Source: Micromonospora sp. NBC_00421
GTDB lineage: Bacteria; Actinomycetota; Actinomycetes; Mycobacteriales; Micromonosporaceae
NCBI RefSeq assembly: GCF_036017915.1
Contig: NZ_CP107929.1
Coordinates: 682,001-746,000, forward strand
Length of the DNA stretch: 64,000 nucleotides
Reading direction: 5' to 3'
Positions 1 to 64,000 of this stretch are shown here, in pieces. How positions within the stretch are numbered: position 1 is the stretch's first letter; each line of letters starts with the position of its first letter. The position numbers were made by a program, and so were the translations under genes. The notes below the pieces were generated by a model, which saw only the letters and a list, made by a program, of their open reading frames with translations, was not told where the DNA came from and searched no databases.

Positions 1-1409
1 ATCGTCTTGGTCGGGCTGTTGCTGGTGGCCTGCGGATCCCGGTAGGAGCGCACATCCAACTGGATAAGCCGAACCCTGCCGACCACCCACGTGAAGTACA
101 TGCCCCGGCCGTTGGTGGCGGGCAGCGGGTAGGTGGGAAACAGGCGACGCCACTGTGCGGCCACCAGATCACCGGCCGCCGCAGTCCGGTCGGACGTGTC
201 GCCACCCCAGTCGTGGTTGTCGACCTCATACGCGAGGGGGATCTTCGCCACCGTCGGGGCCATGCTCGCCGACCCCAACGACGTCATGTACTGGGCGAGT
301 AGCTGCGCGGCAGTGGTGGTGCCGTCCGGGTCCAGGTAGTGCATGTCGCCCCCGTGGGAGCCGAACAACGCCCGCCCGTACGGGCCGTTGCGGGCGAGGA
401 TCGCCGCGAACGTGGAATCGGTGGGGGCGTTGAACTGGCACGACGAAAACCACAGGGAGAACGACGCCTGCGATCCGGCGGCGGGGAACGTCTTGACCTC
501 ACCCCGACCGCCGGTCAGCAGCAGACCGTCGGCTTCCACCCCGAAGTAGTAGGCGGTGTTCGCGGTCAAACCGGTTACCGGGAGTTGCACGATACCGTCG
601 GCGTCGGGGGCCACCGTGCTGCCGTACACGGGTGAGGTGAGACCAGAGTTGGTGGACACCACCAGCCGCGCCGACGCCGTGTTAGCCAGCCGGTAGGCGC
701 CGGTGAACCCGGTGGGGCCGACCGCACCCGACCACGGGCCGACCTGTACTGCCGCCGCCGACGGGATGGCCGGGTAGCCGGAAGTAGACCAGTCAACGTC
801 ATCGACGACGACGGTGTAGCTGTTGACGCCGGAGCGGACCGCCCCCACCTGCAACTTGCACAGCCCAGCAGCGCCGCTGGTGTTCTGGTTCGCGGCGCTG
901 GCCAGCGTCTCGGCGATGTTGCCGGCGGCATCCCAAATCCGCATCTCCATCTGCCCCACGGACGTGGAGAAGACGAGCACAGCCACACCGGCATCCGCCC
1001 ACGTGTTCGCGGTGAGCGTCAGGGTGGAGGTGGCGAGCACCGTCCCGGCCGCGTTACGGAGTTGCAGTTTGCCGCTGTCGATCAGCCGGACCTCGGCCCG
1101 GAACGAGCCGGTGGAGTCGGCGACCAGGATGATGCGCATCCCGGTGGAGTCCGGGGGGAGCACTGGCACACGGAACCGCAACCGTCCGAACACCTGGCCG
1201 GTCGAGTTGACGTTGACGCTGGTGGTGCGCTCGGCATAGCAGATCCCCCCGGCGGTGCCGGTGGTCAACTGCATGCACTGGCTGCCTCGGTAGGGCAGGG
1301 TGTTGATGATGGTCGCGCCACCACCGGCCGGGCTGGCAATGAAGTCGAACCCGGCGGTGGCTGCGCTGGCCGCGCCAAGGGTTAGACCCTCGAAGGTGGA
1401 GACAGCCAC
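1..1409 (-). CDS. Tail protein with PhoD-like metallophosphatase domain (partial)
   Basis: This frame is open from a GTG start at 1409 (MAVSTFEGLTLG) to the window edge, about 469 codons, so the C-terminus is missing. The first ~210 residues look like a concanavalin/LamG-type beta sandwich. A fibronectin-III-like stretch follows, then a PhoD-family phosphoesterase core: FSSCQF, GGDMHYLD and EVDNHDWGG supply likely metal ligands, and GRVRLIQLDVRSYRD is a conserved PhoD-type strand. A G-rich Shine-Dalgarno precedes the start. Its place at the end of the visible structural cluster suggests a tail or receptor-binding protein. Bacillus PhoD cleaves wall teichoic acid, so a role in degrading a cell-surface phosphodiester polymer is an inference. 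Confidence 0.75.
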   Translation of the reverse strand, partial: MAVSTFEGLTLGAASAATAGFDFIASPAGGGATIINTLPYRGSQCMQLTTGTAGGICYAERTTSVNVNSTGQVFGRLRFRVPVLPPDSTGMRIILVADSTGSFRAEVRLIDSGKLQLRNAAGTVLATSTLTLTANTWADAGVAVLVFSTSVGQMEMRIWDAAGNIAETLASAANQNTSGAAGLCKLQVGAVRSGVNSYTVVVDDVDWSTSGYPAIPSAAAVQVGPWSGAVGPTGFTGAYRLANTASARLVVSTNSGLTSPVYGSTVAPDADGIVQLPVTGLTANTAYYFGVEADGLLLTGGRGEVKTFPAAGSQASFSLWFSSCQFNAPTDSTFAAILARNGPYGRALFGSHGGDMHYLDPDGTTTAAQLLAQYMTSLGSASMAPTVAKIPLAYEVDNHDWGGDTSDRTAAAGDLVAAQWRRLFPTYPLPATNGRGMYFTWVVGRVRLIQLDVRSYRDPQATSNSPTKT

Positions 1410-1440
1410 GGCACCCCCCGGCGGGCTGGTAGGCGGGCGG

Positions 1441-1827
1441 TCAGGTCAAGGCGACGATGACCGACCCGATGGCGAACTGGACGCTGTCGCCGGCCTGCAC
1501 GGTTTTCGACGCCGACAGGGCACCCCACCAGCAGCGGCGCGGCGAACCAGACGAGTCGAACACCTCCAACCCGACCACCGTGGTTGCCGGCATGCCTGCG
1601 AAGGTGATGAGCGCCGTGTTGGAAGCGGACCCACCCGAGGCAGCACCGAACACCACGGTCTGCCGGGCGTACGAACCACCCGTCACCTCCGTGCCGGCAG
1701 CCGACGCCGACCCGTTGGCGGTCACCAGCGCCAACTTCATCGGACCGGTCGGGGCGGCGAACGCGGCGGCACCCAGTGACGCGTCAAGCAGCCGGTTCGC
1801 CTCAGCCTGCGTCAGGTTGTTGGCCAT
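1441..1827 (-). CDS. Putative phage structural (tail) protein
   Basis: This is a 128-residue protein beginning MANNLTQAEANRLLDASLG. It is rich in Ala, Gly, Ser, Thr and Val with alternating hydrophobic patterns, as in small beta-rich tail proteins. The N-terminal wording (TQAEANRLLDASLG, followed later by KLALVTANG) resembles short actinophage structural proteins of unknown function. An AGGAAGG ribosome site lies about 7 bases before ATG. It sits between the head/tail connector gene and the PhoD-type tail protein, which supports a virion role. No catalytic motif is visible. Confidence 0.72.
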   Translation of the reverse strand: MANNLTQAEANRLLDASLGAAAFAAPTGPMKLALVTANGSASAAGTEVTGGSYARQTVVFGAASGGSASNTALITFAGMPATTVVGLEVFDSSGSPRRCWWGALSASKTVQAGDSVQFAIGSVIVALT

Positions 1828-1850
1828 GCGGAGCCTTCCTGCTCAGCCCA

Positions 1851-1890
1851 ACCCGACGCCACCCACCCCCGTGGGCAGGTGGCGTCGGGT
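1851..1890. repeat. 13-bp perfect inverted repeat between late genes
   Basis: Arms ACCCGACGCCACC (1851-1863) and its exact complement (1878-1890) flank a 14-nt loop. It fills the 70-bp gap downstream of the gene ending at 1898 and upstream of the start at 1827. There is no T-tract on the minus strand, so it is more likely an mRNA-processing, attenuation or stability hairpin than a strong intrinsic terminator. Confidence 0.7.
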
Positions 1891-1897
1891 GCGGGGG

Positions 1898-2413
1898 TCA
1901 CTGCTGGCGGGACTTCGCCAGGTCGATCAGCGCCTGCTTGTCCTGGCCGGCGAGGTCGTCGTAGCTGCCGCCCTGCGCGACGTGGTACTCCACCCACACG
2001 TCCTGACCGTGGGACGACTTCGGCGGCGAACCGTCGGTCGGGAGCTTCCCCCGCGCCGCAGCGCGCTTCGTCGCCAGCGCCTCACCGGCGTCCTCCGTGG
2101 AGGTCCGCTCCGGCAGCCGCGACTCGGCCTGCTCGCCGGTCGTCGCATTCGCCGCATCGAACTGCTCACCAGGATCGCCGTCCGCGCCCACCCGCTCGGT
2201 GTCGGCGACCACCGCCCCCGCCGAGTCGACGCCCACATCCTGCGAACCGCCGACCTTCTCGATCAGCCCCACCGACAGGTTGTGCTCGATCTGCCCCGGC
2301 TTCGCGTCCGCCGGGACAGTCTGACCCCGGTAGAACATGACCCGCTGGTGGCCGGCGTCGGTGACCGTGTCGAACTGGGCGCAGTGCCCCGTCACCACAT
2401 ACGTGTCTGCCAT
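1898..2413 (-). CDS. Hypothetical head/tail-region protein
   Basis: The protein has 171 residues. The ATG at 2413 (MADTYVVTGHCAQFDTVTD) is chosen because GAGGAG lies about 7 bases upstream and the start follows the capsid gene stop (2424) closely. The N-terminal ~75 residues form a compact domain (VFYRGQTVPAD-like, then a VGLIEKVG turn). The rest is acidic and low-complexity, ending in a segment (DDLAGQDKQALIDLAKS) that resembles a Rho-N or SAP-type helical motif. Position directly after the major capsid gene fits a head-completion or connector protein. Function is not recognised. Confidence 0.75.
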   Translation of the reverse strand: MADTYVVTGHCAQFDTVTDAGHQRVMFYRGQTVPADAKPGQIEHNLSVGLIEKVGGSQDVGVDSAGAVVADTERVGADGDPGEQFDAANATTGEQAESRLPERTSTEDAGEALATKRAAARGKLPTDGSPPKSSHGQDVWVEYHVAQGGSYDDLAGQDKQALIDLAKSRQQ

Positions 2414-2423
2414 GACTGTCTCC

Positions 2424-3356
2424 TCAGCTGCCAGTGCCGGTGATACGGATGCCGGCACCCGGCTCGGTGACGATCGGAACGGTCAGGCGACGCGCCCACA
2501 GATCCCAGCCGTCACGCTCCGGCCGGCGCATCGTCTGCACCTGGATGTTGTAGGCACCGGTCGCGTAGCCCGGGTCCTGGTTGACCTCGTCGGCCATGCC
2601 GCCGAGCTGCTTCGAATCGATGACCCACACGTCGTTCGACGGCAGGTTCGCGGCGCTGGTGTAGACGACCTTGAACTTGCCGACCCGGTCGATGTCACCG
2701 CCGTAGATCGGGTTGTCGGTGGCTTCCCGACGCCGCAGGTTCGCGATGATCGGGTCAGACATGAGCAGCGCGTACTTGCTGGTGGACATGAGCAGCAGGT
2801 CCGGGTTGTAGCCCATGTTCAGGTCGGTGATCTTCGCCGCCGCGACCTCGACGTCACGGAAGATCGACGCCGAGGCGTTGTCCCACGTGGCGGTCGCGGC
2901 CTGGGTGGCGGTGATCGCCGACGACACTGCCGCCGTCGACAGTCCCTCGATCTTGTTGGCGACGGTGTTGACGGCCTTCGTCAGCTGCCGGTCCACCTCG
3001 TCACCGGCGTACACGGATCGCTTGATCCGTTCGTCGCTGATGAAGAACGCCTCACCCCACTTGGTGACCGCAGCCAGTGCGGCGACACCCTGCGCGGGGG
3101 TGTCACGCGGGTACTCGGAGCCGGGGGCGACGGCCTTCACCGGCCGGGTGTTCAGGAACGGCTCCGACACCTCGTACATGACGGCCCCACCGGACGAGCG
3201 GAACCGCTGGGTGAGGATCTGGTCGGAGATGAACCGCAGGTCGGTGAGGTCCCGCAGCCGCCGGCCGATGAGGGTCGGGGACTGGAGGAACCGGGAGATG
3301 GTGACGAGTTCACCGGAGATGGTGGGGGCGGCCGGCGGGTAGCTCGGTCCGGGCAT
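2424..3356 (-). CDS. Major capsid protein (HK97 fold)
   Basis: The 310-residue product has the expected size and layout of an HK97-fold major capsid protein. An N-terminal arm is followed by an E-loop/spine region (ILTQRFRSSGGAVMYEVSE) and a P-domain helix (DEVDRQLTKAVNTVANKIEG). The A-domain includes YNPDLLLMSTSKYALL and the C-terminal strands WDLWARRLTVPIVTEPG. It lies downstream of the decoration protein and protease/scaffold genes, the usual head-gene order. A GAAGGGA ribosome site precedes the ATG. Assembly would form the icosahedral shell around packaged DNA. The family assignment rests on sequence pattern and context. Confidence 0.88.
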   Translation of the reverse strand: MPGPSYPPAAPTISGELVTISRFLQSPTLIGRRLRDLTDLRFISDQILTQRFRSSGGAVMYEVSEPFLNTRPVKAVAPGSEYPRDTPAQGVAALAAVTKWGEAFFISDERIKRSVYAGDEVDRQLTKAVNTVANKIEGLSTAAVSSAITATQAATATWDNASASIFRDVEVAAAKITDLNMGYNPDLLLMSTSKYALLMSDPIIANLRRREATDNPIYGGDIDRVGKFKVVYTSAANLPSNDVWVIDSKQLGGMADEVNQDPGYATGAYNIQVQTMRRPERDGWDLWARRLTVPIVTEPGAGIRITGTGS

Positions 3357-3379
3357 GGGGGGTGTGTCCCTTCTGGGGG

Positions 3380-3482
3380 TGCCCGGTTTCCGGGCATGCA
3401 GTTCAGGCCCGCCACCGGGGGGTGGTCGGGCCTGCGAAGTTCGAGCGGGTTGGGTGACACCCGCCCAGCGGGGGCGGGTGTC
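3380..3482. repeat. Three consecutive hairpins upstream of the capsid gene
   Basis: The gap between decoration and capsid genes contains three separate inverted repeats. Hairpin 1 has TGCCCGG/CCGGGCA arms with a TTT loop (3380-3396). Hairpin 2 has a 13-bp stem with one bulge and a GGGG loop (3404-3434). Hairpin 3 has an 11-bp perfect stem, GACACCCGCCC and its complement (3456-3482). All would form in the minus-strand mRNA between two abundantly needed virion proteins. They could set stoichiometry by attenuation or protect processed 5' ends; no T-tract follows. Confidence 0.75.
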
Positions 3483-3495
3483 TACCGGTGGAGGG

Positions 3496-3855
3496 TCAGA
3501 TTTCCATCCACGTCACGGACGCACCGTCCGCAGCGGTGGTCAGCGCCACGCCGATGTTGGTGACCCCGGCCGTCGCCGATGCGACCGTGCCGGCGGCACC
3601 AGCGTCAACGCGGGCAGCGGCGGTGATCGCACCCGACGCGGTGGAGATGTGAGTGATGCCCCGAGCGAACACCGTGACCGAGCCGTTGGTGGCAGCATCG
3701 AAGGCTGCCACCCCGACGACCGCCGGGCTTGCGGCACCGGCGGGGGCGACGGTGCCGGAGCCGGAGACGGCAACGACCTGCCCACCGGTGATCGTCGCGG
3801 ACGCTTGGAGGGTGATCTCGTGACCGGGAACGTAATCCGGGGTGTAGTCGCCCAT
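3496..3855 (-). CDS. Capsid decoration protein (DUF2190-like)
   Basis: This is a 119-residue, Ala/Gly/Thr/Val-rich protein with short beta repeats (ASATITGGQVVAVSGSG, VVGVAAFDA, GSVTVFARGITHI). The pattern is typical of the DUF2190 family of phage capsid cement/decoration proteins. It starts 3 bp from the stop of the protease/scaffold gene, and AAGGAGG inside that gene's last codons serves as its ribosome site. Position immediately before the major capsid gene supports a role in stabilising the mature shell. Confidence 0.8.
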   Translation of the reverse strand: MGDYTPDYVPGHEITLQASATITGGQVVAVSGSGTVAPAGAASPAVVGVAAFDAATNGSVTVFARGITHISTASGAITAAARVDAGAAGTVASATAGVTNIGVALTTAADGASVTWMEI

Positions 3856-3857
3856 GG

Positions 3858-6131
3858 TTACGCCTCCTTGCTGAACGGGGTGGAGAACAGGCCGGCGATG
3901 TCGTCGGGCACGTCCACGGGGTTGGTGGTGTCGTCGCCGCCGGTGTAGCCGGACGCGGCCACCGGAACAGCGGTGTTGGGGGCGATCGACGCCAGGATCT
4001 CCGTGATGACCTCGGGGGCCCGGTCGTAGCGGGCCTCCCAGCCCTCACGGTCGGCCGGCTTCAGCTTCCCGGCCGCGACGGCACCGTCGAACAGGTTCTT
4101 CTTGGTGTCGGCGGCAGCGGAGGCGTTGATGCGGGCCAGCTCACCGGACAGGCGGGCGATCTCGGCCTTCATCTCGTCGTCGCGGGCCGCCGACGCGGCG
4201 ACCTGCTCCGGGTTGGGCTGCTCGTCGGCCTTCGTCTTGAGGGCGTCGAGCGCCGCCAGGATGGCGGTGTCGTCGGCGTCCTCGGTGAGGCCGAGCCGCG
4301 AGCGCACGTCGGTGCTCAGAGTGGACACAGGGTCCTCTCCCTTCGGGTCGGTGGATGGTGCGGTTTCCGGCTCGGCGGCCGGGGGTTCGGGGGCCGGTGC
4401 AGCGGCCGGTTCCGGGGGCGGTACCGGGTTCGGTTCACCGGCGGTCACCTCCGGGGTGTTGTCTCGCCCGGCGGGCAGGCTGTGCAGCGGCGTTACCGGC
4501 GGCGGGGCGGGGCGGGACTCGTCCCGGGACGCGTACACCGCCACCGACGCGGCGACCTGCTCTGCCGGCACGTAGTCGAGGGCCACCTTGCGGGGCTCCC
4601 CGAACGTCACCGTGTCCCCGTCGACCGTGACGGGCACTGCGAGGGTGGTCCGGTCGGTGTCGTCCATAACGATCACGTCGGAGGCGCGCACCTGCACGAT
4701 GTACTGCTGCACGGGTGCGGTTGCGTTCCAGGCGGCCTTGATCCGGTCCGCCGCGTCGGGCTGCGGGTTGGGCATGTCGGCTCCTTGTCCGGCGGAGGCG
4801 GTCTTCTTCTGGTTCGGCATGTGACCGAACACGTCGCGGTACCAAGCGGAGGTGACCCGCTTCGCCTTGACCGGGTCCATGAACTTCTTGAGGTAGGAGA
4901 AGAGGGCTCGCCACGGGTGCGGCTTGTCGCGCCACTTGGCCAGCCCTTCCGGGTCTTTCGTCCAGTACCGCTTGAGCCGGTTCTCGTCGCTGCCGTCTGC
5001 CGCCGCCACCATGCCGTCGTCGCGGGCGAAGGGGATGGAGTCGTACTGGTAGCTGTCATCGGTCGACGTGAGGGGAATGTCGGTGCGGTCACCGCCGAAC
5101 ACCACCCGCACCCGGTCGAATCGGATCGGCCCCACCCGGTCGGTAAGGGCTGCCAGCTTGGTGAGGTCATCGGTGTAGGCGAGCGTCAGATGCGCCACCC
5201 ACGGCTCGTGCTGCGCCGGTAGTTCCAGCAGGGTCTCGGCCTGCACATCACGGACGGTGGTCCGACACAGGTACTGCGCGTCGGCGACATATTCACCCGA
5301 CACGCCCAGGACAACGCAGGTGTCCCGGTCGGCGCGGCCAGGGTTGAACACGCTCAACGCGAACCCGTCCGCGTCCACCGGAGGGAAACCGGTGGTGGCG
5401 CGGCTGATGGCGTCGACCAGCCGGTTGCGTGCCTTGTCGGGAATCTGGGATGCCTCACCCAGGTACATGAGGGTGACGTGCAGTTCGTCGGCTGCTTCGC
5501 CGCCGTCAACGGCCAGCCGCGCGGCGTCGGCTTCGGTGGGAATGAGCGCCACCATCGCGCCCGTGTGCTGCGCGGGTTCGGCGGCGGTGATCCGGATGGA
5601 GATACGCACCTCCCCTTCCGGCGCGTCAGCGGAGGCGGCCAGCCCGTACAGGGCGCGCACGTCGGCGAGGGATTGCAGGCTGGTGAGGGTGCCGACACCG
5701 GGTCGGGTCACCCCGAGTAGGGCGACACCGTCCAGCACGAATGGGTGGGTGTGCCCGAGCTGGCAGCGCCGGTTGTACGCGCCCTCCACGGACCGGTCCG
5801 GGTAGGCGGACGCCATCACCTGATCCAGCCAGGCAGGCACCCCAACGTAGTCGCCGATGAGGGTGTGACCGCCGTCGACCAGACGCAGGTTCTCCACCCA
5901 GCCGATCGCAGGCTCACCGTCCCCGCCGTCGGTGGAGGCGCGGGGGGTGAACCGGCTGTCGGTGTGCCCGATCCACAGCACAGGCCGGCGGATCGCCGGG
6001 CACTGCTGGGCGGCAACAGCGGCGGCCAGGTCGGCGGGGGAGGCATCCCACCGCCCGGATGACAGCGCCCACGATCCAGCGCGCACCAGTTCCACACCGT
6101 CGCGGCGCACCAGTTTCACGGTGTCGGACAT
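3858..6131 (-). CDS. Capsid maturation protease/scaffold with 2H-phosphoesterase domain
   Basis: The protein has 757 residues. The ATG at 6131 (MSDTVKLVRRDG) is chosen because GGAGGG lies 7 bases upstream; the open frame extends further, but that part is an Arg/Pro-rich shadow. Residues ~1-160 resemble phage prohead protease regions (VLWIGHTDSRFTP, PDRSVEGAY). Residues ~193-350 carry two HxT motifs about 95 residues apart (H218-V-T220, H314-L-T316), the signature of the 2H/2'-5' RNA ligase-like phosphoesterases. Residues ~386-440 match a helical element common in actinophage head proteins (LKRYWTKDPEGLAKW). A Pro-rich linker leads to a charged, coiled C-terminal scaffold like Mu gpI. It precedes decoration and capsid genes. 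The role of the 2H domain is unknown. Confidence 0.83.
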   Translation of the reverse strand: MSDTVKLVRRDGVELVRAGSWALSSGRWDASPADLAAAVAAQQCPAIRRPVLWIGHTDSRFTPRASTDGGDGEPAIGWVENLRLVDGGHTLIGDYVGVPAWLDQVMASAYPDRSVEGAYNRRCQLGHTHPFVLDGVALLGVTRPGVGTLTSLQSLADVRALYGLAASADAPEGEVRISIRITAAEPAQHTGAMVALIPTEADAARLAVDGGEAADELHVTLMYLGEASQIPDKARNRLVDAISRATTGFPPVDADGFALSVFNPGRADRDTCVVLGVSGEYVADAQYLCRTTVRDVQAETLLELPAQHEPWVAHLTLAYTDDLTKLAALTDRVGPIRFDRVRVVFGGDRTDIPLTSTDDSYQYDSIPFARDDGMVAAADGSDENRLKRYWTKDPEGLAKWRDKPHPWRALFSYLKKFMDPVKAKRVTSAWYRDVFGHMPNQKKTASAGQGADMPNPQPDAADRIKAAWNATAPVQQYIVQVRASDVIVMDDTDRTTLAVPVTVDGDTVTFGEPRKVALDYVPAEQVAASVAVYASRDESRPAPPPVTPLHSLPAGRDNTPEVTAGEPNPVPPPEPAAAPAPEPPAAEPETAPSTDPKGEDPVSTLSTDVRSRLGLTEDADDTAILAALDALKTKADEQPNPEQVAASAARDDEMKAEIARLSGELARINASAAADTKKNLFDGAVAAGKLKPADREGWEARYDRAPEVITEILASIAPNTAVPVAASGYTGGDDTTNPVDVPDDIAGLFSTPFSKEA

Positions 6132-6163
6132 CAGCCCTCCCGCCTGCTGGTCGGTAAGTGCAG

Positions 6164-6400
6164 TCAGGAGCGCCACGCCCCGCGCTCGCGGAGGATGGCG
6201 CGGGCCTGCGGTGCCCAGTCCTGCGGGCGCGTGGCGATTGGCGAGTTGAGCGCAGGCCGGCGGAACAGGCTGAGGTCCAACGGCGCGGGCTGTCGGATGG
6301 TGGGTAGCGGCGGAAGGCATCCGCTGCACGATCCGAGGCAGGCCGGGTAGTGCAGGCTGTTGCCGTACTGCTGCGGTTCCATGTCGATGGGGTCGTCCAT
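6164..6400 (-). CDS. Small phage protein of unknown function
   Basis: A 78-residue product starts at the ATG overlapping the upstream stop as TGATG (6400). The N-terminus holds a Cys cluster (YPACLGSCSGC) that could bind a metal, followed by a Pro-rich stretch and a basic C-terminus (ARAILRERGAWRS). The gene lies in the head cluster between portal and protease genes, where small accessory genes are common. Nothing identifies its role. Confidence 0.62.
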   Translation of the reverse strand: MDDPIDMEPQQYGNSLHYPACLGSCSGCLPPLPTIRQPAPLDLSLFRRPALNSPIATRPQDWAPQARAILRERGAWRS

Positions 6401-6648
6401 CAGACCCGCTCCGGCCAGTGCCAGGAACCGCCAGCCTGCTCGTTTTCCTGGTTGTGGCAGCCACCAGCGGCCAGCGAGTGGAAGAACATGCCGGTCGGGT
6501 TCAGGACGCACAGGCCGACGATGTTGTTCTCCCCGACCTCGGTGACGATGGCGGACCGGCACTCCGAGGTGAACGCCTGGCTGCCGTCGCTGCGCGGCGG
6601 GGTGCCGTGGCTGACGTAGTGCACGATGCGGCCAACGGTCGGCTTCAT
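6400..6648 (-). CDS. Conserved small actinophage protein (VHYVSHGTP/WHWP type)
   Basis: This 82-residue protein begins MKPTVGRIVHYVSHGTP and contains AIVTEV, VGLCVLNPTGMFF and a GGSWHWPE ending. The pattern recurs in many actinobacteriophage genomes, where it is annotated as a protein of unknown function. It looks like a small beta-barrel domain. It is translationally coupled (TGATG) to the next gene. AAGGA lies about 10 bases before the start. Confidence 0.78.
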   Translation of the reverse strand: MKPTVGRIVHYVSHGTPPRSDGSQAFTSECRSAIVTEVGENNIVGLCVLNPTGMFFHSLAAGGCHNQENEQAGGSWHWPERV

Positions 6649-6667
6649 TCCGCCACCGTCCTTTCAG

Positions 6668-8662
6668 TCAGTCGATGGGGTGGAAGAAACCCCGGCACCT
6701 GTCGCGCCCGAGGCATGCCCGGTAGCGGCCGGTGGGGTAGTCGGCGAGGGCGTCGGCGATGCTGTCGTATTCGGTGCCGTCCACGGCGGTGCACGGTTCG
6801 CAGCGGTGCCGGTCGTTGACCTCCGTCGCCCGGAACCGGGTGCCCGCTGGTAGTTGGTAGAACACGACCTCGCGGCCGATGCCCTGCGCCGTGGTGGCCG
6901 CAGCAGCCAGGTTGCCGGCGACCAGGCCCGACGGTTTCGCCTGTGCAAGGTCGGTGAGCGCCGCGCGTACCGCACCTGCCACCTGCTCCGGGTTGGCATC
7001 GGCCCCTGTCTGCCCGAGAGCAGTACGGGCGGCAGCCGACGCGAACCCGGCCACGATCAGATCGGTGACGGCCTGCGCCTGCTGGCCGATCCGCTCCCGC
7101 GCCTCATCGGGCAGGTTCGCCGACAAACCGGGGCGGCCCGCCTCCCGAACCGCACCCGCCGCAGCAGACTCGGCCAGGGCGAGCATTCCCGCCGTCACCA
7201 CCCCGGCTAGGGCGGCAGCCACAGCAGGCGGCACCACCAAAGCACCAAGGCCAACAATCATCCCCGCAGCCAGCTCAGCGGACACCGCGTCGGCCATCGC
7301 GTCCACCAGCGGCGGGGATTCCTGCTCCCACCCTGCGGTCATGTCCTGCACCGCCTGCGCGTGCGCCGCATCCAGACCGGCAGCATCAGGTGCGGCGGCG
7401 GCAACCGTCGCCGGGCGCGGCGTGCCACCCCGTGCCGTCGGAGCCGGGGTCGGTGCACCCGTGCGCTCCGGCAGCCGGTACTCCCGCCGCACCCACGCCT
7501 CAAGCCCCGGATCAGCCGACAGGGCACCCGAGTTGAGCAGTAGTTGCAGTGATTCGGCGGTCACCTCACGGCGCGACCCGATCCCCGACACCACCACGCG
7601 GGGGACCGGTTCGTCCTCACCCCAGTTCCAGTCGACGATCCGCGCGGCAGCCTGCCGGGTGGCGGTGTCGGCGATGAACTCGCCTTCCGCCTCCAACGCC
7701 AGCGTCCACGAGTCGATGAACGCGGTGCCCAGCGCCCGCGATCCGGTCTCGCTGGTACCCAAGTCGAGGTGCCCCATCAGCACACTGGTGGCGATTTCCT
7801 GGTTGAGGAACCGGATGAAACCGAGGGTGTCCGGAACCGACCCCGACAGGCCGACGATCTTCACCGTGAACCCGGGGGGTGCGGCAACACCAGCTTGGTC
7901 ACCGGCGCGCGCCGCCGACATCATCTGCTGCGCCGCCTGCAACTGCGCCTGCGTCGGGTTCGTGCCCGGGGCGGCCTCCGCTACCGGAACCCCTGCACCC
8001 CACCGGCGGTTGGAGATCGCGGCAACCCGCATCATTTCCCGCTTCAACAGCCACGGGGCGTACGCCGGTCGGATCAGGGACGTGCCCTGCCAGGACGCAC
8101 CCTCCCGGTTTCGGGAGTAGAAGACGAGCCGGTCGGCGGGGATCTGCGGCGACCGCTGCCGGGTCGTCAACTGCTGATCAATGCCGAGCAGGGCACCCGT
8201 CTTCGGGTCGGCGTGAATCGCGGAGATCGTGGCCGGGATCCGCTCGGCTAGGGCCGTCAACCGGGCGCGACCATCCGCGCCGATCTCCGCCTGCATCTCG
8301 AACACGTAATGCCCGAACACCTCACTGAGCAGCGCCGACCGCAGGTGGTCGTTCCACGACACACCCCGACGGCGGGCACCCGACGGTCGGTCCACCCCGA
8401 CGACGTTGAGGCCGAGGCAGTCGGCAACCAGTTGGGTGACCTCCGGCCGGCACCCCGAGCCGTCCAACTGCCACTGGGCACGCCGCAGTTGCAGCCCATA
8501 CCCGTCGATGATCGCCGCCAGGCGCGAGTCCCGGCGCATCTCCGAGAACACTTGAACAGACGTCGGGTACCAAAGATCCGGAATATGCTCATAGACGTCG
8601 TTGACGATCGTCCCGTACTGGGTGTCATCGACCATGCCGAGCATGCGGGTGGGGGCAGTCAC
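6668..8662 (-). CDS. Portal protein fused to MuF-like minor head domain
   Basis: A GTG start (MTAPTRMLGMVDD) with GGGGGTGAG upstream gives 664 residues. The first ~400 match the DUF935/Mu gp29-like portal family: MRRDSRLAAIIDGYGLQLRRAQW, WNDHLRSALLSEVFGHYVFEM, REGASWQGTSLIRPAYAPWLLK and a tunnel-loop-like stretch ending FIDSWTLALEAEGEFIAD. After a Pro/Ala linker, the C-terminal ~200 residues are helical and end with a MuF-type motif (RHRCEPCTAVDGTEY ... CLGRDRCRGFFHP). The gene sits between the HNH/terminase genes and the protease, the usual head-gene order. The product would form the dodecameric DNA entry ring at one capsid vertex. Confidence 0.88.
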   Translation of the reverse strand: MTAPTRMLGMVDDTQYGTIVNDVYEHIPDLWYPTSVQVFSEMRRDSRLAAIIDGYGLQLRRAQWQLDGSGCRPEVTQLVADCLGLNVVGVDRPSGARRRGVSWNDHLRSALLSEVFGHYVFEMQAEIGADGRARLTALAERIPATISAIHADPKTGALLGIDQQLTTRQRSPQIPADRLVFYSRNREGASWQGTSLIRPAYAPWLLKREMMRVAAISNRRWGAGVPVAEAAPGTNPTQAQLQAAQQMMSAARAGDQAGVAAPPGFTVKIVGLSGSVPDTLGFIRFLNQEIATSVLMGHLDLGTSETGSRALGTAFIDSWTLALEAEGEFIADTATRQAAARIVDWNWGEDEPVPRVVVSGIGSRREVTAESLQLLLNSGALSADPGLEAWVRREYRLPERTGAPTPAPTARGGTPRPATVAAAAPDAAGLDAAHAQAVQDMTAGWEQESPPLVDAMADAVSAELAAGMIVGLGALVVPPAVAAALAGVVTAGMLALAESAAAGAVREAGRPGLSANLPDEARERIGQQAQAVTDLIVAGFASAAARTALGQTGADANPEQVAGAVRAALTDLAQAKPSGLVAGNLAAAATTAQGIGREVVFYQLPAGTRFRATEVNDRHRCEPCTAVDGTEYDSIADALADYPTGRYRACLGRDRCRGFFHPID

Positions 8663-8681
8663 GACTCACCCCCGGCGTCTG

Positions 8682-9392
8682 CTATTTCTCGTTCGCAGTT
8701 GCAGGGGAGCGCCAATCAAACGGACTGCTCAGGTAAGCCGATGCTCTACTCAGCCATCCCGGGCGTTCTATATGCCCTAGCCCGGTGTTGCAGGGTATGC
8801 AGAGCCAGCCACGAACCTTCCCAGACTCGTGGCAATGATCGATGCATTGACCTTGATTCGTCCGGCAAACCCAGCACAGGCCACCATAGCGACCGACCAT
8901 CTGCCGGAACTGGGGCTCGGTAATTCCGTATACGTCATACCGGACCCCGGCCCGCCGATCGGGAACACAAGTGTCGCAACGCTTCTGAACCCTGCTGCGC
9001 GGGGTGAAGGCGGCGCTACAATGCGTGCATGTCCAGGTCTTCGGCTTCGGGCGGCATTCAGCGCAGAGGCGCTGATTCCCGGACGCCGGAGTGTAGCCAA
9101 CGCCGCACTTCTTGCAAGACCTGCGGCGGTACTGCCCAGCCGAGCAGCCATGCACCTTCACGCTGCATGCCCTTGAGCAGGTGCCTTGGTTCGGATTCTT
9201 CCGGCTCGGGCGGAACATCCGCCCGCAGGCCGGACACTCGCGCTCCGGCGGGAGGCACGCCGATGAGCAGTAAGCGGCGGTGTGATGCTCGGCGATGAAT
9301 GACCTACCGCACTGCCGGCACGTCCGGTCGTAGGTGAACCCGGTCGACAAACGCCGCTGGCGGGGCGTGCCTCGTCGGGTAAGGTCTTCCAT
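8682..9392 (-). CDS. Endonuclease VII-type HNH endonuclease with zinc ribbons
   Basis: Start ATG 9392 (MEDLTRRGTPRQRRL) has GGGAG 7 bases upstream; product 236 residues. Four or five CxxC knuckles (C25/C28, C53/C56, C93/C96, C122/C125) precede a C-terminal endonuclease VII domain. Its visible ligands are C173xxC176, the catalytic D185-H-C-H188, and C198xxC201-N202. It interrupts the usual terminase-portal adjacency, has noticeably lower GC than its neighbours, and has its own promoter. This suggests a free-standing homing endonuclease that moved into the cluster. An alternative is a packaging-associated HNH protein that helps terminase, known in other phages. Confidence 0.85.
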   Translation of the reverse strand: MEDLTRRGTPRQRRLSTGFTYDRTCRQCGRSFIAEHHTAAYCSSACLPPERECPACGRMFRPSRKNPNQGTCSRACSVKVHGCSAGQYRRRSCKKCGVGYTPASGNQRLCAECRPKPKTWTCTHCSAAFTPRSRVQKRCDTCVPDRRAGVRYDVYGITEPQFRQMVGRYGGLCWVCRTNQGQCIDHCHESGKVRGWLCIPCNTGLGHIERPGWLSRASAYLSSPFDWRSPATANEK

Positions 9393-9420
9393 GTTGGCGC
9401 TCCCTGAAGCGTCGGCCGCA

Positions 9421-9460
9421 GCCCGGGGGTGTTCCAGCACCCGCCGGGCCTTTTCTTTAT
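9421..9460 (+). terminator. Rho-independent terminator on the plus strand
   Basis: GCCCGG (9421-9426) pairs with CCGGGC (9444-9449), and GGGTG (9427-9431) with CACCC (9438-9442), around a TTCCAG loop. TTTTCTTTAT follows at once. This is the best intrinsic terminator in the phage part of the window, yet it faces against the surrounding genes. It would stop antisense transcription entering the HNH promoter. On the minus strand the same stem lies at the 5' end of the HNH mRNA leader. Confidence 0.72.
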
Positions 9461-9482
9461 TGTCGCACTCACGCCAAGTCAA
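9454..9482 (-). promoter_or_regulatory. Promoter for the HNH gene
   Basis: On the minus strand, TTGACT (9482-9477), a 17-bp spacer and TAAAGA (9459-9454) form a good -35/-10 pair about 60 bp before the HNH start. Surrounding DNA is AT-richer than the rest of the late region. Independent transcription fits a mobile endonuclease gene. Confidence 0.6.
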
Positions 9483-9500
9483 CGCGAATGCAATATTCGC

Positions 9501-11099
9501 CTACAGTGGCACGGTTTCCAGGTTTATACCTTCGGAGTAAGAGGCGGTCGGATTGGGCAACGCCGGGGCGGGCTTAGTTATAGCTACCCGCACCGCATAT
9601 GCGAGCGTATCCACTTGGTCATCGTGTGCACCGTTCGGGAAAGCCGCCGCTTCGTCCACGAAGACCTTCGTCCACCACGCCCCAGCTGGCAGCCACACCC
9701 GCCCGTTCGACGCCCACGCCGACGCCGGCAAAGCCCGCGACAACTTGTCCGTGTCCGCCGTCAACGGGCTGATGGGGATACCGGCGTTCGCAGCCTCCCG
9801 CACCAGCGTCATGCCGTGCTGGGTTGCCTCCACGAACACGGTGTCCAGCTTCCACCGCTCCACCAGGGGGCGGGCGTGCGTGAAGTGGTCCTGTTCGCCG
9901 ATGCGCGCCCGCACCCGCTCCAATAGCACCAGGTCGCCGGAGATGGTGCGCGCCCACGCCGAGATGACCGTGTAGTCGGCGCTCGTCTTCGTGGACGCGG
10001 CGAGGTCGACGGTGGCGAACCGCCAGCAGTCCCGCAGGTCGTAGGCGTGCGGGCCGAGGGCGATCCGTTCCCCACCGGAAGGCGTCCAGTACCGCCACCA
10101 GATGCGTTTGAACAGGTTTCCCTCGGCGGGGGCGGGACGCTGCTGGTACATGGCGGCGAACACGTACTCGCCGACGTCCTTGCGGACTTGGCCCCAGTCC
10201 CGGTCACCCCGGGCGGAGATCATGCCTTCGCCGCGCTGCCGGCCGAGGATGTCGTTGTCTTCTTCGGCGACGGCGGGGATGCGTAGCACCCGCCACCGGC
10301 CACCACTGTTCTGGTCGCCTTCGTTGGCGATGATCCGTTGGATGGGCTCCGACTCGTGCCACAGGGTTTGAATCCACGCCATGCGCGCTTTGGGGCTACC
10401 CATGCGGGGCACTAGCACCGACTGGTAGACGCTCATCGCCTTGTCGCGGATCTTCTCCGACTGGGCTTCGCTCATGTTCTTGAGGGGGTCATCCACCAGG
10501 ATCACATCACCCGGCTTACCGGTGATCGATCCGTTGATGCCGGCGCAGTACACCTGCCCCCTGTGCCCGGCAATGTTCCACCGGCCGGCGGCCCGGGAGT
10601 CCTTGCGGAGCCGGATGCCGAGGTCGATGCCGCCTTCTTCACCCGACCACCGGTCGATGGCGTTCTTCAGTTCGCTGCCCCACCGGCGGGCCATCTCATC
10701 GCTGTAGGAGACGATCAGAATCCGCAGGTCCGGGTTGACGCAGGCGATCAGCCACAGCGGAAACCAGTAGGAGACGGTCGTCGACTTGCCTTCCTGGGGG
10801 CTGACGAACGCGGCGAGTTTCTTCTGCCGGCCGTCGGCCATGTCCACCAGGGCGGCGTTGATCAGGTCGAGGGCGGGGGTGCGCCACACCCCCATGCGTT
10901 CCCCGTCGTCACCGACGCGTGGCGGGTCCAGTTCGGCACCCATGTCCAACGGCGACGGCCACCGCTCCCGGTTCCGGGTGATCTTCCGCCGGGCCTCGGC
11001 GTGCTGCCGGTGCTCCTTCTCGGCCCGCAACGCCCGCAGGGTCCGCAGCCGATCCAGTTTGAGTTGTTTCAGGCTGGGCGGGTTCGCCGTGATCGTCAC
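9501..11099 (-). CDS. Terminase large subunit
   Basis: The ATP-dependent DNA packaging motor is about 532 residues from GTG 11099 (MTITANPPSLKQLKLDRL). A longer frame exists, but its N-terminal part overlaps the small-terminase gene and is Arg-rich noise. A Walker A-like SPQEGKST (100-107), Walker B VILVDD (199-204) and an ATPase coupling region are followed by an RNase H-fold nuclease with acidic residues in ATVDLAAS, FVEAT and HDDQVDTLAYAV. A G-rich site precedes the start. It follows the small terminase by 17 bp. The motif set is complete, so it is probably active. Confidence 0.93.
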   Translation of the reverse strand: MTITANPPSLKQLKLDRLRTLRALRAEKEHRQHAEARRKITRNRERWPSPLDMGAELDPPRVGDDGERMGVWRTPALDLINAALVDMADGRQKKLAAFVSPQEGKSTTVSYWFPLWLIACVNPDLRILIVSYSDEMARRWGSELKNAIDRWSGEEGGIDLGIRLRKDSRAAGRWNIAGHRGQVYCAGINGSITGKPGDVILVDDPLKNMSEAQSEKIRDKAMSVYQSVLVPRMGSPKARMAWIQTLWHESEPIQRIIANEGDQNSGGRWRVLRIPAVAEEDNDILGRQRGEGMISARGDRDWGQVRKDVGEYVFAAMYQQRPAPAEGNLFKRIWWRYWTPSGGERIALGPHAYDLRDCWRFATVDLAASTKTSADYTVISAWARTISGDLVLLERVRARIGEQDHFTHARPLVERWKLDTVFVEATQHGMTLVREAANAGIPISPLTADTDKLSRALPASAWASNGRVWLPAGAWWTKVFVDEAAAFPNGAHDDQVDTLAYAVRVAITKPAPALPNPTASYSEGINLETVPL

Positions 11100-11116
11100 C
11101 GGCACCCCCGCAGGTT

Positions 11117-11629
11117 CTACTCGACGGGCACCGGGCTGTCCGCTTCGGCATCCAGCTCGGCGGACAGCTTGGCGATCTCCGCATCCAGCGCGTCGGTGGT
11201 GATTGCCTCCACCCGAGTCGGTGCGTCGAGCCCGAGGAACTTGGCACGCCGCTCCTGAATCTTCAACACCCGGTCGATCGCCGCCAACACCGGCCCGTCG
11301 TCGAGCAGCGGCTGATCGGTTTCCTCGTCGCGGATGATCCGACCGTGTGAGACGGTGACGTGCTGCCGGCGGAGCACCCGCCACGCTTCGGCCATGAGCA
11401 GGTCGAGTCTTTGCAACTCTTCCTCGCGGTACACCTCGACGGCCCGGTTCTGTTCGGCGATGTTCGCCTCAAGTGCCCGGGTGACGTCTTGGCATGCGGC
11501 ACCACGCGAGTTGTAGTCAAGCTTGTCGGCGATGTCTTGGTAGCTGGCTCCGGCCATGCGCATGGCGACGGCTTCGGCACGGCGTTTGGCGACGTCGGCT
11601 CGTTTGGCGCGGGATGCGGGCACGTTCAC
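11117..11629 (-). CDS. Terminase small subunit (putative)
   Basis: The 170-residue protein opens with a basic segment and a helix-turn-helix (AEAVAMRMAGASYQDIADKLDYNSRGAACQDVTRAL). A long coiled oligomerisation region (IAEQNRAVEVYREEELQRLDLL) and an acidic C-terminus follow. This is the organisation of small terminase subunits that recognise the pac/cos site. It lies directly upstream of the large subunit. The likely start is a GTG near AAGAAGGA. It is the first minus-strand late gene after the divergent lipoprotein gene, so a late promoter may lie in 11,630-11,720, though none is convincing by eye. Confidence 0.8.
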   Translation of the reverse strand: MNVPASRAKRADVAKRRAEAVAMRMAGASYQDIADKLDYNSRGAACQDVTRALEANIAEQNRAVEVYREEELQRLDLLMAEAWRVLRRQHVTVSHGRIIRDEETDQPLLDDGPVLAAIDRVLKIQERRAKFLGLDAPTRVEAITTDALDAEIAKLSAELDAEADSPVPVE

Positions 11630-11721
11630 ACATCCTTCTTGATCACGGGTGACGGGTTGGCGACAGTTGCTTGGCCCGCTCCGGGGATGCGCGGTCCGGG
11701 GCGGCTGGGCAGTCTGTGCGG

Positions 11722-12333
11722 ATGCGTTTACTTACCGCCACAGTTGCTGTCGTTGTTGTGCTGGCTGGGCTGGCCGCGTGTTCGTCGGGGTCGGAGCCTG
11801 CGGCACCGCCGTCGTCTGCGCCGCCTGCTGGTTCTTCGGGGGATGCCGTTGAGCCGCCGTCGTCGCCTGCCGCGTTGGAGGGTCCGGTATCGGCGGGTGC
11901 CCGCTGGCCGGACGGCCTGTCGGCGCGGTTGAGGACGGTGGAGCGGGTGCCGTCGTCGTGGGGTGTGGATGTGCCGAAGTCGCTGGTGATCGTCCGCATG
12001 ACGTTGGAGGTGTCGAACGGAACCTCGGCGGTGTTGCCGGTGGAGCCGATGTCGCGGGAGATGGATCTGCTGTACGGCCCGAACCGCGAGGAGGCGTCCC
12101 CGGTGACCGGGTATTCCTACCCTGATCCGGCGGAGGGTCGACGGAAGGGCTTGTCGCGGGATGGTGGCACCCGCATTCCGGTGGATGGGAGGGCCACGTT
12201 TGTGGAGTCGGCGTTGGTGCCGGCCGGGTCGGTATCGGATTTGACGGTGGTGGTGTCGCTGCCGTCGGCGGACGGTATCCGCGATCCGTTCACCCTGACC
12301 GGTGTGGGGGTGGTGGTGAAGACGGTGAAGTGA
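11722..12333 (+). CDS. Prophage-encoded lipoprotein
   Basis: The ATG at 11722 gives 203 residues. A signal sequence (MRLLTATVAVVVVLAGLAAC) ends in a lipobox with the lipidated Cys at 20, followed by a Ser/Pro/Ala-rich linker. The C-terminal ~130 residues look beta-rich, similar to DUF4352-type surface lipoproteins. The gene is on the plus strand, against the packaging genes, and closes with a strong bidirectional terminator. This arrangement is typical of morons expressed from the prophage. It could alter the cell surface or block superinfection; no direct functional motif is visible. Confidence 0.8.
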   Translation: MRLLTATVAVVVVLAGLAACSSGSEPAAPPSSAPPAGSSGDAVEPPSSPAALEGPVSAGARWPDGLSARLRTVERVPSSWGVDVPKSLVIVRMTLEVSNGTSAVLPVEPMSREMDLLYGPNREEASPVTGYSYPDPAEGRRKGLSRDGGTRIPVDGRATFVESALVPAGSVSDLTVVVSLPSADGIRDPFTLTGVGVVVKTVK

Positions 12334-12384
12334 GGGCGGGGGCTGCCCGGCCGACCCGTGGGTGTGGCCGGGCAGCCGCCCTCA
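12331..12384. terminator. Bidirectional terminator hairpin between convergent genes
   Basis: TGAGGGC (12331-12337) and GGCTGCCCGGCC (12341-12352) pair exactly with GGCCGGGCAGCC (12366-12377) and GCCCTCA (12378-12384). The stem is 19 bp with a 3-nt bulge and a 13-nt loop. It begins at the lipoprotein stop codon and ends just before the stop of the convergent minus-strand gene, so it can serve both transcripts. Confidence 0.75.
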
Positions 12385-12398
12385 CCGGAGGAGGCAGG

Positions 12399-12734
12399 TC
12401 AGCGGAAGGTGTCGGTGCTCGGGTCGGTGGGCTCGGTGGGGGTGTCGGAGCCGTCGGCGTCGCCGATCCGGTCGTCGGCGCTGGCGACGGCAGCCTTGAG
12501 GTCGTCGAACACGGCCTGGGCGTCCGGGTCGAGGTTCTTCTGCGCGGCGAGAAGCTGGTCGAGCTTGGCGTCCACGTCGGCGGTGAAGTCGGTGAACGCG
12601 GTCTTGAGGTCGTTGAGCTGTTCGGCGGCGGTGGCCATCTGGCTCTCCATTCGTTCGTGCTGTTGGTAGAGGGTGTCGTCTCGCAGGTTGGAGCGCACCC
12701 AGTCCCAGAGGGTGAGGCGTTCGGGGGCTGCCAT
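12399..12734 (-). CDS. Small coiled-coil phage protein
   Basis: The ATG at 12734 (MAAPERLTLWDWVRSNLRDD) with GGGAG upstream gives 111 residues. A predicted helix/coiled-coil (ESQMATAAEQLNDLKTAFTDFTADVDAKLDQL) is followed by an acidic Asp/Thr-rich tail. A much longer open frame upstream has no coding character and is rejected. It lies just downstream of a terminator and upstream of the lipoprotein/terminase region, so it may be the first late gene or a monocistronic unit. Function is unknown. Confidence 0.68.
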   Translation of the reverse strand: MAAPERLTLWDWVRSNLRDDTLYQQHERMESQMATAAEQLNDLKTAFTDFTADVDAKLDQLLAAQKNLDPDAQAVFDDLKAAVASADDRIGDADGSDTPTEPTDPSTDTFR

Positions 12735-12786
12735 GGGGGTCTCCCGACGTGGGCGGGCCGGGGGCGACTGTCCCGGGAATGCCGAA

Positions 12787-12816
12787 AGCCCGCCGAGAGC
12801 GGGGCTCTGGCGGGCT
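12787..12816 (-). terminator. Terminator at the end of the early operon
   Basis: On the minus strand AGCCCGCC and AGAGC pair with GCTCT and GGCGGGCT around a CCC loop (one bulged base), followed by TTTCGG. It lies in the 143-bp gap after the last early gene (stop 12,878) and before the next start (12,734). That makes it the probable end of the long early transcript. Confidence 0.6.
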
Positions 12817-12877
12817 GCGGAGACAGTGGTCCTGGCTGGAATTATGCACGAAGCACGAATCGGCGCAAGATCCGGGC

Positions 12878-13282
12878 TCAGGTGTGTCGTGCCCGTTGTA
12901 CGGCGACAGCTGCTTCGAGGACTTTGCCGGCGATGAAGGTGCGTTCCCTGCCGCGTTTCCCGAAGCGGGGTAGGAGGGGCTGGTCGGGGTGGTCGGGGTG
13001 GTTCATGGCCGCCCATTTGTGGAGGGTGTTGGGGGGGACGTTGATGAGGGCGGCGGCTTCGGCGGCGGTGAGTTCTTGGTCGGGGTTGATGGTGTCTGCC
13101 TGTTCGAGCATCCATGTTTCGCCGAACTGTCGGGCGGTGGTGTCGGCTTGGTCGCAGAGGTCGGGGCGGGCAGTGTGGAGGAGTGCCCGGTACATGCGGG
13201 CGACGGCCCGGGATCGGTCGGTGGGCCCGTCGGTCCAGTTTGGCCAGCGGGGGTTGGTTTGTTTGTCGTAGTCGGGGTTCAT
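12878..13282 (-). CDS. Helix-turn-helix DNA-binding protein (MerR/excisionase-like)
   Basis: The ATG at 13282 (MNPDYDKQTNPRWPNWTDG) overlaps the upstream stop as ATGA; 134 residues. A C-terminal winged-helix type motif (ELTAAEAAALINVPPNTLHKWA) and a basic RFGKRGRERTFIAGKVLEAA segment resemble MerR-family/excisionase DNA-binding domains. The N-terminal half is helical and may dimerise. It is the last gene of the early operon, suggesting a regulator of the early-to-late switch or an excisionase-like factor. Neither is proven. Confidence 0.72.
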   Translation of the reverse strand: MNPDYDKQTNPRWPNWTDGPTDRSRAVARMYRALLHTARPDLCDQADTTARQFGETWMLEQADTINPDQELTAAEAAALINVPPNTLHKWAAMNHPDHPDQPLLPRFGKRGRERTFIAGKVLEAAVAVQRARHT

Positions 13283-14022
13283 GCTGCGGCTCCGGCGCGG
13301 GTGGGCCACACGAGTTGGGTGACGTATTGCTGGTAGTCGGTGTGGGGCCAGGTGGTGTGGCATGCGGCGCACCACACGTCGCAGGGGTCGTCGGGGTGGC
13401 GGGGGTCGTCGCGGCGGAGTTCGTTGAGGCCGCAGCCGGAGCAGGTGCCGGGGAGTTGGGTGGTGCGGTGGGTGCGGCCGAGCATGCCCCGGGCGCGTTG
13501 GTGGAGGTGTTGCATGTGGTGGATGGCTTCCCATCCGGCGAGGGTGGCGGGGGTGTCTTCGCAGCCGGTGGGGTAGACGTCGGCGGCTTCGATGCCGGCC
13601 AACTGGCGCAGGCGGGGCAGCAGGATGCGGATGGCATCGTCGAGTTGCCGGCCGGGCCTGCGGGGTGACGTGTCGCGGGGGCTGAGCCGCGCGTGGTCGC
13701 GGATGACGTCTTCCCACGTGACGGCGACGTGCGCGATCTCAGCTTGCAACGCTTCGGCGTGGCCGTTGAGCGGCATGGGGGGTGCGGCTTTGCCGGCCGG
13801 CTGCATGTTGAGGGCCTGCGACAGGGTCGGGGCCTGTAGCTGTTCCAGGTCGACGAAGTCGTAGATGAGGCTGCGCACGTCGCGTTCGGCGGCGGCCAAG
13901 CACTCTTCGCAGAGGGGACAGGTGGTGACGGGGGCGGCGGCCGGCGGTTTGGCCAGCCGGTTGTATGCGCGGCAGCGGGTGTCGGAGACGCAAAGCCGTC
14001 CGGTGTCGGTGGTGTGGTGCAT
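13279..14022 (-). CDS. Zinc-knuckle phage protein of unknown function
   Basis: The 247-residue protein starts MHHTTDTGRLCVSDTRCRAY and has an N-terminal Cys cluster (C11, C17, then CPLCEEC). A helical middle region leads to a C-terminal zinc ribbon (CSGCGLNELRRDD ... DVWCAACHTTW). Similar two-zinc-site proteins are frequent in actinophage early regions and are unassigned. It is coupled to the next gene by an ATGA overlap. A nucleic-acid-binding role is a reasonable guess only. Confidence 0.78.
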   Translation of the reverse strand: MHHTTDTGRLCVSDTRCRAYNRLAKPPAAAPVTTCPLCEECLAAAERDVRSLIYDFVDLEQLQAPTLSQALNMQPAGKAAPPMPLNGHAEALQAEIAHVAVTWEDVIRDHARLSPRDTSPRRPGRQLDDAIRILLPRLRQLAGIEAADVYPTGCEDTPATLAGWEAIHHMQHLHQRARGMLGRTHRTTQLPGTCSGCGLNELRRDDPRHPDDPCDVWCAACHTTWPHTDYQQYVTQLVWPTRAGAAA

Positions 14023-14094
14023 GGTGGGGGTCTCCGATCTTGGCGCGGGTACGCTGTCGGGGACTCCACGGGGCGTGTGGGGGTGGCTGGTGGG

Positions 14095-14130
14095 CGGCGG
14101 TTCGGATGGCAGTCCGGGCCGCCGTTGTTT
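14095..14130. repeat. Hairpin downstream of the gene ending at 14129
   Basis: CGGCGG (14095-14100) pairs with CCGCCG (14119-14124), with inner CGGA/TCCG arms. On the plus strand TTGTTTA follows, so it looks like a weak antisense-facing terminator. On the minus strand it is a post-stop hairpin inside the early transcript. Confidence 0.45.
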
Positions 14131-14365
14131 ATCTGCGCCGTCGGCCGTCCAACCTCGGCGGCGGCGGACCGGCGTTACGGCGCTTCTTTGCCTCGATTGC
14201 CCTCAACATCGAATCAGCCAGCGGTTCGTCCTGCTCCAGCGCGTCGGGGTAGGTCAGGAAATCCACTCCTTCCGTAAGCCCAGACTGCGCGAGGATGGTT
14301 GCGTTGCGAGCGTTGACCAATGGCCGGAAGCCGATGGTGTTGTCGATGAGGTCGAGGATGGTCAT
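14129..14365 (-). CDS. Small phage protein of unknown function
   Basis: The ATG at 14365 (MTILDLIDNTIGFRPLVNAR) gives 78 residues with a predicted helical N-terminus and a very basic C-terminus (RLDGRRRR) that could bind nucleic acid. Its start is separated by ~80 bp from the preceding zinc-ribbon gene, and a hairpin follows its stop. No family is recognised. Confidence 0.65.
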   Translation of the reverse strand: MTILDLIDNTIGFRPLVNARNATILAQSGLTEGVDFLTYPDALEQDEPLADSMLRAIEAKKRRNAGPPPPRLDGRRRR

Positions 14366-14448
14366 CGCGGCTCCGTTCGGTTGTGCTGGGTAGGGTGCGT
14401 GGTGGCGGCGGTCCGACCTGGGGAGGGCGGGCCGTCGTCGTCGTCGTG

Positions 14449-14571
14449 TCAGGGCCGGGTTGCCGGCTTGTGTGGGCGGTCGCCGCCGCAGGTGGCCCAG
14501 AGTTGCGGGTCGACCCAGCGACCCCACAGGTCCGTGTGAATGCGTCTCTCGCAGCGGGTGCAGGTGGTCAT
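14449..14571 (-). CDS. 40-residue zinc-ribbon microprotein
   Basis: This is a very short gene. The ATG at 14571 overlaps the preceding stop (ATGA) and encodes MTTCTRCERRIHTDLWGRW plus about 20 more residues. It has CxxC near the N-terminus and a single later Cys before HKPATRP. Size, coupling and zinc-knuckle pattern match other microproteins of this operon. Function is unknown. Confidence 0.6.
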   Translation of the reverse strand: MTTCTRCERRIHTDLWGRWVDPQLWATCGGDRPHKPATRP

Positions 14572-14771
14572 GACGCCTCCATGATCCGTCGGTAGGTGGT
14601 GTGCCCGGCTGCGGTCAGTTGGTCGGGGGTGGGTGGGGTGACGGCGTGCGGGTGGTCGCCGGGCGGCCATTCGGTGGCGAGTACCGCGATCGGTTCGGCC
14701 GCTTCGGGGGTGCAGAGTTCGGCGGTTTCGGTGGGCTTCACGCCGCACTGCCAGCAGCGAAGGTCGGTCAT
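14568..14771 (-). CDS. Small Cys-containing phage protein
   Basis: The ATG at 14771 overlaps the upstream stop (ATGA); 67 residues beginning MTDLRCWQCGVKPTETAELC. CxxC plus a further Cys suggests a metal site. The C-terminal half (PPTPDQLTAAGHTTYRRIM) is helical. It is coupled to the 40-residue zinc-ribbon gene that follows. No family is recognised. Confidence 0.62.
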   Translation of the reverse strand: MTDLRCWQCGVKPTETAELCTPEAAEPIAVLATEWPPGDHPHAVTPPTPDQLTAAGHTTYRRIMEAS

Positions 14772-15202
14772 GGCGTGGCCTTCCGATCCTGCATCCTGAC
14801 CACGCCCGGTTTGCCGCACAGGTCACAGGAGTCGTCGTCGGGGTTGTAGTCGGGGGTTGGGGCGGAGCAGATGACACCCATTGCCTCCCCGCAACTGCAC
14901 GTCAGGGTTCCGGCCCGAGCGTGCGTGTGATGTCCGTAATGCGGGTTTAGTGGTCCGGCGACGCCGCGCATGCCGCAGAGTTCACATGCCCGCTGGCTCA
15001 GATCCTCGTCGGGGTCGATGACCACACAGGTGACCCCCTGGTATTCGCCGCAGCTGCACACGGTGGAGGTGCCGATCAGGTGGGTGTGGTGGGTTCGGTG
15101 CGGATCGGCAGCGGCCTTTTCGGCGAGGCGTGCCGCTTCCCGCCGTTCGGCCCGTTGGCGGGCGCGGGCGGCCATGCGGGCTTCCCAACCGTCGTCGGTC
15201 AC
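14768..15202 (-). CDS. Tandem zinc-binding-repeat protein
   Basis: The GTG at 15202 overlaps the previous stop (GTGA); 144 residues. After a basic, Ala-rich helix, two near-identical ~45-residue units follow. Each runs HHTH, then CSCGExxGVxC, a PD turn, and CxLCGxxGV. The repeated Cys/His spacing strongly suggests two zinc-binding modules that arose by internal duplication. It belongs to the run of zinc-ribbon genes in this part of the early operon. Function is unknown; nucleic-acid or protein binding is plausible. Confidence 0.75.
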   Translation of the reverse strand: MTDDGWEARMAARARQRAERREAARLAEKAAADPHRTHHTHLIGTSTVCSCGEYQGVTCVVIDPDEDLSQRACELCGMRGVAGPLNPHYGHHTHARAGTLTCSCGEAMGVICSAPTPDYNPDDDSCDLCGKPGVVRMQDRKATP

Positions 15203-15774
15203 TGCTTCCCCCACAACTCGTGATAGCCGGGACGGTTGTCGTACACGGCGGCGAGGGCACGCCGCTCCGGGCAGTCTTTGACATGCTCCACGACCGGGTC
15301 GTCGCAGATGCCTTCGTAGCCGCATCCGTCGCAGCAGTCGTCGAACATGCTGCCCATCTCCCCGTTGACGTCGGCGCGTCGGCGGTGGATGGCGAGGATG
15401 CGCCGCTTGAATGCGACCTCACGCAGTTCTCGGTACGGGTCGTGGCGAATGATGTGACCGGCGGCGGACGAGTCCATCTCCACGATCTCGGTGGAGTAGA
15501 CGCGCGGCATCTGCCGGCCTTTCGACGGCCACTGTTCGACGGTGGCGAGGTTGCACGGCTGGCCGGGTTCCGCCACGAACTCGTTGACGACCGGGTTGGG
15601 GGTGGTGGTTTCCCAGTTCGGGCCGTGCACCCACCGCCAGTGGACGCCTGCCGTCGGCGGGGTTGCACCGTCGTCGGCGTACTCGTATGGGCGGTTGCAG
15701 GCGAGCGCCCACCGTTCGTCGTCGTCGATCTGCTTGTGGAGCCAGGCTGCCTGTTCGTCGGTCAAGGTCGCCAC
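15199..15774 (-). CDS. DUF6221 family protein
   Basis: The 191-residue protein shows the DUF6221 pattern. An N-terminal helix (TDEQAAWLHKQIDDDERWAL) and a Trp-rich middle (VHWRWVHGPNWE) precede HIIRHDPYRELREVAFKRRILAIHRR. A small CDGCGYEG zinc knuckle and a C-terminal ERRALAAVYDNRPGYHELW follow. The family is widespread in actinobacteria and their phages, without an assigned role. It overlaps the neighbouring genes on both sides. Confidence 0.83.
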   Translation of the reverse strand: MATLTDEQAAWLHKQIDDDERWALACNRPYEYADDGATPPTAGVHWRWVHGPNWETTTPNPVVNEFVAEPGQPCNLATVEQWPSKGRQMPRVYSTEIVEMDSSAAGHIIRHDPYRELREVAFKRRILAIHRRRADVNGEMGSMFDDCCDGCGYEGICDDPVVEHVKDCPERRALAAVYDNRPGYHELWGKQ

Positions 15775-15953
15775 CCTTTCTGCCAGTTGCGTAGGGCGTA
15801 TGCGAGCAGCATGCGGATCATCTCGGACCGGTTGGGTTCGCCGTCCTCATCGACGATGCCTTCGTCTCTGGCGCGCTGTTCGATGGCGTCGACTGCGGCC
15901 CATGAGGCGAGGAAGTGCACGGAGCGTCGGCCTTGTTTGCGGGCACTGGACAC
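15762..15953 (-). CDS. Ribbon-helix-helix-like small DNA-binding protein
   Basis: This is a 63-residue protein, MSSARKQGRRSVHFLASWAA onward. A basic N-terminal strand is followed by two helices (AAVDAIEQRARDEGI and NRSEMIRMLLAYALRNWQ), resembling MetJ/Arc folds. The GTG start has a near-perfect GGAGGTGA Shine-Dalgarno 7-8 bases upstream, unusually strong for this operon. It may be translated at a high rate as an autoregulator; the target is unknown. Confidence 0.72.
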   Translation of the reverse strand: MSSARKQGRRSVHFLASWAAVDAIEQRARDEGIVDEDGEPNRSEMIRMLLAYALRNWQKGWRP

Positions 15954-16002
15954 ACGTCACCTCCGGTTGCCATTCTACCTGTTCAGGCCATGCGGCGCAC
16001 GA

Positions 16003-16269
16003 TCATTCACGTCCGCATTCCGATCGGTTTCCGTCGTCGTCTTCACTGTGCAGGGCGGGCGAAAACTCGGCGGAAACTCCGGCGGCGTCGAACAGGTCCG
16101 GCCCTTCCTGCCCGTCGTTGCGCGGGTGTGGTGCGGCCGGCGGGATGAGGCCGAGCCGCCGGGCGCACGTCTCCCCGTACCCTGCCCCGTACACCCGACC
16201 CGTGGGGATCGGGTGGTGGCAGCAGATGCAACGGCGTGCGGGTGCGCCCGGCAGCAGCGGCAGTGTCAT
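16003..16269 (-). CDS. DUF6011-like zinc-knuckle protein
   Basis: The ATG at 16269 (MTLPLLPGAPARRCICCHH) overlaps the upstream stop (ATGA); 88 residues. CICCHHPIPTGRVYGAGYGETCARRLGL matches the DUF6011 pattern, in which CxxC and a downstream C form a small zinc site. The C-terminal half is acidic and unstructured. Such proteins are common in Streptomyces and Micromonospora genomes and phages; function is not known. Confidence 0.75.
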   Translation of the reverse strand: MTLPLLPGAPARRCICCHHPIPTGRVYGAGYGETCARRLGLIPPAAPHPRNDGQEGPDLFDAAGVSAEFSPALHSEDDDGNRSECGRE

Positions 16270-16565
16270 CGGCTCGGCTGGTTGGGTCCGCGCTGCATGA
16301 GATGCCAAACGAGCCGCCCGTCAGCGGTGATGGTGCTTCCCCGGTGGTGGATGTCGGATGCGGCCGGGTAGGGCTGGCCGGTGCCGTAGACGCGCAGGTC
16401 GGCGTGGTAGGGGCCGAAGCTGTCGGTGGTCGCCCACACTTCGACCGTGCCCGGGTTGCGGGAGGCGATGTGAACGATTGGGCCGGGCAGGTGGGTGAGG
16501 TTCCAGCGGTCGTTGACGGGCACCTCGTAGCGGAGGATGCGGGCGGTGTCGGTGGGGGCGGTCAT
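16266..16565 (-). CDS. DUF7352-like phage protein
   Basis: The ATG at 16565 overlaps the upstream stop; 99 residues. The core ILRYEVPVNDRWNLTHLPGPIVHIASR, then VEVWATTD and LRVYGTGQPYP, recurs in actinophage proteins that I associate with DUF7352, a small beta-rich fold. It shares four bases with the following DUF6011-like gene. Function is not known. Confidence 0.75.
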   Translation of the reverse strand: MTAPTDTARILRYEVPVNDRWNLTHLPGPIVHIASRNPGTVEVWATTDSFGPYHADLRVYGTGQPYPAASDIHHRGSTITADGRLVWHLMQRGPNQPSR

Positions 16566-17050
16566 CGGTTCTCCTCGGTGGCGTGTTGTTCCGTCGTGGT
16601 GGCTTCTGCGGGGTTGGGGGTGGACGCGGATACCGCCGCGCCACGTTCGGCCGCTGTGGTGGCGCTCAGCGGGCCTGTGGCGTCTTCGAAACCGGCGTCT
16701 CGCCGCCAAGGTTGCGGCCAGCGGCACGCGTGTTGGGCGATGAACCGAAGATGCTCGGCCACCCAGTGCGCGGACACCATGCCGCCGGACTGTTCGAGGG
16801 CGTCAGCCTCGGCGGTGAGCGCCGCCCGCATGCCGGCGATGTTGTTGTGGTCGGCGGCGATCCGCTCGGCGACCTCCCAGGACCACACCATGTCGGCGGG
16901 CATCGGACCCCCGTTGAGCGGACCCATGCCGTTGTGCGAGACGGTCCAGCCGCCGATCTCGTTGTTGGGAACGGCAGTCCAGGGGGCGGCCAGCATGGCG
17001 GTGGTGCGGTCGTCTCCGGTCTGAGCGTCGGCGCTGGGCTGCCCGGTCAC
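16562..17050 (-). CDS. Hypothetical early phage protein
   Basis: The GTG at 17050 overlaps the previous stop (GTGA); 162 residues. A folded core runs PWTAVPNNEIGGWTVSH, VWSWEVAERIAADHNNIAGM and HWVAEHLRFIAQHACRW, and the C-terminus is Ala/Thr-rich and disordered. Similar cores appear in phage proteins that mark available time or usage data in their annotation only as hypothetical. No motif allows a role to be assigned. Confidence 0.7.
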   Translation of the reverse strand: MTGQPSADAQTGDDRTTAMLAAPWTAVPNNEIGGWTVSHNGMGPLNGGPMPADMVWSWEVAERIAADHNNIAGMRAALTAEADALEQSGGMVSAHWVAEHLRFIAQHACRWPQPWRRDAGFEDATGPLSATTAAERGAAVSASTPNPAEATTTEQHATEENR

Positions 17051-17367
17051 AGCTTCACCTCCACGTCCGCCCACGCCCCCACCAGTTGCGACCCGTCCGA
17101 AAACCAGGTGGTCGCGCGGCGGCGTATCCGTATCGGCAGCCGATGGAACCGCTCGGCGGCCCGCAGTTCGGTAGCTAGGTTGATGTCGGCTTTGCCGGCA
17201 GGCCACCGGTAGCCCATGGAGGCGACGGTTCGGCCGTCCGTGCACCGGTCGTCGGTCCATTCGACGTCATACTCGATGATCGTTTCAGCTCCGTCGAGCA
17301 GGCAGCTGTCCCCGTTGAGGGGCAGGCAGATGGCGTGCGAGCACGGGACGGACGGGGTGTCGGTCAC
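17047..17367 (-). CDS. Hypothetical early phage protein
   Basis: The GTG at 17367 overlaps the previous stop (GTGA); 106 residues beginning MTDTPSVPCSHAICLPLNGD. The N-terminal Cys/His group could bind metal. A beta-rich body (IIEYDVEWTDDRC, RLPIRIRRRATTWF) follows. It is coupled at both ends within the early operon. No family is recognised. Confidence 0.66.
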   Translation of the reverse strand: MTDTPSVPCSHAICLPLNGDSCLLDGAETIIEYDVEWTDDRCTDGRTVASMGYRWPAGKADINLATELRAAERFHRLPIRIRRRATTWFSDGSQLVGAWADVEVKL

Positions 17368-17726
17368 GGCGTCTCCTCGGTGGTCTGCTGGCCTTCCCGA
17401 TGCGCCCGGTCGTAGGCGGTGGTCAGGCAGGCGTAGTAGTCGCACAGGTACGCGCCGACGATGCCGTCAGAGGTCGTCGCGTCCCGCCCGCACACGTCGC
17501 ACAGGCGAACCACCTCAACCCGGGTGGCGGTGCCGTTGCGACGCCCGTGGGGGTTGGTCTGCCACAGCATCGTGTGGCGAAGATTGCCGATGTACACGAA
17601 GTGGTCGACGCCCGGCTCGTGGTGGGCTACCAGTCCTTCGGCGGTGATGCTGGTGCCGTCGGCGTAGGTTTCGGTGATGCGGACCCGCGCGCCGACGGGC
17701 GGCTTCCGGGTGGTCGTGTCGGTCAT
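17364..17726 (-). CDS. Hypothetical early phage protein with zinc knuckle
   Basis: The ATG at 17726 has GAGGAG about 7 bases upstream; 120 residues. The N-terminal ~75 residues look like a small SH3/KOW-type barrel (VGARVRITETYADGTSITAEG). A CDVCGRD motif and a second Cys in YLCDYYACL then suggest a zinc site. It may bind nucleic acid, but that is inference. Confidence 0.68.
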   Translation of the reverse strand: MTDTTTRKPPVGARVRITETYADGTSITAEGLVAHHEPGVDHFVYIGNLRHTMLWQTNPHGRRNGTATRVEVVRLCDVCGRDATTSDGIVGAYLCDYYACLTTAYDRAHREGQQTTEETP

Positions 17727-17736
17727 GTGCGTCTCC

Positions 17737-18054
17737 TCAGGGTCGGGTTTGGTCAGGGTTTGGGGCAGGTGACAGCCGGTCGGACACCCCAAAGGCGGGG
17801 TCACCGTGCACGGGGCACGCCACCTGCGCGGCCCTCACAGGGCCACCAATGGCGGCAACCATCACGCACACCCCGCAGTCGTCGAGCGCGTCCCACGGGG
17901 CAATGAACCGGCCGGACGGGGCGGTGTCGGGGATGGGGTGCGAGTCCCAACCGCAGCGGGGGCATGCACCGCCGTCGGCTCCGTGCCATTCGTGTCCGCA
18001 GTCGGGGTGCGGGTCGGTGGGGTCGGGGTGGGTGCCCCACGGCGGGGCGGTCAC
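17737..18054 (-). CDS. Zinc-ribbon phage protein
   Basis: The GTG at 18054 overlaps the previous stop; 105 residues. The N-terminus holds HPDCGHEWHGADGGACPRCGW, a classical zinc-ribbon arrangement. A second Cys pair (DDCGVCVMVA) and ACPVHGD lie further on. It is one of the many Cys-rich microproteins of the operon. Function is unknown. Confidence 0.68.
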   Translation of the reverse strand: MTAPPWGTHPDPTDPHPDCGHEWHGADGGACPRCGWDSHPIPDTAPSGRFIAPWDALDDCGVCVMVAAIGGPVRAAQVACPVHGDPAFGVSDRLSPAPNPDQTRP

Positions 18055-19091
18055 AGCACCCCACCACCCTGCCGCCTGCGTTCCTCCCACAGCAGGTCAC
18101 CGGCGATCGGGGAGATGGACGTGCCGCCACCCGACAGGTCACCGCCGAGACAGCCACCCCCACGACCCCGGTAGCCGCAGTCGAAGCTGGGTCGGGCGTA
18201 GGCACCCTCGTTGCCAGCCAAGTCCACCCGGTCCCAGCACGGCGCGTCCTGCCGATAGCCGGCGGGACCATGCAGGCCAGTGCAGAACGGGCCAGCAGTG
18301 CACTCGATGCGCTGCTCGGTGGGCATGCCGTGCCGCTCGTGGATGAACCGGATGCCGGGGCACGAGGCGAGACGGGCAACATCCGGGTTGTCGGACAGCC
18401 GACCGCCGCGCTCGTACTTCTCGGCCGCACCCCAGCATTCGGCCCGCCCGGCATGAAACGTGGGACCGGGCGCACCCGGAACCAGCCGCGACTCCTCGGG
18501 GAACGTCACCGCCTTCTGCCGGGTGCTGATCGGCTCCAAGCAGTTGGCGCACACCCCCGGCTGCGCGGTCGCCATCAGCCGGTCCATCTTCCGCAACTGG
18601 TGCTGGGTGAGCACCTGCCGGTCCCGTTCCTGGCACGGCCACGGATGCCCGTGACACGAGCACGTCTGGTACGGGTCGGGCAGCCGGTGCCACTTGTAGC
18701 GGCCCGGCCATGACGTGAAGCTGACCTCGCGGGTCCCGTCGTGGAGCCGCTTGAACCCTTTCTCCTCGCCCGGCTTGATGATCACCGGTCCGGCCTGGTG
18801 CCGCAGCACGATGTGGAAGGGCCGGTTTCGGATGAGGGCGATCGACCGTTGCTCGCCGGACAGGCGGGCGACGGAGGCGTCGAGTTTCGCCTGCTGCTTG
18901 TCGGTCATGTCGACGTCGAGGTAGGGGCGGATTTCGTGGACCAGCCACGCCCCGTACCGCCATGCCACGAGGTCGCCAGCTTCGGGGTGGGCGCAGCCGA
19001 GCGATTCGCGGCGGTTGCCGTTCGACGGCTTCCACTGGTCGGGGTCTTGTGCGCCGTTGTTGTACAGGGACGGCAGGGGCAGTTCCTCCAT
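18051..19091 (-). CDS. Conserved hypothetical phage protein with zinc sites
   Basis: Start is either GTG 19094 or ATG 19091; the ATG forms a TGATG overlap with the upstream stop. About 346 residues. The N-terminal half is folded (DLVAWRYGAWLVHEIRPYLDVD, RPFHIVLRHQAG, SWPGRYKWHRLPDPYQTC). The centre has a CANCLEPISTRQKAVTF zinc knuckle, and the C-terminus has several spaced Cys (CPGIRF, CTAGPFC, CWDRV, CGYRG). It resembles unassigned proteins in Micromonospora and Salinispora prophages. It precedes the replication genes' downstream part. Its size and conservation suggest an important but unknown role. Confidence 0.78.
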   Translation of the reverse strand: MEELPLPSLYNNGAQDPDQWKPSNGNRRESLGCAHPEAGDLVAWRYGAWLVHEIRPYLDVDMTDKQQAKLDASVARLSGEQRSIALIRNRPFHIVLRHQAGPVIIKPGEEKGFKRLHDGTREVSFTSWPGRYKWHRLPDPYQTCSCHGHPWPCQERDRQVLTQHQLRKMDRLMATAQPGVCANCLEPISTRQKAVTFPEESRLVPGAPGPTFHAGRAECWGAAEKYERGGRLSDNPDVARLASCPGIRFIHERHGMPTEQRIECTAGPFCTGLHGPAGYRQDAPCWDRVDLAGNEGAYARPSFDCGYRGRGGGCLGGDLSGGGTSISPIAGDLLWEERRRQGGGVL

Positions 19092-19363
19092 CACGGCGTT
19101 ACCTCCATCTGGTGCAGGTCCAGGGCCAGTCGGGCAGCCTCACCACGGCGGGCAGCCGCCAGCAGTTGCGTCTTCACCAACGCCAGCAGTTCGGCGAACT
19201 CCTCGGGGGCGGTGTCATCGGTGGGCACCCTCAGCGACCCGTGCGGCCACTCCGTGCCGGGCCAGCCCATGCGCACGTAGCCGCGCCCTTGGCCCGCAGT
19301 CGTGAACCCGGCAGCGGTCAGAGCAGCCACCATGCGGGTGCCGTCGTTCTCCCGGCCGGTCAC
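19091..19363 (-). CDS. Hypothetical early phage protein
   Basis: A GTG start at 19363 overlaps the previous stop; 90 residues beginning MTGRENDGTRMVAALTAAGF. An amphipathic helix, a small strand region (GYVRMGWPGTEWPHGSLRV) and a long C-terminal helix (FAELLALVKTQLLAAARR) are visible. No family is recognised. Confidence 0.64.
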   Translation of the reverse strand: MTGRENDGTRMVAALTAAGFTTAGQGRGYVRMGWPGTEWPHGSLRVPTDDTAPEEFAELLALVKTQLLAAARRGEAARLALDLHQMEVTP

Positions 19364-19551
19364 GCTGCCACCCCCAACGGTCGGGCCGGCACCAGCGGCG
19401 GGCAGTCCACCAGGTCATGCCCGCACACCCCCGGCAGCAGACACGTCACACCATCCCGGGACGCAGTCACCCGACCATCCGGGCGGACCGTCACCAGCCA
19501 TCCGTTGCGGGCCAGGAAGTCAGCCGACAACCACACCTCACACACCATCAT
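19360..19551 (-). CDS. Small hypothetical phage protein
   Basis: The ATG at 19551 overlaps the primase/helicase stop (TGATG); 63 residues beginning MMVCEVWLSADFLARNGWLV. A short beta sheet with a positively charged turn (VRPDGRVTASRDG) and two Cys near CLLPGVCGHD are visible. Function is not recognised. Confidence 0.62.
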   Translation of the reverse strand: MMVCEVWLSADFLARNGWLVTVRPDGRVTASRDGVTCLLPGVCGHDLVDCPPLVPARPLGVAA

Positions 19552-21206
19552 CAAGACCACCTCGAAGGACCAGTCGGTTTGATTACTCCCGGCGTCACAG
19601 GCTCAGCAGACGGACCCAACGCCACCTTCCACGGCCAGTCACCCGGATCACCCCACGTCAGATAGCCGGGCCAGTTCCGCTGATCCCGCATCCCACGCCA
19701 ATGCCGGATCTCCACATCCATCACCGGCTGACCAGGCTTCGGATCCTTCGACGGAGCGATACCGAAACCGAACTCCGGCCACCGCATCAGCAGACTCGAC
19801 CCCACCGGACGCACCGACCTGCTCTTGCCTGCCTCCCCGTGGCCGGCGTGCGCCTCAATGAACAGGGCACAGTCGGCGGCGGTCCGAACCTTGTCGAGCA
19901 CGGCGACGGTCTTCCGGGCCGCCATCTCGTCCTTGATGTCCGCGTTATGAAGCCGGTAGAACGGGCCAACGAAGAGCATGTCTGGCCTATGAGCGGTCAC
20001 CCGCTCCATCAGCCACTCCTCGGAGTCAGCCCGAGTCAGGTCGATGCCTTCCGGCTTGTGAATGAGCCGCAACATGCCCGGAGCCGGCCGGCAGTTCTGC
20101 TTGATCGTCACCTCGGCGATCTGCCGGTACTTGCGTCGCCCCTGCCGCTCGGAGTTCTCGCAGTCGATGACCAGCACCCGCACCGGGTCGATGCGACGGT
20201 GGTGCAGGAACGGATGAACACCGGCGGCCATCGCCACAGCCATCTGCCGGGCGACCATGCTCTTTCCCAGACCCTCAAAGCCGGTGAACAGCACGCGGTC
20301 GCCGCGTTCCAGAAGCTCCGGGATCAGCCACTTGTACGGTTCGTCCTCAACAGCCAGGAACTCCCACAGGTCCGGAGCCAGGTCGGGCTTGGGGGGTTGC
20401 GCTGACCGCCAGGTGACTTCCATGTCGGCGAGGCTGTGTCCGCTGTTGACGTGGTCGGTGGCGTCCTTGCCCTCTTTCGCCTCCCAGATTTCGATCTCTG
20501 CGGCGATACCGATCAGGCTGTCGCGCACCTGCCGGGCATGGGCCTGTCCGGGTTCATCACGGTCCGCGATGATCATGACTACGGCATCACGGAAGAACTC
20601 GCTGAACTCAGGCTTCCACTTCCCCGCACCACCCGGATTGCAGGTCGCCACCAGGCCGTGCTGTTCAAGGGTGTGAACGTCCTTCTCACCCTCGCAGATG
20701 AACACCAGCTTCCCGGCGGCTACCGCCTCAATGACCTGCGGCAGCCGATACGGAACGCGGCGGGTGTTGCCCAGCTTCCACGACCAGCCGTCTTTGCCAG
20801 TCGGATCCCGTCGACGCTGCAAGAACTTCTTGTCAGGTGACCGGCACACCTGGAACAGCAACTTGCCGGTCTCATCCACGTATTCGTAGGTCGCGGCCCA
20901 GCGGGCGGCACCGGGCTGCATGAGAGGACCGGACCGACGACCCTGCCAGTTGTCCCGCTCGGTCCTCTCGCGCGGCTTGGACAGGTCTTCCCATCCAAGG
21001 TCGAGCTTGGCGAGGATGTCCTCAGGGGCGCAACCGGCGTGGCAGTGGAAGACGACGGGGTGTTCTTTGCCAACCCCGACAGACAGGCTGGCAGAGCCGT
21101 CGTCGTGGGCGGGGCAGCGGGCCATGTAGTTTCCGCCGGACTTCCTGATGCCGTCCAGCTTCGGCAGAACCACCTCGTACAGGGCGTCCACGGTGTCGGC
21201 CGACAT
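19551..21206 (-). CDS. Bifunctional primase/RepA-like helicase
   Basis: The ATG at 21206 overlaps the initiator gene stop (TGATG); 551 residues. Residues ~25-60 carry a CHC2-type zinc site (C31, H34, C55, C59). Residues ~165-255 carry a TOPRIM core (CEGEKD at 171-176, DRDEPG at 215-220). From ~300 there is a RecA-fold AAA_25/RepA helicase domain with P-loop GFEGLGKS (309-316) and Walker B VLVIDCE (344-350). The enzyme would lay primers and unwind the phage replication fork. It lies directly downstream of the initiator, as in other actinophages. All key residues are present. Confidence 0.88.
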   Translation of the reverse strand: MSADTVDALYEVVLPKLDGIRKSGGNYMARCPAHDDGSASLSVGVGKEHPVVFHCHAGCAPEDILAKLDLGWEDLSKPRERTERDNWQGRRSGPLMQPGAARWAATYEYVDETGKLLFQVCRSPDKKFLQRRRDPTGKDGWSWKLGNTRRVPYRLPQVIEAVAAGKLVFICEGEKDVHTLEQHGLVATCNPGGAGKWKPEFSEFFRDAVVMIIADRDEPGQAHARQVRDSLIGIAAEIEIWEAKEGKDATDHVNSGHSLADMEVTWRSAQPPKPDLAPDLWEFLAVEDEPYKWLIPELLERGDRVLFTGFEGLGKSMVARQMAVAMAAGVHPFLHHRRIDPVRVLVIDCENSERQGRRKYRQIAEVTIKQNCRPAPGMLRLIHKPEGIDLTRADSEEWLMERVTAHRPDMLFVGPFYRLHNADIKDEMAARKTVAVLDKVRTAADCALFIEAHAGHGEAGKSRSVRPVGSSLLMRWPEFGFGIAPSKDPKPGQPVMDVEIRHWRGMRDQRNWPGYLTWGDPGDWPWKVALGPSAEPVTPGVIKPTGPSRWS

Positions 21207-22087
21207 CAGTTCTCCCACCACGGGCGCGGGCCAGCGGTGGCGGCGTCAGCCAGTTCGAGGTAGTCGTTGAAGCGCTCCCCGTTAAGCCACGTAGTGGGGT
21301 GGGGGACGTACTTGATGTCGCGTGGCGTCTTGGGGTGGTTGCGGAAGTTCAGAGCGGCGCTGGTCAGCATCTCGGGGTCAACACCGCTGCGGAGCACCTT
21401 CAACCACGCCTTGCGGGCATGCCCCTTGTCGGTCTTGCGGGGGTACGCCTCCCAGAACGCCACCCAGTGCGGGTCGGCGTCGACCTGCTCGCTGGTCCAC
21501 GACTTCTTGGGTGCGGTTGACGGACTCAGATCCGGTTCGGGGTCGGCGGGCACGGGGTTGGGCGTGGCGAACAGCCCGTCAGGGTCAGTCTCCGTCGGCG
21601 CAGCCGATGAGGGAGATACATGCTCCATGCTCCCTGCTACATAAAGAAGCGACGACTCGTCGAGGTGCCGCGCAAACTCATCCGTGCCGCGCGCAGACAG
21701 ATCGTTTTCCGGCTCCGACTTGGGCGTGAGCAGCACAGACCCTTCGTCGTTAGGTCCAGGCAGTTTGGTTGGCACCTTGTCCGGCTCCAACCGCTGATGG
21801 TTCGCCAGCTTCGGCAGGTAGATGAACGTCCCGGCGTGGGTTCGGAACTGCACAACCTTGCCCGCGAGTGCCAGCGAGCTGATGAGCCCGGCGATCGTGT
21901 CCGGCGTCAGGTCGTCGTCGTAGGGGAACAGTTGACCCTTGATGTAGCGGGGGTCGCCACGCAGGCGGCTGTGCTCGTCGGCCAGATTCCACAGGCCGAT
22001 GTACAGCAGGCGGGCATCCCGAGAAACCTGCTCGGCGAGATCCTGGTCTGCCCAATACTCCGGCTTGACGGACCTGATTCGTGCCAC
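21206..22087 (-). CDS. Phage replication initiator / HTH protein
   Basis: The GTG at 22087 (MARIRSVKPEYWADQDLAE) with AGGAG 6 bases upstream gives 293 residues. The N-terminal ~110 residues are a winged-helix replisome-organiser domain common in actinophages. A variable acidic/Pro-rich linker leads to a C-terminal helical domain (HWVAFWEAYPRKTDKGHARKAWLKVL) found in many phage initiator and helicase-loader proteins. It is coupled to the primase/helicase gene. It probably binds the phage origin and recruits the helicase. Confidence 0.82.
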   Translation of the reverse strand: MARIRSVKPEYWADQDLAEQVSRDARLLYIGLWNLADEHSRLRGDPRYIKGQLFPYDDDLTPDTIAGLISSLALAGKVVQFRTHAGTFIYLPKLANHQRLEPDKVPTKLPGPNDEGSVLLTPKSEPENDLSARGTDEFARHLDESSLLYVAGSMEHVSPSSAAPTETDPDGLFATPNPVPADPEPDLSPSTAPKKSWTSEQVDADPHWVAFWEAYPRKTDKGHARKAWLKVLRSGVDPEMLTSAALNFRNHPKTPRDIKYVPHPTTWLNGERFNDYLELADAATAGPRPWWEN

Positions 22088-22134
22088 GGCTGCTCCTATG
22101 GGGTGGTGCGTGAGGATGTCGGGTGTCTGCACTG

Positions 22135-22737
22135 CTAGGCGGCGCGCTGCTGGCCGTGCTCGCCGTGCTCGAAGCGGGCCGAGCGGGCGGCACGGTAGGC
22201 GGCGAGGATGCGCGGGTGGTTGCCGGTGAAGTACCGGTCGTCGGTGATGCGCGGGCAGCCGCAGAGGATTCGGCCGCCACGCGCCTCGAACTGGATGTCG
22301 AAGTGCTCTCCGGCGGGGCAGACACACCAGGCGTAGTGCCAGTCGCCGAGGATGACGATCCCTTCCTCGTACCAGGTGCCGGCCCTTGGTGGACCCTTCC
22401 GGTCGACCTGCGCGGGGTTGGGTGGAGGGCCACAGAACATGGCCGTCTTGTCGTGGTCCCACTTGGTGGCGACCATGCCGGCGAAGTTCTCCCACAGGAG
22501 AACCCCGTCGGGGTCGGCTACGTCAGCCATGGCCGGCTTCACCTCGACGTGCAGGCCAAGCTTCGGCAGGTAGAAGTCGGGCAGGTATCGCTTTGCGGGC
22601 TTCCCGACCTCGAAACCCTGCGACTCGTGCTGCCAGGCCAGGCCGATGTTGTCGAAGAAGACAGCCCATCGGGCCTCGGTGCGGGAGCGGAACAGGCACC
22701 CCGCGTAGCTGGTCTCGATGGCGCGAATGTCGGTCAT
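22135..22737 (-). CDS. Putative PD-(D/E)XK nuclease
   Basis: The ATG at 22737 overlaps the previous stop (ATGA); 200 residues. The core FRSRTEARWAVFFDNIGL, YLPDFYLPKLGLHVEVKP gives a conserved Glu, then PD and ExK, the expected active-site order of the restriction-endonuclease-like fold. This protein type is frequent in phages and mobile elements. A C-terminal Cys-rich stretch (CVCPAGEHF ... ILCGCPRI) may hold a metal. It is encoded just upstream of the replication initiator, so a role in recombination or host-DNA breakdown is plausible. Confidence 0.76.
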   Translation of the reverse strand: MTDIRAIETSYAGCLFRSRTEARWAVFFDNIGLAWQHESQGFEVGKPAKRYLPDFYLPKLGLHVEVKPAMADVADPDGVLLWENFAGMVATKWDHDKTAMFCGPPPNPAQVDRKGPPRAGTWYEEGIVILGDWHYAWCVCPAGEHFDIQFEARGGRILCGCPRITDDRYFTGNHPRILAAYRAARSARFEHGEHGQQRAA

Positions 22738-22898
22738 GCCGCCTCCTCGCCGGGCCATTCGTCGCCGGGTATCTCTTCGAGCACTTGTCGGCGGCGGGCC
22801 CACGTCTTCACGTTGTCGGGCTCGGCCGTCGGGGTGGGTGGCGGGGAAGGGCGGGGGCCGAATCGTTCGGCGGTGAGCTGCTGGATCAGGTCGTCCAC
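22734..22898 (-). CDS. 54-residue early phage protein
   Basis: The GTG at 22898 (MDDLIQQLTAERFGPRPSP) has GAGGAGG 6-7 bases upstream and overlaps the nuclease gene by ATGA. The N-terminal helix, Pro-rich linker and C-terminal helix (NVKTWARRRQVLEEIPGDEW) suggest a small adaptor. It is the first minus-strand gene after the divergent Phd-like gene, so a minus promoter probably lies in 22,900-22,990. Confidence 0.66.
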   Translation of the reverse strand: MDDLIQQLTAERFGPRPSPPPTPTAEPDNVKTWARRRQVLEEIPGDEWPGEEAA

Positions 22899-22945
22899 GC
22901 GAAGCCTCCTCGCGTTAGGGATGCGGGTCTGTTGATGACCTCGCC

Positions 22946-22963
22946 TAAGATAGCGTACGCTAT
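22946..22963. promoter_or_regulatory. Palindromic operator over a divergent promoter
   Basis: TAAGAT (22946-22951) is a good actinobacterial -10. Overlapping it is the perfect 14-bp palindrome ATAGCGTACGCTAT (22950-22963), so a bound protein would cover the transcription start. It lies between the divergent Phd-like gene and the 54-residue gene. Antitoxins of the Phd class normally repress their own promoters through such palindromes, so autoregulation is the simplest reading. Confidence 0.55.
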
Positions 22964-22994
22964 GTACAGCACGTACGCCAGTTACCTTATGGAC

Positions 22995-23201
22995 ATGAAG
23001 GGCGTTGAGATCATGGGGATCATGCAGCTGCGGAAGGCGCTCGGGCAGCGAATCGACGCCGCCTTCTTCCACGGCGAACCGACCATCATCAAGAACGAGA
23101 AGAAGGATGAGCCTCGCGCCGCACTTGTCCCGTACGGCTGGTTGATGGAGCTGTACGAGCGCAGAGCCAAGGATCAAGGCGCGGTCGACCCTCCGGCCTG
23201 A
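22995..23201 (+). CDS. Phd/YefM-like antitoxin domain protein
   Basis: The ATG at 22995 (MKGVEIMGIMQLRKALGQR) gives 68 residues; in-frame starts at 22989 and 22962 are possible and no clear Shine-Dalgarno is seen. The pattern MQLRKALGQRIDAAFFHGEP, TIIKNEKK, AALVPYGWLMELYE matches the N-terminal DNA-binding fold of Phd/YefM antitoxins, which usually repress their promoter and neutralise a Doc or RelE-type toxin. No toxin gene follows: a terminator comes 20 bp later. The gene faces against the early operon and is probably expressed in the lysogen. Confidence 0.7.
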   Translation: MKGVEIMGIMQLRKALGQRIDAAFFHGEPTIIKNEKKDEPRAALVPYGWLMELYERRAKDQGAVDPPA

Positions 23202-23220
23202 CTCTCGACGAACCCAGCTC

Positions 23221-23250
23221 AGCCCGTCACCCGTGTGGTGTCGGGCTTTC
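23221..23250 (+). terminator. Terminator after the Phd-like gene
   Basis: AGCCCG (23221-23226) pairs with CGGGCT (23242-23247), and CACC (23228-23231) with GGTG (23237-23240), followed by TTTCGT. It closes the monocistronic plus-strand unit just before convergent minus-strand genes. Confidence 0.62.
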
Positions 23251-23263
23251 GTGCCGCCCCCCA

Positions 23264-23635
23264 TCACGCCACCACCTGCCACCCGGCCACATCCCAGCCG
23301 TCCAGCCAGCACCCCACCCCAGGGTCACCGGTCGGCGATTCGACCACCCTCCACACCCGGTCCGTCGGGGAACACGGCTGCCGCCCATCCCAGGTGGGTT
23401 CGCACACCACCACCGCCCCACCGGGAGACTGTCGGCGAACCCCCACCACCGGTGCAGGTTGCGGCCCCACCTGGCAGCGGGCGCACCGCCGTTGTTCTGC
23501 GGCGTCCGGGTTGATGAGGTCGGTGGGCACACGCTGGCCGGGCTGGTGGCAGGCGAGCACCGTCCAAACAGCGTCGGTGGTGACGACTTGGTGTTGGGCA
23601 CCCCACCCGGTGGGAGTCCAGCAGCCGGGGGTCAC
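23264..23635 (-). CDS. Hypothetical early phage protein
   Basis: A GTG at 23635 overlaps the previous stop (GTGA); 123 residues. A zinc-knuckle-like CARCQVG lies centrally. Trp-rich segments (WTVLACHQPG, VWRVVESPTG, CWLDGWDVAGWQVVA) suggest a small beta domain. It is the last gene of the upper early segment before the convergent Phd-like unit. Function is not recognised. Confidence 0.64.
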   Translation of the reverse strand: MTPGCWTPTGWGAQHQVVTTDAVWTVLACHQPGQRVPTDLINPDAAEQRRCARCQVGPQPAPVVGVRRQSPGGAVVVCEPTWDGRQPCSPTDRVWRVVESPTGDPGVGCWLDGWDVAGWQVVA

Positions 23636-24438
23636 GCCGCCACCGCCAGCGCAGCCTGCCGCTTCGCCCTACGCGCCCGGTCGGCTTCACGCTCAGCAGG
23701 CATACACAGGTCGCATGGCTTCTCACCCCGGGTCCTGTGCCGGCGGGCCGCCGCCGGGGTGCCGCACGGCTTGAACGTTCGACCGTCGTTGCGCTTGTCC
23801 GGGTGCCGCATCTGCACGTGGTGTGGGGTTTCGTGTTCCAGCCACAGTCGCAGGCAGATGCGGCGGGCCACCTGAAGTCGCCGGTTGAACGCGGGCCGGT
23901 TCAGTCCGAGGGAACAGGTGGCGGCATCCCGGTCGGTGTGATCCGCCCACGGTTGGTGGCAGTGGGCGCAGTCGTGGGCGGTCAGGGCGCGAACATGCCC
24001 GTTACCAAGGTGGGCAGCAAGTGCGACCACAGCCGCCCGGTATGGTTCGCCGAGCTGTTCGAGGAGCCGGGGCAGGGCGTGGCGTTCGATGATGGGTTCT
24101 TCGGGGCTGGGTGTGGTTTGCCGGTGGTCGAGCCAGTAGGCGCAGAAGCGTGGGGCGGAGGCGAGGCCGGCGTCCCATTCCCGGTTTCGGTAGCCGTAGG
24201 TGGTGCGGTGGGATTTGACGATGCCCCAGATGGCGGCCCGGCCGACGGCGAGTAGGTCGTGTTCGTTGGGCCAGTGTTCGGCGGTGTAGATGTGTTCGGC
24301 GATGGCGGACCATGCGGTGTCGTACAGGTCGCGTTGGTCGGCGGCCATGGTGCGGTTGGTGCCGGCGGATTGGCGGGCGAGGCGGGCAATGTGGGAGAGA
24401 CGCCAGCCGTGGGCGAGTTCTTGGTCTGCTGCGTACAT
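23632..24438 (-). CDS. Putative helix-turn-helix / zinc-finger phage protein
   Basis: The 268-residue protein is helical in its first two thirds (LLAVGRAAIWGIVKSHRTTYGYRNREWDAG, LPRLLEQLGEPYRAAVVALAAHLG), vaguely like sigma-factor regions. It ends with a Cys/His element (CGTPAAARRHRTRGEKPCDLC) common in actinophage DNA-binding proteins, and a basic tail. A central CAHCHQPWADH could be a second zinc site. It starts in a TGATG overlap. A transcriptional role is likely but not proven. Confidence 0.68.
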   Translation of the reverse strand: MYAADQELAHGWRLSHIARLARQSAGTNRTMAADQRDLYDTAWSAIAEHIYTAEHWPNEHDLLAVGRAAIWGIVKSHRTTYGYRNREWDAGLASAPRFCAYWLDHRQTTPSPEEPIIERHALPRLLEQLGEPYRAAVVALAAHLGNGHVRALTAHDCAHCHQPWADHTDRDAATCSLGLNRPAFNRRLQVARRICLRLWLEHETPHHVQMRHPDKRNDGRTFKPCGTPAAARRHRTRGEKPCDLCMPAEREADRARRAKRQAALAVAA

Positions 24439-24959
24439 CAGGCGACCTCCGGGAGGTGCACGGTGACGATGGGGCGGCGGGGGCGCGGCAGCTTGGTCGG
24501 GGGTGCGGGCGAGGGCTCGGGGGCGGGCGACGGCGTGTACGCCGGTAGGCCGTTGAGCCGCCGGTAGTCGGCGTCCAACGCCTCAAGCTGGGCGTTGATG
24601 CCGGCGAGGCTGAGGGTCGGTTCGGGGCGTGGCGGATGGCAGCGTGCGCAGTCGGGGCGCAAGCACCAGTGGAGGCCGGCAAAGTCCACGCCGGGCGGGT
24701 GGAGCACGACGAGGGCGGCAAGTCCCCGGGCTAACTGTTCGAACGTGTTGGCGACCTTGAGCCGTTTGGCTTCGGTGCGTCCGAGGTCGACGAACTGGAG
24801 CAGGTCGCCGCGTTCGCCGACGGCGCTGGCACCAGTGGCACGCCACCGTTGGGCAACAGCGGCCCGGTCAGCGGCGGGCCGGGTAAGCAGGTCGGCGAGG
24901 TAGAGGGGTACGGCGAGGCGCAGCGACTCAACAAGGGTGGTGTCGTCGGCGAGGCGCAT
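24438..24959 (-). CDS. Early phage protein, paralogue of the next upstream gene
   Basis: The ATG at 24959 overlaps the upstream stop (TGATG); 173 residues. Residues 1-110 (LRLAVPLYLADLLTRP, RGDLLQF, FEQLARGLAALVVLHPPGVDFAGLHWCLRPDC) align by eye with the neighbouring protein at 24,959-25,384. Both end in VHLPEVA. A Pro-rich linker is inserted in this copy. The HWCxxxxC motif may bind zinc. The pair looks like a tandem duplication with divergence. Function is unknown. Confidence 0.7.
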   Translation of the reverse strand: MRLADDTTLVESLRLAVPLYLADLLTRPAADRAAVAQRWRATGASAVGERGDLLQFVDLGRTEAKRLKVANTFEQLARGLAALVVLHPPGVDFAGLHWCLRPDCARCHPPRPEPTLSLAGINAQLEALDADYRRLNGLPAYTPSPAPEPSPAPPTKLPRPRRPIVTVHLPEVA

Positions 24960-25384
24960 CACGCCACCTCCGGCAGATGCACGTCTTTGATGGGGCGACC
25001 CTGATAGGTGGGGCCGGACGGCCGGTCAGCGTCGGGGTCACGGTCGAGTAGCGACGGAGCTTCGGCGGCCTGTCTGTCGGCGTCCATGCACTCTTGGTGG
25101 TTGACGCACCAGTGGATGCCGCAGAACGTGATCCCGCCCGGCTGGAAAGCCCCGGCAGCCAGCGCGCGGGCGAGGGCGTTGAACGCCTGCGCTGCCTCAC
25201 CGCGTTTCTTGCTGCCGTACTGCAAGGTGTCACCCCGGTAGGAGATCTCGTCGACACCGTCGGCCGCCCACCGTGTTCGGAGCCGTTCGCTGGTGCTGGG
25301 GTGGAGTTGGTGAAGGTTGAAGATGTGAAGGGGCACGGCGGCTTCGAGGGCGGTGAGGAGCAGCGGGTTCTCGTCCAACTTCAT
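24959..25384 (-). CDS. Early phage protein, tandem paralogue
   Basis: The ATG at 25384 (MKLDENPLLLTALEAAVPLH) gives 141 residues. The N-terminal helical region, RGDTLQYGSKKRGEAAQAFNALARALA and GITFCGIHWCVNHQEC are shared in order and spacing with the downstream gene. The identical VHLPEVA end supports duplication. Members of this type occur in many actinophages without function. A long hairpin separates it from ssb. Confidence 0.7.
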   Translation of the reverse strand: MKLDENPLLLTALEAAVPLHIFNLHQLHPSTSERLRTRWAADGVDEISYRGDTLQYGSKKRGEAAQAFNALARALAAGAFQPGGITFCGIHWCVNHQECMDADRQAAEAPSLLDRDPDADRPSGPTYQGRPIKDVHLPEVA

Positions 25385-25421
25385 TTGCTGATCTCCGTCT
25401 ATGGCTGGGTTGGAAAGGGGT

Positions 25422-25456
25422 GGGGCGCGGCCCGCCAAACGGCAGGTCCGCGCCCC
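25422..25456. repeat. Long hairpin between ssb and the paralogue pair
   Basis: GGGGCGCGG (25422-25430) pairs with CCGCGCCCC (25448-25456), and the inner six bases pair across a four-base loop with one wobble. The stem is about 15 bp. No T-run follows on the minus strand, so attenuation or RNA stabilisation downstream of ssb is more likely than full termination. Confidence 0.62.
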
Positions 25457-25484
25457 GTATCCGCAGGTCAGAGATCAGGCAAGA

Positions 25485-25952
25485 TCAAAACGGAGGCTCT
25501 TCGTCGAAGTTGCCGCCACCGGTGCGGGTCGGCGCAGCGCCACCAGACGCCCACGGGTCATTCCCGCCGCCCGGCTGCCCACCGTTCGACCGGGCCAGCT
25601 TCTGCGGCTTCGCCGTGGCGAACTTCAACGACGGACCGATGCCGTCGATCATCAGCTTCGTTGCCGACCGCTTCTCACCCTCACGGGTCGTGTACTGCTC
25701 CGTCTTGAGTCGGCCGTACACGACGACCTCCGTGCCCCGGGTCAGGGACTCGGCGACGTTCTCCGCTTCCTGCTTGAAGACGGTGCCGTCCACGAACAAG
25801 GTGTCGGCGTCCTCCCACTGGCCGGTGGCGTCGTTCTTCTTCCGGCTGTTGAAGGCGAGCCGCACCCGGCACACGGCAACACCGGATGGGGCGAATCTCA
25901 ACTCCGGGTCGTCGAGAAGTCGGGCGGTTCCGAAGATCGGGGGAAGGCTCAT
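25485..25952 (-). CDS. ssb: Single-stranded DNA-binding protein
   Basis: The ATG at 25952 (MSLPPIFGTARLLDDPELRF) gives 155 residues. An OB-fold (VAVCRVRLAFNSRKKN, DADTLFVDGTVFKQEAENVAESLTRGTEVVVYGRL) is followed by a Gly-rich linker and an acidic tip ending DEEPPF, the usual docking tail for partner proteins. It would coat single strands during phage replication and RecT-mediated recombination. It sits between the HTH gene and the paralogue pair, near the clamp gene. Confidence 0.92.
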   Translation of the reverse strand: MSLPPIFGTARLLDDPELRFAPSGVAVCRVRLAFNSRKKNDATGQWEDADTLFVDGTVFKQEAENVAESLTRGTEVVVYGRLKTEQYTTREGEKRSATKLMIDGIGPSLKFATAKPQKLARSNGGQPGGGNDPWASGGAAPTRTGGGNFDEEPPF

Positions 25953-25953
25953 G

Positions 25954-26682
25954 TCAGGCCACCTTTCGGTTGTGGTTGGTGTCGTTCTGGTCGGCTCGAC
26001 GGGCGATCTGCCGCGCATGCCACGCGGTCAGGTGGAAGGCGCGGGCGAACGGTTTGATGCCGGCCCGGCGGCCCTGCTGCTGCTCGCGCTCACACCACGC
26101 CGTGTACATCAGCGCCTGCTCGGTGTCGGTGAGTGCCGTCACCGGCAGCAGACCGCTTGCCGCCCAGCGCATGTGCCGTTGCGATGGGGGTCGCTCCCTG
26201 ACCGGCTGTGGGGTGCTTCCTTCAACAGGTCGGGCGTCTGGGGCGTCAATGTCGTCCCATGCGGCCATCGGCACCCAGCCGAGCCGTTCGGCGTAGGCGC
26301 GTGCCCTGGAGGATGGGCCGGGGATTCCGTCGAGGCGGCCGGCAAGCTGCTTCACCGCATTGTGGGTGTGCCGGGTGACGGTTGCGGTGTGTGGGGTTCG
26401 CCATTTCGTGATGGTGCTGTCGGTGACGCCAAGGTGTTCGGCGAGGATGTCAGCCCCGTAGCCGAGTGCGGTGAGCCCTTGGAGTCTTCGGGCGGTTCCG
26501 GCGGCGGGAATGTAGTGGGTGGGGAGGGTGCCGAGGATGGTTGCTTTGTGGCGGGCTGCTTGCCGGCGTCGGTTGCGGCGTTGGCATTCGGGGCAGCCTG
26601 CGGTGGTGCGGGGATGCTGGTCGCATTTGCTGATGCAGGGGCGCTTGGTGCGCCGCTCGGTGTCGCCTTGGAGGGTGTCCAT
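25954..26682 (-). CDS. Helix-turn-helix DNA-binding phage protein
   Basis: The start overlaps the clamp gene stop (TGATG); 242 residues. The N-terminus has a Cys/His cluster (CISKCDQHPRTTAGCPEC) and basic region. A helix-turn-helix (RLQGLTALGYGADILAEHLGVTDSTITKW) follows, and a C-terminal HTH-like segment (IKPFARAFHLTAWHARQIARR). Two DNA-binding modules suggest a regulator of replication or transcription. The target is unknown. Confidence 0.76.
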   Translation of the reverse strand: MDTLQGDTERRTKRPCISKCDQHPRTTAGCPECQRRNRRRQAARHKATILGTLPTHYIPAAGTARRLQGLTALGYGADILAEHLGVTDSTITKWRTPHTATVTRHTHNAVKQLAGRLDGIPGPSSRARAYAERLGWVPMAAWDDIDAPDARPVEGSTPQPVRERPPSQRHMRWAASGLLPVTALTDTEQALMYTAWCEREQQQGRRAGIKPFARAFHLTAWHARQIARRADQNDTNHNRKVA

Positions 26683-27815
26683 CAGCGGCTGACCCTGATC
26701 GGCATGATGAGGTACCGGTAGCCGGGGATGACCTCGCCGTCGGAGCCGGCGGGGTGGATGACGGCCGGTTTGAACGCGTCCACGAAGCGGAGTTCGGCGT
26801 GCGTGCTGCCGAGGTTGGTGAGCCCGTCGATCAGGTAGGCAGGGTTGAAGCCGATGGTGAGCGGGTCGCCGATGAACGTGGCGTCCGTGGCCTCAGATGC
26901 GCGGGCTTCCTCAGTGCCGCCGGCCTCAACGATCAGCCCGTCGGCGTTGAAGCTGAGCAGTACGGGGGTCGTGCGTTCGGCGACGAGAGCAACCCGCTTG
27001 ACCACCTCGATGAGGGCGGCGACCGGCACCACGGCGTTGGCGGCGAACGTCGCCGGGAACAGGGATCGGACGGGCGGGTAGTTGGCCCCGTCGAGCAGCC
27101 GGGAGGTGGTGCGGCGGGTGTCCCGGGCGAACCCGATCATGCCTTCCCCTGCAGTCTGCTGCGCCAGTGCGATGGTGACGTGGCCGCCGAGCGGGCCGAG
27201 TGCTTTGGCCGTGTCGTGGAGGGTGCGCGCGGGGATGAGGGCGTTGATGGCGGCGTCCGGTTTGGTGGGCTGCCACTCCATCTCCCGCACGGCGAGCCGG
27301 TACCGGTCGGTTGCCAGCAGCGCCATCGTGGCCCCGGACAGCTCCATGCGGACGCCGGTCATCATGGGCAGGCTTTCGTCCCGGCCGGCGGCGATGGCCA
27401 CCTGGGCGACGGCGGCGGCGAACGCCGCCGCGTCCACGGTCCCGGCGCTCTCCGGCATCTCCGGCAGGGCCGGGTAGTCCTCCACCGGCATGGTCGGCAG
27501 GGTGAACCGGGCGCTGCCGCAGACCAACTCCAGGTGCGCACCGGTGGTGGCCAGGCTGACCGGCTTATTGGGCAACGCCTTGGTGATCTCGGCGAGCAGG
27601 CGGGCGGACACGAGGGTGCTGCCCGGTTCGGTGACGGTGCCGCGCACGTGCAGCTCTTGCGACACCTCGTAGTCGAAGCCCTGCACGGTGAGGGTGCTGT
27701 CGGCGGCGGTGAGCTTCGCCCCGGCCAGCACCGGCACGTGAGCCTTGGCGGGCAGGGACTTGGCGACGGCTGCGGCAGCCTCGGCGAGCGCGTCACGCTC
27801 CAGGGTCAACTTCAT
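26682..27815 (-). CDS. dnaN: DNA polymerase III sliding clamp (beta subunit)
   Basis: The 377-residue protein has the three-domain beta-clamp layout. It starts MKLTLERDALAEAAAAVAKS, with domain junctions around 120 and 250, the GVRMELSGATMALLATDRYRLA signature in domain 2, and a C-terminal YRYLIMPIRV matching the Y-x-LMP-x-R end of canonical clamps. It would tether host polymerase to phage DNA. No phage DNA polymerase is visible in this window, so it presumably works with host DnaE. It is coupled to the HTH gene downstream and the 48-residue gene upstream. Confidence 0.92.
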   Translation of the reverse strand: MKLTLERDALAEAAAAVAKSLPAKAHVPVLAGAKLTAADSTLTVQGFDYEVSQELHVRGTVTEPGSTLVSARLLAEITKALPNKPVSLATTGAHLELVCGSARFTLPTMPVEDYPALPEMPESAGTVDAAAFAAAVAQVAIAAGRDESLPMMTGVRMELSGATMALLATDRYRLAVREMEWQPTKPDAAINALIPARTLHDTAKALGPLGGHVTIALAQQTAGEGMIGFARDTRRTTSRLLDGANYPPVRSLFPATFAANAVVPVAALIEVVKRVALVAERTTPVLLSFNADGLIVEAGGTEEARASEATDATFIGDPLTIGFNPAYLIDGLTNLGSTHAELRFVDAFKPAVIHPAGSDGEVIPGYRYLIMPIRVSR

Positions 27816-27958
27816 CGGCGGGCTCCTCTGGCTCGGTTGGCGCGGCGGCGGTCGGCGCGGTTGGGGACAGTGGCCGGCGGGTCGGGTTGGTTGGTCCAGG
27901 GGCGGACACCGAACCTGCGGCCGAGACGTTGCAGGGCGAGGTAGTCGGCGATGGTCAT
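27812..27958 (-). CDS. 48-residue basic microprotein
   Basis: The ATG at 27958 (MTIADYLALQRLGRRFGVRP) overlaps the dCTP deaminase end and, through ATGA, the clamp start. It is highly basic (PNRADRRRANRARGARR) at the C-terminus. Its placement just upstream of the clamp gene suggests a clamp or DNA accessory factor or a translational coupling leader. Function is unknown. Confidence 0.58.
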   Translation of the reverse strand: MTIADYLALQRLGRRFGVRPWTNQPDPPATVPNRADRRRANRARGARR

Positions 27959-28548
27959 GTCGGGGTCACCTCCGTGGTGGTGGGCCAAGTGCGCCAGCCG
28001 AGGTGGGAGCGGGACGCGACAGGGCCACGGGGCTGCTGCTGGTAGTGGGACGACAGCGCGGCCGACCCGTACGGCCAGCGGGCAGGCCCAGACAGTTGGA
28101 ACAGGCACAGTTGCCCGATGCGCATCCCGACGTGCAGAAGGAACGGGCGCGGGGCGTGGTTCACCAGCTCCAAGGTGATATGGCCGGAGAAGCCGGGATC
28201 GATGAAACCAGCGGTCACATGGGTTGCAAGGCCGAGGCGACCCATGCTGGAGCGGCCTTCCACCCGGGCGGCGAGCGTCGCGTCGAGGGTGACGTGTTCG
28301 ACGGTGGATGCGAGCACCATCTGGCCGGGCTGGAGCGGGTAGGTGCCGCCCATGGTGAACATGTCCACGGGGATCATTGGGTTGTCGACGGCCGGGTCGA
28401 TGAACCCGCCTTGCTCAGGCCACACGAGCAGGTGCCGGTCGAGGCGCACGTCGATGCTGGACGGCTGGAGCAGTCGCGGTTCGAAGGGTTCGATGATGAT
28501 CCGGCGCTGCGCCTCGGCGCGGGCGATGTCTTCGTCGCAGAGCAGCAT
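27955..28548 (-). CDS. dcd: dCTP deaminase
   Basis: The 197-residue enzyme has the Dcd/dUTPase trimer fold. IDVRLDRHLLVW, VEGRSSMGRLGLATHVTAGF, then IDPGFSGHITLELVN include the nucleotide-binding RSS motif (99-101) and the catalytic Glu in TLE (127). It converts dCTP to dUTP (or to dUMP if bifunctional). Its length is usual. Coupled to its neighbours by TGATG. In phages it adjusts nucleotide pools for replication. Confidence 0.88.
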   Translation of the reverse strand: MLLCDEDIARAEAQRRIIIEPFEPRLLQPSSIDVRLDRHLLVWPEQGGFIDPAVDNPMIPVDMFTMGGTYPLQPGQMVLASTVEHVTLDATLAARVEGRSSMGRLGLATHVTAGFIDPGFSGHITLELVNHAPRPFLLHVGMRIGQLCLFQLSGPARWPYGSAALSSHYQQQPRGPVASRSHLGWRTWPTTTEVTPT

Positions 28549-28973
28549 CAGGAGAAATCCCCGTCGTAGAAGCGGAACCCCTCGCCGTCACGCCACTCGC
28601 GCGGGTCCGACCCGAGCGGCCGACCGAACGGGCCCTGCCACTCAGGTGAATCCTCTTTGCGCTGCTGCTCGGCCGAGGGTGCGATGAGCTGGTCTAGCCA
28701 TGCGATTGGGTCGGCGATGTGTTCGCGGTACTCGTCGACCAGACGGCCGGGCCGGTCGGTGAGCACCTTCCGCCAATGGTCGCGGGACAGCACGGGCACC
28801 CCGAACGGCGACTGCGGGTCGTGTCCCCACTCCGGGTGGGCGGGGTTCATCAGTGCGTGTCGGTAGCCACGGAATCCGAACGACCAGCCGGCGAAACGCT
28901 TGCCGACGTGGATGACCTCGAACCGGCCGCACGATCCGCACGGCTGGTCATGCCAGTAGAAGTTGGTTCCCAT
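28548..28973 (-). CDS. Conserved phage protein (MGTNFYWHD type)
   Basis: The 141-residue protein begins MGTNFYWHDQPCGSCGRFEV and contains IHVGKRFAGWSFGFRGYR. This family is common in phages; an N-terminal zinc knuckle and aromatic-rich core are conserved. The C-terminus carries EWRDGEGFRFYDGDFS. Several homologues are annotated only as hypothetical. It is coupled at both ends. Confidence 0.8.
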   Translation of the reverse strand: MGTNFYWHDQPCGSCGRFEVIHVGKRFAGWSFGFRGYRHALMNPAHPEWGHDPQSPFGVPVLSRDHWRKVLTDRPGRLVDEYREHIADPIAWLDQLIAPSAEQQRKEDSPEWQGPFGRPLGSDPREWRDGEGFRFYDGDFS

Positions 28974-29512
28974 CAGGCAGCCACCGCCTCAAACTGCGGC
29001 ACCGTCTCCACGCCCAGCCACAGGAACCCGCCGAGCACACGGCAGTAACGCTGGACCGTGGCAACCATCAGTCCGTGGCGGGTGCGTTCGAACTCACCGA
29101 CCGCGTTCTCCGTCGACCCCAACCGCGCGGCCATCTGTGCCTGCGTCAACCCGGCTGCCCGGCGGGCCGAACCTAGCGATGCCACCAACTGCTTCTGATC
29201 CCAGGCGTTCGCTGCCGCGAAGTCGGAGGCGGGCCGGAACAGCAGCAGATCCGGGTCGTCGTATGGGCCGCCCGGCAGCCCGTCGGGGTAGGCAAGCACG
29301 CGCAGGCCGAGGTGGTGGGCGATCAGCCGGTACTTGTTGAGGTGTTGGGTGTCCCGGGTTTCGAACGAGGCGATGGCCGACTGGGCGATGCCGGCGCGGG
29401 CGGCAAGGCGTGCCTGGCTGATTCCTTCCACCCGGCGGGCGTCCACGATCAGGTCGCGTAGGCCGAGACGGTGCGCGTGGTCGTCGGGGTGAAGGTCGTC
29501 GGGGGCGCGCAT
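28973..29512 (-). CDS. Double XRE-type helix-turn-helix protein
   Basis: The ATG at 29512 overlaps the previous stop (TGATG); 179 residues. Two Cro/CI-type domains are visible: residues ~18-66 (LRDLIVDARRVEGISQARLAARAGIAQSAIASFETR) and ~110-155 (LVASLGSARRAAGLTQAQMAARLGSTENAVGEFERTRHG). Tandem XRE domains in one chain allow recognition of a pseudo-symmetric site as a monomer. It is probably a transcription regulator of the early operon. Confidence 0.82.
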   Translation of the reverse strand: MRAPDDLHPDDHAHRLGLRDLIVDARRVEGISQARLAARAGIAQSAIASFETRDTQHLNKYRLIAHHLGLRVLAYPDGLPGGPYDDPDLLLFRPASDFAAANAWDQKQLVASLGSARRAAGLTQAQMAARLGSTENAVGEFERTRHGLMVATVQRYCRVLGGFLWLGVETVPQFEAVAA

Positions 29513-29781
29513 CAGGCCACCGCCGGTGGCTGGAACACGACCGCACACGGGGCCGGGGTGTCACTGGTGTCGCCGGTGAGCCACTGCCGGCCGGTCCGGG
29601 TGGTGGTGATGCTGCCGTCGGTGTGCAGCTCGATGAACTTCCGCCGTTCGGCCTCGTAGACGGCGTCGTCGATGACGGTTCGGGTGAGCCGGTCGGCGTA
29701 CCGCCAGTCGGGGTTGATTTCGATGCGGCGTTTACGGATGAGTTCGAACAGGTGCCGCAGGTCGGTGTCGGTGACGGTCAT
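29512..29781 (-). CDS. Small phage protein of unknown function
   Basis: The ATG at 29781 (MTVTDTDLRHLFELIRKRR) is preferred because AGGA lies 8 bases upstream and a strong hairpin occupies the space before it. An alternative start at 29844 would overlap the WhiB stop. 89 residues; a helical N-terminus and a small winged-helix-like region (FIELHTDGSITTTRTGRQWL) are visible. Function is unknown. Confidence 0.66.
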   Translation of the reverse strand: MTVTDTDLRHLFELIRKRRIEINPDWRYADRLTRTVIDDAVYEAERRKFIELHTDGSITTTRTGRQWLTGDTSDTPAPCAVVFQPPAVA

Positions 29782-29801
29782 GGTGTGGTCCTGGGGGTCG
29801 G

Positions 29802-29827
29802 GGCCCGCCCCGGTGGTGGGGCGGGCC
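29802..29827. repeat. Perfect 10-bp-stem hairpin after the whiB-like gene
   Basis: GGCCCGCCCC (29802-29811) and its exact complement (29818-29827) flank a GGTGGT loop. It lies 14 bp after the WhiB-like stop codon. With no T-run, it probably attenuates or stabilises rather than terminates. Confidence 0.62.
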
Positions 29828-29840
29828 GTGATGCTGGCGG

Positions 29841-30152
29841 TCATGCGGCGTCGGCCCGCAGTACGCGAAGCCCGCCACGGCGCTTCACAGCGCGGCGTTC
29901 GTCCTCGGACATGCCGCCCCACACGCCGTGGTCCTGCCCGCTGTCGAGAGCCCACGAGAGGCATTCGTCCTTGACGGGGCAGCGGCGGCAGTTGGCCTTG
30001 GCCTGCTCGGTTTGGATGAGGGCGGGGCCGCTGGTGCCGACCGGGAAATGCAACTCCGGGTCCTTGTCGCGGCAGTAGGCGGCGTCGCGCCAGTCGCGGG
30101 GCCGTTCGGCGGTCTGGTGGTTGGCGACGTTCCGGAACGAATGGCGGCTCAC
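29841..30152 (-). CDS. WhiB-family iron-sulfur transcription regulator
   Basis: The 103-residue protein carries all four cluster Cys: one in AAYCRDKDPELHF, then CRRCPVKDEC. The GVWGG turn (DHGVWGGMSEDERRA) and a basic C-terminal tail (KRRGGLRVLR) follow. WhiB-like proteins bind a 4Fe-4S cluster and sigma factor A and are restricted to actinobacteria and their phages. A prophage copy could redirect host transcription. It overlaps the DUF4326 gene by GTGA. Confidence 0.9.
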   Translation of the reverse strand: MSRHSFRNVANHQTAERPRDWRDAAYCRDKDPELHFPVGTSGPALIQTEQAKANCRRCPVKDECLSWALDSGQDHGVWGGMSEDERRAVKRRGGLRVLRADAA

Positions 30153-30526
30153 GCGGTCACCACCTTCGCCGCGAGGCCGGCAGCCCGCCGGATCAGGGAG
30201 TCTCCGTGGCAGGCGTTACCCGGGGCGCACGGGCACGCCAGATCCTTGCCGGCGAGCAGGTGCAGGTCGGTGAGGATTCGCGCCCGCCGCTCCGGTTCGA
30301 CGCTGGCGTACTCGGGTTCACCGTCGAGCCACCCGTCGTACGCCTCAACGCACACCTTGCGGGCGTCGTCCTCGTTGTCGGCGAATCCGTTGGCGATGCA
30401 GTCGTCAGCACGGAACGGGTTCCCCCACCGGCTGGTCCGGTCGACGATGACGGTGTTGTCGGGCTTGCGCCAGTTCTTGACCCGCTTGCGCTGGATGCGC
30501 TTCGGCGGACTCGTCGTGGCGGTCAC
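30149..30526 (-). CDS. DUF4326 family protein
   Basis: The 125-residue protein matches DUF4326. IQRKRVKNWRKPDNTVIVDRTSRWGNPF opens the domain and LHLLAGKDLACPCAPGNACHGDSL closes it with conserved Cys/His residues. The family is common in phages and plasmids and has no settled function. It is coupled to the WhiB-like and DUF5131 genes. Confidence 0.87.
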   Translation of the reverse strand: MTATTSPPKRIQRKRVKNWRKPDNTVIVDRTSRWGNPFRADDCIANGFADNEDDARKVCVEAYDGWLDGEPEYASVEPERRARILTDLHLLAGKDLACPCAPGNACHGDSLIRRAAGLAAKVVTA

Positions 30527-31476
30527 GCGGTCACCGCCGCACGCTCGGTCGGGTAGTCACGCACCAGCAGATCCGACGGCCAGTTCTCCCAATGCCCGCC
30601 CTTCGGATCGGTGCGGGCCACCAGCTCACCGCCGACGGACGTCTCCCGCGCCCACACCGAACCGAGCTGCTTGATGAACAGGGCGGCACCGGAGTCCTGC
30701 GCCTTCGCGGCCAGTTCACGCACCCAGCCGAGGTCCAGGGGGCGGGAGCTGGGGCCGGACTCACCGCCAACGATCAGCCAGTCGATGCCGGTCAGGTCGA
30801 GCGACGGGAGCGGCCCGAGCAGCGGCTCGGCGGAGATGAACCGGACAGCGGCCGGGGTGGCCGCGAGGGCATCGGCGCGGCCGGCGTGCCCGTCGGACTC
30901 GATCGACGTGCCCAACCAGACGTTCGGAAGGGGCCAGCCGCCCCGCCACAGCCCGCTCAGCGCGTCGGATCGCAGGCCGGGCACGTAGATCGGACTGTGC
31001 GACGTGGCAGCCCACGCCATGTCGGACCGGAGGTGCACGCCGGGGGTGTGCCCGGCACCGCAGGTGCACTCGTCGGTGAGCATCCGGGCCATGCGCTCGG
31101 GCCGCTTGGTGAGCACCTGGTAGGTGTGCTGCGGCGTCGCGGCCATCACCGCGAAGACGCGGGCGACGAACTCGCGGGGCACTCGGGCGTGGAACAGGTC
31201 GGACATGGAGTTGACGAACACGGTGCGCGGCTTGCGCCACCGCAGCGGCGTGCTCAGCTCGTCCGGGTGGGTGGTGAGCGCGAATCCGGGGCCGGAGGTG
31301 ACCGGGTGCCCGTCGTTTTGGTACTTCGCCTGCCCCATTGCCTTGAGTCTCTTGGCCATGGTCAGCGCGTAGCAGTTCGTGCACCCGTCGCTGATCTTGT
31401 CGCAGCCGGTGGTGGGGTTCCAGACGGCTCCGATGGTTCCGGGGCGCTGGGTCCATTCGATGTTGGTATCGGCCAT
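30523..31476 (-). CDS. DUF5131 / phage Gp37-Gp68 family protein (radical-SAM-like)
   Basis: The 317-residue protein begins MADTNIEWTQRPGTIGAVWN. It carries a C-x6-C-x2-C cluster motif (TTGCDKISDGCTNCYALTMA), followed by FVNSMSDLFHARVP, QVLTKRPERM, WLGTSIE and WLIVGGESGPSSRP. These are all family hallmarks; the Cys arrangement and alpha/beta repeats suggest a radical-SAM-related TIM barrel. The reaction is not established. An insertion with extra Cys/His (CTCGAGHTPGVH) lies in the middle. Confidence 0.87.
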   Translation of the reverse strand: MADTNIEWTQRPGTIGAVWNPTTGCDKISDGCTNCYALTMAKRLKAMGQAKYQNDGHPVTSGPGFALTTHPDELSTPLRWRKPRTVFVNSMSDLFHARVPREFVARVFAVMAATPQHTYQVLTKRPERMARMLTDECTCGAGHTPGVHLRSDMAWAATSHSPIYVPGLRSDALSGLWRGGWPLPNVWLGTSIESDGHAGRADALAATPAAVRFISAEPLLGPLPSLDLTGIDWLIVGGESGPSSRPLDLGWVRELAAKAQDSGAALFIKQLGSVWARETSVGGELVARTDPKGGHWENWPSDLLVRDYPTERAAVTA

Positions 31477-31478
31477 GG

Positions 31479-31697
31479 TCAGGCTCCTTTGCTGTGGTTG
31501 GGGTTGGTGCGCTGCTCTGCGATGTCAGTGACAGCACGGCCGAGGGCGGCGCACAGGTCGAGGGCGTCCACCGGCGGCAGAACCGGGGCGGGCAGGTAGA
31601 TGTGGATCAGGCCGTCGCGGACGGCGACCGTGTTGCCGTAGGCGTCCCGCCAGGGCAGGACCGCACGGCGGACGGCAAGCAGGGCAACGTCAGGCAC
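31479..31697 (-). CDS. Small phage protein of unknown function
   Basis: The GTG at 31697 overlaps the VRR-NUC gene end by 8 bases; 72 residues beginning MPDVALLAVRRAVLPWRDAY. A short beta hairpin (GNTVAVRDGLIHIYL) and a helix (VDALDLCAALGRAVTDIAEQ) are predicted. No family is recognised. Confidence 0.66.
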   Translation of the reverse strand: MPDVALLAVRRAVLPWRDAYGNTVAVRDGLIHIYLPAPVLPPVDALDLCAALGRAVTDIAEQRTNPNHSKGA

Positions 31698-32061
31698 CGG
31701 ACACCGCCATGCGTGCGGCCGGGCGGCGAATGGCGTCCAGTTCGGCGGCGATGCGCCCCGACTCCCAATCGCGGGGCTTCCACACCGCCACGTCCTGACC
31801 GGCCTCCGCCAGCCACACCGCCCACTGCCGCTGCTCCGGCCTGTGGGAACCCGTCGCCGACTTGAGTTCGCGGAACAGGACACCGCCGGGGCCAACGATG
31901 GTGAGGTCCGGCCAACCTTTCCCGTCACCGCTGACGGGGGTAATCCACCGGCCGGCGGCGGTCATGGCGGGCCGGAAGTGGGCGGTGTGCAGGTGCAGCA
32001 GCTTGCACAGGTCGAGCACCTTGCGCTGGAAGTCGTCTTCCGGCCGGCGGCGAGCGGTCAT
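31690..32061 (-). CDS. VRR-NUC domain nuclease
   Basis: The ATG at 32061 overlaps the previous stop (ATGA); 123 residues. EDDFQRKVLDLCKLLHLHTAHFR, then GDGKGWPDLTIVGPGGVLFRELKS provides the conserved E, PD and ExK of VRR-NUC, a PD-(D/E)XK nuclease family often found beside phage recombination and helicase genes. It may resolve branched DNA. The active site is intact. Confidence 0.85.
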   Translation of the reverse strand: MTARRRPEDDFQRKVLDLCKLLHLHTAHFRPAMTAAGRWITPVSGDGKGWPDLTIVGPGGVLFRELKSATGSHRPEQRQWAVWLAEAGQDVAVWKPRDWESGRIAAELDAIRRPAARMAVSGA

Positions 32062-32429
32062 CGGGGCACCGCCTGGTCGAGTTCTTCGTTGCGGGTCTGC
32101 CAACCCCAGCGGGACGCGTCCCGGGCGACAACCAGCAGCCCCCACCGGGCTTCCGGCACGAACCGCATCCCGTCGTCCAACCACCACACCCACCCGCCGG
32201 TCTGCCTCTGCAACCAGTCGAGCGACGGCATGAGTTCAGTGATGTTCTGCGGAAATTCGGTGCCCGGCGACCAGTAGGCGCGGCCGGTGGCACGCCAGTC
32301 GAGTAGCGCCTGCCACAGCACCCATTCGGTGCCGGACAGCCAGCCGGCGGCGTACACCTCTTCGGAGATGTGGGACATGTACTCGCCGAGGGCGTTGGCC
32401 CCCGGGTTGTCGGCGAGGGTGGCGGCCAT
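32058..32429 (-). CDS. Conserved actinophage protein
   Basis: The ATG at 32429 overlaps the previous stop; 123 residues. GEYMSHISEEVYAAGWLSGTEWVLWQALLDW is a recurrent actinophage pattern, followed by aromatic-rich segments (GGWVWWLDDGMRFVPEARWGLL). Function is unknown. Confidence 0.75.
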   Translation of the reverse strand: MAATLADNPGANALGEYMSHISEEVYAAGWLSGTEWVLWQALLDWRATGRAYWSPGTEFPQNITELMPSLDWLQRQTGGWVWWLDDGMRFVPEARWGLLVVARDASRWGWQTRNEELDQAVPR

Positions 32430-32806
32430 CAGGGCTTCACCGCCGTGCGGGCTTCCCCGATGACGTCGGCCCACATGCCGTCGTACGCGACGCCCTTGCA
32501 CGACTCTGCGAACTGTTCGAGCAAAGCCACGGCGGCCTCCACACCCGCGTTGAACGCGCCGGTGACGGCGGGGTCGTCGGCCCGGTACAGGCGCATCAGT
32601 TCGCGGCCCGACTCGGTGGCGATTCGCAGAACATCCGCCCACGACCATTCGCCGTCGTCGCCGAACCAGACAGGCTCGTCGCCCTCGTAGTTCTCGATCT
32701 CGGTGTCGTCGCGGCGGTAGGCGACGGGCACAGCGGCCGGGTCGGTGGGGTCGAACATGCCGACGATGGCGCGGTCGGGCGGCTCCGGCATCGTGGTGGT
32801 GCTCAT
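32429..32806 (-). CDS. Hypothetical early phage protein
   Basis: The ATG at 32806 overlaps the previous stop (ATGA); 125 residues. The acidic N-terminal half (EIENYEGDEPVWFGDDGEWSW) is followed by helices (ADVLRIATESGRELMRLYRA, VEAAVALLEQFAESC). No family is recognised; it may be a small adaptor or inhibitor. Confidence 0.65.
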   Translation of the reverse strand: MSTTTMPEPPDRAIVGMFDPTDPAAVPVAYRRDDTEIENYEGDEPVWFGDDGEWSWADVLRIATESGRELMRLYRADDPAVTGAFNAGVEAAVALLEQFAESCKGVAYDGMWADVIGEARTAVKP

Positions 32807-33243
32807 GCGGTCACCGCCTGCGGCAGGGCATCCACGGCGGCGATCAGGGCGGCGCGGCGAGGGAAATTGATGACATCCCGCTTGTAGAACTGCGCCCGCC
32901 ACACCTGCGCCGCCTCTACCACGGCATCCCGTGCGGCGTTCTCGGCTCGCATCCGCTCCAGGTCGGCCTTCAACCGGCCGATCTCGTTGGCGTAGGTGGC
33001 GGCCTGCTGGCGGGAGGCAGTCAGCCACGCCATCGGGTCGGTGTTCCGCCCGGCCAGGTACGCGGACACACTGACCGCGTCCACTTCGTCGAGCAGCACC
33101 GAATGCCCGTCGTTGCCTCCCGGCTCGGCGATCCACGCCGACATGCGGCCGTCGTCGTTGCGTTCCACGGTGAGGGTTGCCCGGTTGGTGTCGGTGATGG
33201 TGATGGCGGTGAAATCCCGGCCCTGCCCCAGGGTCGCGGTCAC
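32803..33243 (-). CDS. Hypothetical early phage protein with coiled coil
   Basis: The GTG at 33243 overlaps the previous stop; 146 residues. A beta-rich N-terminal domain (FTAITITDTNRATLTVERN, MSAWIAEPG, SVLLDEVDAVSVSAYLAG) is followed by a coiled coil (YANEIGRLKADLERMRAENA). The order of domains suggests an oligomeric regulator, but no DNA-binding motif is visible. Confidence 0.66.
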   Translation of the reverse strand: MTATLGQGRDFTAITITDTNRATLTVERNDDGRMSAWIAEPGGNDGHSVLLDEVDAVSVSAYLAGRNTDPMAWLTASRQQAATYANEIGRLKADLERMRAENAARDAVVEAAQVWRAQFYKRDVINFPRRAALIAAVDALPQAVTA

Positions 33244-33674
33244 GCCGCCACCTCTGCCTTGGACAGGACCGCCCGGCAGATGGCCTCCAAGTCGCGGGCG
33301 TACAGCGGATGCCCGTCGAGCACGTCGTAGATGCCGTCACCGTTCGCCGTGATGTAGTCGCGGACACGCTCGGCGGCCTTCACCGGGTCGGGCAGGTCAC
33401 TGTCGTCCTCGTAGTGCTCGTTGAGCCCGTCCGGCTGAGCCGGGATCACCGTGACATCGGCCAAGTCGACGGCGCGGTCGTCGCCGTCGAGCCACACGAC
33501 AGCGCGCATGAACGGGCCGCTGTCGAGAATGATCGCCTTGCCGGTGGTCTGCCGATACTCGGTTCGGTGGCCGGACTTGTGGGCCACCCACCCGCCGGTG
33601 TTGTGGCGCTCGTTGAAGTCCTTCACCGCCTGCAACTTCTCGCGCTCGGCGTCGGTGTAGGGGTAAGTGCTCAT
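33240..33674 (-). CDS. Hypothetical early phage protein
   Basis: The ATG at 33674 overlaps the previous stop (ATGA); 144 residues. Core: DAEREKLQAVKDFNERHN, GGWVAHKSGHRTEYRQTTG, VVWLDGDDRAVDLADVTVIP, then an acidic linker and a helical C-terminus. The middle could form a small SH3-like barrel. No family is recognised. Confidence 0.65.
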   Translation of the reverse strand: MSTYPYTDAEREKLQAVKDFNERHNTGGWVAHKSGHRTEYRQTTGKAIILDSGPFMRAVVWLDGDDRAVDLADVTVIPAQPDGLNEHYEDDSDLPDPVKAAERVRDYITANGDGIYDVLDGHPLYARDLEAICRAVLSKAEVAA

Positions 33675-34216
33675 GCGTGTGCCTCCTGTGCGGTCTGGTT
33701 GGGGGAGTGAGAGATCGTGAAACCGCCGTCGGGGGTGAGCAGCACCCAGCCGTGGCGGGTGAACACCGGCGTCGTCTCGGCGTTCTGGAACTCGCGCAGC
33801 ACCCAGCCGGCATGCTCCGCATCCGCCCGCACCTCGCCGACCGCGTTGGTAACCCGCTCGTGATGGGGGCGGCAGGCTGCCAGCAGCCATGCGGCACCGT
33901 TGATGCGGGCAGCGGCGGCACCACGCCGGCCACCCGACTTCCGGTTCAGCCGGTGGTGCACATCCGTGTACAGGCGGGGGCAGACAGGCCACTCACAGCA
34001 GCCGCCGGAGCGGGCGGCAATGAGGGCGCGGACTTCGGCGGCGGGACCGGTGTCGCGGGGGCGGCGCTGCTTGGGGGCGGGGGCCGCCAGGCGCGGCGTC
34101 ATGTCACGCCCGGCAGCACCGTTGTTGGTGAGAGTTGAGAACGGGTTGGCGACGCCGGCAGCGGCAAGCTTGGCCCGCCGCTTGCCGGACATCGCGTTGA
34201 GAGGCGAACGCTTCAC
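33671..34216 (-). CDS. HNH endonuclease-like protein
   Basis: The GTG at 34216 (MKRSPLNAMSGKRRAKL) overlaps the RecT gene stop (GTGA); 181 residues. The centre carries CCEWPVCPRLYTDVHHRLNR ... WLLAACRPHHERV, an HNH/NinG-like arrangement in which two Cys and the DVHH and CRPHH groups form the betabetaalpha-metal site. The basic N-terminus fits DNA binding. It is adjacent to recT and YqaJ, so it may process recombination intermediates. Confidence 0.75.
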   Translation of the reverse strand: MKRSPLNAMSGKRRAKLAAAGVANPFSTLTNNGAAGRDMTPRLAAPAPKQRRPRDTGPAAEVRALIAARSGGCCEWPVCPRLYTDVHHRLNRKSGGRRGAAAARINGAAWLLAACRPHHERVTNAVGEVRADAEHAGWVLREFQNAETTPVFTRHGWVLLTPDGGFTISHSPNQTAQEAHA

Positions 34217-35139
34217 GCCGAGGCGCTGCCGTTCGCTCCGGCGGGCTGCGCCGTCACCGGCCACTCACCGGCACCCGTCGGGGCACCCGACGTCGGCCGC
34301 TCCTCAACCTCCCCTTCGATGACCTCGGGGCGCTCCGTCACCTCGGCCGCGTCAACGGTCGGACGGAGGTCGACCCGAACACCCTCATCGGCGGCGATGG
34401 CGACGGCCATCTCAGTGTTCTTCGGCATCCACTTCGCGAGCTGACGCACGCAGGTCTTGTGCGCCATGCCCTCGAAGTTGTCGACCCACGGGCCGAACAC
34501 CTCGCCGTCGCGGTTCTTCGCGGTCGCGTTGTCGTTGCGGTACTTCAACATGTCCTGGTGTGACATGACGAAGAAGGCGTACCCGCCGCCCTGAAACTTG
34601 ACGATCGCGTAGTAGGCGATCGGGTTTCCCCGCTCACCGAACAGGTTCGGCTTGTGCACCAGGTTGTCGGCGATGCCGTAGTCGACGTCGAACTCGTCAC
34701 CCTCGTAGGCGGTCCGGGCGATCAGAGACGCGATCTTGCCGGAGCGGTGCGCCAGCTCGATGTAGCCCTGATAGCCGATAACCAACTGAGCCTTGTAGCC
34801 GGCGATCCACCGACCGTTCTCGTCTTGGTGGTGCTTTTTCGTGTAGAACGGCAGCGGCCAGGCGTGACCGAGAACCCCCGGGCGGAGGCCAAGCTGCGCG
34901 CAGGTCATCAGCGAACCCAGCACCGAACTGGCGTCGCACTTGGCGAGGTTCTTCGTCATCCGTAGCGCGGTCAGGGCGTCGCGGATGAGCTGGGTGGCCT
35001 CGGCACCCTTCGGCATCGCGAGCTGGAATTCCTTCTCCATGGCCCGGATCTGGTCGGCGATCGTGTTGGTGGCAACCCCACCGTTCTCCCGCCGGGTGGC
35101 GAGGGCGGTCTTCGCGTCAGGCTGAGGCTTCGTCGTCAT
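34213..35139 (-). CDS. recT: RecT single-strand annealing protein
   Basis: The 308-residue protein has the RecT core. FQLAMPKGAEATQLIRDALTALR and KCDASSVLGSLMTCAQLGLRPG precede GYKAQLVIGYQGYIELAHRSGKI and an aromatic strand region (IAYYAIVKFQGGGYAFFVMS). The C-terminal tail is acidic. It anneals complementary single strands and works with the exonuclease encoded just upstream (YqaJ type). The ATGA overlap supports co-production. Confidence 0.92.
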   Translation of the reverse strand: MTTKPQPDAKTALATRRENGGVATNTIADQIRAMEKEFQLAMPKGAEATQLIRDALTALRMTKNLAKCDASSVLGSLMTCAQLGLRPGVLGHAWPLPFYTKKHHQDENGRWIAGYKAQLVIGYQGYIELAHRSGKIASLIARTAYEGDEFDVDYGIADNLVHKPNLFGERGNPIAYYAIVKFQGGGYAFFVMSHQDMLKYRNDNATAKNRDGEVFGPWVDNFEGMAHKTCVRQLAKWMPKNTEMAVAIAADEGVRVDLRPTVDAAEVTERPEVIEGEVEERPTSGAPTGAGEWPVTAQPAGANGSASA

Positions 35140-36125
35140 GCGGCGTCCTTCACGTTCAGGGAGCGGGTGGAGGGCTTGCGGTACTCGTCCGGGTTGGGTG
35201 CCGGAATGTGGTGCTGCTCGACCAGCGCGGCCACCAGGCGGGGCCAGTCGACCTGGCCTTTCTTGTTCGACCAGGTGGCGATCGGATGGCCGTCGACCTT
35301 CGCCACCTCGCGGTCACCGATCAGCTTCTTGAGGCCAGCACCGGCGGTTTCCTTCTCGGCTTTCGCCGCCGACTCGCGGTCGCGGGCATCCCGGTAGGCG
35401 TGCCACAGTTCGACCGCGTCGGTGTCGCCGGTGAGGTCAACTTCGGCGGCCGGGGTGTAGGTGGGGTACAGCTTCGCCATGGCCGCGTTGTCGACCTTGC
35501 CCATGGGCGGTTCGACCCCGGCGACGATGTGCTGCTGGTACCAGTCGGTGACCTGCCCGACCAGTTCGTGTTCGATGCTGATGTCACGGATGACGGTGCG
35601 GCGTTGGACGCCCATGCCGGCGATGAGGGCGATGACCTCGGCGGCGGGGGAGTCCATGACGTACAGGGACCAGCGGACCTGAAATTCGTAGCCCAACGGA
35701 ATGCTGTTGTCGGCCCACCCGTGGGGGGTGCCGAACCCGGACTGCAACCCGGCGGTCTTGGCTTCCACGAGCCGGCCGTCTGCGGTGATGCCGTCGGGGG
35801 AGCACCGCTGCCACTGGTGGTGGGGGTGGGCGTAGGTGCGGTAGGCGGTGGTGGTGACGGGCACGTTGAGAATGCGGTTGGCCTGCCCGATCAGCCACGG
35901 CTCCAGGTCGCGGCCGAGGTCGGCGGCGGCCCCCGCGTCGTCTTGCCAGGTGCGGACGCCGGTCTTCTCGGCCCACACGTCCCAGGGGGTGCGGTAGTTG
36001 GAGAATCCGAGGACGGCGAGGATGTCGGACCCGCCGAGCCCGTGGCGACGGGCAGCAACCCACTCGTCTTCGGTGGCGTCCCAACCGGCGACGGGTACCG
36101 GCCCGGCGGTGAGGGTCTGCGTCAC
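35136..36125 (-). CDS. YqaJ-type exonuclease
   Basis: The GTG at 36125 overlaps the previous stop; 329 residues. GLGGSDILAVLGFSNYRTPWDVW is the family signature. CSPDGITADGRLVEAKTA provides the active-site D and ExK of this lambda-exonuclease-like fold, and GYEFQVRWSLYVMD a conserved helix. Paired with RecT it would degrade one strand from double-strand ends to feed annealing. Confidence 0.9.
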   Translation of the reverse strand: MTQTLTAGPVPVAGWDATEDEWVAARRHGLGGSDILAVLGFSNYRTPWDVWAEKTGVRTWQDDAGAAADLGRDLEPWLIGQANRILNVPVTTTAYRTYAHPHHQWQRCSPDGITADGRLVEAKTAGLQSGFGTPHGWADNSIPLGYEFQVRWSLYVMDSPAAEVIALIAGMGVQRRTVIRDISIEHELVGQVTDWYQQHIVAGVEPPMGKVDNAAMAKLYPTYTPAAEVDLTGDTDAVELWHAYRDARDRESAAKAEKETAGAGLKKLIGDREVAKVDGHPIATWSNKKGQVDWPRLVAALVEQHHIPAPNPDEYRKPSTRSLNVKDAA

Positions 36126-36322
36126 TGGTCGGAACCCCCGTCTTCTTTCGGGCTGTACCGGGTCTGGTCTTCCACGACGACCCATGCGGTGTGGCCGGTC
36201 TGCTGGACGTGCTGGCGGACCCGCTCACGGGTGGAGTCCGGGTGCAGTCGGGTGCAGTTCTCACATTCGGCCGTCCCCTTACTGACGCCCCGGCGAATGT
36301 CGACCTTGGCGATGTAGGCCAT
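36122..36322 (-). CDS. Small Cys-pair phage protein
   Basis: The ATG at 36322 (MAYIAKVDIRRGVSKGTAEC) overlaps the previous stop (TGATG); 66 residues. CENC, then two His (HPDSTRERVRQHVQQTGH) form a C2H2-like pattern that may bind zinc. It is similar to small actinophage zinc-finger proteins. Its place before the recombination genes suggests an early role, otherwise unknown. Confidence 0.66.
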   Translation of the reverse strand: MAYIAKVDIRRGVSKGTAECENCTRLHPDSTRERVRQHVQQTGHTAWVVVEDQTRYSPKEDGGSDQ

Positions 36323-36543
36323 CAGTGGTCCCACCTCGCGTCTAGTGCGGCGTCGTAGTCGAGGTCAGCCCGGCGGCACGCCGGTTTTCCGCAGCCGGCC
36401 AGCAGTGATCCGGCCCGACCCCCGCAGGTGGGGCAGGACACCCGGCGGGTCTGCGCGGACGGCAGCACACCCTCTTGCGGGTCGTGGTAGGGAACGGGAA
36501 ACACCGGCGGCAGCGGGTGCGGGGCGACGACGGGGGCGGTCAC
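36322..36543 (-). CDS. Zinc-ribbon microprotein
   Basis: The GTG at 36543 overlaps the previous stop; 73 residues. After a Pro-rich N-terminus, CPTCGGRAGSLLAGCGKPAC is a compact four-Cys zinc site. The C-terminus is acidic. Function is unknown. Confidence 0.65.
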   Translation of the reverse strand: MTAPVVAPHPLPPVFPVPYHDPQEGVLPSAQTRRVSCPTCGGRAGSLLAGCGKPACRRADLDYDAALDARWDH

Positions 36544-36830
36544 GCCGCCACTTCCGCTCGAACCCACGCCGCGTGGTCGGCCGGATCGAACGCGGCAGCC
36601 TCATCCCATACGCGTCGCGCCGCCGCCACGGCAGCGGATCGCCAGCCGCGCCGGAAGGGGCGCTCGTGCCGCTCCCCGTCCGTCCACGAGTCGCCGCATC
36701 CGCAGCACGTCCAGGTGGTGCCGTACCAGGCTGCGTCCCGGCCAGCGAAGCGGCGGCGCTTTTGCTCGGTGGGGCAGAAGGTGATGCGGCGGAGAAGGAA
36801 CTGGTTGGGGCGGCAGACGACGGCGTTCAT
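36540..36830 (-). CDS. Small Cys-containing phage protein
   Basis: A 96-residue protein starting MNAVVCRPNQFLLRRITFCP. A CCGCGDSW motif and an earlier Cys pair suggest a zinc ribbon. A helical C-terminus (RSAAVAAARRVWDEAAAFD) follows. It is coupled to its neighbours by ATGA overlaps. Function is unknown. Confidence 0.65.
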   Translation of the reverse strand: MNAVVCRPNQFLLRRITFCPTEQKRRRFAGRDAAWYGTTWTCCGCGDSWTDGERHERPFRRGWRSAAVAAARRVWDEAAAFDPADHAAWVRAEVAA

Positions 36831-37198
36831 GCGGCCACCGCCTCGTCAGCGCAGCCGTCGCACTCCGGGCCGGTCGCACCCTCCGGCCCGCACAACCAGC
36901 ACACCGACGCCAGATAGGCGGCCTGCCGTTCGCGGAACCCGGCCGGAAGCTGCTCCGCCCGCTGCCGTTCGTGGCCCGCCGACATCAGCCGCAGCGGGCC
37001 GCGAGTCTCCAACAGGTAGGAGGGCAGACAGCGGGCGTTACGCAGCATGTTGAGGAAGCCGGTGGTGTCGCTGTCGGTGAGGTAGGTGAGCCACTGGTCG
37101 CCGTCCCGGTCGGCCCACAGGTCACCGTCGAGCGGGGGCCAGTTGGGGGTGGTGCGGCGGGCGGCGACCAGGTCGAAGCCGATGGTGGGGGCGGTCAC
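36827..37198 (-). CDS. Hypothetical early phage protein with zinc knuckle
   Basis: The GTG at 37198 overlaps the previous stop; 123 residues. A folded N-terminus (GFDLVAARRTTPNWPPLDGD, QWLTYLTDSDTTGFLNMLRN) is followed by a helix and a terminal Cys cluster (CWLCGPEGATGPECDGC). It may be a protein- or DNA-binding adaptor. No family is recognised. Confidence 0.66.
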   Translation of the reverse strand: MTAPTIGFDLVAARRTTPNWPPLDGDLWADRDGDQWLTYLTDSDTTGFLNMLRNARCLPSYLLETRGPLRLMSAGHERQRAEQLPAGFRERQAAYLASVCWLCGPEGATGPECDGCADEAVAA

Positions 37199-37368
37199 TT
37201 CGCCTCCTCGTACTTCTTCCAGAAGTTCTCCAACCGGACGTGCGCCAGTCGGGCGGCCTTGACCGCGACGTCGCTGTTCCACTCGCCGCCGGTGGAGCCG
37301 AGCACCTGAACCAGCACGCCGTCCTTGATGCGGCGGTACCGGCCAGGCTTGGGGATTTCGTAGGACAT
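37195..37368 (-). CDS. 57-residue early phage protein
   Basis: The ATG at 37368 (MSYEIPKPGRYRRIKDGVLV) gives 57 residues: a small beta barrel (VLVQVLGSTGGEWNSDVAVK) and a basic helix (HVRLENFWKKYEE). It is the first minus-strand gene left of the GTTGCAA repeat region, so it may be transcribed from a promoter controlled by those repeats. Confidence 0.66.
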   Translation of the reverse strand: MSYEIPKPGRYRRIKDGVLVQVLGSTGGEWNSDVAVKAARLAHVRLENFWKKYEEAK

Positions 37369-37413
37369 GCGCCATCGACTCCCGAGGTAGGAGGAAGAAT
37401 CAATCCATCTTGC

Positions 37414-37475
37414 GTTGCAAGCGATCGTTGCAACCTGATGTTGCAATCCTACGGGGTGACTCGCGCCGATGCAAC
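37414..37475. promoter_or_regulatory. GTTGCAA direct repeats with 13-bp period (operator array)
   Basis: GTTGCAA occurs at 37414-37420, 37427-37433 and 37440-37446, exactly 13 bp apart, and an inverted half-copy (TGCAAC) at 37470-37475. The array fills the 129-bp gap between divergently transcribed genes. The regular period near 1.2 helical turns suggests cooperative binding by an HTH protein, most simply the one encoded at 37,498. Iterons of a replication origin are an alternative. Confidence 0.7.
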
Positions 37476-37484
37476 ACCATGCGG

Positions 37485-37490
37485 CATACT
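37485..37490 (+). promoter_or_regulatory. -10 box of a leaderless promoter
   Basis: CATACT lies 7 bases before the ATG at 37498, so transcription would begin at or next to the start codon. The -35 region is weak and overlaps the inverted GTTGCA half-site, consistent with regulation by the repeat-binding factor. Confidence 0.45.
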
Positions 37491-37497
37491 CACCCGC

Positions 37498-37728
37498 ATG
37501 ACCGACGACGCGAAGGAAGCAGCGCGGGCGCGGCTGCGCCGAGCAGCAGCCCGCGTCAAGAAGCATGAAGACGAGCGGAAGGAACTCGCCGCCGCGATCA
37601 TCGCCGCCCGGCAAGCCGACCTGAAACCGTCCGAGATCCAAGAAGACGTCCCGTACGACCGGAACCACGTCGGCCGAATCCTCAAAGCGGCGGGGCTCAC
37701 CCACCCGAAGGGCAAGCGCGACGCCTGA
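37498..37728 (+). CDS. Small helix-turn-helix regulator
   Basis: A 76-residue basic, helical protein (MTDDAKEAARARLRRAAARV). The C-terminal half, AAAIIAARQADLKPSEIQEDVPYDRNHVGRILKAAGL, is a helix-turn-helix of a type common in actinophages. It is on the plus strand, opposite to the early operon, and separated from it by the GTTGCAA array. It probably binds that array and is made in the lysogen. It ends 5 bp before a convergent gene, with no clear terminator. Confidence 0.78.
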   Translation: MTDDAKEAARARLRRAAARVKKHEDERKELAAAIIAARQADLKPSEIQEDVPYDRNHVGRILKAAGLTHPKGKRDA

Positions 37729-37733
37729 CGCGC

Positions 37734-37979
37734 TCACCGCGCCTCACCCCGCCAACGCCGGCCCCGCTCGGCACGTCGCAGGGCGGCAGCCTCGCGGCGC
37801 GTCACCCGCTCCGGGTCGACCGCATCCAGCTCGGCGTCAAGCCGCAACGCGGCTTCCACGATGTTGAGCAGGTGCCGGCGGGCCACCTCATCCAGGTCAC
37901 CGGACACCCGCACCGACGCGACTACCTGGCCGTCGTCGTCGACCAGCGGCACACACCGCTCCCGATCAGCCACGGCCAT
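37734..37979 (-). CDS. Hypothetical early phage protein
   Basis: The ATG at 37979 (MAVADRERCVPLVDDDGQVV) overlaps the upstream gene by 14 bases; 81 residues. A helix (LDEVARRHLLNIVEAALRLDAEL) and a very basic C-terminus (RREAAALRRAERGRRWRGEAR) suggest nucleic-acid contact. Function is unknown. Confidence 0.65.
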   Translation of the reverse strand: MAVADRERCVPLVDDDGQVVASVRVSGDLDEVARRHLLNIVEAALRLDAELDAVDPERVTRREAAALRRAERGRRWRGEAR

Positions 37980-38232
37980 CACCGGCCGGTTCGTGGTGCA
38001 CACCCGAGCAGCCACCAGCGGTATGCACATCCAGCACGGCGCAGGCTGCCACCGCGAACGGCAGATGATCGGCGCAGGTGTTGAGCGCCACCCAGCCCCA
38101 GCCTTCCGACCGTCCGATGACGTGGTGGGTTACTTCCTGCCCGCAGGCCGGCTTGTCGATGTCGGGGGAGTAGGCGCATGCGGCGTCCTGGCCGCCGACG
38201 GTGGGGAGTCCCACGAACGTGCGGTCAGCCAC
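37966..38232 (-). CDS. Hypothetical Cys-rich early phage protein
   Basis: The GTG at 38232 overlaps the previous gene by 8 bases (GTGGCTGA); 88 residues. CAYSPDIDKPACGQEVTHHVI ... CADHLPF gives a four-ligand Cys/His pattern like a treble-clef zinc site. The C-terminus is Gly/His-rich. Function is unknown. Confidence 0.66.
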   Translation of the reverse strand: MADRTFVGLPTVGGQDAACAYSPDIDKPACGQEVTHHVIGRSEGWGWVALNTCADHLPFAVAACAVLDVHTAGGCSGVHHEPAGDGRG

Positions 38233-38488
38233 GGCACACCGCCGCCGTTTTGACCCGCACCGCCGTCTTCGGCAGCCCGTGATCCTGCACCATGCTGGCG
38301 GCCAACCACTCCGCGTCGGCGCGGCTGTCACACACCACCTCGCAGACACCGCCGATGACGCACGCCGGCTTCGTGTCCACGATCCGACCCGTGCCCTTGA
38401 AGCGGACACGGAAGGCAATCCACCAGTCGACGCCCTGTCGGCTGGCCTCTACAACGCCCTCGTTGACCTCCACCACGTAGTCAGCCAC
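38225..38488 (-). CDS. Hypothetical early phage protein
   Basis: A GTG start overlaps the previous stop (GTGGCTGA again); 87 residues. The body is beta-rich (VDWWIAFRVRFKGTGRIVDT, CVIGGVCEVVCDS) followed by a helix (ADAEWLAASMVQDHG). The pattern resembles dsRBD-like or ferredoxin-like small folds, but no family is recognised. Confidence 0.66.
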   Translation of the reverse strand: MADYVVEVNEGVVEASRQGVDWWIAFRVRFKGTGRIVDTKPACVIGGVCEVVCDSRADAEWLAASMVQDHGLPKTAVRVKTAAVCRG

Positions 38489-38843
38489 GGCGCACCTCGG
38501 TTACCGGCCCCCACGCGTCCAGCAGATGCGGGGTCAGGTAGACGCCCCCACACTCCGGGGCATGGTTGTCCGGGTCGAAGCCGAGCATCTTCCACGAATC
38601 GCGGAGGGTGCTCGCTGGGTCGCAGGACTGCCGCACCCACACGTACCCGTCCAGGTCGTACACCCGGGCGATGTCCTGCGGAATTGACTCGCCAGGTGCC
38701 CACGTTCGGACACCGTTGGTTGCCCGCTCGCGGCGGACAATCGCCACAGCGATACGCGCATGCCGGTAGTGGTTGTTGGCACCTGCCTGCCGGAACTGGT
38801 CTGCGAGCAGAGCCCACAGCCGCCCGTCCTTCGGCCTAGCCAC
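38481..38843 (-). CDS. Hypothetical early phage protein
   Basis: The GTG at 38843 overlaps the membrane-protein gene by 8 bases; 120 residues. RLWALLADQFRQAGANNHYR and a Trp/Tyr-rich middle (YDLDGYVWVRQSCDP) precede a C-terminal segment with Cys (HAPECGGVYL). No family is recognised. Confidence 0.64.
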   Translation of the reverse strand: MARPKDGRLWALLADQFRQAGANNHYRHARIAVAIVRRERATNGVRTWAPGESIPQDIARVYDLDGYVWVRQSCDPASTLRDSWKMLGFDPDNHAPECGGVYLTPHLLDAWGPVTEVRRG

Positions 38844-39165
38844 GGCGACCACCCAGCATGGCCGGCATGACCTGCGTGGCGTCCGGCGCATCCGACACCC
38901 GGGCCATCAACACCTGGGTTGGGGCCTCCGCCACCCCGATCTGATAGCGGGGACCATGCAGGGCACCGGTGCGCGGGCCACCCGCATGTCCGCGCGGCAA
39001 CGGCATGGTGTCCACCGCCTCGGGCGGATCCACCGTCGGCACGTCCCGCTCCGGGCGCATCGCCCACACGCCCGCCAGGAACGCCGCCGCCACCAGCAGC
39101 ATCAGCACGGCGAACCCGAGCAGGAAGTGCATGGCCGTCAACCGGATGTGGATTTCAGTGAGCAC
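38836..39165 (-). CDS. Single-pass membrane protein
   Basis: The GTG at 39165 overlaps the upstream gene by 11 bases (an ATG at 39135 is an alternative); 109 residues. One strong transmembrane segment near residues 12-34 (FLLGFAVLMLLVAAAFLAGV) is followed by a Pro-rich cytoplasmic or exported tail (PEAVDTMPLPRGHAGG). It is part of a block of four membrane proteins. Function is unknown. Confidence 0.68.
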   Translation of the reverse strand: MLTEIHIRLTAMHFLLGFAVLMLLVAAAFLAGVWAMRPERDVPTVDPPEAVDTMPLPRGHAGGPRTGALHGPRYQIGVAEAPTQVLMARVSDAPDATQVMPAMLGGRRG

Positions 39166-39598
39166 GACGCGACTCCTCAAGGGTGGGTGGCAGCAGCGTC
39201 GTCGGCTCGTCGTTCGCGGCAGCCCGAAGCGGCTCGTGGTAGGCAAGCGACTCCAACACCGAATTGCTGGCCACGAGCTGGTCCATGAAGTCCATGTCGA
39301 CCGCCGCCGTGCCGGCCGCCCGGTACGGGGGCTGGTACACCGGCGGTGGGGCCTGAACATCGGCGGCGATACCAGGCGCGGGTGTCTCTGTTGGCTGTTC
39401 GGCGGGTGCCTGTTCGTGACGGTTGCCTGCCCGATGCTTCGGTGTCTCCCGGCTCGGGCTACGTGCCTCGATCAGTTCACGTCGACCCTTGGCCGCGTCG
39501 GCGCGGGATTCGACAATGAGGTCCCGGATGAGGGCACCCCCGATGCCCGACACGACCATGCCGAAGCTGACGAGCAGGATTGCCAGAAGGGTGCTCAT
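39155..39598 (-). CDS. Membrane-anchored Pro-rich protein
   Basis: A 147-residue protein beginning MSTLLAILLVSFGMVVSGIG, an N-terminal transmembrane anchor. It continues with a charged stretch (DLIVESRADAAKGRRELIEA), a Pro/Ala-rich linker and a small conserved-looking C-terminal region (DFMDQLVASNSVLESLAYHE). Coupled by ATGA to the preceding membrane-protein gene. Function is unknown. Confidence 0.7.
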   Translation of the reverse strand: MSTLLAILLVSFGMVVSGIGGALIRDLIVESRADAAKGRRELIEARSPSRETPKHRAGNRHEQAPAEQPTETPAPGIAADVQAPPPVYQPPYRAAGTAAVDMDFMDQLVASNSVLESLAYHEPLRAAANDEPTTLLPPTLEESRRAH

Positions 39599-39906
39599 CG
39601 GCTTGTCTCCTCAGCGTGGTCGCGGGTGATCTGGTGGCAGGTGTAGGTGACGTCGAACGCCTGGTCGGCGATGGCCGCGAACACGGCCTGCTCGTGACGC
39701 TCAGCCCGCCGGGACCGGCAGGTGATCCGGTCGACGGGCACACGCGGCAGCAGCGGCGGGAACGGCGGCCGACACCACCAGGCGGCCACACGCGGCCAGT
39801 CGACGAGCAGCACCGCCCACAGGCCGACGAGCAGGCCGGCAATCACAGACAGGGCAATCACGTCCGCGTCCCGGTACAACACCGTCAGATCAGCCAAGCG
39901 GCTCAC
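39595..39906 (-). CDS. Small membrane protein
   Basis: 103 residues. One transmembrane helix (ALSVIAGLLVGLWAVLLV) is followed by a Trp/Pro-rich turn and a charged C-terminal domain (RAERHEQAVFAAIADQAFDV). Coupled at both ends. It belongs to the membrane-protein block and is of unknown function. Confidence 0.68.
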   Translation of the reverse strand: MSRLADLTVLYRDADVIALSVIAGLLVGLWAVLLVDWPRVAAWWCRPPFPPLLPRVPVDRITCRSRRAERHEQAVFAAIADQAFDVTYTCHQITRDHAEETSR

Positions 39907-40169
39907 AGCCCCACCGCCGACCGTGTCGACCCGCGACGCTGCGACGGGATCATGTTGCGGTTGACGGCCCGCACATCGGCGCGGAGCCCGTTGTAGCGGG
40001 ACTGCACCGGCGGCAGACGGGTCGTGTCCTCATCGCTGGGCGGGATCGGCGGCGTGTTGGCCGGCACCCGGGCAACACCCCGCACCGGCGGGATGGTGGG
40101 GCCAGCATTCGGGGCGGTGTGCACGGTTGCGGGGTGCAATTTGCTGAACAGGCGGTCGAGCAGACGCAT
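39903..40169 (-). CDS. Small basic Pro-rich protein
   Basis: 88 residues, MRLLDRLFSKLHPATVHTAP onward. An amphipathic N-terminal helix could associate with membrane; the rest is Pro/Arg-rich and probably disordered. It sits inside the membrane-protein block and is coupled by GTGA. Function is unknown. Confidence 0.6.
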   Translation of the reverse strand: MRLLDRLFSKLHPATVHTAPNAGPTIPPVRGVARVPANTPPIPPSDEDTTRLPPVQSRYNGLRADVRAVNRNMIPSQRRGSTRSAVGL

Positions 40170-40196
40170 GAGAGGGGTGCTCCCTTCCGGGGACGG

Positions 40197-40526
40197 TCAG
40201 ACGGGGGTGGTGTGCGACGGTGAGGCGTCGCGTGAGGCGGTGTTGCTGTTGCGGTTTCGGGCCGACCAGTCGGGGCGGCCGGCGGCAGGCGACGGGGGCC
40301 AGAAAGTCAGTTGGTCTTCCAGCCGATCGATGCGCGTCCTGCTGCGGTCCAGCTCGGCGTGTAGCACGGCAGCCTCAGCACGGGACGACCACCGGCCGGC
40401 AAGCCAACCCAGCGGCCACATCAACCCGGCGGCGGCCAGCCACCAGCCGGCGGCAGCCAACACCAGCGCCGACAGCAGCACCACCACGGCGACACGCCAC
40501 ACCACGCGGACAGAAACACTCACCAC
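40197..40526 (-). CDS. Two-helix membrane protein with coiled coil
   Basis: 109 residues. Two adjacent transmembrane segments (WRVAVVVLLSALVLAAAGWW and LAAAGLMWPLGWLAG) form a hairpin, followed by a coiled coil (LHAELDRSRTRIDRLEDQLTF) and a polar tail. It is the first gene of the membrane block in the direction of transcription. Such small early membrane proteins often act in exclusion or lysis timing; here this is only inference. Confidence 0.7.
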   Translation of the reverse strand: MVSVSVRVVWRVAVVVLLSALVLAAAGWWLAAAGLMWPLGWLAGRWSSRAEAAVLHAELDRSRTRIDRLEDQLTFWPPSPAAGRPDWSARNRNSNTASRDASPSHTTPV

Positions 40527-40783
40527 CGACCACCCCGCCGCAGTCGGGCGGAACGCAAATTCCGGGCCAGCAAGCCTCCGTCGACATGCGGCGAATCCGT
40601 CCGGGGCTCCGCCACCTCACCCGTCGGCTCCCGCGTCAGCTGGTTGAGGCAGCCGGCCCGCTCATCGGTGTGCAGCCAACGCAATCGGCCCCGCACATCA
40701 CTGCTGCGGGTTTTCGGGCGCAGGATCACCTCGCCGCAGTGGGAGCACAGCCGCACGTCGAATGAGAGGAACGCCCGCTTCAC
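40520..40783 (-). CDS. Small zinc-knuckle protein
   Basis: The GTG at 40783 (MKRAFLSFDVRLCSHCGEV) overlaps the previous stop; 87 residues. CSHCGEVILRPKTR, and a later Cys in HTDERAGCLNQ, make a zinc-knuckle pattern similar to many operon members. A basic C-terminus follows. Function is unknown. Confidence 0.64.
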   Translation of the reverse strand: MKRAFLSFDVRLCSHCGEVILRPKTRSSDVRGRLRWLHTDERAGCLNQLTREPTGEVAEPRTDSPHVDGGLLARNLRSARLRRGGRW

Positions 40784-41133
40784 GGTGCCGCCGCCTCGGC
40801 GACGTGCCGGGCAAGCATGTCCTGGTAGCTCTCCACGCCCGCGCACTCGTGGCCGATGCTGCGGTCGGCCACCTTCTGTGCGTTGCCCCGCCCCCGGCTG
40901 GTCCACCCGCAGTGCGAGCAGGTGACCCGGTGGCCGGTGGTGCCGGAGGTGAAGCTGAACCGGCGCTGCTTCTTGGCGTCCACGATCTTCACCGTGCGGT
41001 GACCGAACGCTGCGCTCTCCACCCGCCGCCGCAGCCACTCCTTCGCCTCCGCCATCTGGTCGGGGCTGATCGGCACCACCAGCGGCGGTCGGCTGGGGTC
41101 ATCGCGGGTCAACAGCAGCACCGAGCCGGTCAC
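40780..41133 (-). CDS. Hypothetical early phage protein with zinc knuckle
   Basis: The GTG at 41133 overlaps the methyltransferase stop; 117 residues. A helical region (DQMAEAKEWLRRRVESA) precedes CSHCGWTSRGRGNAQKVADRSIGHEC, a Cys/His zinc-finger-like element. It is coupled to the methyltransferase and could be its partner, but there is no direct evidence. Confidence 0.65.
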   Translation of the reverse strand: MTGSVLLLTRDDPSRPPLVVPISPDQMAEAKEWLRRRVESAAFGHRTVKIVDAKKQRRFSFTSGTTGHRVTCSHCGWTSRGRGNAQKVADRSIGHECAGVESYQDMLARHVAEAAAP

Positions 41134-42932
41134 GCCGCCACCTCGCTGTGCAGCGCAGCCCGCAGCCGCGAGCCAATCCACTCACCAACCTGCGGACTGA
41201 CGGCATTCCCGAACCCGTCTACCTGGTCCCGGGCGGAACCCCACACCACGAAGCTGCCCCGATAGTCGGGAAAGTCGACGTCGAAGCCGCACCCACGGCC
41301 GACCTCGTGCGGGCCGAGCATCCGGAAGTAGCAGTCGTTAAGGGCCAGGCCGGCGAGCGCCGCCTGCCACCAGTCCGGGGCGGAAACCGAGCCCTGGTGC
41401 TGCTCGTGCCAGCCGGAGAACAACAACCCCTGATTGGCTCCGGACGCGACTACCGTGCCGAGCGGATTACTGACCGGGTGCGCCCGGTACGCAGCCTCGC
41501 CGATCGCGCCGTTGTTCTTGATGAACCCGGCTGCGGTCAACAGTCCAGGGATCTGCTCCGACGTCACCGTCGGCATCGCCTCGGTGTGCACGGTCGGCAC
41601 GGTGTTCTTCCGGAACGGCACGATCCCAGCCGAGAACAGGCTGAGGGTTTCCGAGCCCGCCTGAGTCGGCAGCGGCTCGTCCGCGCCGCGAGGAACGCCC
41701 TTCTTCCGCAGCGGCACGACCCCTGCGGACAGCAACCCCAGAGTCTCCGAACCGCCCTGGGTTGGCAGAGACTCGTCCACCCCCCGGGGTGCACCCTGGA
41801 AGTTGTTCACTGCGGCGAGAAGAACCGGCCGCTCACCTGTGGGCACGCCGGCCGAAAGAACCGCCGTCTCCTGCTGACTGGTCTGGGTTGCCATCGGCTG
41901 CCACGGGTGCCGCTCCACACCCCGCACAGCTTTCGCGGGCATGAGCACCGCCGGGAACTCGGCGAACCGCTGCCGGCAACGCTCAGCGCGGGCCATCGTC
42001 GCGGGAGCGAGCGGCTTGGCCCGATCACCGATCCGGACACCAAGGTTGCTCAGGTCAAGCGCGCTCAACGACGGGCTCATCGGCGGCACAACCTCGCACC
42101 GGCAGCGCGGGCAGCGGTAGTTGTACTGCTTGCCATAGCTCACCGATCCGGTCAGGGGAATGCCGGTCTTCCAGGTCCATACGGCGGGCACGATCTCGCT
42201 GCACCTGCTACACCACGACGCCGGCCGGTGCTCCAGGTCCGGGACGGGCATGTTCTTGTCCCAGAACGCGCAGTAGTACCGGTTCCGCGACTGAGGCACC
42301 CCGAAGAACATCGAGTTCAGGTACAGCACCTTGTGCCGGTAGCCCAGGTTGTCGAACTGTTTGAGCCACCACCGGTACGTCGACCCGTCGCCGATCTTCG
42401 GCTTGCCCGGGATCGCCGGCCCCCACGACGTCAGCTCGGTCGTGCACTCGACGAGGATCATGCGCGGGTGGTGCTGTGCGGCGTAGTGGAGAACGCAGTT
42501 GGCGGTCGCCCGGTCCCGTTCGCTGCGGGTCACCCGCGCGTCGAAGTCGGGGTCGTCCAGGTCGAACAGGCTCATCCGCTGCTCGTATGCCTTCTGCGTG
42601 TTGGCCTGCGAGTGGTTCACGCAGCTCACGCCGGCCACGAGGATGTCGGCGGCCGGCAGGTCGCGGGCCGAGTGGTAGTCGGACGATTCGGGGTCGACCA
42701 GGTCGGCAATCCAGTGTTCGGCGTCCGGGTGGTTGGCCTCGTGAACCTGAACCTTGTAGGCGTTGTGGTTCGCCGCCATGATCGTGGTAAACCCGGCCTT
42801 CTCGATGCCACGGGTCAGGCCACCGAATCCGGAGAACAGGTCGACGGCGACCAGGTCGTCGTGGGCGAACCGGCGGCGGCGGGTGGCGGGCCGGTGCTCG
42901 GCGACGCGGCGTGCGCTTCGGAGCTTGCCCAT
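41130..42932 (-). CDS. C5-type DNA methyltransferase with repeat insertion
   Basis: The 600-residue protein has SAM motif I DLFSGFGG (31-38). Motif IV reads VSCVNHS, with the catalytic Cys at 103 but without the usual preceding Pro and following Gln. Motif VI is ECT (Glu 161), motif VIII is QSRNRYY (213-219), and the C-terminus has the GNAVSP motif. A two-Cys-pair zinc site (CSRCSEI, CPRCRCE) lies near 250-290. Between ~350 and 500 are about five ~33-residue repeats with a PLPT core. The enzyme could protect phage DNA from restriction or modify bases at carbon 5. Its neighbours are small zinc proteins and the antirepressor. Confidence 0.85.
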   Translation of the reverse strand: MGKLRSARRVAEHRPATRRRRFAHDDLVAVDLFSGFGGLTRGIEKAGFTTIMAANHNAYKVQVHEANHPDAEHWIADLVDPESSDYHSARDLPAADILVAGVSCVNHSQANTQKAYEQRMSLFDLDDPDFDARVTRSERDRATANCVLHYAAQHHPRMILVECTTELTSWGPAIPGKPKIGDGSTYRWWLKQFDNLGYRHKVLYLNSMFFGVPQSRNRYYCAFWDKNMPVPDLEHRPASWCSRCSEIVPAVWTWKTGIPLTGSVSYGKQYNYRCPRCRCEVVPPMSPSLSALDLSNLGVRIGDRAKPLAPATMARAERCRQRFAEFPAVLMPAKAVRGVERHPWQPMATQTSQQETAVLSAGVPTGERPVLLAAVNNFQGAPRGVDESLPTQGGSETLGLLSAGVVPLRKKGVPRGADEPLPTQAGSETLSLFSAGIVPFRKNTVPTVHTEAMPTVTSEQIPGLLTAAGFIKNNGAIGEAAYRAHPVSNPLGTVVASGANQGLLFSGWHEQHQGSVSAPDWWQAALAGLALNDCYFRMLGPHEVGRGCGFDVDFPDYRGSFVVWGSARDQVDGFGNAVSPQVGEWIGSRLRAALHSEVAA

Positions 42933-43198
42933 CAGGCGGCCACCTCCCGCACGGTCGTCTCAGCGGCGGCGTACACCCGGGAGTGGTCGAACACGTCCGG
43001 GCAGCCGGCGACACCGCAGCGGCAGCCGACCGGCGGGCACAGGTCGCAGCCGGGCTGCGCAGCCGGGTGGATGGTGGGGTGCGCCAGGCGGAGCACGGTG
43101 TCCGGGTCATGCCAGCCGGCGTCATCCGACGGGCTGGGCCAAACAGGGGTGGTGTCATCCGTTCGGCTGATGGTGTGCTGTACTTGCGTCGTCGTCAT
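42932..43198 (-). CDS. Small Cys-rich phage protein
   Basis: The ATG at 43198 (MTTTQVQHTISRTDDTTPVW) has AGAGGAAAA upstream; 88 residues. The centre CDLCPPVGCRCGVAGCPDVF carries five Cys in a tight cluster. The start overlaps nothing upstream, leaving an 80-bp gap after the antirepressor. Function is unknown. Confidence 0.68.
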   Translation of the reverse strand: MTTTQVQHTISRTDDTTPVWPSPSDDAGWHDPDTVLRLAHPTIHPAAQPGCDLCPPVGCRCGVAGCPDVFDHSRVYAAAETTVREVAA

Positions 43199-43278
43199 AA
43201 CCGTTTTCCTCTGCTGGGTCGGTTGTGGGGGCGGAGCAGCGAACGCCATCGGATTCCGGCCGGTGGCGTTCAGCTCGT

Positions 43279-44097
43279 TCAGGGATCGATGCGGGGCGTG
43301 CCAGTGCCGCCCAGGTGGCGGTGCAGTTCGGCGACACCCTTCGCGGTAACCCGCACCTGCGGCGGGTCCAACACCAGCTCGCCGGTGCGCGGGTGGTAGT
43401 GGGACGACGGCAGCTCAGACAGGCGCTTGGCGTCGATGTGCTGCTGGTACACCCGCCACCGGCCGTCGGCGCGCTGCCGGTACAGCCAGCCCAACTGAAA
43501 CAGGACGGTGAACAGGCGACCCTGCCCGAGTTTGATGTTCGGGTCGCGGGACAGGATCTTCGCCGTGTCGGCGACGGAGAAGTCACCGTCAGCGGAAGCG
43601 AGAACATCCCAGTGCTCGGCCTTCGGGGCGGCGATCGCAAGCTTCGACTCGGCGACCTCAGCACGGGCCAGGGCGGCACGCTTGTCTTCGATCGCCTTCA
43701 CGTAGCGGCGGGCAACCTCAAGCTCGTCTAGTTCCTCCCGGACCTCGGCCTGCCGGGTCTTCACCGCGAAGTAGGTCTGGGCGGCGGCGATCTCCGGCTT
43801 CCTGGGGTCGCCGTTCATGGCGGTCAGGTAGGCGGCGTAGCGGGTGAGCCGGAAGTCGGCGCGGGGGGCACCACCAGTGCCTTCTTGCCGGAGCCGGCAA
43901 AAAGCCTGCTCGGTGCGGTGCCCCGTATTGCGGGCGGCAAGCTCCGCCCGCTCGATAGCGTCCTCGAAGCGTCGCCACTGGTCGTAGCCGAGCAGCGGCA
44001 TGAGGTCGCGGGCGGACCACCATTCGGTGCCGTCCACGTCGACCCGCCTGATGGCGTCGAACGGGGTACCAGCGGCGAGGATGTCGAGCTGGGTCAT
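43279..44097 (-). CDS. Antirepressor (DinD/BRO-N-like plus KilAC)
   Basis: The 272-residue protein has an N-terminal DinD/BRO-N-like domain ([57 protein letters not shown]). A coiled coil ([20 protein letters not shown]) leads to a C-terminal KilAC DNA-binding domain ([34 protein letters not shown]). Antirepressors of this type counteract CI-like repressors during induction. It is the fourth gene of the early operon, directly downstream of the Cro-like regulator's group. Confidence 0.9.
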
Positions 44098-44258
44098 CGG
44101 CGTGCCACCTTCGCCGCAGCGTGGGCGTCAAGCTCCCGGCGGGCCGCATCCCGATCGGTGACGATCGTCGGGAACGTGCCGCCGCAGTCGACAGCCCAAC
44201 CGCCGGACAGCAGCGGGCGGGCGGTGCCGGCGGGGTGGGTGATGACAGGGGCCGTCAT
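44094..44258 (-). CDS. 54-residue early phage protein
   Basis: The ATG at 44258 overlaps the previous stop (ATGA), and its own TGA overlaps the antirepressor ATG. The product begins [20 protein letters not shown] and ends with a helix ([20 protein letters not shown]). Coding is supported by tight coupling at both ends and codon pattern. Function is unknown. Confidence 0.62.
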
Positions 44259-44440
44259 GCGGCACGCCGTAACGGCTGGGCGGCGGAGGCGGGGCGACGG
44301 CTACGGGTGTTGGCGTTGAGTAGCCGGGCCAGGGTTGCCATCTGCTCGGCGTCGGGTTCCGGCCAGTTGGCGGTGTCCCGTTCGGCGATCTCGGCGAGGG
44401 CGGCGGCGAGGGCCGGGTCGTCGAGCTGGTAGCGGGCCAT
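44255..44440 (-). CDS. 61-residue early phage protein
   Basis: The ATG at 44440 (MARYQLDDPALAAALAEIAE) overlaps the Cro-like stop (TGATG); 61 residues. It is mostly helical with a basic C-terminus (LLNANTRSRRPASAAQPLRR). Second gene of the early operon; possibly a small regulator. Confidence 0.64.
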   Translation of the reverse strand: MARYQLDDPALAAALAEIAERDTANWPEPDAEQMATLARLLNANTRSRRPASAAQPLRRAA

Positions 44441-44718
44441 CAGGCGGCCTCGCTCAGGTTGTCGCAGCGCTCGAAGACGCGGCGGATGGGCCAGCCGATC
44501 AGGTTGGCCCATTGTTCGGCTTGGGCGAGGCTGATGCGGTAGTTGCCGTCGAAGAGGCGGAAGAGGCTGCTGCGGGAGATGCCGAGGTGTTCGGCGAGGT
44601 CTTCTTTGCGGCGGAGGCCGAGAACCCGGAGGGCGTGTTGCGCGGCGGCGGGGGTGAGTCGGTACCGGGTGTCGGTGTCGGCCTTGACCCCACGATGCAG
44701 GACCAGGGTGTCTGTCAT
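44440..44718 (-). CDS. Cro-like XRE-family regulator
   Basis: The ATG at 44718 gives 92 residues, MTDTLVLHRGVKADTDTRYR onward. Residues ~36-78 are an XRE helix-turn-helix (RKEDLAEHLGISRSSLFRLF, then ISLAQAEQWANLIGWPIRRV). It is the first gene of the leftward early operon and diverges from the CI-like repressor, the position of Cro in lambda. Its promoter appears leaderless, with an operator inside the promoter and another over the start codon. Confidence 0.82.
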   Translation of the reverse strand: MTDTLVLHRGVKADTDTRYRLTPAAAQHALRVLGLRRKEDLAEHLGISRSSLFRLFDGNYRISLAQAEQWANLIGWPIRRVFERCDNLSEAA

Positions 44719-44722
44719 GACA
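44713..44722. promoter_or_regulatory. Operator-like palindrome over the cro-like start codon
   Basis: TGTCATGACA is a perfect 10-bp palindrome containing the ATG of the Cro-like gene. It shares its half-site (TGTCA) with the two longer repeats nearby. Confidence 0.5.
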
Positions 44723-44724
44723 CC

Positions 44725-44753
44725 ATCATGAAGGTGTCAGCACTGACATGCAA
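44725..44753 (-). promoter_or_regulatory. Early leftward promoter (leaderless)
   Basis: On the minus strand TTGCAT (44753-44748), a 17-bp spacer and CATGAT (44730-44725) lie 6 bases before the Cro-like ATG. Transcription should therefore start at the ATG. The spacer is filled by the operator at 44735-44748, so repressor binding would directly occlude RNA polymerase. This would be the main early promoter of the phage. Confidence 0.65.
44735..44748. promoter_or_regulatory. Operator 1: TGTCAG-N2-CTGACA
   Basis: The inverted repeat TGTCAGCACTGACA has exact 6-bp arms. It sits in the -35/-10 spacer of the leftward early promoter. It is the best candidate for the CI-like repressor's main binding site. 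Confidence 0.68.
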
Positions 44754-44874
44754 GAGGTTGGGTGTCTACAGCTGCGAAAGGGGTTTATCGATGTAATCTG
44801 TGCGGGTAGTGCACACGTCCTCGCTCAGAGTGGCGAGGTTGGGGTTAAAGGCTGGGGAGCCCTCATGAGAAAAG

Positions 44875-44888
44875 TGTCAGCGCTGGCA
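44875..44888. promoter_or_regulatory. Operator 2: TGTCAG-N2-CTGGCA
   Basis: TGTCAGCGCTGGCA matches operator 1 at 12 of 14 positions. It lies immediately upstream of the repressor's -35 region, the location from which lambda CI activates its own promoter. The 126 bp between operators 1 and 2 would allow looping. Confidence 0.6.
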
Positions 44889-44889
44889 T

Positions 44890-44918
44890 CTGAACTGCGG
44901 CATGACCTGCACTATTGT
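44890..44918 (+). promoter_or_regulatory. Repressor promoter (leaderless)
   Basis: CTGAAC (44890-44895), a 17-bp spacer and TATTGT (44913-44918) lie 6 bases before the repressor ATG, mirroring the spacing at the divergent gene. The poor -35 and adjacent operator suggest activation or fine control by the repressor. Confidence 0.52.
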
Positions 44919-44924
44919 GACCTC

Positions 44925-45359
44925 ATGTCAGCCGAGGAGGTTGGGCCGGCGCGCCTGGGTCAACTCATCCGGGAAGCGCGCCGCGCCCGTCGCTGGACGC
45001 AACGTGACTTGGCCGAAGAGTCCGGTGTCAGCATCGAAACCATCAAGAGGTACGAGAACGGGAAGACCAACAGCCCCGAAGCCGACCTCATCCGCAACAT
45101 CATCCGGGCGCTGAACATCCCCGTCGTCGAGATCCCCATCGCCCTCGGACTCGTCACCCGCGACGAACTTGACCCGCCGCCCGCACCACCCCGCCAGTTC
45201 GACCCGCTCGTCGAGGAAGCCATCGCCATCCTCCGAGACCCCGACATGTCCGAAACCGCAAGGCAAGGCGCGCTCACCTACCTGCAATTCCTGCAAAACC
45301 AGAACACCCCAGAAACGCGAAAGCCCGGAACCGGCGAAAGCCGACCCCGGGCATCCTGA
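44925..45359 (+). CDS. CI-like lysogeny repressor
   Basis: The ATG at 44925 (MSAEEVGPARLGQLIREARR) gives 144 residues; it lies 6 bases after a -10 box, which supports leaderless translation. Residues ~10-65 are an XRE helix-turn-helix (ARRWTQRDLAEESGVSIETIKRYENG). The C-terminal half is helical and Pro-rich (FDPLVEEAIAILRDPDMSET, ALTYLQFLQNQN) with no S24/LexA-type peptidase, so induction would not use RecA-driven self-cleavage. An antirepressor is encoded nearby and may be the inducing factor. It is the rightmost prophage gene. Confidence 0.84.
   Translation: MSAEEVGPARLGQLIREARRARRWTQRDLAEESGVSIETIKRYENGKTNSPEADLIRNIIRALNIPVVEIPIALGLVTRDELDPPPAPPRQFDPLVEEAIAILRDPDMSETARQGALTYLQFLQNQNTPETRKPGTGESRPRAS
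45323..45352. repeat. Inverted repeat in the repressor gene end
   Basis: GCCCGG (45323-45328) and CCGGGC (45347-45352) enclose a nested CGGC/GCCG stem with a GAAA loop. It overlaps the last codons of the repressor and could act as a weak terminator against the convergent host gene. Confidence 0.4.
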
Positions 45360-45366
45360 AACGAAT

Positions 45367-46017
45367 TCACCAGCCTCGCAGCCTCCACTGCGGCAGGGAA
45401 GGGCGCTCCGCACCCAGCGTTGAGTCCTTCCCATGCCCCGGATAGAACCAGGTCTCATCCGGTAGGCGACCAAAAACCTTCGCCTCTAAGTCGTCCATGA
45501 CCTGCGCAAACGCCTCCGGAGTTGTTGTCCCCCCAGGCCCCCCGGGGAACAGCGAGTCCCCGGTGAACAGGTGCGGGGTGCCGGCCGGATCGCGGTAGAG
45601 CAGCGCCACCGAGCCGGGAGTGTGCCCCTTGACGTGGATCACCTCAAGCGTCTGGTCTCCCACTGCGACGGTGTCACCCTCGGTCAGGGTCTCTGCCGCG
45701 ATCGGTAGTCCCTCGGCGTCGTCGGTGTGCACCAGGGCGCGGGCGCCGGTCTTGGCGACGACCTCCTCCAGGGCCACCCAGTGGTCCATGTGCCGGTGGG
45801 TGGTGACCACCGAGGCCAGCCCGGCGTCGCCGATCAGGTCGAGCAACCGGGGCGCCTCGTTCGCGGCGTCGATGAGCACCTGCGCCCCGGTGTCGTGGCA
45901 GCGCAGCAGGTAGGCGTTGTTGTCCATCGGGCCGACCGACAGCTTGGTGACGGTGAGGCGGTCCAGCTCCCGGACGGCGGGCGGGCCGCCGTGGGTGACG
46001 TCTCCGGTGTAGCTCAT
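45367..46017 (-). CDS. MBL-fold metallohydrolase (glyoxalase II-like)
   Basis: The 216-residue protein has the metal-binding signature H74-x-H76-x-D78-H79, then H132 (GHTPGS), D154 (TGDSLF) and H195 (YPGHG). These are typical of small hydroxyacylglutathione-hydrolase-like enzymes in actinobacteria; in this group the substrate may be a mycothiol or other thioester. It is the first host gene right of the prophage. It appears intact to its RGW ending, so integration did not truncate it. Confidence 0.9.
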   Translation of the reverse strand: MSYTGDVTHGGPPAVRELDRLTVTKLSVGPMDNNAYLLRCHDTGAQVLIDAANEAPRLLDLIGDAGLASVVTTHRHMDHWVALEEVVAKTGARALVHTDDAEGLPIAAETLTEGDTVAVGDQTLEVIHVKGHTPGSVALLYRDPAGTPHLFTGDSLFPGGPGGTTTPEAFAQVMDDLEAKVFGRLPDETWFYPGHGKDSTLGAERPSLPQWRLRGW

Positions 46018-46024
46018 GGGCGGT

Positions 46025-46744
46025 CTATATCCATTCCGGTGGGGTCGGCAGGGGACCGTCCGGGGTGACGGTCAACCCGTCGCCGCTACTGCGGCCGATC
46101 AACCAGGCGGCCAGCTCGGCGGCGGGGCCGGCGACCAGTGGGGGGTCCGCCGGGTCGCCCACCACCAGCTCCGGCCGGTTGCCGTCGGCGGGCCGCAGCA
46201 CCATCGCCGGCGCGTCGGGCCGGTCGGCGAGCCCGCCGGCCACCTCGTGCAGCAGGTGCTGGGCGAACGCCGCCGGCCAGTCCGCCGGCCGGTAGCCGGC
46301 ACCCAGGTCGACGTGGTGCACCTCCAGCTCGCGCAGCCGGCCCCAGACCAGCATGGCGGCCGGCCAGGGGCCGCGTCGGGTCTGCACGGTGGCGCGCCAC
46401 GCCTCGACCGGCATGGCGGCCACCGCCTCGGCGAACCTGTCGGCGCTGCGGCGCAGGTCGGCCACCTGTTCGGCGGGTGGCCGACCGGCACCGGCGGCGA
46501 TGTCGGCGTCCCGGGCGGTGGCGCTGGCGTACATCGGGATGTCCTCGCCGGTGCGGGCGGCGGTGAGCAGGTTGACGAACCCGTCGGCGTTGCGGGCCAG
46601 GTGGGTCAGCACGTGGCCGCGGGTCCAGCCGGGCAGCAGGCAGGGGGCCGCGACGGCCGCCGCGTCGAACCCGGCCGCGGTGTGCAGCAGCCGGTCGGTC
46701 GCGTCGTCCACCTCACCTGTCAACAGCAATGGATCCGTGGTCAC
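46025..46744 (-). CDS. Maleylpyruvate isomerase family mycothiol-dependent enzyme
   Basis: 239 residues. The N-terminal DinB-like helical bundle includes LPGWTRGHVLTHLARNADG and LRELEVHHVDLGAGY with the three metal-ligand positions (His in THLA, His and Asp in HHVD). A C-terminal MDMPI domain follows. The family transfers or uses mycothiol, the main thiol of actinobacteria. It precedes the MBL-fold gene by 7 bp, suggesting an operon. GTG start. Confidence 0.86.
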   Translation of the reverse strand: MTTDPLLLTGEVDDATDRLLHTAAGFDAAAVAAPCLLPGWTRGHVLTHLARNADGFVNLLTAARTGEDIPMYASATARDADIAAGAGRPPAEQVADLRRSADRFAEAVAAMPVEAWRATVQTRRGPWPAAMLVWGRLRELEVHHVDLGAGYRPADWPAAFAQHLLHEVAGGLADRPDAPAMVLRPADGNRPELVVGDPADPPLVAGPAAELAAWLIGRSSGDGLTVTPDGPLPTPPEWI

Positions 46745-46864
46745 GCCACGACCCTAGCGGTCCCGGGAGCGTTGCGCCGCCGGGGAATTCGCTTTCGGCG
46801 CGTCGGTGCGCGGCCTACCGTCGGCCTGGACGCGGTACCGGGACGACGGACGGGGGTGGTGATC

Positions 46865-46915
46865 ATGCCGGTCGCAGTACGCGTGTTGCGCCATGACCAG
46901 CTCCGACCCCGATGA
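46865..46915 (+). CDS. Possible 16-residue leader peptide before rsgA
   Basis: An ATG with GGGGGTGG 6 bases upstream encodes MPVAVRVLRHDQLRPR, and its stop overlaps sequence just before the rsgA start. It may be a translational leader or simply an out-of-frame artefact of strong purine runs. Confidence is low because the length gives little coding signal. Confidence 0.3.
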   Translation: MPVAVRVLRHDQLRPR

Positions 46916-46922
46916 GGATGAC

Positions 46923-48002
46923 ATGACCATCGATCTGACAGCCCTCGGCCTGGACGCCGAGCGGGCGGCGTACGCGCGGCGGCGTCCGGACCGCCGGCCC
47001 GGCCGGGTGACCCGGGTCGACCGGGGGGCGTGCACCGTGCTCGGCGCGGACGGACCGGTCCGGGCCAGCCTGGGCCCGGCGGTGCTGGCCGCCGCCGCCC
47101 GTGACCTGACCGCGTTGCCGTGCGCCGGCGACTGGGTGCTGCTGGCCAGCTGGCCGGACGGCCCGGTGACCGTCGACGCGGTGCTGCCCCGGCGTACCGC
47201 GCTGATCCGCCGGACCGCCGGCAAGGACGCCAGCGGGCAGGTGCTCGCCGCCAACCTCGACACCGCGGCGGTGGTCGAACCGGTGCACCCGGAGCCGGAC
47301 ACCGCCCGGATCGAACGGCTGCTCGCGTTGGCCCACGAGTCGGGGGCCGAGCCGCTGGTGGTACTCACCAAGGTCGACCTGGCCGCCGATCCGCAGGCGG
47401 TGGCCCGGCAACTCGCCGCGGTGGCCCCTGGGGTGCCGGTGCTGCCGGTCAGCGCCGAGCGGGGAACCGGCCTGGAACCGCTGCGTCCACTTGTCGCGCC
47501 GGGTCGTACGCTGGCCCTGCTCGGCCCCTCCGGTGCGGGCAAGTCGAGCCTGGTCAACGCCCTGGTCGGGGCGGACGTCATGGCGACCCAGGCGATCCGA
47601 CGCGTCGACGGCAAGGGCCGGCACACCACCACCTGGCGGGCACTGGTCCCGGTGCCCGGCGGCGGCGCGGTGCTGGACACCCCCGGGGTCCGGGCGGTCG
47701 GCCTGCTCGACGGGCACGCCGGGCTGGACCGGGCGTTCACCGACATCGTCGAGTTGGCCACCGGCTGCCGGTACGCCGACTGCGGGCACACCGCCGAGCC
47801 GGCCTGCGCGGTGCGGGAGGCGTTGGAGAGCGGGGAGCTGCCGGCCCGGCGCTGGGAGAGTTGGCGTCGTCTCCAGCGCGAGGTGGCGTACGAGAGCGGT
47901 CGTCGGCAGAGCCGGCTGGCCGCCGAGCGGCGGGGTGGCCGTCGGGGTGGCCGTCGGCGACCGGCCCGTCCGGCGACGCCGCCGCTGCCGGGCGGATTCT
48001 GA
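46923..48002 (+). CDS. rsgA: Ribosome small-subunit-dependent GTPase RsgA
   Basis: The ATG at 46923 (MTIDLTALGLDAERAAYARR) has GAGGATG upstream; an upstream in-frame ATG at 46893 is less likely. About 359 residues. OB-fold N-terminal domain, then a circularly permuted GTPase: TKVD (149-152) before P-loop GPSGAGKSS (201-209) and DTPG (252-255). A zinc knuckle C282, C287, H289, C295 follows. It acts in 30S subunit maturation. The basic C-terminal tail is common in actinobacteria. Confidence 0.93.
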   Translation: MTIDLTALGLDAERAAYARRRPDRRPGRVTRVDRGACTVLGADGPVRASLGPAVLAAAARDLTALPCAGDWVLLASWPDGPVTVDAVLPRRTALIRRTAGKDASGQVLAANLDTAAVVEPVHPEPDTARIERLLALAHESGAEPLVVLTKVDLAADPQAVARQLAAVAPGVPVLPVSAERGTGLEPLRPLVAPGRTLALLGPSGAGKSSLVNALVGADVMATQAIRRVDGKGRHTTTWRALVPVPGGGAVLDTPGVRAVGLLDGHAGLDRAFTDIVELATGCRYADCGHTAEPACAVREALESGELPARRWESWRRLQREVAYESGRRQSRLAAERRGGRRGGRRRPARPATPPLPGGF

Positions 48003-48073
48003 CCGGCCCGACACGGGCCGCCGACCGGGTCGGGCCGGACGGCGGGTAACCCGGGCTGCCCGGGGCCGGGGCC

Positions 48074-48105
48074 GGGCGCGGGGTGGGTCGGGCGCGGGGT
48101 GGGTC
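48074..48105. repeat. 16-bp tandem duplication between rsgA and uvrA
   Basis: GGGCGCGGGGTGGGTC occurs twice in direct succession (48074-48089 and 48090-48105) within a 281-bp gap. The rest of the gap is GC-rich, with no gene seen. It could be a slippage product. Confidence 0.6.
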
Positions 48106-48283
48106 GGGTCGGACGGCGGGTCGACCCGACCGGTGTGAGCTGGGGGAATGTGCGCGTGAGGGAAGTTGTCGTACCCCGGGGCTAGAGTTGCCGAGGCGTT
48201 CCTTCTGCGCCCGTAAAACCGCTCAGATCCCACTCGGAGCGGACAGATCCGCCTCACATTCTTCTTTCGGGAGCACACGTACC

Positions 48284-51229
<2,946 letters not shown>

Positions 51230-51416
51230 GCCGACGGTACGCGCCGGTCCCCGGTCGGCTTCCCGACCCTCGCGGCGCGCGACCGTCCGATATGGTCAGC
51301 CGTCCGAATGCGTTGGTGGCGGGCCGGGGCGAACCGTCGGGCACCGCCGTGCGTGTGTCCAGCAGGGCTGCGAAGGTCGACGACTTTCGCTGCGGCAGCC
51401 GAGAGAAAGGCCGGAG

Positions 51417-51881
51417 ATGAACGACGATCAGGCGGTGACCGGGGCCGGTACGCAGACCCGACGCGCCCTGCTGGCCGGGGCCGGCGCGGTGGGGGCGTCG
51501 GTCCTCCTGACCGCCTGCGGCGGTGACGATTCCGACGACGGGCCAGCCGCCCCGGCCAGCGGTGCCCCGGCGGCCACCACCGGTGGCGGGCCGGGCACCC
51601 CGATCGCCAAGACCGGCGACATCCCGGTCGGCGGTGGTCAGGTCTTCGCCGCACAGGGGGTGGTGATCACCCAGCCGACCGCGGGGCAGTTCAAGGCGTT
51701 CGACCCGATCTGCACCCACCAGGGCTGCCCGGTGTCGAACGTCGACGGCGGGACGATCAACTGCACCTGCCACAACAGCACGTTCGCCATCACCGACGGG
51801 GCGGCGAAGAGCGGGCCGGCGACCACCCCGCTCGCCGCCAAGGAGATCAAGGTCGTGGGCGACCAGATCTCGCTGGCCTGA
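51417..51881 (+). CDS. Rieske iron-sulfur lipoprotein
   Basis: 154 residues. A twin-arginine signal (TRRALLAGAGAVGASVLLTAC) ends at a lipobox Cys 34. After a Gly/Ala linker, a Rieske domain carries C99-T-H101-Q-G-C104 and C116-T-C118-H119: ligands Cys99, His101, Cys116 and His119, with a disulfide between Cys104 and Cys118. It is exported folded and anchored to the membrane. Its redox partner is not in the window. Confidence 0.93.
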   Translation: MNDDQAVTGAGTQTRRALLAGAGAVGASVLLTACGGDDSDDGPAAPASGAPAATTGGGPGTPIAKTGDIPVGGGQVFAAQGVVITQPTAGQFKAFDPICTHQGCPVSNVDGGTINCTCHNSTFAITDGAAKSGPATTPLAAKEIKVVGDQISLA

Positions 51882-51887
51882 CCGACG

Positions 51888-51923
51888 CCGGCCGGCGCGG
51901 AGGACGCCCTCCGCGCCGGCCGG
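51888..51923. terminator. Bidirectional hairpin between convergent genes
   Basis: A perfect 16-bp stem, arms 51888-51903 and 51908-51923 around an ACGC loop, lies between the Rieske stop and the acylase-family stop. There is no T-tract; such GC-rich hairpins commonly end transcription in actinobacteria. Confidence 0.72.
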
Positions 51924-51934
51924 TCCCGTCGGGC

Positions 51935-54900
51935 TCAGTGCGCGTACACCGCCAGCTCCCAGAGCGAGTAGCCGTACGAGGTGGCCCGGGTCACGCCGTG
52001 CATCCGGACGTACCGGGCGGTCTCGGTGGGGAAGGCGACCACGTCGGTGCCGCCGTCGCCGGCCGTGGTCGACCAGGCCGTACGCCAGTTCGACCCGTCG
52101 CTGGACACCTCGATCCGGTACGACCGGGCATACGCAGACTCCCAGGCCAACGTCACCCGACCCACCTGGCGGGCCGACCCGAGGTCGACGGTGAGCCACT
52201 GGTCGTCGGCCCAACTGCTCGCCCAGCGGGTGCCGAGGTCCGAGTCGACGGCCTTGCCCGGCCCGAAGAACAGCTCGCTGCCGGACGCGGTGACCGGCTG
52301 GCCGGCGGCCAGGTTGGTCAGGTCGTCGCCCCGCCGGGACGGGAACGAGACCACCTGCTGGAAGGTGGGCCGGTTCTGCCAGGCGATGGTGGCGTGCTTG
52401 ATCCCGCCCAGCGGCGACTGGATGATCGCGTCCGCGCACCACTGGTCACCTGCGGTGCAGCTCGCGTCGCCGGGGTAGACCTGGGCGGCCGGGGTGGCTG
52501 CCGCCGCGCGTAACGTGTCAAGCAGCACCTGCCGGCAGCCGGTGAGGCTCCCGCCGCCGCAGAAACCCCGGCCCGGCCCGCCGCGCACCGGATCGCCGAG
52601 CACCGCGCGCAGGTCCTTGTCGACATACCCCCACCAGCCGTACTGGAAGGACGAGCCCTTGTGCGCCTGGGCCTCGTTGGCCGAGCTGGGCAGGTTGGAC
52701 ACGTCGCCCTGCTGGTGCCCGGAGGGGGACTCGTTGACCTGGATCGCGTTGATCAGCGACTGGTAGAGGTCCGGGCCGAGCGGGTCGCGGAACATCCCCC
52801 GGACCAGCAGCGGCCACCATGCGTCGAAGGTGCGGATCGCCTCGGCGTGCCGGTAGACCTTCGACCCCTTGGCGGTCTCCACCCGCAGTGCGCCGTCCTG
52901 CCGCCACGCCTTGAGCCGGCTGATCTCGGCGGCCGACGCGGTGTCGGTGACGGGCTGGCTCTCCAGTACCCGGATCAGCTCGTCGAGCACCTCGGCCCCG
53001 CGCAGGTCGGTCAGGCCGGCCTGCTCGACCAGCGCGGTCAGCGAGCCCCGGTCGAACTTCCGGCCGGCGGCCAGGGCCGCCTTGAGCGGGCGGTCCAGCA
53101 GGTCGGCCCGGTGCACCGCGCCGAAGCTGTAGTTGCCGTCCGCGCCGCCGAAGTCCTTGGCCTGCTTGTTGTTCCAGCTGATGTAGTAGTCCTGGTTCAC
53201 CGAGCGGGGGTGGGCGGCCAGCGGGGCGTAGTCGGCGGTGTTCGTCGCCGGGTCGAAGCCCTGCCACTCGTAGGCCGGTTCGGCCTTCATCGGCAGGTTC
53301 GGGTTGGACCCGACGGCGCGCACCGGGTTCAGCCCGGAGTTGTAGTACGCCGACTCGGTGGAGTTGACGTAGAACCAGTTGAACGCGTACTCGACGTTGT
53401 CGGCCGAGGCGACGAAGGCGTCCGCCGAGCCCATCTGCGCCGGGTCGTTGAACATCTGGAAGCCGATCGCCGAGTCGGCCTCGTGCCGGTAGGTGGAGCG
53501 CAGCTGGGTGAAGGCGTGCGGCCGGCCGCCCACCGTGCCCCGCCACGACACCAGGCCGAGCTTGGTCCGCCAGGCGACCAGTTTGTACGACCCCTTGGCG
53601 GTGCCGTCGGCGAGGGTCGGGGTCCACTTGTTGACGTGCGCGAGCTGCTCCATGGCCAGGCACTGACCCCGGTAGAGGTAGTGGTCGGCGGCCAGGGTGG
53701 GGGCGCTGCCGTCGGTGGTGCACAGCGGCACCGCGTAGGTGTCGGTGATGTCGTGGATCGACGAGGTGGCGCTCCACGCGTAGTCCTGGCCCCGGCCGAG
53801 CAGCACGTAGAGGTTGAGGCCGGCGAACGCGGCCCCCCGGGCGCTGATGCCCGGCCCCTGCAACTCCTGCACCATCAGCAGCTGCGGCGAGAAGTAGCCG
53901 GTCTGCGGGCCGAAGACCGCCACCGGGTGCCCGGTCGCGGAGTTCGCGGCGGAGACCACCGCCGCGTTGGACATGCCCCGGTGCGCCGGGCTGATGGTCA
54001 ATCCGGACAACGCGGCGGCCAACTCACCGGCCGCGCTCGTGGTGCCGGCCTTGGCGGCACCGGCGGTACGGGCCGCGCCGGTGTGGGCGGCGGCGGTGCC
54101 GGCGGAACCCGTCGGGTCGGTGAAGATCGGCTCGACCCGGGCCGAGCCGGCGTCGGGCAGCACCACGCTGGCCGCGTCCGGGGAGGCGTCGCCGTACGGG
54201 AAGCTCTGCCCGTCGTGCAGGGTCAGCACGGTCTCCGGGTCGTTCTGGTTGCGGAACCCCGTCCACACCTTGTCGCCCTCGGTGGCCCCGTACTTGGCGC
54301 GGGCGGCGATCCGGACCAGCGCGGACTGCATCTCGGTGCCGCCCCCGCCGCCGAACAGCCCGCCGACCACGCCGGCGATGGCGATCAGGTCGGTGAGCTG
54401 GAACGGCTCCGGGCCACCGGCGTTGGTGACCGCGTCGAGGTGGCCGGTGAGCACGTACTCGCCGGGGCAGTTGCGGTTGGCCATGCAGACACCGATGTAG
54501 GCGTTGATGCCGGCGATGTACTCCTGCACGTCGGCGTAGAGCTGCTGGCCGCGCGTCCCCTTGTCGCGCAGCGCCTCGATCTGCGTCTGGAGGTCCGCCT
54601 CCGTGTACGGCGAGTTGCGCCAGACGCTCTGCTCCAGCGCCCGGTTTCCGGGTGCGCCCCCGGCGAACGAGGTGAGGGTGCCCCGGCCGACGTGCCGCAG
54701 CAGGTCCATGGTGAACAGCCGGTCCTCGGCCCCTGCGTACCCCGCGCCGTACATGGTGCCGCCCCGGGTGCTGCCGGTGACGTGCGGGACGCCGGTCGCC
54801 TTGTCCCGCAGGATGCGCACGTCGGCGCGGGGCGAGTAGTCGCGTTCGACCTGCCCCTGCGGGACACCGAAGGACGCGTCGTCGAAGAACGAGCCGATCT

Positions 54901-55213
54901 GCTCCTCGCGCAGCCCGGCGTAGCCGTAGACCAGGTCGGCGTACCGGCCGAGTTGGTCGGCGGAGTGCCGGGGGAGGGTGCCGAGGGTCTGGTTGCCGAG
55001 CACCTCGACCAGTGTGGCGTTGCCGTTCTGGCCCGGCGGCAGGATGTCGCCGCACTCGCCGAGGCAGTTGTCGTTGGCCGCGTACCCGCTGGTGGTGACG
55101 GCGGCGGGCGCGGCGGTGGCGGGTGGGGTGGGGGTGGCGACCAGCAGCGCGGCGACCGCGACGGCGGCGGTGCCACCGGCGAGCAGGCGGCGGGTGGGGC
55201 GGGGACGGGGCAT
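51935..55213 (-). CDS. Secreted penicillin-acylase-family hydrolase with discoidin domain
   Basis: The 1092-residue protein has a signal peptide (MPRPRPTRRLLAGGTAAVAV through TAAPA). The penicillin amidase (Ntn hydrolase) fold follows: an alpha chain with GAGYAGAEDRLFTMDLLRHV, then a probable autocleavage site with Ser nucleophile at GMSNAAVVSAANSATGHP. A large beta chain ends near residue 950. The C-terminal ~130 residues are an F5/8-type (discoidin) domain (VDSDLGTRWASSWADDQWLT). It probably cleaves amide bonds in acyl compounds such as acyl-homoserine lactones or beta-lactams; the substrate is unknown. GGAGG precedes the ATG. Confidence 0.9.
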   Translation of the reverse strand: MPRPRPTRRLLAGGTAAVAVAALLVATPTPPATAAPAAVTTSGYAANDNCLGECGDILPPGQNGNATLVEVLGNQTLGTLPRHSADQLGRYADLVYGYAGLREEQIGSFFDDASFGVPQGQVERDYSPRADVRILRDKATGVPHVTGSTRGGTMYGAGYAGAEDRLFTMDLLRHVGRGTLTSFAGGAPGNRALEQSVWRNSPYTEADLQTQIEALRDKGTRGQQLYADVQEYIAGINAYIGVCMANRNCPGEYVLTGHLDAVTNAGGPEPFQLTDLIAIAGVVGGLFGGGGGTEMQSALVRIAARAKYGATEGDKVWTGFRNQNDPETVLTLHDGQSFPYGDASPDAASVVLPDAGSARVEPIFTDPTGSAGTAAAHTGAARTAGAAKAGTTSAAGELAAALSGLTISPAHRGMSNAAVVSAANSATGHPVAVFGPQTGYFSPQLLMVQELQGPGISARGAAFAGLNLYVLLGRGQDYAWSATSSIHDITDTYAVPLCTTDGSAPTLAADHYLYRGQCLAMEQLAHVNKWTPTLADGTAKGSYKLVAWRTKLGLVSWRGTVGGRPHAFTQLRSTYRHEADSAIGFQMFNDPAQMGSADAFVASADNVEYAFNWFYVNSTESAYYNSGLNPVRAVGSNPNLPMKAEPAYEWQGFDPATNTADYAPLAAHPRSVNQDYYISWNNKQAKDFGGADGNYSFGAVHRADLLDRPLKAALAAGRKFDRGSLTALVEQAGLTDLRGAEVLDELIRVLESQPVTDTASAAEISRLKAWRQDGALRVETAKGSKVYRHAEAIRTFDAWWPLLVRGMFRDPLGPDLYQSLINAIQVNESPSGHQQGDVSNLPSSANEAQAHKGSSFQYGWWGYVDKDLRAVLGDPVRGGPGRGFCGGGSLTGCRQVLLDTLRAAAATPAAQVYPGDASCTAGDQWCADAIIQSPLGGIKHATIAWQNRPTFQQVVSFPSRRGDDLTNLAAGQPVTASGSELFFGPGKAVDSDLGTRWASSWADDQWLTVDLGSARQVGRVTLAWESAYARSYRIEVSSDGSNWRTAWSTTAGDGGTDVVAFPTETARYVRMHGVTRATSYGYSLWELAVYAH

Positions 55214-55246
55214 GGTGATCCTCCGATGAGGATGGGGATCTTTACG

Positions 55247-55274
55247 TGAATAACATTCGGTTACCGGATGGTAA
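55247..55274 (-). promoter_or_regulatory. Promoter and inverted repeat for the acylase-family gene
   Basis: On the minus strand TTACCA (55274-55269), a 16-bp spacer and TATTCA (55252-55247) form a possible promoter. The -35 overlaps an inverted repeat TTACC-N4-GGTAA (55261-55274), a likely regulator site. The same region can serve the divergent phosphodiesterase gene; the 212-bp gap holds no other gene. Confidence 0.42.
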
Positions 55275-55425
55275 TCTCCGTTCGTCGATATCGGAAGACG
55301 TCCATCGCGCGGCTGCCGGATCGTTGCCCGGGAGTATCGAACCGGTCGGCGCGGGTGGATAGCTTTCGATTCCGCGTCCGCCCGGCGTCAGCCCGTCGGG
55401 CCTGCCTCTCCAGATTGGACAGTCG

Positions 55426-56784
55426 ATGAAGGTCGTCCGTCTGCTCGCGTCCGCGACGCTGCTCGCGGCCGTGCTCACCCCGTCCGGGCCGGCCGCCGCG
55501 TCCGCGGCCCCTGCCCCTGCCGCTGGCACCGCTGCCGGCACCGCCGCTCCGACGTCGGGGGCGTTCTCCGTGCTCACCTACAACGTGGCCGGTCTGCCGG
55601 ACATCATCTCCAGCGGCGACCCGGCGACGAACACCCGGCCGATCGGCGAACGGCTCGGCGGGTACGACATCGTGCACGTCCAGGAGGACTTCAACTACCA
55701 CGCCGACCTGTACGCCACCGACCAGCACCCGTACCGGACCCCGACCAGCGGGGGCGTGCCGTTCGGCAGCGGCCTCAACACGTTGTCGAACTATCAGTAC
55801 AGCGACTTCGCCCGGGTGAAGTGGCACTCCTGCAACGGCACCGACTGCCTCACCCCGAAGGGCTTCACCGCCAGCCGCATCCGGCTGGCCGAGGGCGTCT
55901 TCGTCGACCTCTACAACGCCCACCCGAACGCCGGCAGCACCGACGCCGACCTGGCCGCCCGGCGGGCCAACCTGAGCCAGCTCTCCGCGTACGTCGCGGC
56001 CAACTCGGCGGGCAACGCGGTGGTGCTGATGGGGGACCTGAACGTCCGCTACACCCGTACCGGCGACAACATCCGCGACCTGGTGGCGGCCAACGGCCTC
56101 ACCGACGTCTGGGTGCAGCAGGAGCGGGGCGGTCAGCCGCCGGCCGCCGGTGACCCGGCGCTGGTCTGCGACCCGGCCAACGTGACGGACAGCTGCGAGG
56201 TGGTCGACAAGATCCTCTACCGGAGCAACAAGCTGGTGAACCTCACCCTGAACCGCTACCACAACGAGCACGCCCGGTTCCTCACCCCGACCGGCGGGCC
56301 GCTGTCGGACCACTACCCGCACGCCGCCTGGTTCGACTGGACCCTCGCCCCCGACCTGCGGGCCAGCGACACCTGGGGCGGCCCGCACGGTGACCCGTTC
56401 ACCGACGCCGACCGGGTCGGCCCGGCGGTCACCCGGGTCACCCTGCGCGGTGGCTCCCGGCTCGACGCCGTCGGGGTGGACCTCGCCGACGGCGGCCAGC
56501 TGCGCCACGGCGGCACCGGCGGGACCGAGACCAGCCTCACCCTGGCCCCCGGCGAGCGGATCACCCAGGTCACCCTGACCCAGGGCCAGAAGGACGGCCG
56601 GACCCGGATCTTCTCGGCCCGGCTCGGCACCGACCAGGGCCGCACCCTCGCCACCGGTACGCCCACCTCTGCGGCGGTCACCTTCACCGCGCCCCCGGGT
56701 GGTCGGCTGGCCGGCTTCTTCGGCCGCAGCGGCACCGAGGTCGACCAGCTCGGCGTGATCTGGAGTGTCGGGGGCAACGGATAG
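55426..56784 (+). CDS. Secreted endonuclease/exonuclease/phosphatase-family enzyme with jacalin-like domain
   Basis: 452 residues. A signal peptide ([20 protein letters not shown]) and Ala-rich linker precede an EEP domain: [40 protein letters not shown] and [11 protein letters not shown] supply catalytic Asn, Glu, Asp and His. This resembles bacterial sphingomyelinase C-type phosphodiesterases. The C-terminal ~115 residues form a jacalin-like lectin domain ([14 protein letters not shown], then [16 protein letters not shown]). It probably acts on extracellular phosphodiesters. Confidence 0.9.
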
Positions 56785-56794
56785 TCTCGGTGCC

Positions 56795-58735
56795 GTGGCT
56801 GATCCCTCGACCTACCGTCCCGCGTCCGGCACGATCCCCGAGTCCCCCGGGGTCTACCGGTTCCGTGACGGCACCGGCCGGGTGATCTACGTCGGCAAGG
56901 CGAAGAACCTGCGCAGCAGGCTCAACTCCTACTTCGGCGATCTGCTGGGTCTGCACGAGCGGACCCGGCAGATGGTCACCACCGCCGAGTCGGTCGACTG
57001 GATGACAGTCGCCACCGAGGTCGAGGCCCTGCAGCAGGAGTTCACCTGGATCAAGCAGTACGACCCCCGGTTCAACGTCCGGTACCGCGACGACAAGTCG
57101 TACCCGTACCTGGCGGTCACGCTGGACGAGGAATACCCGCGGTTGCAGGTCATGCGGGGCGCGAAGCGTAAGGGCGTGCGGTACTTCGGGCCGTACTCGC
57201 ACGCCTGGGCGATCCGCGAGACGCTCGACCTGCTGCTGCGGGTCTTCCCGGCGCGCACCTGCTCCGCCGGGGTGTTCAAGCGGGCCGGCCAGGTGGGCCG
57301 CCCGTGCCTGCTCGGCTACATCGGCAAGTGCTCCGCGCCCTGTGTGGGCACCGTCTCCGCCGACGCGCACCGGGCGATCGTCGACAACTTCTGCGAGTTC
57401 ATGGCCGGCCGCACCGACAGCATGGTGCGCCGCCTCGAACGCGAGATGACCGAGGCCAGCGAGCAGCTGGAGTTCGAGCGGGCGGCCCGGCTGCGCGACG
57501 ATGTGGCCGCGCTGCGCCGGGCCATGGAGAAGCAGACAGTGGTGCTCGGCGACGGCACCGACGCCGACGTGGTCGCCTTCGCCGACGATCCGCTGGAAGC
57601 CGCCGTGCAGGTCTTCCACGTCCGCGACGGCCGGGTACGCGGCCAGCGTGGCTGGGTGGTGGAGAAGACCGAGGAGCTGACCACCGGCGACCTGGTGCAC
57701 CACTTCTGCACCCAGGTCTACGGCGGCGAGCAGGGCGAGGCGGACGTCCCCCGGGAGCTGCTGGTCCCCGAGCTGCCGGGCGACGCCGAGGCGCTCGCCG
57801 ACTGGCTCAGCGCCCGCCGGGGCAGCCGGGTGTCGCTGCGGGTGCCCCAGCGCGGTGACAAGAGGACCCTGCTGGAGACGGTGGGCCGCAACGCCAAGGA
57901 CTCCCTGGCCCGGCACAAGCTCAAGCGGTCAGGTGACCTGACCACCCGGGGCAAGGCGCTCGACGAGATCAGCGAGGCGCTCGACATGCGCACCTCACCG
58001 CTGCGTATCGAGTGCTTCGACATCTCCCAGATCCAGGGCACCGACGTGGTGGCCAGCATGGTCGTCTTCGAGGACGGATTGCCGCGCAAGAGCGAATACC
58101 GCCGGTTCATCGTCCGGGGGGCCACCGACGACCTGTCGGCGATGTCCGAGGTGCTGCGTCGCCGTTTCGCCCGCTACCTCGACGCCCGCGCCGAGACCGG
58201 TGAGCTGGGTGAGGAGACCGCCGCCGACCCCGACCGTCCCGGCATCGACCCGACCACCGGCCGGCCCCGGAAGTTCGCCTACCCGCCGCAGTTGGTGGTG
58301 GTCGACGGCGGTGCCCCGCAGGTGGCGGCGGCGGCCCAGGCGCTGGCCGAGCTGGGTATCGACGACGTGGCGCTGTGCGGGCTGGCCAAGCGGCTGGAGG
58401 AGGTCTGGCTCCCCGACGACGAATACCCGGTCATCCTGCCGCGCACCTCCGAGGGGCTCTACCTGCTGCAACGGGTCCGGGACGAGGCGCACCGGTTCGC
58501 CATCACCTTCCACCGGCAGCGCCGCTCCAAGCGGATGACCGAATCGGCCCTGGACACCGTCCCCGGGTTGGGTGAGGTCCGCCGCAAGGCGCTGCTGCGG
58601 CATTTCGGCTCGCTCAAACGGCTCTCCGCCGCCACGGTGGAGGAGATCACCGAGGTGCCCGGGGTGGGCCGGCGCACCGCCGAGGCGATCCTCGCCGCCC
58701 TCGACGGCACCCCCGCTCCCGCCACGGCCGACTGA
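56795..58735 (+). CDS. uvrC: Excinuclease ABC subunit C
   Basis: The GTG at 56795 ([20 protein letters not shown]) gives 646 residues. GIY-YIG domain ([29 protein letters not shown]), Cys region ([13 protein letters not shown]), UvrB-binding UVR motif ([17 protein letters not shown]), RNase H-like endonuclease ([29 protein letters not shown]) and tandem HhH motifs ([31 protein letters not shown]). It cuts both sides of a lesion after UvrAB. It starts 10 bp after the phosphodiesterase gene. Confidence 0.96.
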
Positions 58736-58803
58736 TCCCGCCCGCTCGCCGGATCGGCCGGGGCAGGGAGCTCGATCCGTTCTATCGGGTGGGAGCGGTG
58801 CGG

Positions 58804-60648
58804 TCAGGGTTGGTCGGCGAGGACGGTGAGGATGGACTCGCCGTACTTGGCCAGCTTGTTCTCGCCGACGCCGCTGATCCGGGACAGCTCGGCCAACGAG
58901 GCGGGGGCGTCGGTGGCGATCTGCCGCAACGTCGCGTCGTGGAAGATCACGTACGCTGGCACGCCCTGTTCCTTGGCGGTGGCCCCCCGCCAGGCGCGCA
59001 GCCGCTCGAACAGCGACCCGGCCGCCGGGGAGAGTTCCGCGACCACGGTGGCTGCGCCGCGTGGCTTCGCCGACCGGGTCGAGGCCACCTTCTCCGGCTC
59101 CCGGCGCATGGTGACCGTGCGGCGGCGGGCCAGCACCTCCGCGCTGGCCTCGGTGAGCGCCAGCGTGCCGTAGTCGCCCTCGACCGCCAACAGCCCCTCG
59201 GCGAGCAGCTGCCGGACCACCCCGCGCCACTCCGCCTCGCGTAGCTCGGTGCCGATGCCGAAGGTGCTCAGCGCGTCGTGGCCGTACTGGCTGATCTTGT
59301 CGTTATGCTTGCCGATCAGGATGTCCACGCAGTGCCCCGCGCCGAAGCGCTGGTTGCGTTCCCGGTCGAGCCGGTAGACGGTGGAGAGCAGCTTCTGCGC
59401 GGCCACCGTGCCGTCCCAGGTCTCCGGCGGGGTCAGGCAGGTGTCGCAGTTGCCGCAGTCGGCCGTGCCGGGCTGACCGAAGTATTCGAGCAGTTGCACC
59501 CGGCGGCAGCGGACCGTCTCGCAGAGCGCCAGCATGGCGTCCAGGTGGGTGGCGAGGTTACGCCGGTGGGCCAGGTCGCCGTCGGACGTCTCGATCATCT
59601 TGCGCTGCTGCACCACGTCCTGGAGGCCGTAGGCGAGCCACGCCGTCGACGGCAGCCCGTCCCGGCCGGCCCGCCCGGTCTCCTGGTAGTAGCCCTCGAC
59701 CGACTTGGGCAGGTCGAGGTGGGCCACGAAGCGGACGTCCGGCTTGTCGATGCCCATCCCGAAGGCGATCGTGGCGACCATGACCAGGCCGTCCTCCCGC
59801 AGGAAACGCTGCTGGTTGGCGGCGCGGGTGCCCGAGTCCAGGCCGGCGTGGTAGGGCAGCGCGGCGACCCCGTTGGCGACCAGGAACTCGGCCGTCTTGT
59901 CCACCGAGGCCCGGGACAGGCAGTAGACGATGCCGGCGTCGCCCGGGTGCTCGTCGCGCAGCAGGGCCAGCAGCTGCTTGCGGGGCTCCTTCTTGGGCAC
60001 GATCCGGTACTGGATGTTGGGCCGGTCGAAGCTGGCCACGAAGTGCTTCGCCTCGGTGAGCTGGAGCCGGGTGGCGATCTCGGCCCGGGTGGCGCTGGTG
60101 GCGGTCGCGGTCAACGCGATCCGGGGCACCGCCGGCCACCGCTCGTGCAGCATCGACAGGGCCAGGTAGTCGGGGCGGAAGTCGTGCCCCCACTGGGACA
60201 CGCAGTGCGCCTCGTCGATGGCGAACAGACCGATGCGGCCCCGGTCGAGCAGTTGCTGCACGCCCCGGGTGCCCAGCGCCTCGGGGGCCAGGTAGAGCAG
60301 GTCAAGCTCACCGGCGACGAACGCCTGCTCGACCGTGCGCCGGGCGGCGTAGTCCTGCGTCGAGTTGAGGAAGCCCGCGCGTACGCCGACCGCGGTCAGC
60401 GCGTCGACCTGGTCCTGCATGAGGGCGATCAGCGGGGAGACGACCACCGCGACGCCGTCCCGGACCAGGGCCGGGACCTGGTAACACAGCGACTTGCCGC
60501 CACCGGTGGGCATCAGCACCAGGGCGTCCCCGCCGGCCACCACGTGCTCGATGATCTCCTGCTGGAAGCCCCGGAAGGCGTCGTAGCCGAAGACCCGGCG
60601 GAGCACGTCGAGGGCGTCGGAGGCGCGCAGCTCGGTGGGGGAGACCAT
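58804..60648 (-). CDS. recQ: ATP-dependent DNA helicase RecQ
   Basis: 614 residues. SF2 helicase motifs: [41 protein letters not shown], and [10 protein letters not shown]. An RQC region follows with zinc Cys (CETVRCRR ... DCGNCDTC), then a winged helix and a C-terminal HRDC domain ([26 protein letters not shown]). It unwinds recombination and replication intermediates. It is convergent with uvrC; the 68-bp gap shows no strong hairpin. Confidence 0.96.
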
Positions 60649-61035
60649 CCGGGGAGTCTACGAGCCCGCCCCGACAACGCCGTCCACGACGCCCCCTGGA
60701 CCCGTCCCGCCCGCCCCGCAGCCTCACCCGTCGCCCTGAGTCGTCCCCTCGCCGGAGCCACCCGTTGCCCGGCACCGTCACCCGGAGCTGTCCCCCTCGC
60801 CCCAGCAGGGTCCGCCGAGGCCGGCCGCGCTGTGGAAGCCGGGGTGACCGGTGACGTCCATGCGGACCTCGCCGTCGGGGCCGATCCGGCCGCAGAAGAC
60901 CGGCTCGACGTGGTTCCAGGCATCGGCCCGGAACAGCAGCGTCGGTCTGCGGCGGGGCCTGCACGGCTGACCCGTTCGCCGGGCAGCCCCCGCCCTGATG
61001 CCGGCGGCGTCACCCATACCCGGTTAGATGGCCGG
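60649..61035. other. 387-bp intergenic region with coding-like remnant
   Basis: The gap upstream of recQ holds the possible minus-strand fragment described separately. The remaining ~130 bp beside recQ are C-rich, with no motif I can support. No strong promoter could be picked for either recQ or the SWIM-like gene. Confidence 0.5.
60778..61017 (-). CDS. Possible small protein or gene remnant
   Basis: From codon ~26 (LLFRADAWNHVEPVFCGRIG, then a PDGEVRMDVTGHPGFH stretch) this frame shows the very high third-position GC of host genes and a plausible folded sequence. The first ~25 codons look like noise and there is no good Shine-Dalgarno. It may be the 3' end of a degraded gene or a short real gene with a downstream start. 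Confidence 0.38.
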   Translation of the reverse strand: MGDAAGIRAGAARRTGQPCRPRRRPTLLFRADAWNHVEPVFCGRIGPDGEVRMDVTGHPGFHSAAGLGGPCWGEGDSSG

Positions 61036-61935
61036 ATGGCGGTACGCATCGACATCGAAGCGCTCCGGGACGAGGCCGGGTCTGTGGCCTGCGCGGAAGC
61101 GGACAAGCTCCGGGCAGCCGGTCAGCCGACGGAGATCGTGGCGGTCGGCGGGGGAGCCTCCTGCGTGATCCGGGAAACCGGGCAACCGCCGTACGAGGTC
61201 TGGGTGGGGGTGACGGCGGACGGCTTCACCGTCGAGTGCGACTGCCCAGCCGGTGCGGAGGTGTGCGGGTACGCGGTGGCCCTCACCGCCGCTGCCCTGG
61301 AAGACGGATTCTCGTGGTCCTCGGCGGCCACCCCGCCGTCGGCTGTGGAAGTCGATCCCAGGCTCACCGAGCTGGTCGAACTCGCGCGCGGCATCCCCGC
61401 CCGCCGGCTGGCCGCGCTGGTCGCCGAGTGGGCCGCCACGGATCGCGTGCTGGAGCACAGGTTGCGGGCGCACGCCGGCCAGCTCGCGCCCCTCACCGCC
61501 GCCGAGTCGGACGACATCCGGCGGACGATCGACAGCCTGGCCCGCGAGGCGACCAGCGGCGACCGGTGGGACCTGCACGACGTGGAGAAGGCCGGCCGGG
61601 CCATCGTCGAGGAGGTCGAGGTGCTCGCCCAACGGCCGCCGACCCAGGAGACGCTGGTGCTGGTCGAGCGGGCCGCCCGCGCCTGGGACGGGCTCGCGGG
61701 CTACCTCTGGGACGCCTGGGAGACGTACGAGGAGGAGCCGGCCGAGATCGGCGGCGCGTTGCGGGCGGTCCACGTCCAGCTCTGTGAGCAGGTGCGGCCG
61801 GACCCCGACCAACTGGCCGCCCGACTGGCGGAGGTCATCGGGGCGGCCGAGGTCGACTCCTGCCTCGACGAGCCGGGGGACTACCTCGGCGTGCTCGGTC
61901 GTGACCGGGTCAAGGCGCTGCGCAACCGCCGCTGA
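61036..61935 (+). CDS. SWIM-zinc-finger-like protein
   Basis: The ATG at 61036 (MAVRIDIEALRDEAGSVACA) gives 299 residues. The N-terminal ~90 residues follow the SWIM layout, with CDCPAGAEVCGYAVALTAAAL. The pattern is C68-x-C70 ... C77-x-Y79, so the normally final His is Tyr and zinc binding may be weakened. The rest is helical (LAALVAEWAATDRVLEHRLR, RAARAWDGLAGYLWDAWETY), as in actinobacterial SWIM proteins of unknown function. The upstream extension of the open frame is antisense to recQ and rejected. Confidence 0.8.
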   Translation: MAVRIDIEALRDEAGSVACAEADKLRAAGQPTEIVAVGGGASCVIRETGQPPYEVWVGVTADGFTVECDCPAGAEVCGYAVALTAAALEDGFSWSSAATPPSAVEVDPRLTELVELARGIPARRLAALVAEWAATDRVLEHRLRAHAGQLAPLTAAESDDIRRTIDSLAREATSGDRWDLHDVEKAGRAIVEEVEVLAQRPPTQETLVLVERAARAWDGLAGYLWDAWETYEEEPAEIGGALRAVHVQLCEQVRPDPDQLAARLAEVIGAAEVDSCLDEPGDYLGVLGRDRVKALRNRR

Positions 61936-61978
61936 CGGTCGTGACCCTGTCGCCTTCGAGCGGCGGCACTTCTCTCGG

Positions 61979-62028
61979 AGACTGGTATGCCTGTCCGGCA
62001 TATTTATGCCGGACAGGCATACCAGTCT
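61979..62028. repeat. Perfect 24-bp-arm palindrome (2-nt centre)
   Basis: Positions 61979-62002 are exactly complementary to 62005-62028, with TT at the centre. It has a TATGCC...GGCATA sub-symmetry inside each arm. It is AT-richer than its surroundings and lies in the 260-bp gap between the SWIM-like gene and rapZ. It could be a bidirectional terminator without a T-tract, a protein-binding site, or the remnant of a small mobile repeat. Confidence 0.88.
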
Positions 62029-62195
62029 GCGCGGAACAACGCCCGGGTGCCGGTCGACCGCCGGGCCGCACCCGTCGGGCGACCCGCCGCCGGGCGTGCG
62101 GGGATCGACGTCGCCGACCGGGATAGAGTCGTCGACTGACCCTGTGCGGCACGGGACCCATCGGGGCTCGCCGCCACGGAATCGGGAGCGGTGGG

Positions 62196-63104
62196 ATGAG
62201 CGAGGCGCGGACAGTCGGCGGGCACGTCGAGGGCACGGCCGAGTCGGAGACCACGCTGGTGGTGGTCACCGGCCTGTCCGGTGGTGGCCGCAGCACGGTG
62301 GCCCGCGCCCTGGAGAACGTCGGCTACTACGTCGTGGACAACCTGCCGCAGGCGCTGATGCTGGACATGGCCGAGCTGGCGGTCAAGGCCGGCGGCGCGG
62401 CCCGGCGTACCGCGATGGTGCTGGACGTGCGGTCGCGGGCCTTCTCCACCGACCTGGCCGGGGCGATCCGGGAGCTGAAGGACCGGGGTTTCTCGCCCCG
62501 GGTGGTCTTCGTCGACGCCGACGACGAGGTGCTGATCAGGCGGTTCGAGAGCGTCCGCCGGTCGCACCCGTTGCAGGGCGAGGGGCGGCTGGCCGACGGC
62601 ATCGCCGTCGAGCGGGCCCTGCTGGAGGAGGCCCGGGACCAGGCCGATGTGATCATCGACACCAGCCACCTCAACGTCAACCAGCTCCGCCGCCGGGTCG
62701 AGGAGCTGTTCGGCGGGGAGGACGCCCGTCGGCTGCGGCTGACCGTGCTCTCCTTCGGCTTCAAGTACGGCCTGCCGCCGGACGCCGATTTCGTGCTCGA
62801 CGCCCGCTTCCTGCCGAATCCGTACTGGGTGCCGGAGCTGCGGGAACACACCGGTCGGGAGGCGGCGGTCAGCGCGTACGTGCTGGGGCAGGAGGGCGCG
62901 GACGCCTTCGTCGCCTCGTACGCCGACCTGGTCAACGCCACCACCGCCGGGTTCGAGCGGGAGGGCAAGCGTTACCTGACGGTGGCCGTCGGCTGCACCG
63001 GCGGCAAGCACCGCAGCGTGGCCATCGCCGAGGAGTTGGCCGAGCGGCTGCGCCAGTCGGGGTTGGCGGCCAACGCGCAGCACCGGGACCTGGGGCGGGA
63101 ATGA
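62196..63104 (+). CDS. rapZ: RNase adapter / nucleotide-binding protein RapZ
   Basis: 302 residues. P-loop GLSGGGRST, the LDVRSRAF strand, ESVRRSHPL and a C-terminal domain with LTVLSFGFKYGLPPDADFVLDARFLPNPYW and CTGGKHRSVAIAEELA are all RapZ/YvcJ signatures. In Gram-negatives RapZ directs small-RNA decay; in actinobacteria the role is less clear. The product overlaps the next gene (ATGA), forming the conserved rapZ-yvcK(-whiA) cluster. Confidence 0.95.
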   Translation: MSEARTVGGHVEGTAESETTLVVVTGLSGGGRSTVARALENVGYYVVDNLPQALMLDMAELAVKAGGAARRTAMVLDVRSRAFSTDLAGAIRELKDRGFSPRVVFVDADDEVLIRRFESVRRSHPLQGEGRLADGIAVERALLEEARDQADVIIDTSHLNVNQLRRRVEELFGGEDARRLRLTVLSFGFKYGLPPDADFVLDARFLPNPYWVPELREHTGREAAVSAYVLGQEGADAFVASYADLVNATTAGFEREGKRYLTVAVGCTGGKHRSVAIAEELAERLRQSGLAANAQHRDLGRE

Positions 63105-64000
63105 CGGCCAGGACGGTGGTCGCCTTCGGTGGGGGGCACGGCCTGTCGGCCTCGCTGCGGGCGCTGCGGCACTGCGCCGGGGAACTGGACCTCGACATCA
63201 CCGCCGTGGTCACCGTCGGCGACGACGGCGGTTCCAGCGGCCGGTTACGCCGCGAACGTGGCGGCCTGCCCCCGGGTGACCTGCGGCAGGCCCTGGTCGC
63301 GCTGGCCGGGGACCATCCGGCCACCCGACGCAGCGCCGGGCTGTTCCAGCACCGGTTCGCCGGGGACACCCGGGACGGGCTGGCCGGGCACGCGGTGGGC
63401 AACCTGGTGCTCTGCGGCCTGATGGAGCAGCTCGGCGACCCGGTCGCCGCGCTGGCACACGCCGGGGCGATGCTCGGCGCGGTCGGCCGGGTGCTGCCGA
63501 TGTCGGCCCAGCCGGTGGACATCGAGGCCCGGGTCCGCGGCGTCGACCCGGCCCACCCCGACGAGGTACGCACCGTGCGCGGCCAGCATCAGGTGGCGGT
63601 GACCACAGGCACGGTGGAGGCGCTGCGGCTGACCCCGGACACCCCGGTGGCCTGCGCGGAGGCGGTGGCCGCCGTGGGCGACGCGGACTGGCTGATCTTC
63701 GGCCCGGGTAGCTGGTACACCAGCGTACTGCCGCACCTGCTGGTGCCGGGGCTGGCCGAGGCGATCGTGACCAGCCCGGCCCGGCGGCTGGTCACCCTCA
63801 ACCTGGCCGCCGAGCAGGAGACCCTGGGCCTCTCGGTGGCCGACCACCTGGCCGCGCTGCGTTGGTACCTTCCGCAGCTCACCGTGGACTACGTGGTGGC
63901 CGACTCCAAGGCGGTGGGTGACCCGGAACCGGTCGGGCGTGCGGCAGAATCGCTTGGTGCCCGGTTGGTCCTCGCCCCGGTCGCCGTCGACGACGGCACG
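63101..64000 (+). CDS. yvcK: YvcK/CofD-like gluconeogenesis factor (partial)
   Basis: The ATG at 63101 overlaps the rapZ stop; 300 codons are present before the window ends. VVAFGGGHGLSASLRALR and TVGDDGGSSGRLR match the nucleotide-sugar-binding signature of YvcK, followed by PPGDLRQALVALA, HAVGNLVL and FGPGSWYTSVLPHLLVPG. YvcK proteins bind UDP-sugars and affect cell-wall and carbon metabolism. The neighbour to the right is expected to be whiA. Confidence 0.94.
   Translation, partial: MTARTVVAFGGGHGLSASLRALRHCAGELDLDITAVVTVGDDGGSSGRLRRERGGLPPGDLRQALVALAGDHPATRRSAGLFQHRFAGDTRDGLAGHAVGNLVLCGLMEQLGDPVAALAHAGAMLGAVGRVLPMSAQPVDIEARVRGVDPAHPDEVRTVRGQHQVAVTTGTVEALRLTPDTPVACAEAVAAVGDADWLIFGPGSWYTSVLPHLLVPGLAEAIVTSPARRLVTLNLAAEQETLGLSVADHLAALRWYLPQLTVDYVVADSKAVGDPEPVGRAAESLGARLVLAPVAVDDGT

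Follow-up and report, generated by a model that had tools for sequence, protein, structure and literature searches.

A 2H phosphoesterase domain within a candidate head maturation protease-scaffold precursor of a Micromonospora prophage

Organisation of the head module and of P0001

The window, the 64,000-nucleotide stretch of Micromonospora sp. NBC_00421 DNA analysed here, comes from a 7.23 Mb genome assembled as one contig and contains a prophage head module with the gene order terminase, HNH endonuclease, Mu-type portal, small genes, the gene for the protein studied here (P0001), cement or head protein, major capsid protein, and connector. The portal gene (6668..8662, minus strand) matches PF06074 (E 2.2e-46), the cement/head protein gene (3496..3855, minus strand) matches PF09956 and phrog_673, and the major capsid gene (2424..3356, minus strand) matches PF25209 and phrog_1650 (E 2.2e-73). 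The HNH gene, of the recombination endonuclease VII type, is located at 8682-9482 between the terminase and portal genes. To the left of the window are tail-like genes, including one coding for a 1379-residue tape-measure-like protein, as judged by eye from the translations, and to the right are replication genes.

P0001 is 757 aa long and is encoded on the minus strand at 3858..6131, the coordinates given in a preliminary description of this DNA. Its ATG is at 6131, and the GGGAGGG ahead of it (6141-6135) is a good ribosome-binding site. The product is organised as a head maturation protease, a 2H domain, a phrog_6439 domain, a Pro-rich linker, and a scaffold. The protease domain, of the Mu-I type, occupies residues 1-172 (5616..6131, minus strand) and matches phrog_3894 (E 2.6e-82, best stretch 4-185); H56 (5964-5966) and S114 (5790-5792), which we take to be the candidate catalytic pair, are invariant in all 16 aligned rows, the window's own included. 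The 2H phosphoesterase domain follows at residues 176-372, with a confident core at about 188-355 (5016..5606, minus strand), as identified by PF13563, AlphaFold2, and PDB matches. The phrog_6439 domain at residues 375-445 (4797..5009, minus strand; E 3.2e-12) is a second inserted module, is helical in the model, and lies between 2H and scaffold, where the preliminary description had none. The scaffold region, residues 599-740 with a long helix at 641-686 (3912..4337, minus strand), matches phrog_2976 at 577-737 (E 1.2e-18), and PF10123 (Mu-like_Pro) scores at 599-722 with E 2.9e-4 and 20.9 bits, below the Pfam cutoff of 25.2.

With a protease that has a conserved His and Ser followed by a scaffold (phrog_3894 and phrog_2976), P0001 belongs with the Mu-I-type protease-scaffold proteins, and it is a candidate head maturation protease-scaffold precursor of the prophage, both activities being predicted. 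The location of the 2H domain between a protease-like region and a scaffold, as first described, is thereby borne out, with phrog_3894 before it and phrog_2976 after it. Judged from its domains and neighbours, P0001 also fits the description of a polyvalent protein, having several domains, a mobile element as its source, and a link to head genes. AlphaFold2 gave a weak overall model for the full-length protein (pLDDT 67.3, pTM 0.32), which consists of folded blocks joined by low-confidence linkers and was used only for the layout of domains and linkers; when it was compared with PDB folds, the only clear matches were 2H proteins. The P0001 sequence has no match among PDB chains at E 1, and a PADLOC scan of four proteins gave no match. 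Among the 109 phage records with the phrog_6439 domain, this helical unit with its RYW stretch is positioned before or after a 2H domain or in other genes, and in at least two records it is near the genome end.

The 2H domain and its structural relatives

PF13563 (2_5_RNA_ligase2) matches P0001 at residues 201-333 (E 6.2e-8; 33.3 bits, cutoff 27), and phrog_2659, a PHROG family named 'RNA ligase', matches at 174-358 (E 9.4e-32). The AlphaFold2 model of the 2H domain has a pLDDT of 92.4 and a two-lobed LigT-like fold. The first HxT motif, HVT at residues 218-220 (5472..5480, minus strand), has H218 and T220 in all 87 aligned rows and in all 39 loci from named actinobacterial genomes; the latter were counted separately because this motif was part of one of the two patterns used to search viral contigs. 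At the second motif, HLT at residues 314-316 (5184..5192, minus strand), H314 is likewise present in all 87 rows and all 39 loci, and T316 in 81 of 87 rows (five Cys, one Ala) and 18 of 39 loci (19 Cys, one Ser, one Arg). Two HxT/S motifs with conserved histidines and a LigT-like fold place the domain in the LigT branch of the 2H superfamily; judged from sequence and model it is a LigT/ThpR-type phosphoesterase whose enzyme activity is predicted. The preliminary description had given the motifs these same positions and had proposed a 2H fold, and both points stand, with the two motifs modelled on or at the start of strands; degeneracy of the histidines in relatives, named beforehand as a finding that would count against the proposal, was looked for and is absent. 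The second motif reads HxC in L002, L004-L006, L099 and the 19 Cys loci (among L104-L142), and HxA in L013, with the His kept in each. The HxC form is possibly a mechanistic variant, often in MuF-linked domains.

Ranking of the 2H domain against PDB folds places LigT/ThpR, CPDase, and human Usb1 above Acb1, and fungal Usb1 below it; poxvirus cGAMP PDE is also among the matches. The lower rank of Acb1 may partly reflect its smaller size, as target-normalised TM-scores are alike. A profile of 81 2H sequences gives E-values against Acb1 of 0.24 (9q2g), 0.78 (7t26), and 0.87 (9q2y), none of which is significant, and neither the domain (21.7 bits) nor the whole protein (17.9 bits) reaches the 65.7 bits of the ThpR equivalog TIGR02258. 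Together the structural and profile rankings lean toward RNA-end or RNA substrates, with Acb1-like substrates predicted to be less favoured.

This bears on the original proposal that the domain is a cargo which degrades cyclic oligonucleotide signals of CBASS or type III CRISPR, as Acb1 does. The two proteins share a superfamily and a fold, and the HxT/HxT tetrad reported for Acb1 (PMC9117128, in the part drawn on here) is that of the P0001 domain; moreover, a relative of the same genus (G005, probably Micromonospora craterilacus) combines a 2H prophage gene with a match to the CD-NTase family. Nonetheless, the case is weaker than was claimed, with LigT/ThpR, CPDase, and human Usb1 all ranking higher and the best Acb1 profile match at E 0.24. 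The CD-NTase family PF18144 is present in six of the 61 genomes searched and was not found in the window's own genome; by this single marker, therefore, CBASS seems to be infrequent around this host. We consider action on cyclic oligonucleotides unlikely, and favour an RNA or RNA-end substrate.

Carriers of the 2H domain and the sequences at its junctions

The distribution of the domain was surveyed in viral contigs, genome contigs, phage records, and plasmid records. Matches to 2H were found by tblastn in 390 of 50,697 phage records, the protease is present in 154 records of the same collection, and seven of 72,556 plasmids have a 2H domain. None of the 532 phage records matching P0001 spans 80% of it in one place, so the full architecture was not seen in the phage collection, with the caveat that divergent linkers lower the coverage. 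Two collinear relatives align on either side of the insertion with no 2H domain between: Guacamole (L016) at P0001 residues 11-155 and 436-741, and Mbo4 (L017) at residues 7-205 and 450-734. These have a protease and scaffold without the 2H domain, showing that the passenger is dispensable in this carrier family.

We assembled 94 2H ORFs corresponding to 86 distinct domains (L011 excluded), for which the viral loci are the best 80 of 416 stretches of viral contigs that encode 2H relatives; ORFs were taken from stop to stop, and their lengths exceed those of the real genes. Mu-I proteases account for 19 of them, a second type of head protein for 42, and portals for four; one is with MuF alone, and 28 are separate ORFs, the last being an upper count, since L032 has a further type of head maturation protease (phrog_94, phrog_133) in the same frame. 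Eighteen of the 28 overlap a carrier ORF or are within 100 bases of one, 25 are within 1.3 kb, and for three no carrier was detected. In named actinobacterial genomes the 2H domain is fused to a head protein, of the MuF, second, or Mu-I type, at 36 of 39 loci. To judge from these sequences, the carrier family can do without the 2H passenger, which is found in or next to several unrelated head proteins. In G005 a stop codon closes the protease-2H-phrog_6439 ORF (L007:1501-2811), and what looks like the start of a scaffold gene comes next in a different frame (L007:2835-3161); as the scaffold is here a separate gene, linkage of 2H to the scaffold is not needed.

The second carrier type (label S78b) is annotated by depositors as a capsid maturation protease. 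That it is a protease is suggested by these names, by the name of a composite PHROG family, and by a conserved His and Ser; it has no meaningful Pfam match and no PDB match, and a profile comparison with the Mu-I type revealed no similarity (probability 0.3%). Two seeds that had been thought to be portals match the same ORFs as this type and were merged with it.

Two alternatives can be weighed against these carriers. The first is that the 2H enzyme acts late in the producing cell, in RNA end processing, and that being fused to a head protein only governs its amount or timing. Separate ORFs such as KimmyK gp19 lie next to head genes without being fused, indicating that an unfused enzyme suffices; a plain late enzyme, however, needs no fusion, and the fused state of 36 of 39 named-genome loci, with several carrier types, makes this alternative somewhat unlikely. 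The second is that the domain forms part of the prohead structure or helps in its assembly, for example as bulk, by binding RNA, or by clearing RNA from the head. The same prevalence of fusions is consistent with such a role, as is the position between protease and scaffold in P0001, but the collinear relatives Guacamole and Mbo4 do without the domain and a filler would not need the catalytic histidines that are invariant here, and we regard a structural role as improbable. The occurrence pattern suits, in our reading, a passenger enzyme that would be carried as cargo in the prohead.

A quick tree of the 86 2H domains requires 23 carrier changes compared with a shuffled mean of 39.0. Well-supported branches force three changes for the second type, two for separate ORFs, one for Mu-I, and one for portals, with 37 of 83 inner branches open; with so few forced changes (one to three per carrier), the tree argues only faintly for exchange between carriers beyond the existence of several carrier types. 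The Mu-I carriers require four changes for 17 rows compared with 15.7 when shuffled, suggesting that within the Mu-I group carrier and passenger have for the most part descended together.

Four of 17 proteins scanned with Pfam, several of them picked for length, have an additional enzyme domain in the same frame: an ADP-ribosyltransferase (L045, L066), a Nudix domain (L050), or a topoisomerase IB (L052). The companion ADP-ribosyltransferases raise the question of whether phages deliver 2H into competitors or new hosts as a toxin-like RNase, comparable to the MuF-linked polymorphic toxins described for temperate phages in the portion of PMC5576092 drawn on here. Its fold is nevertheless that of an end-processing enzyme, and we think a toxin very improbable.

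Several loci have unusual arrangements. L052:2557-7974 is a protease-scaffold frame of 1806 residues, with both a topoisomerase IB catalytic core (E 2.4e-15) and a 2H domain between protease and scaffold. In L063:3928-5679 the 2H domain is in frame with an endolysin-like stretch, and a Mu-I protease-scaffold without 2H follows 640 bases downstream. In Gordonia phage GMA6 a separate 2H gene (L019:6764-7738) is flanked by the portal gene and by a gene annotated as an ADP-ribosyltransferase (7738-8853).

The boundaries of the P0001 domains contain short sequences that are candidate processing sites. LAAS (164-167; 5631..5642, minus strand), after the protease, is in a low-confidence segment of the model (141-170); ITAAE (181-185; 5577..5591, minus strand), before the 2H domain, belongs to a motif class enriched upstream of 2H and overlaps the low-confidence segment 183-188; and MVAAAD (374-379; 4995..5012, minus strand), between 2H and phrog_6439, is in the low-confidence segment 374-382. 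The pattern [VIL][TVAQRSE]AA[AGSDE], the one kept from 13 tried together with it after the flanks had been read, is present upstream of 2H in 43 of 75 non-redundant proteins compared with 3.8 in shuffled sequences (maximum 10 in 1000 shuffles), and alanine-matched windows of other ORFs give an expectation of 5.0 in 74. Reused unchanged on further 2H flanks it is present in 26 of 31 (1.65 when shuffled, maximum 7); these flanks are the ones with enough upstream sequence among 35 of the 39 named-genome loci, whose domains are non-identical but related to the first set. It is also found after the protease in seven of 16 (1.1 shuffled) and before phrog_6439 in 13 of 36 (1.1 shuffled), mostly with 2H just upstream; the counts are three of 16 (0.5 expected) before phrog_6439 lacking 2H just upstream, and three of 17 (0.4 expected) before the scaffold.

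N-terminal capsid extensions are the part removed by HK97-type proteases. Among 44 capsid proteins associated with second-type carriers, a related pattern, a second one chosen after these proteins had been viewed, occurs 97 times in the N-terminal extensions compared with 10.9 when shuffled, and nine times in the remainder. The capsid proteins downstream of these carriers (for example L013:11044-12747) have conserved L[VT]A[AS]GGWC and [VI]TA[AS].[DE][VI]PG blocks before the capsid core, which are possibly maturation sites. Cleavage of the delta domain is reported for the capsid proteins of Omega and LittleE (PMC3706429, in the part drawn on here). No such site is present at the N-terminus of the capsid protein encoded in the window, a short protein of 310 aa; neither it nor two capsid proteins of relatives match a PDB entry at E 0.01, and no solved structure therefore shows a cleaved N-terminus here.

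A third, broader pattern counted by region in the 19 Mu-I carriers is present 57 times in linkers (7.7 shuffled), 38 times in the protease (2.8), 28 times in the scaffold (8.1), and 14 times in 2H (5.8); it thus also falls on conserved stretches within the domains and is not confined to linkers. The junction motif could also be an inherited edge of the 2H domain, as related proteins inherit motifs together, and a cleavage specificity shared by the Mu-I and second carrier types is not a given in view of their lack of profile similarity. Because of the broader pattern inside domains, this kinship, and the dissimilar protease types, we treat the junction motif as a candidate cleavage site.

Proposed function and comparison with known systems

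A plausible explanation is that 2H and the small helical domain are passengers inserted between protease and scaffold. Scaffold and protease would place the precursor inside the prohead, the protease would cut at [VIL]xAA[small/acidic] junctions, and the scaffold pieces would leave or be degraded, while the roughly 20 kDa 2H enzyme would stay with the DNA and enter the next cell at infection. There, opening of 2',3'-cyclic phosphates or Usb1-like trimming would be its most likely activity, and action on cyclic signalling nucleotides a less likely one. We judge this account, of a passenger enzyme freed in the prohead, injected, and most likely acting on RNA ends or RNA, to be marginally probable, an estimate that overlaps with that for degradation of cyclic oligonucleotides, which has every step in common except the substrate. 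The preliminary description thus fares well in its 2H fold, its kept catalytic histidines, and its position in a protease-scaffold, and less well in its appeal to Acb1 and CBASS.

A more general proposal, which we offer tentatively as possible though doubtful, is that the protease-scaffold is a self-cutting cargo loader, with passengers positioned behind [VIL]xAA[small/acidic] sites of the kind also used to trim capsid proteins, and with maturation freeing enzymes that would be injected to counter host RNA damage or nucleotide-based immunity. If true, phages load enzymes into their heads by insertion into the protein that builds and cuts the head, and the junction motif becomes a sequence rule for predicting injected cargo across actinophages, which could reveal effectors in genes now labelled RNA ligase, protease, or hypothetical. 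Whether the enzyme acts on RNA ends or on immune nucleotides would then become a simple biochemical question.

The presence of 2H domains in head proteins is already known from PHROG and GenBank under generic names, and the idea of a packaged effector from Iyer et al. 2017; the arrangement in this carrier appears to be new. We recognised neither a 2H domain inside a Mu-I protease-scaffold nor the junction motif in the open PubMed Central literature searched. The PHROG and GenBank entries (phrog_18402 and phrog_2659; 'RNA ligase' or 'capsid maturation protease and MuF-like fusion protein') represent the same 2H domain in actinophage head genes, but are named only as RNA ligase or protease, and the annotated examples examined have other carriers or are separate genes. 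LigT/ThpR and human Usb1 differ from the P0001 domain in that the latter is of a phage branch inside or beside head proteins. Acb1 has in common with the P0001 domain the 2H fold, the HxT/HxT tetrad, and being phage-encoded.

T4 and P1 eject internal head proteins that have been processed or packaged in the head. Those of SPN3US are packaged in the head, cut by the prohead protease, and ejected, according to the parts of PMC10052503 and PMC7411985 used here. For phage 2H domains joined to MuF or portal proteins, Iyer et al. 2017 suggested a role as RNases or as degraders of host signalling nucleotides, and they stated that they had never seen such versions associated with RNA ligases (PMC5512222, in the parts considered). 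Those polyvalent proteins likewise have 2H fused to head-morphogenesis proteins, as what was proposed to be a packaged effector with RNA or signalling nucleotides as its target; the P0001 carrier is a Mu-I-type protease-scaffold, and the same parts of that paper mention neither 2H in such a carrier nor any processing sites. With the internal proteins of T4, SPN3US, and P1, P0001 would share the nature of head cargo, as proposed here, but it differs in that cargo and protease are one polypeptide, whose processing is predicted.
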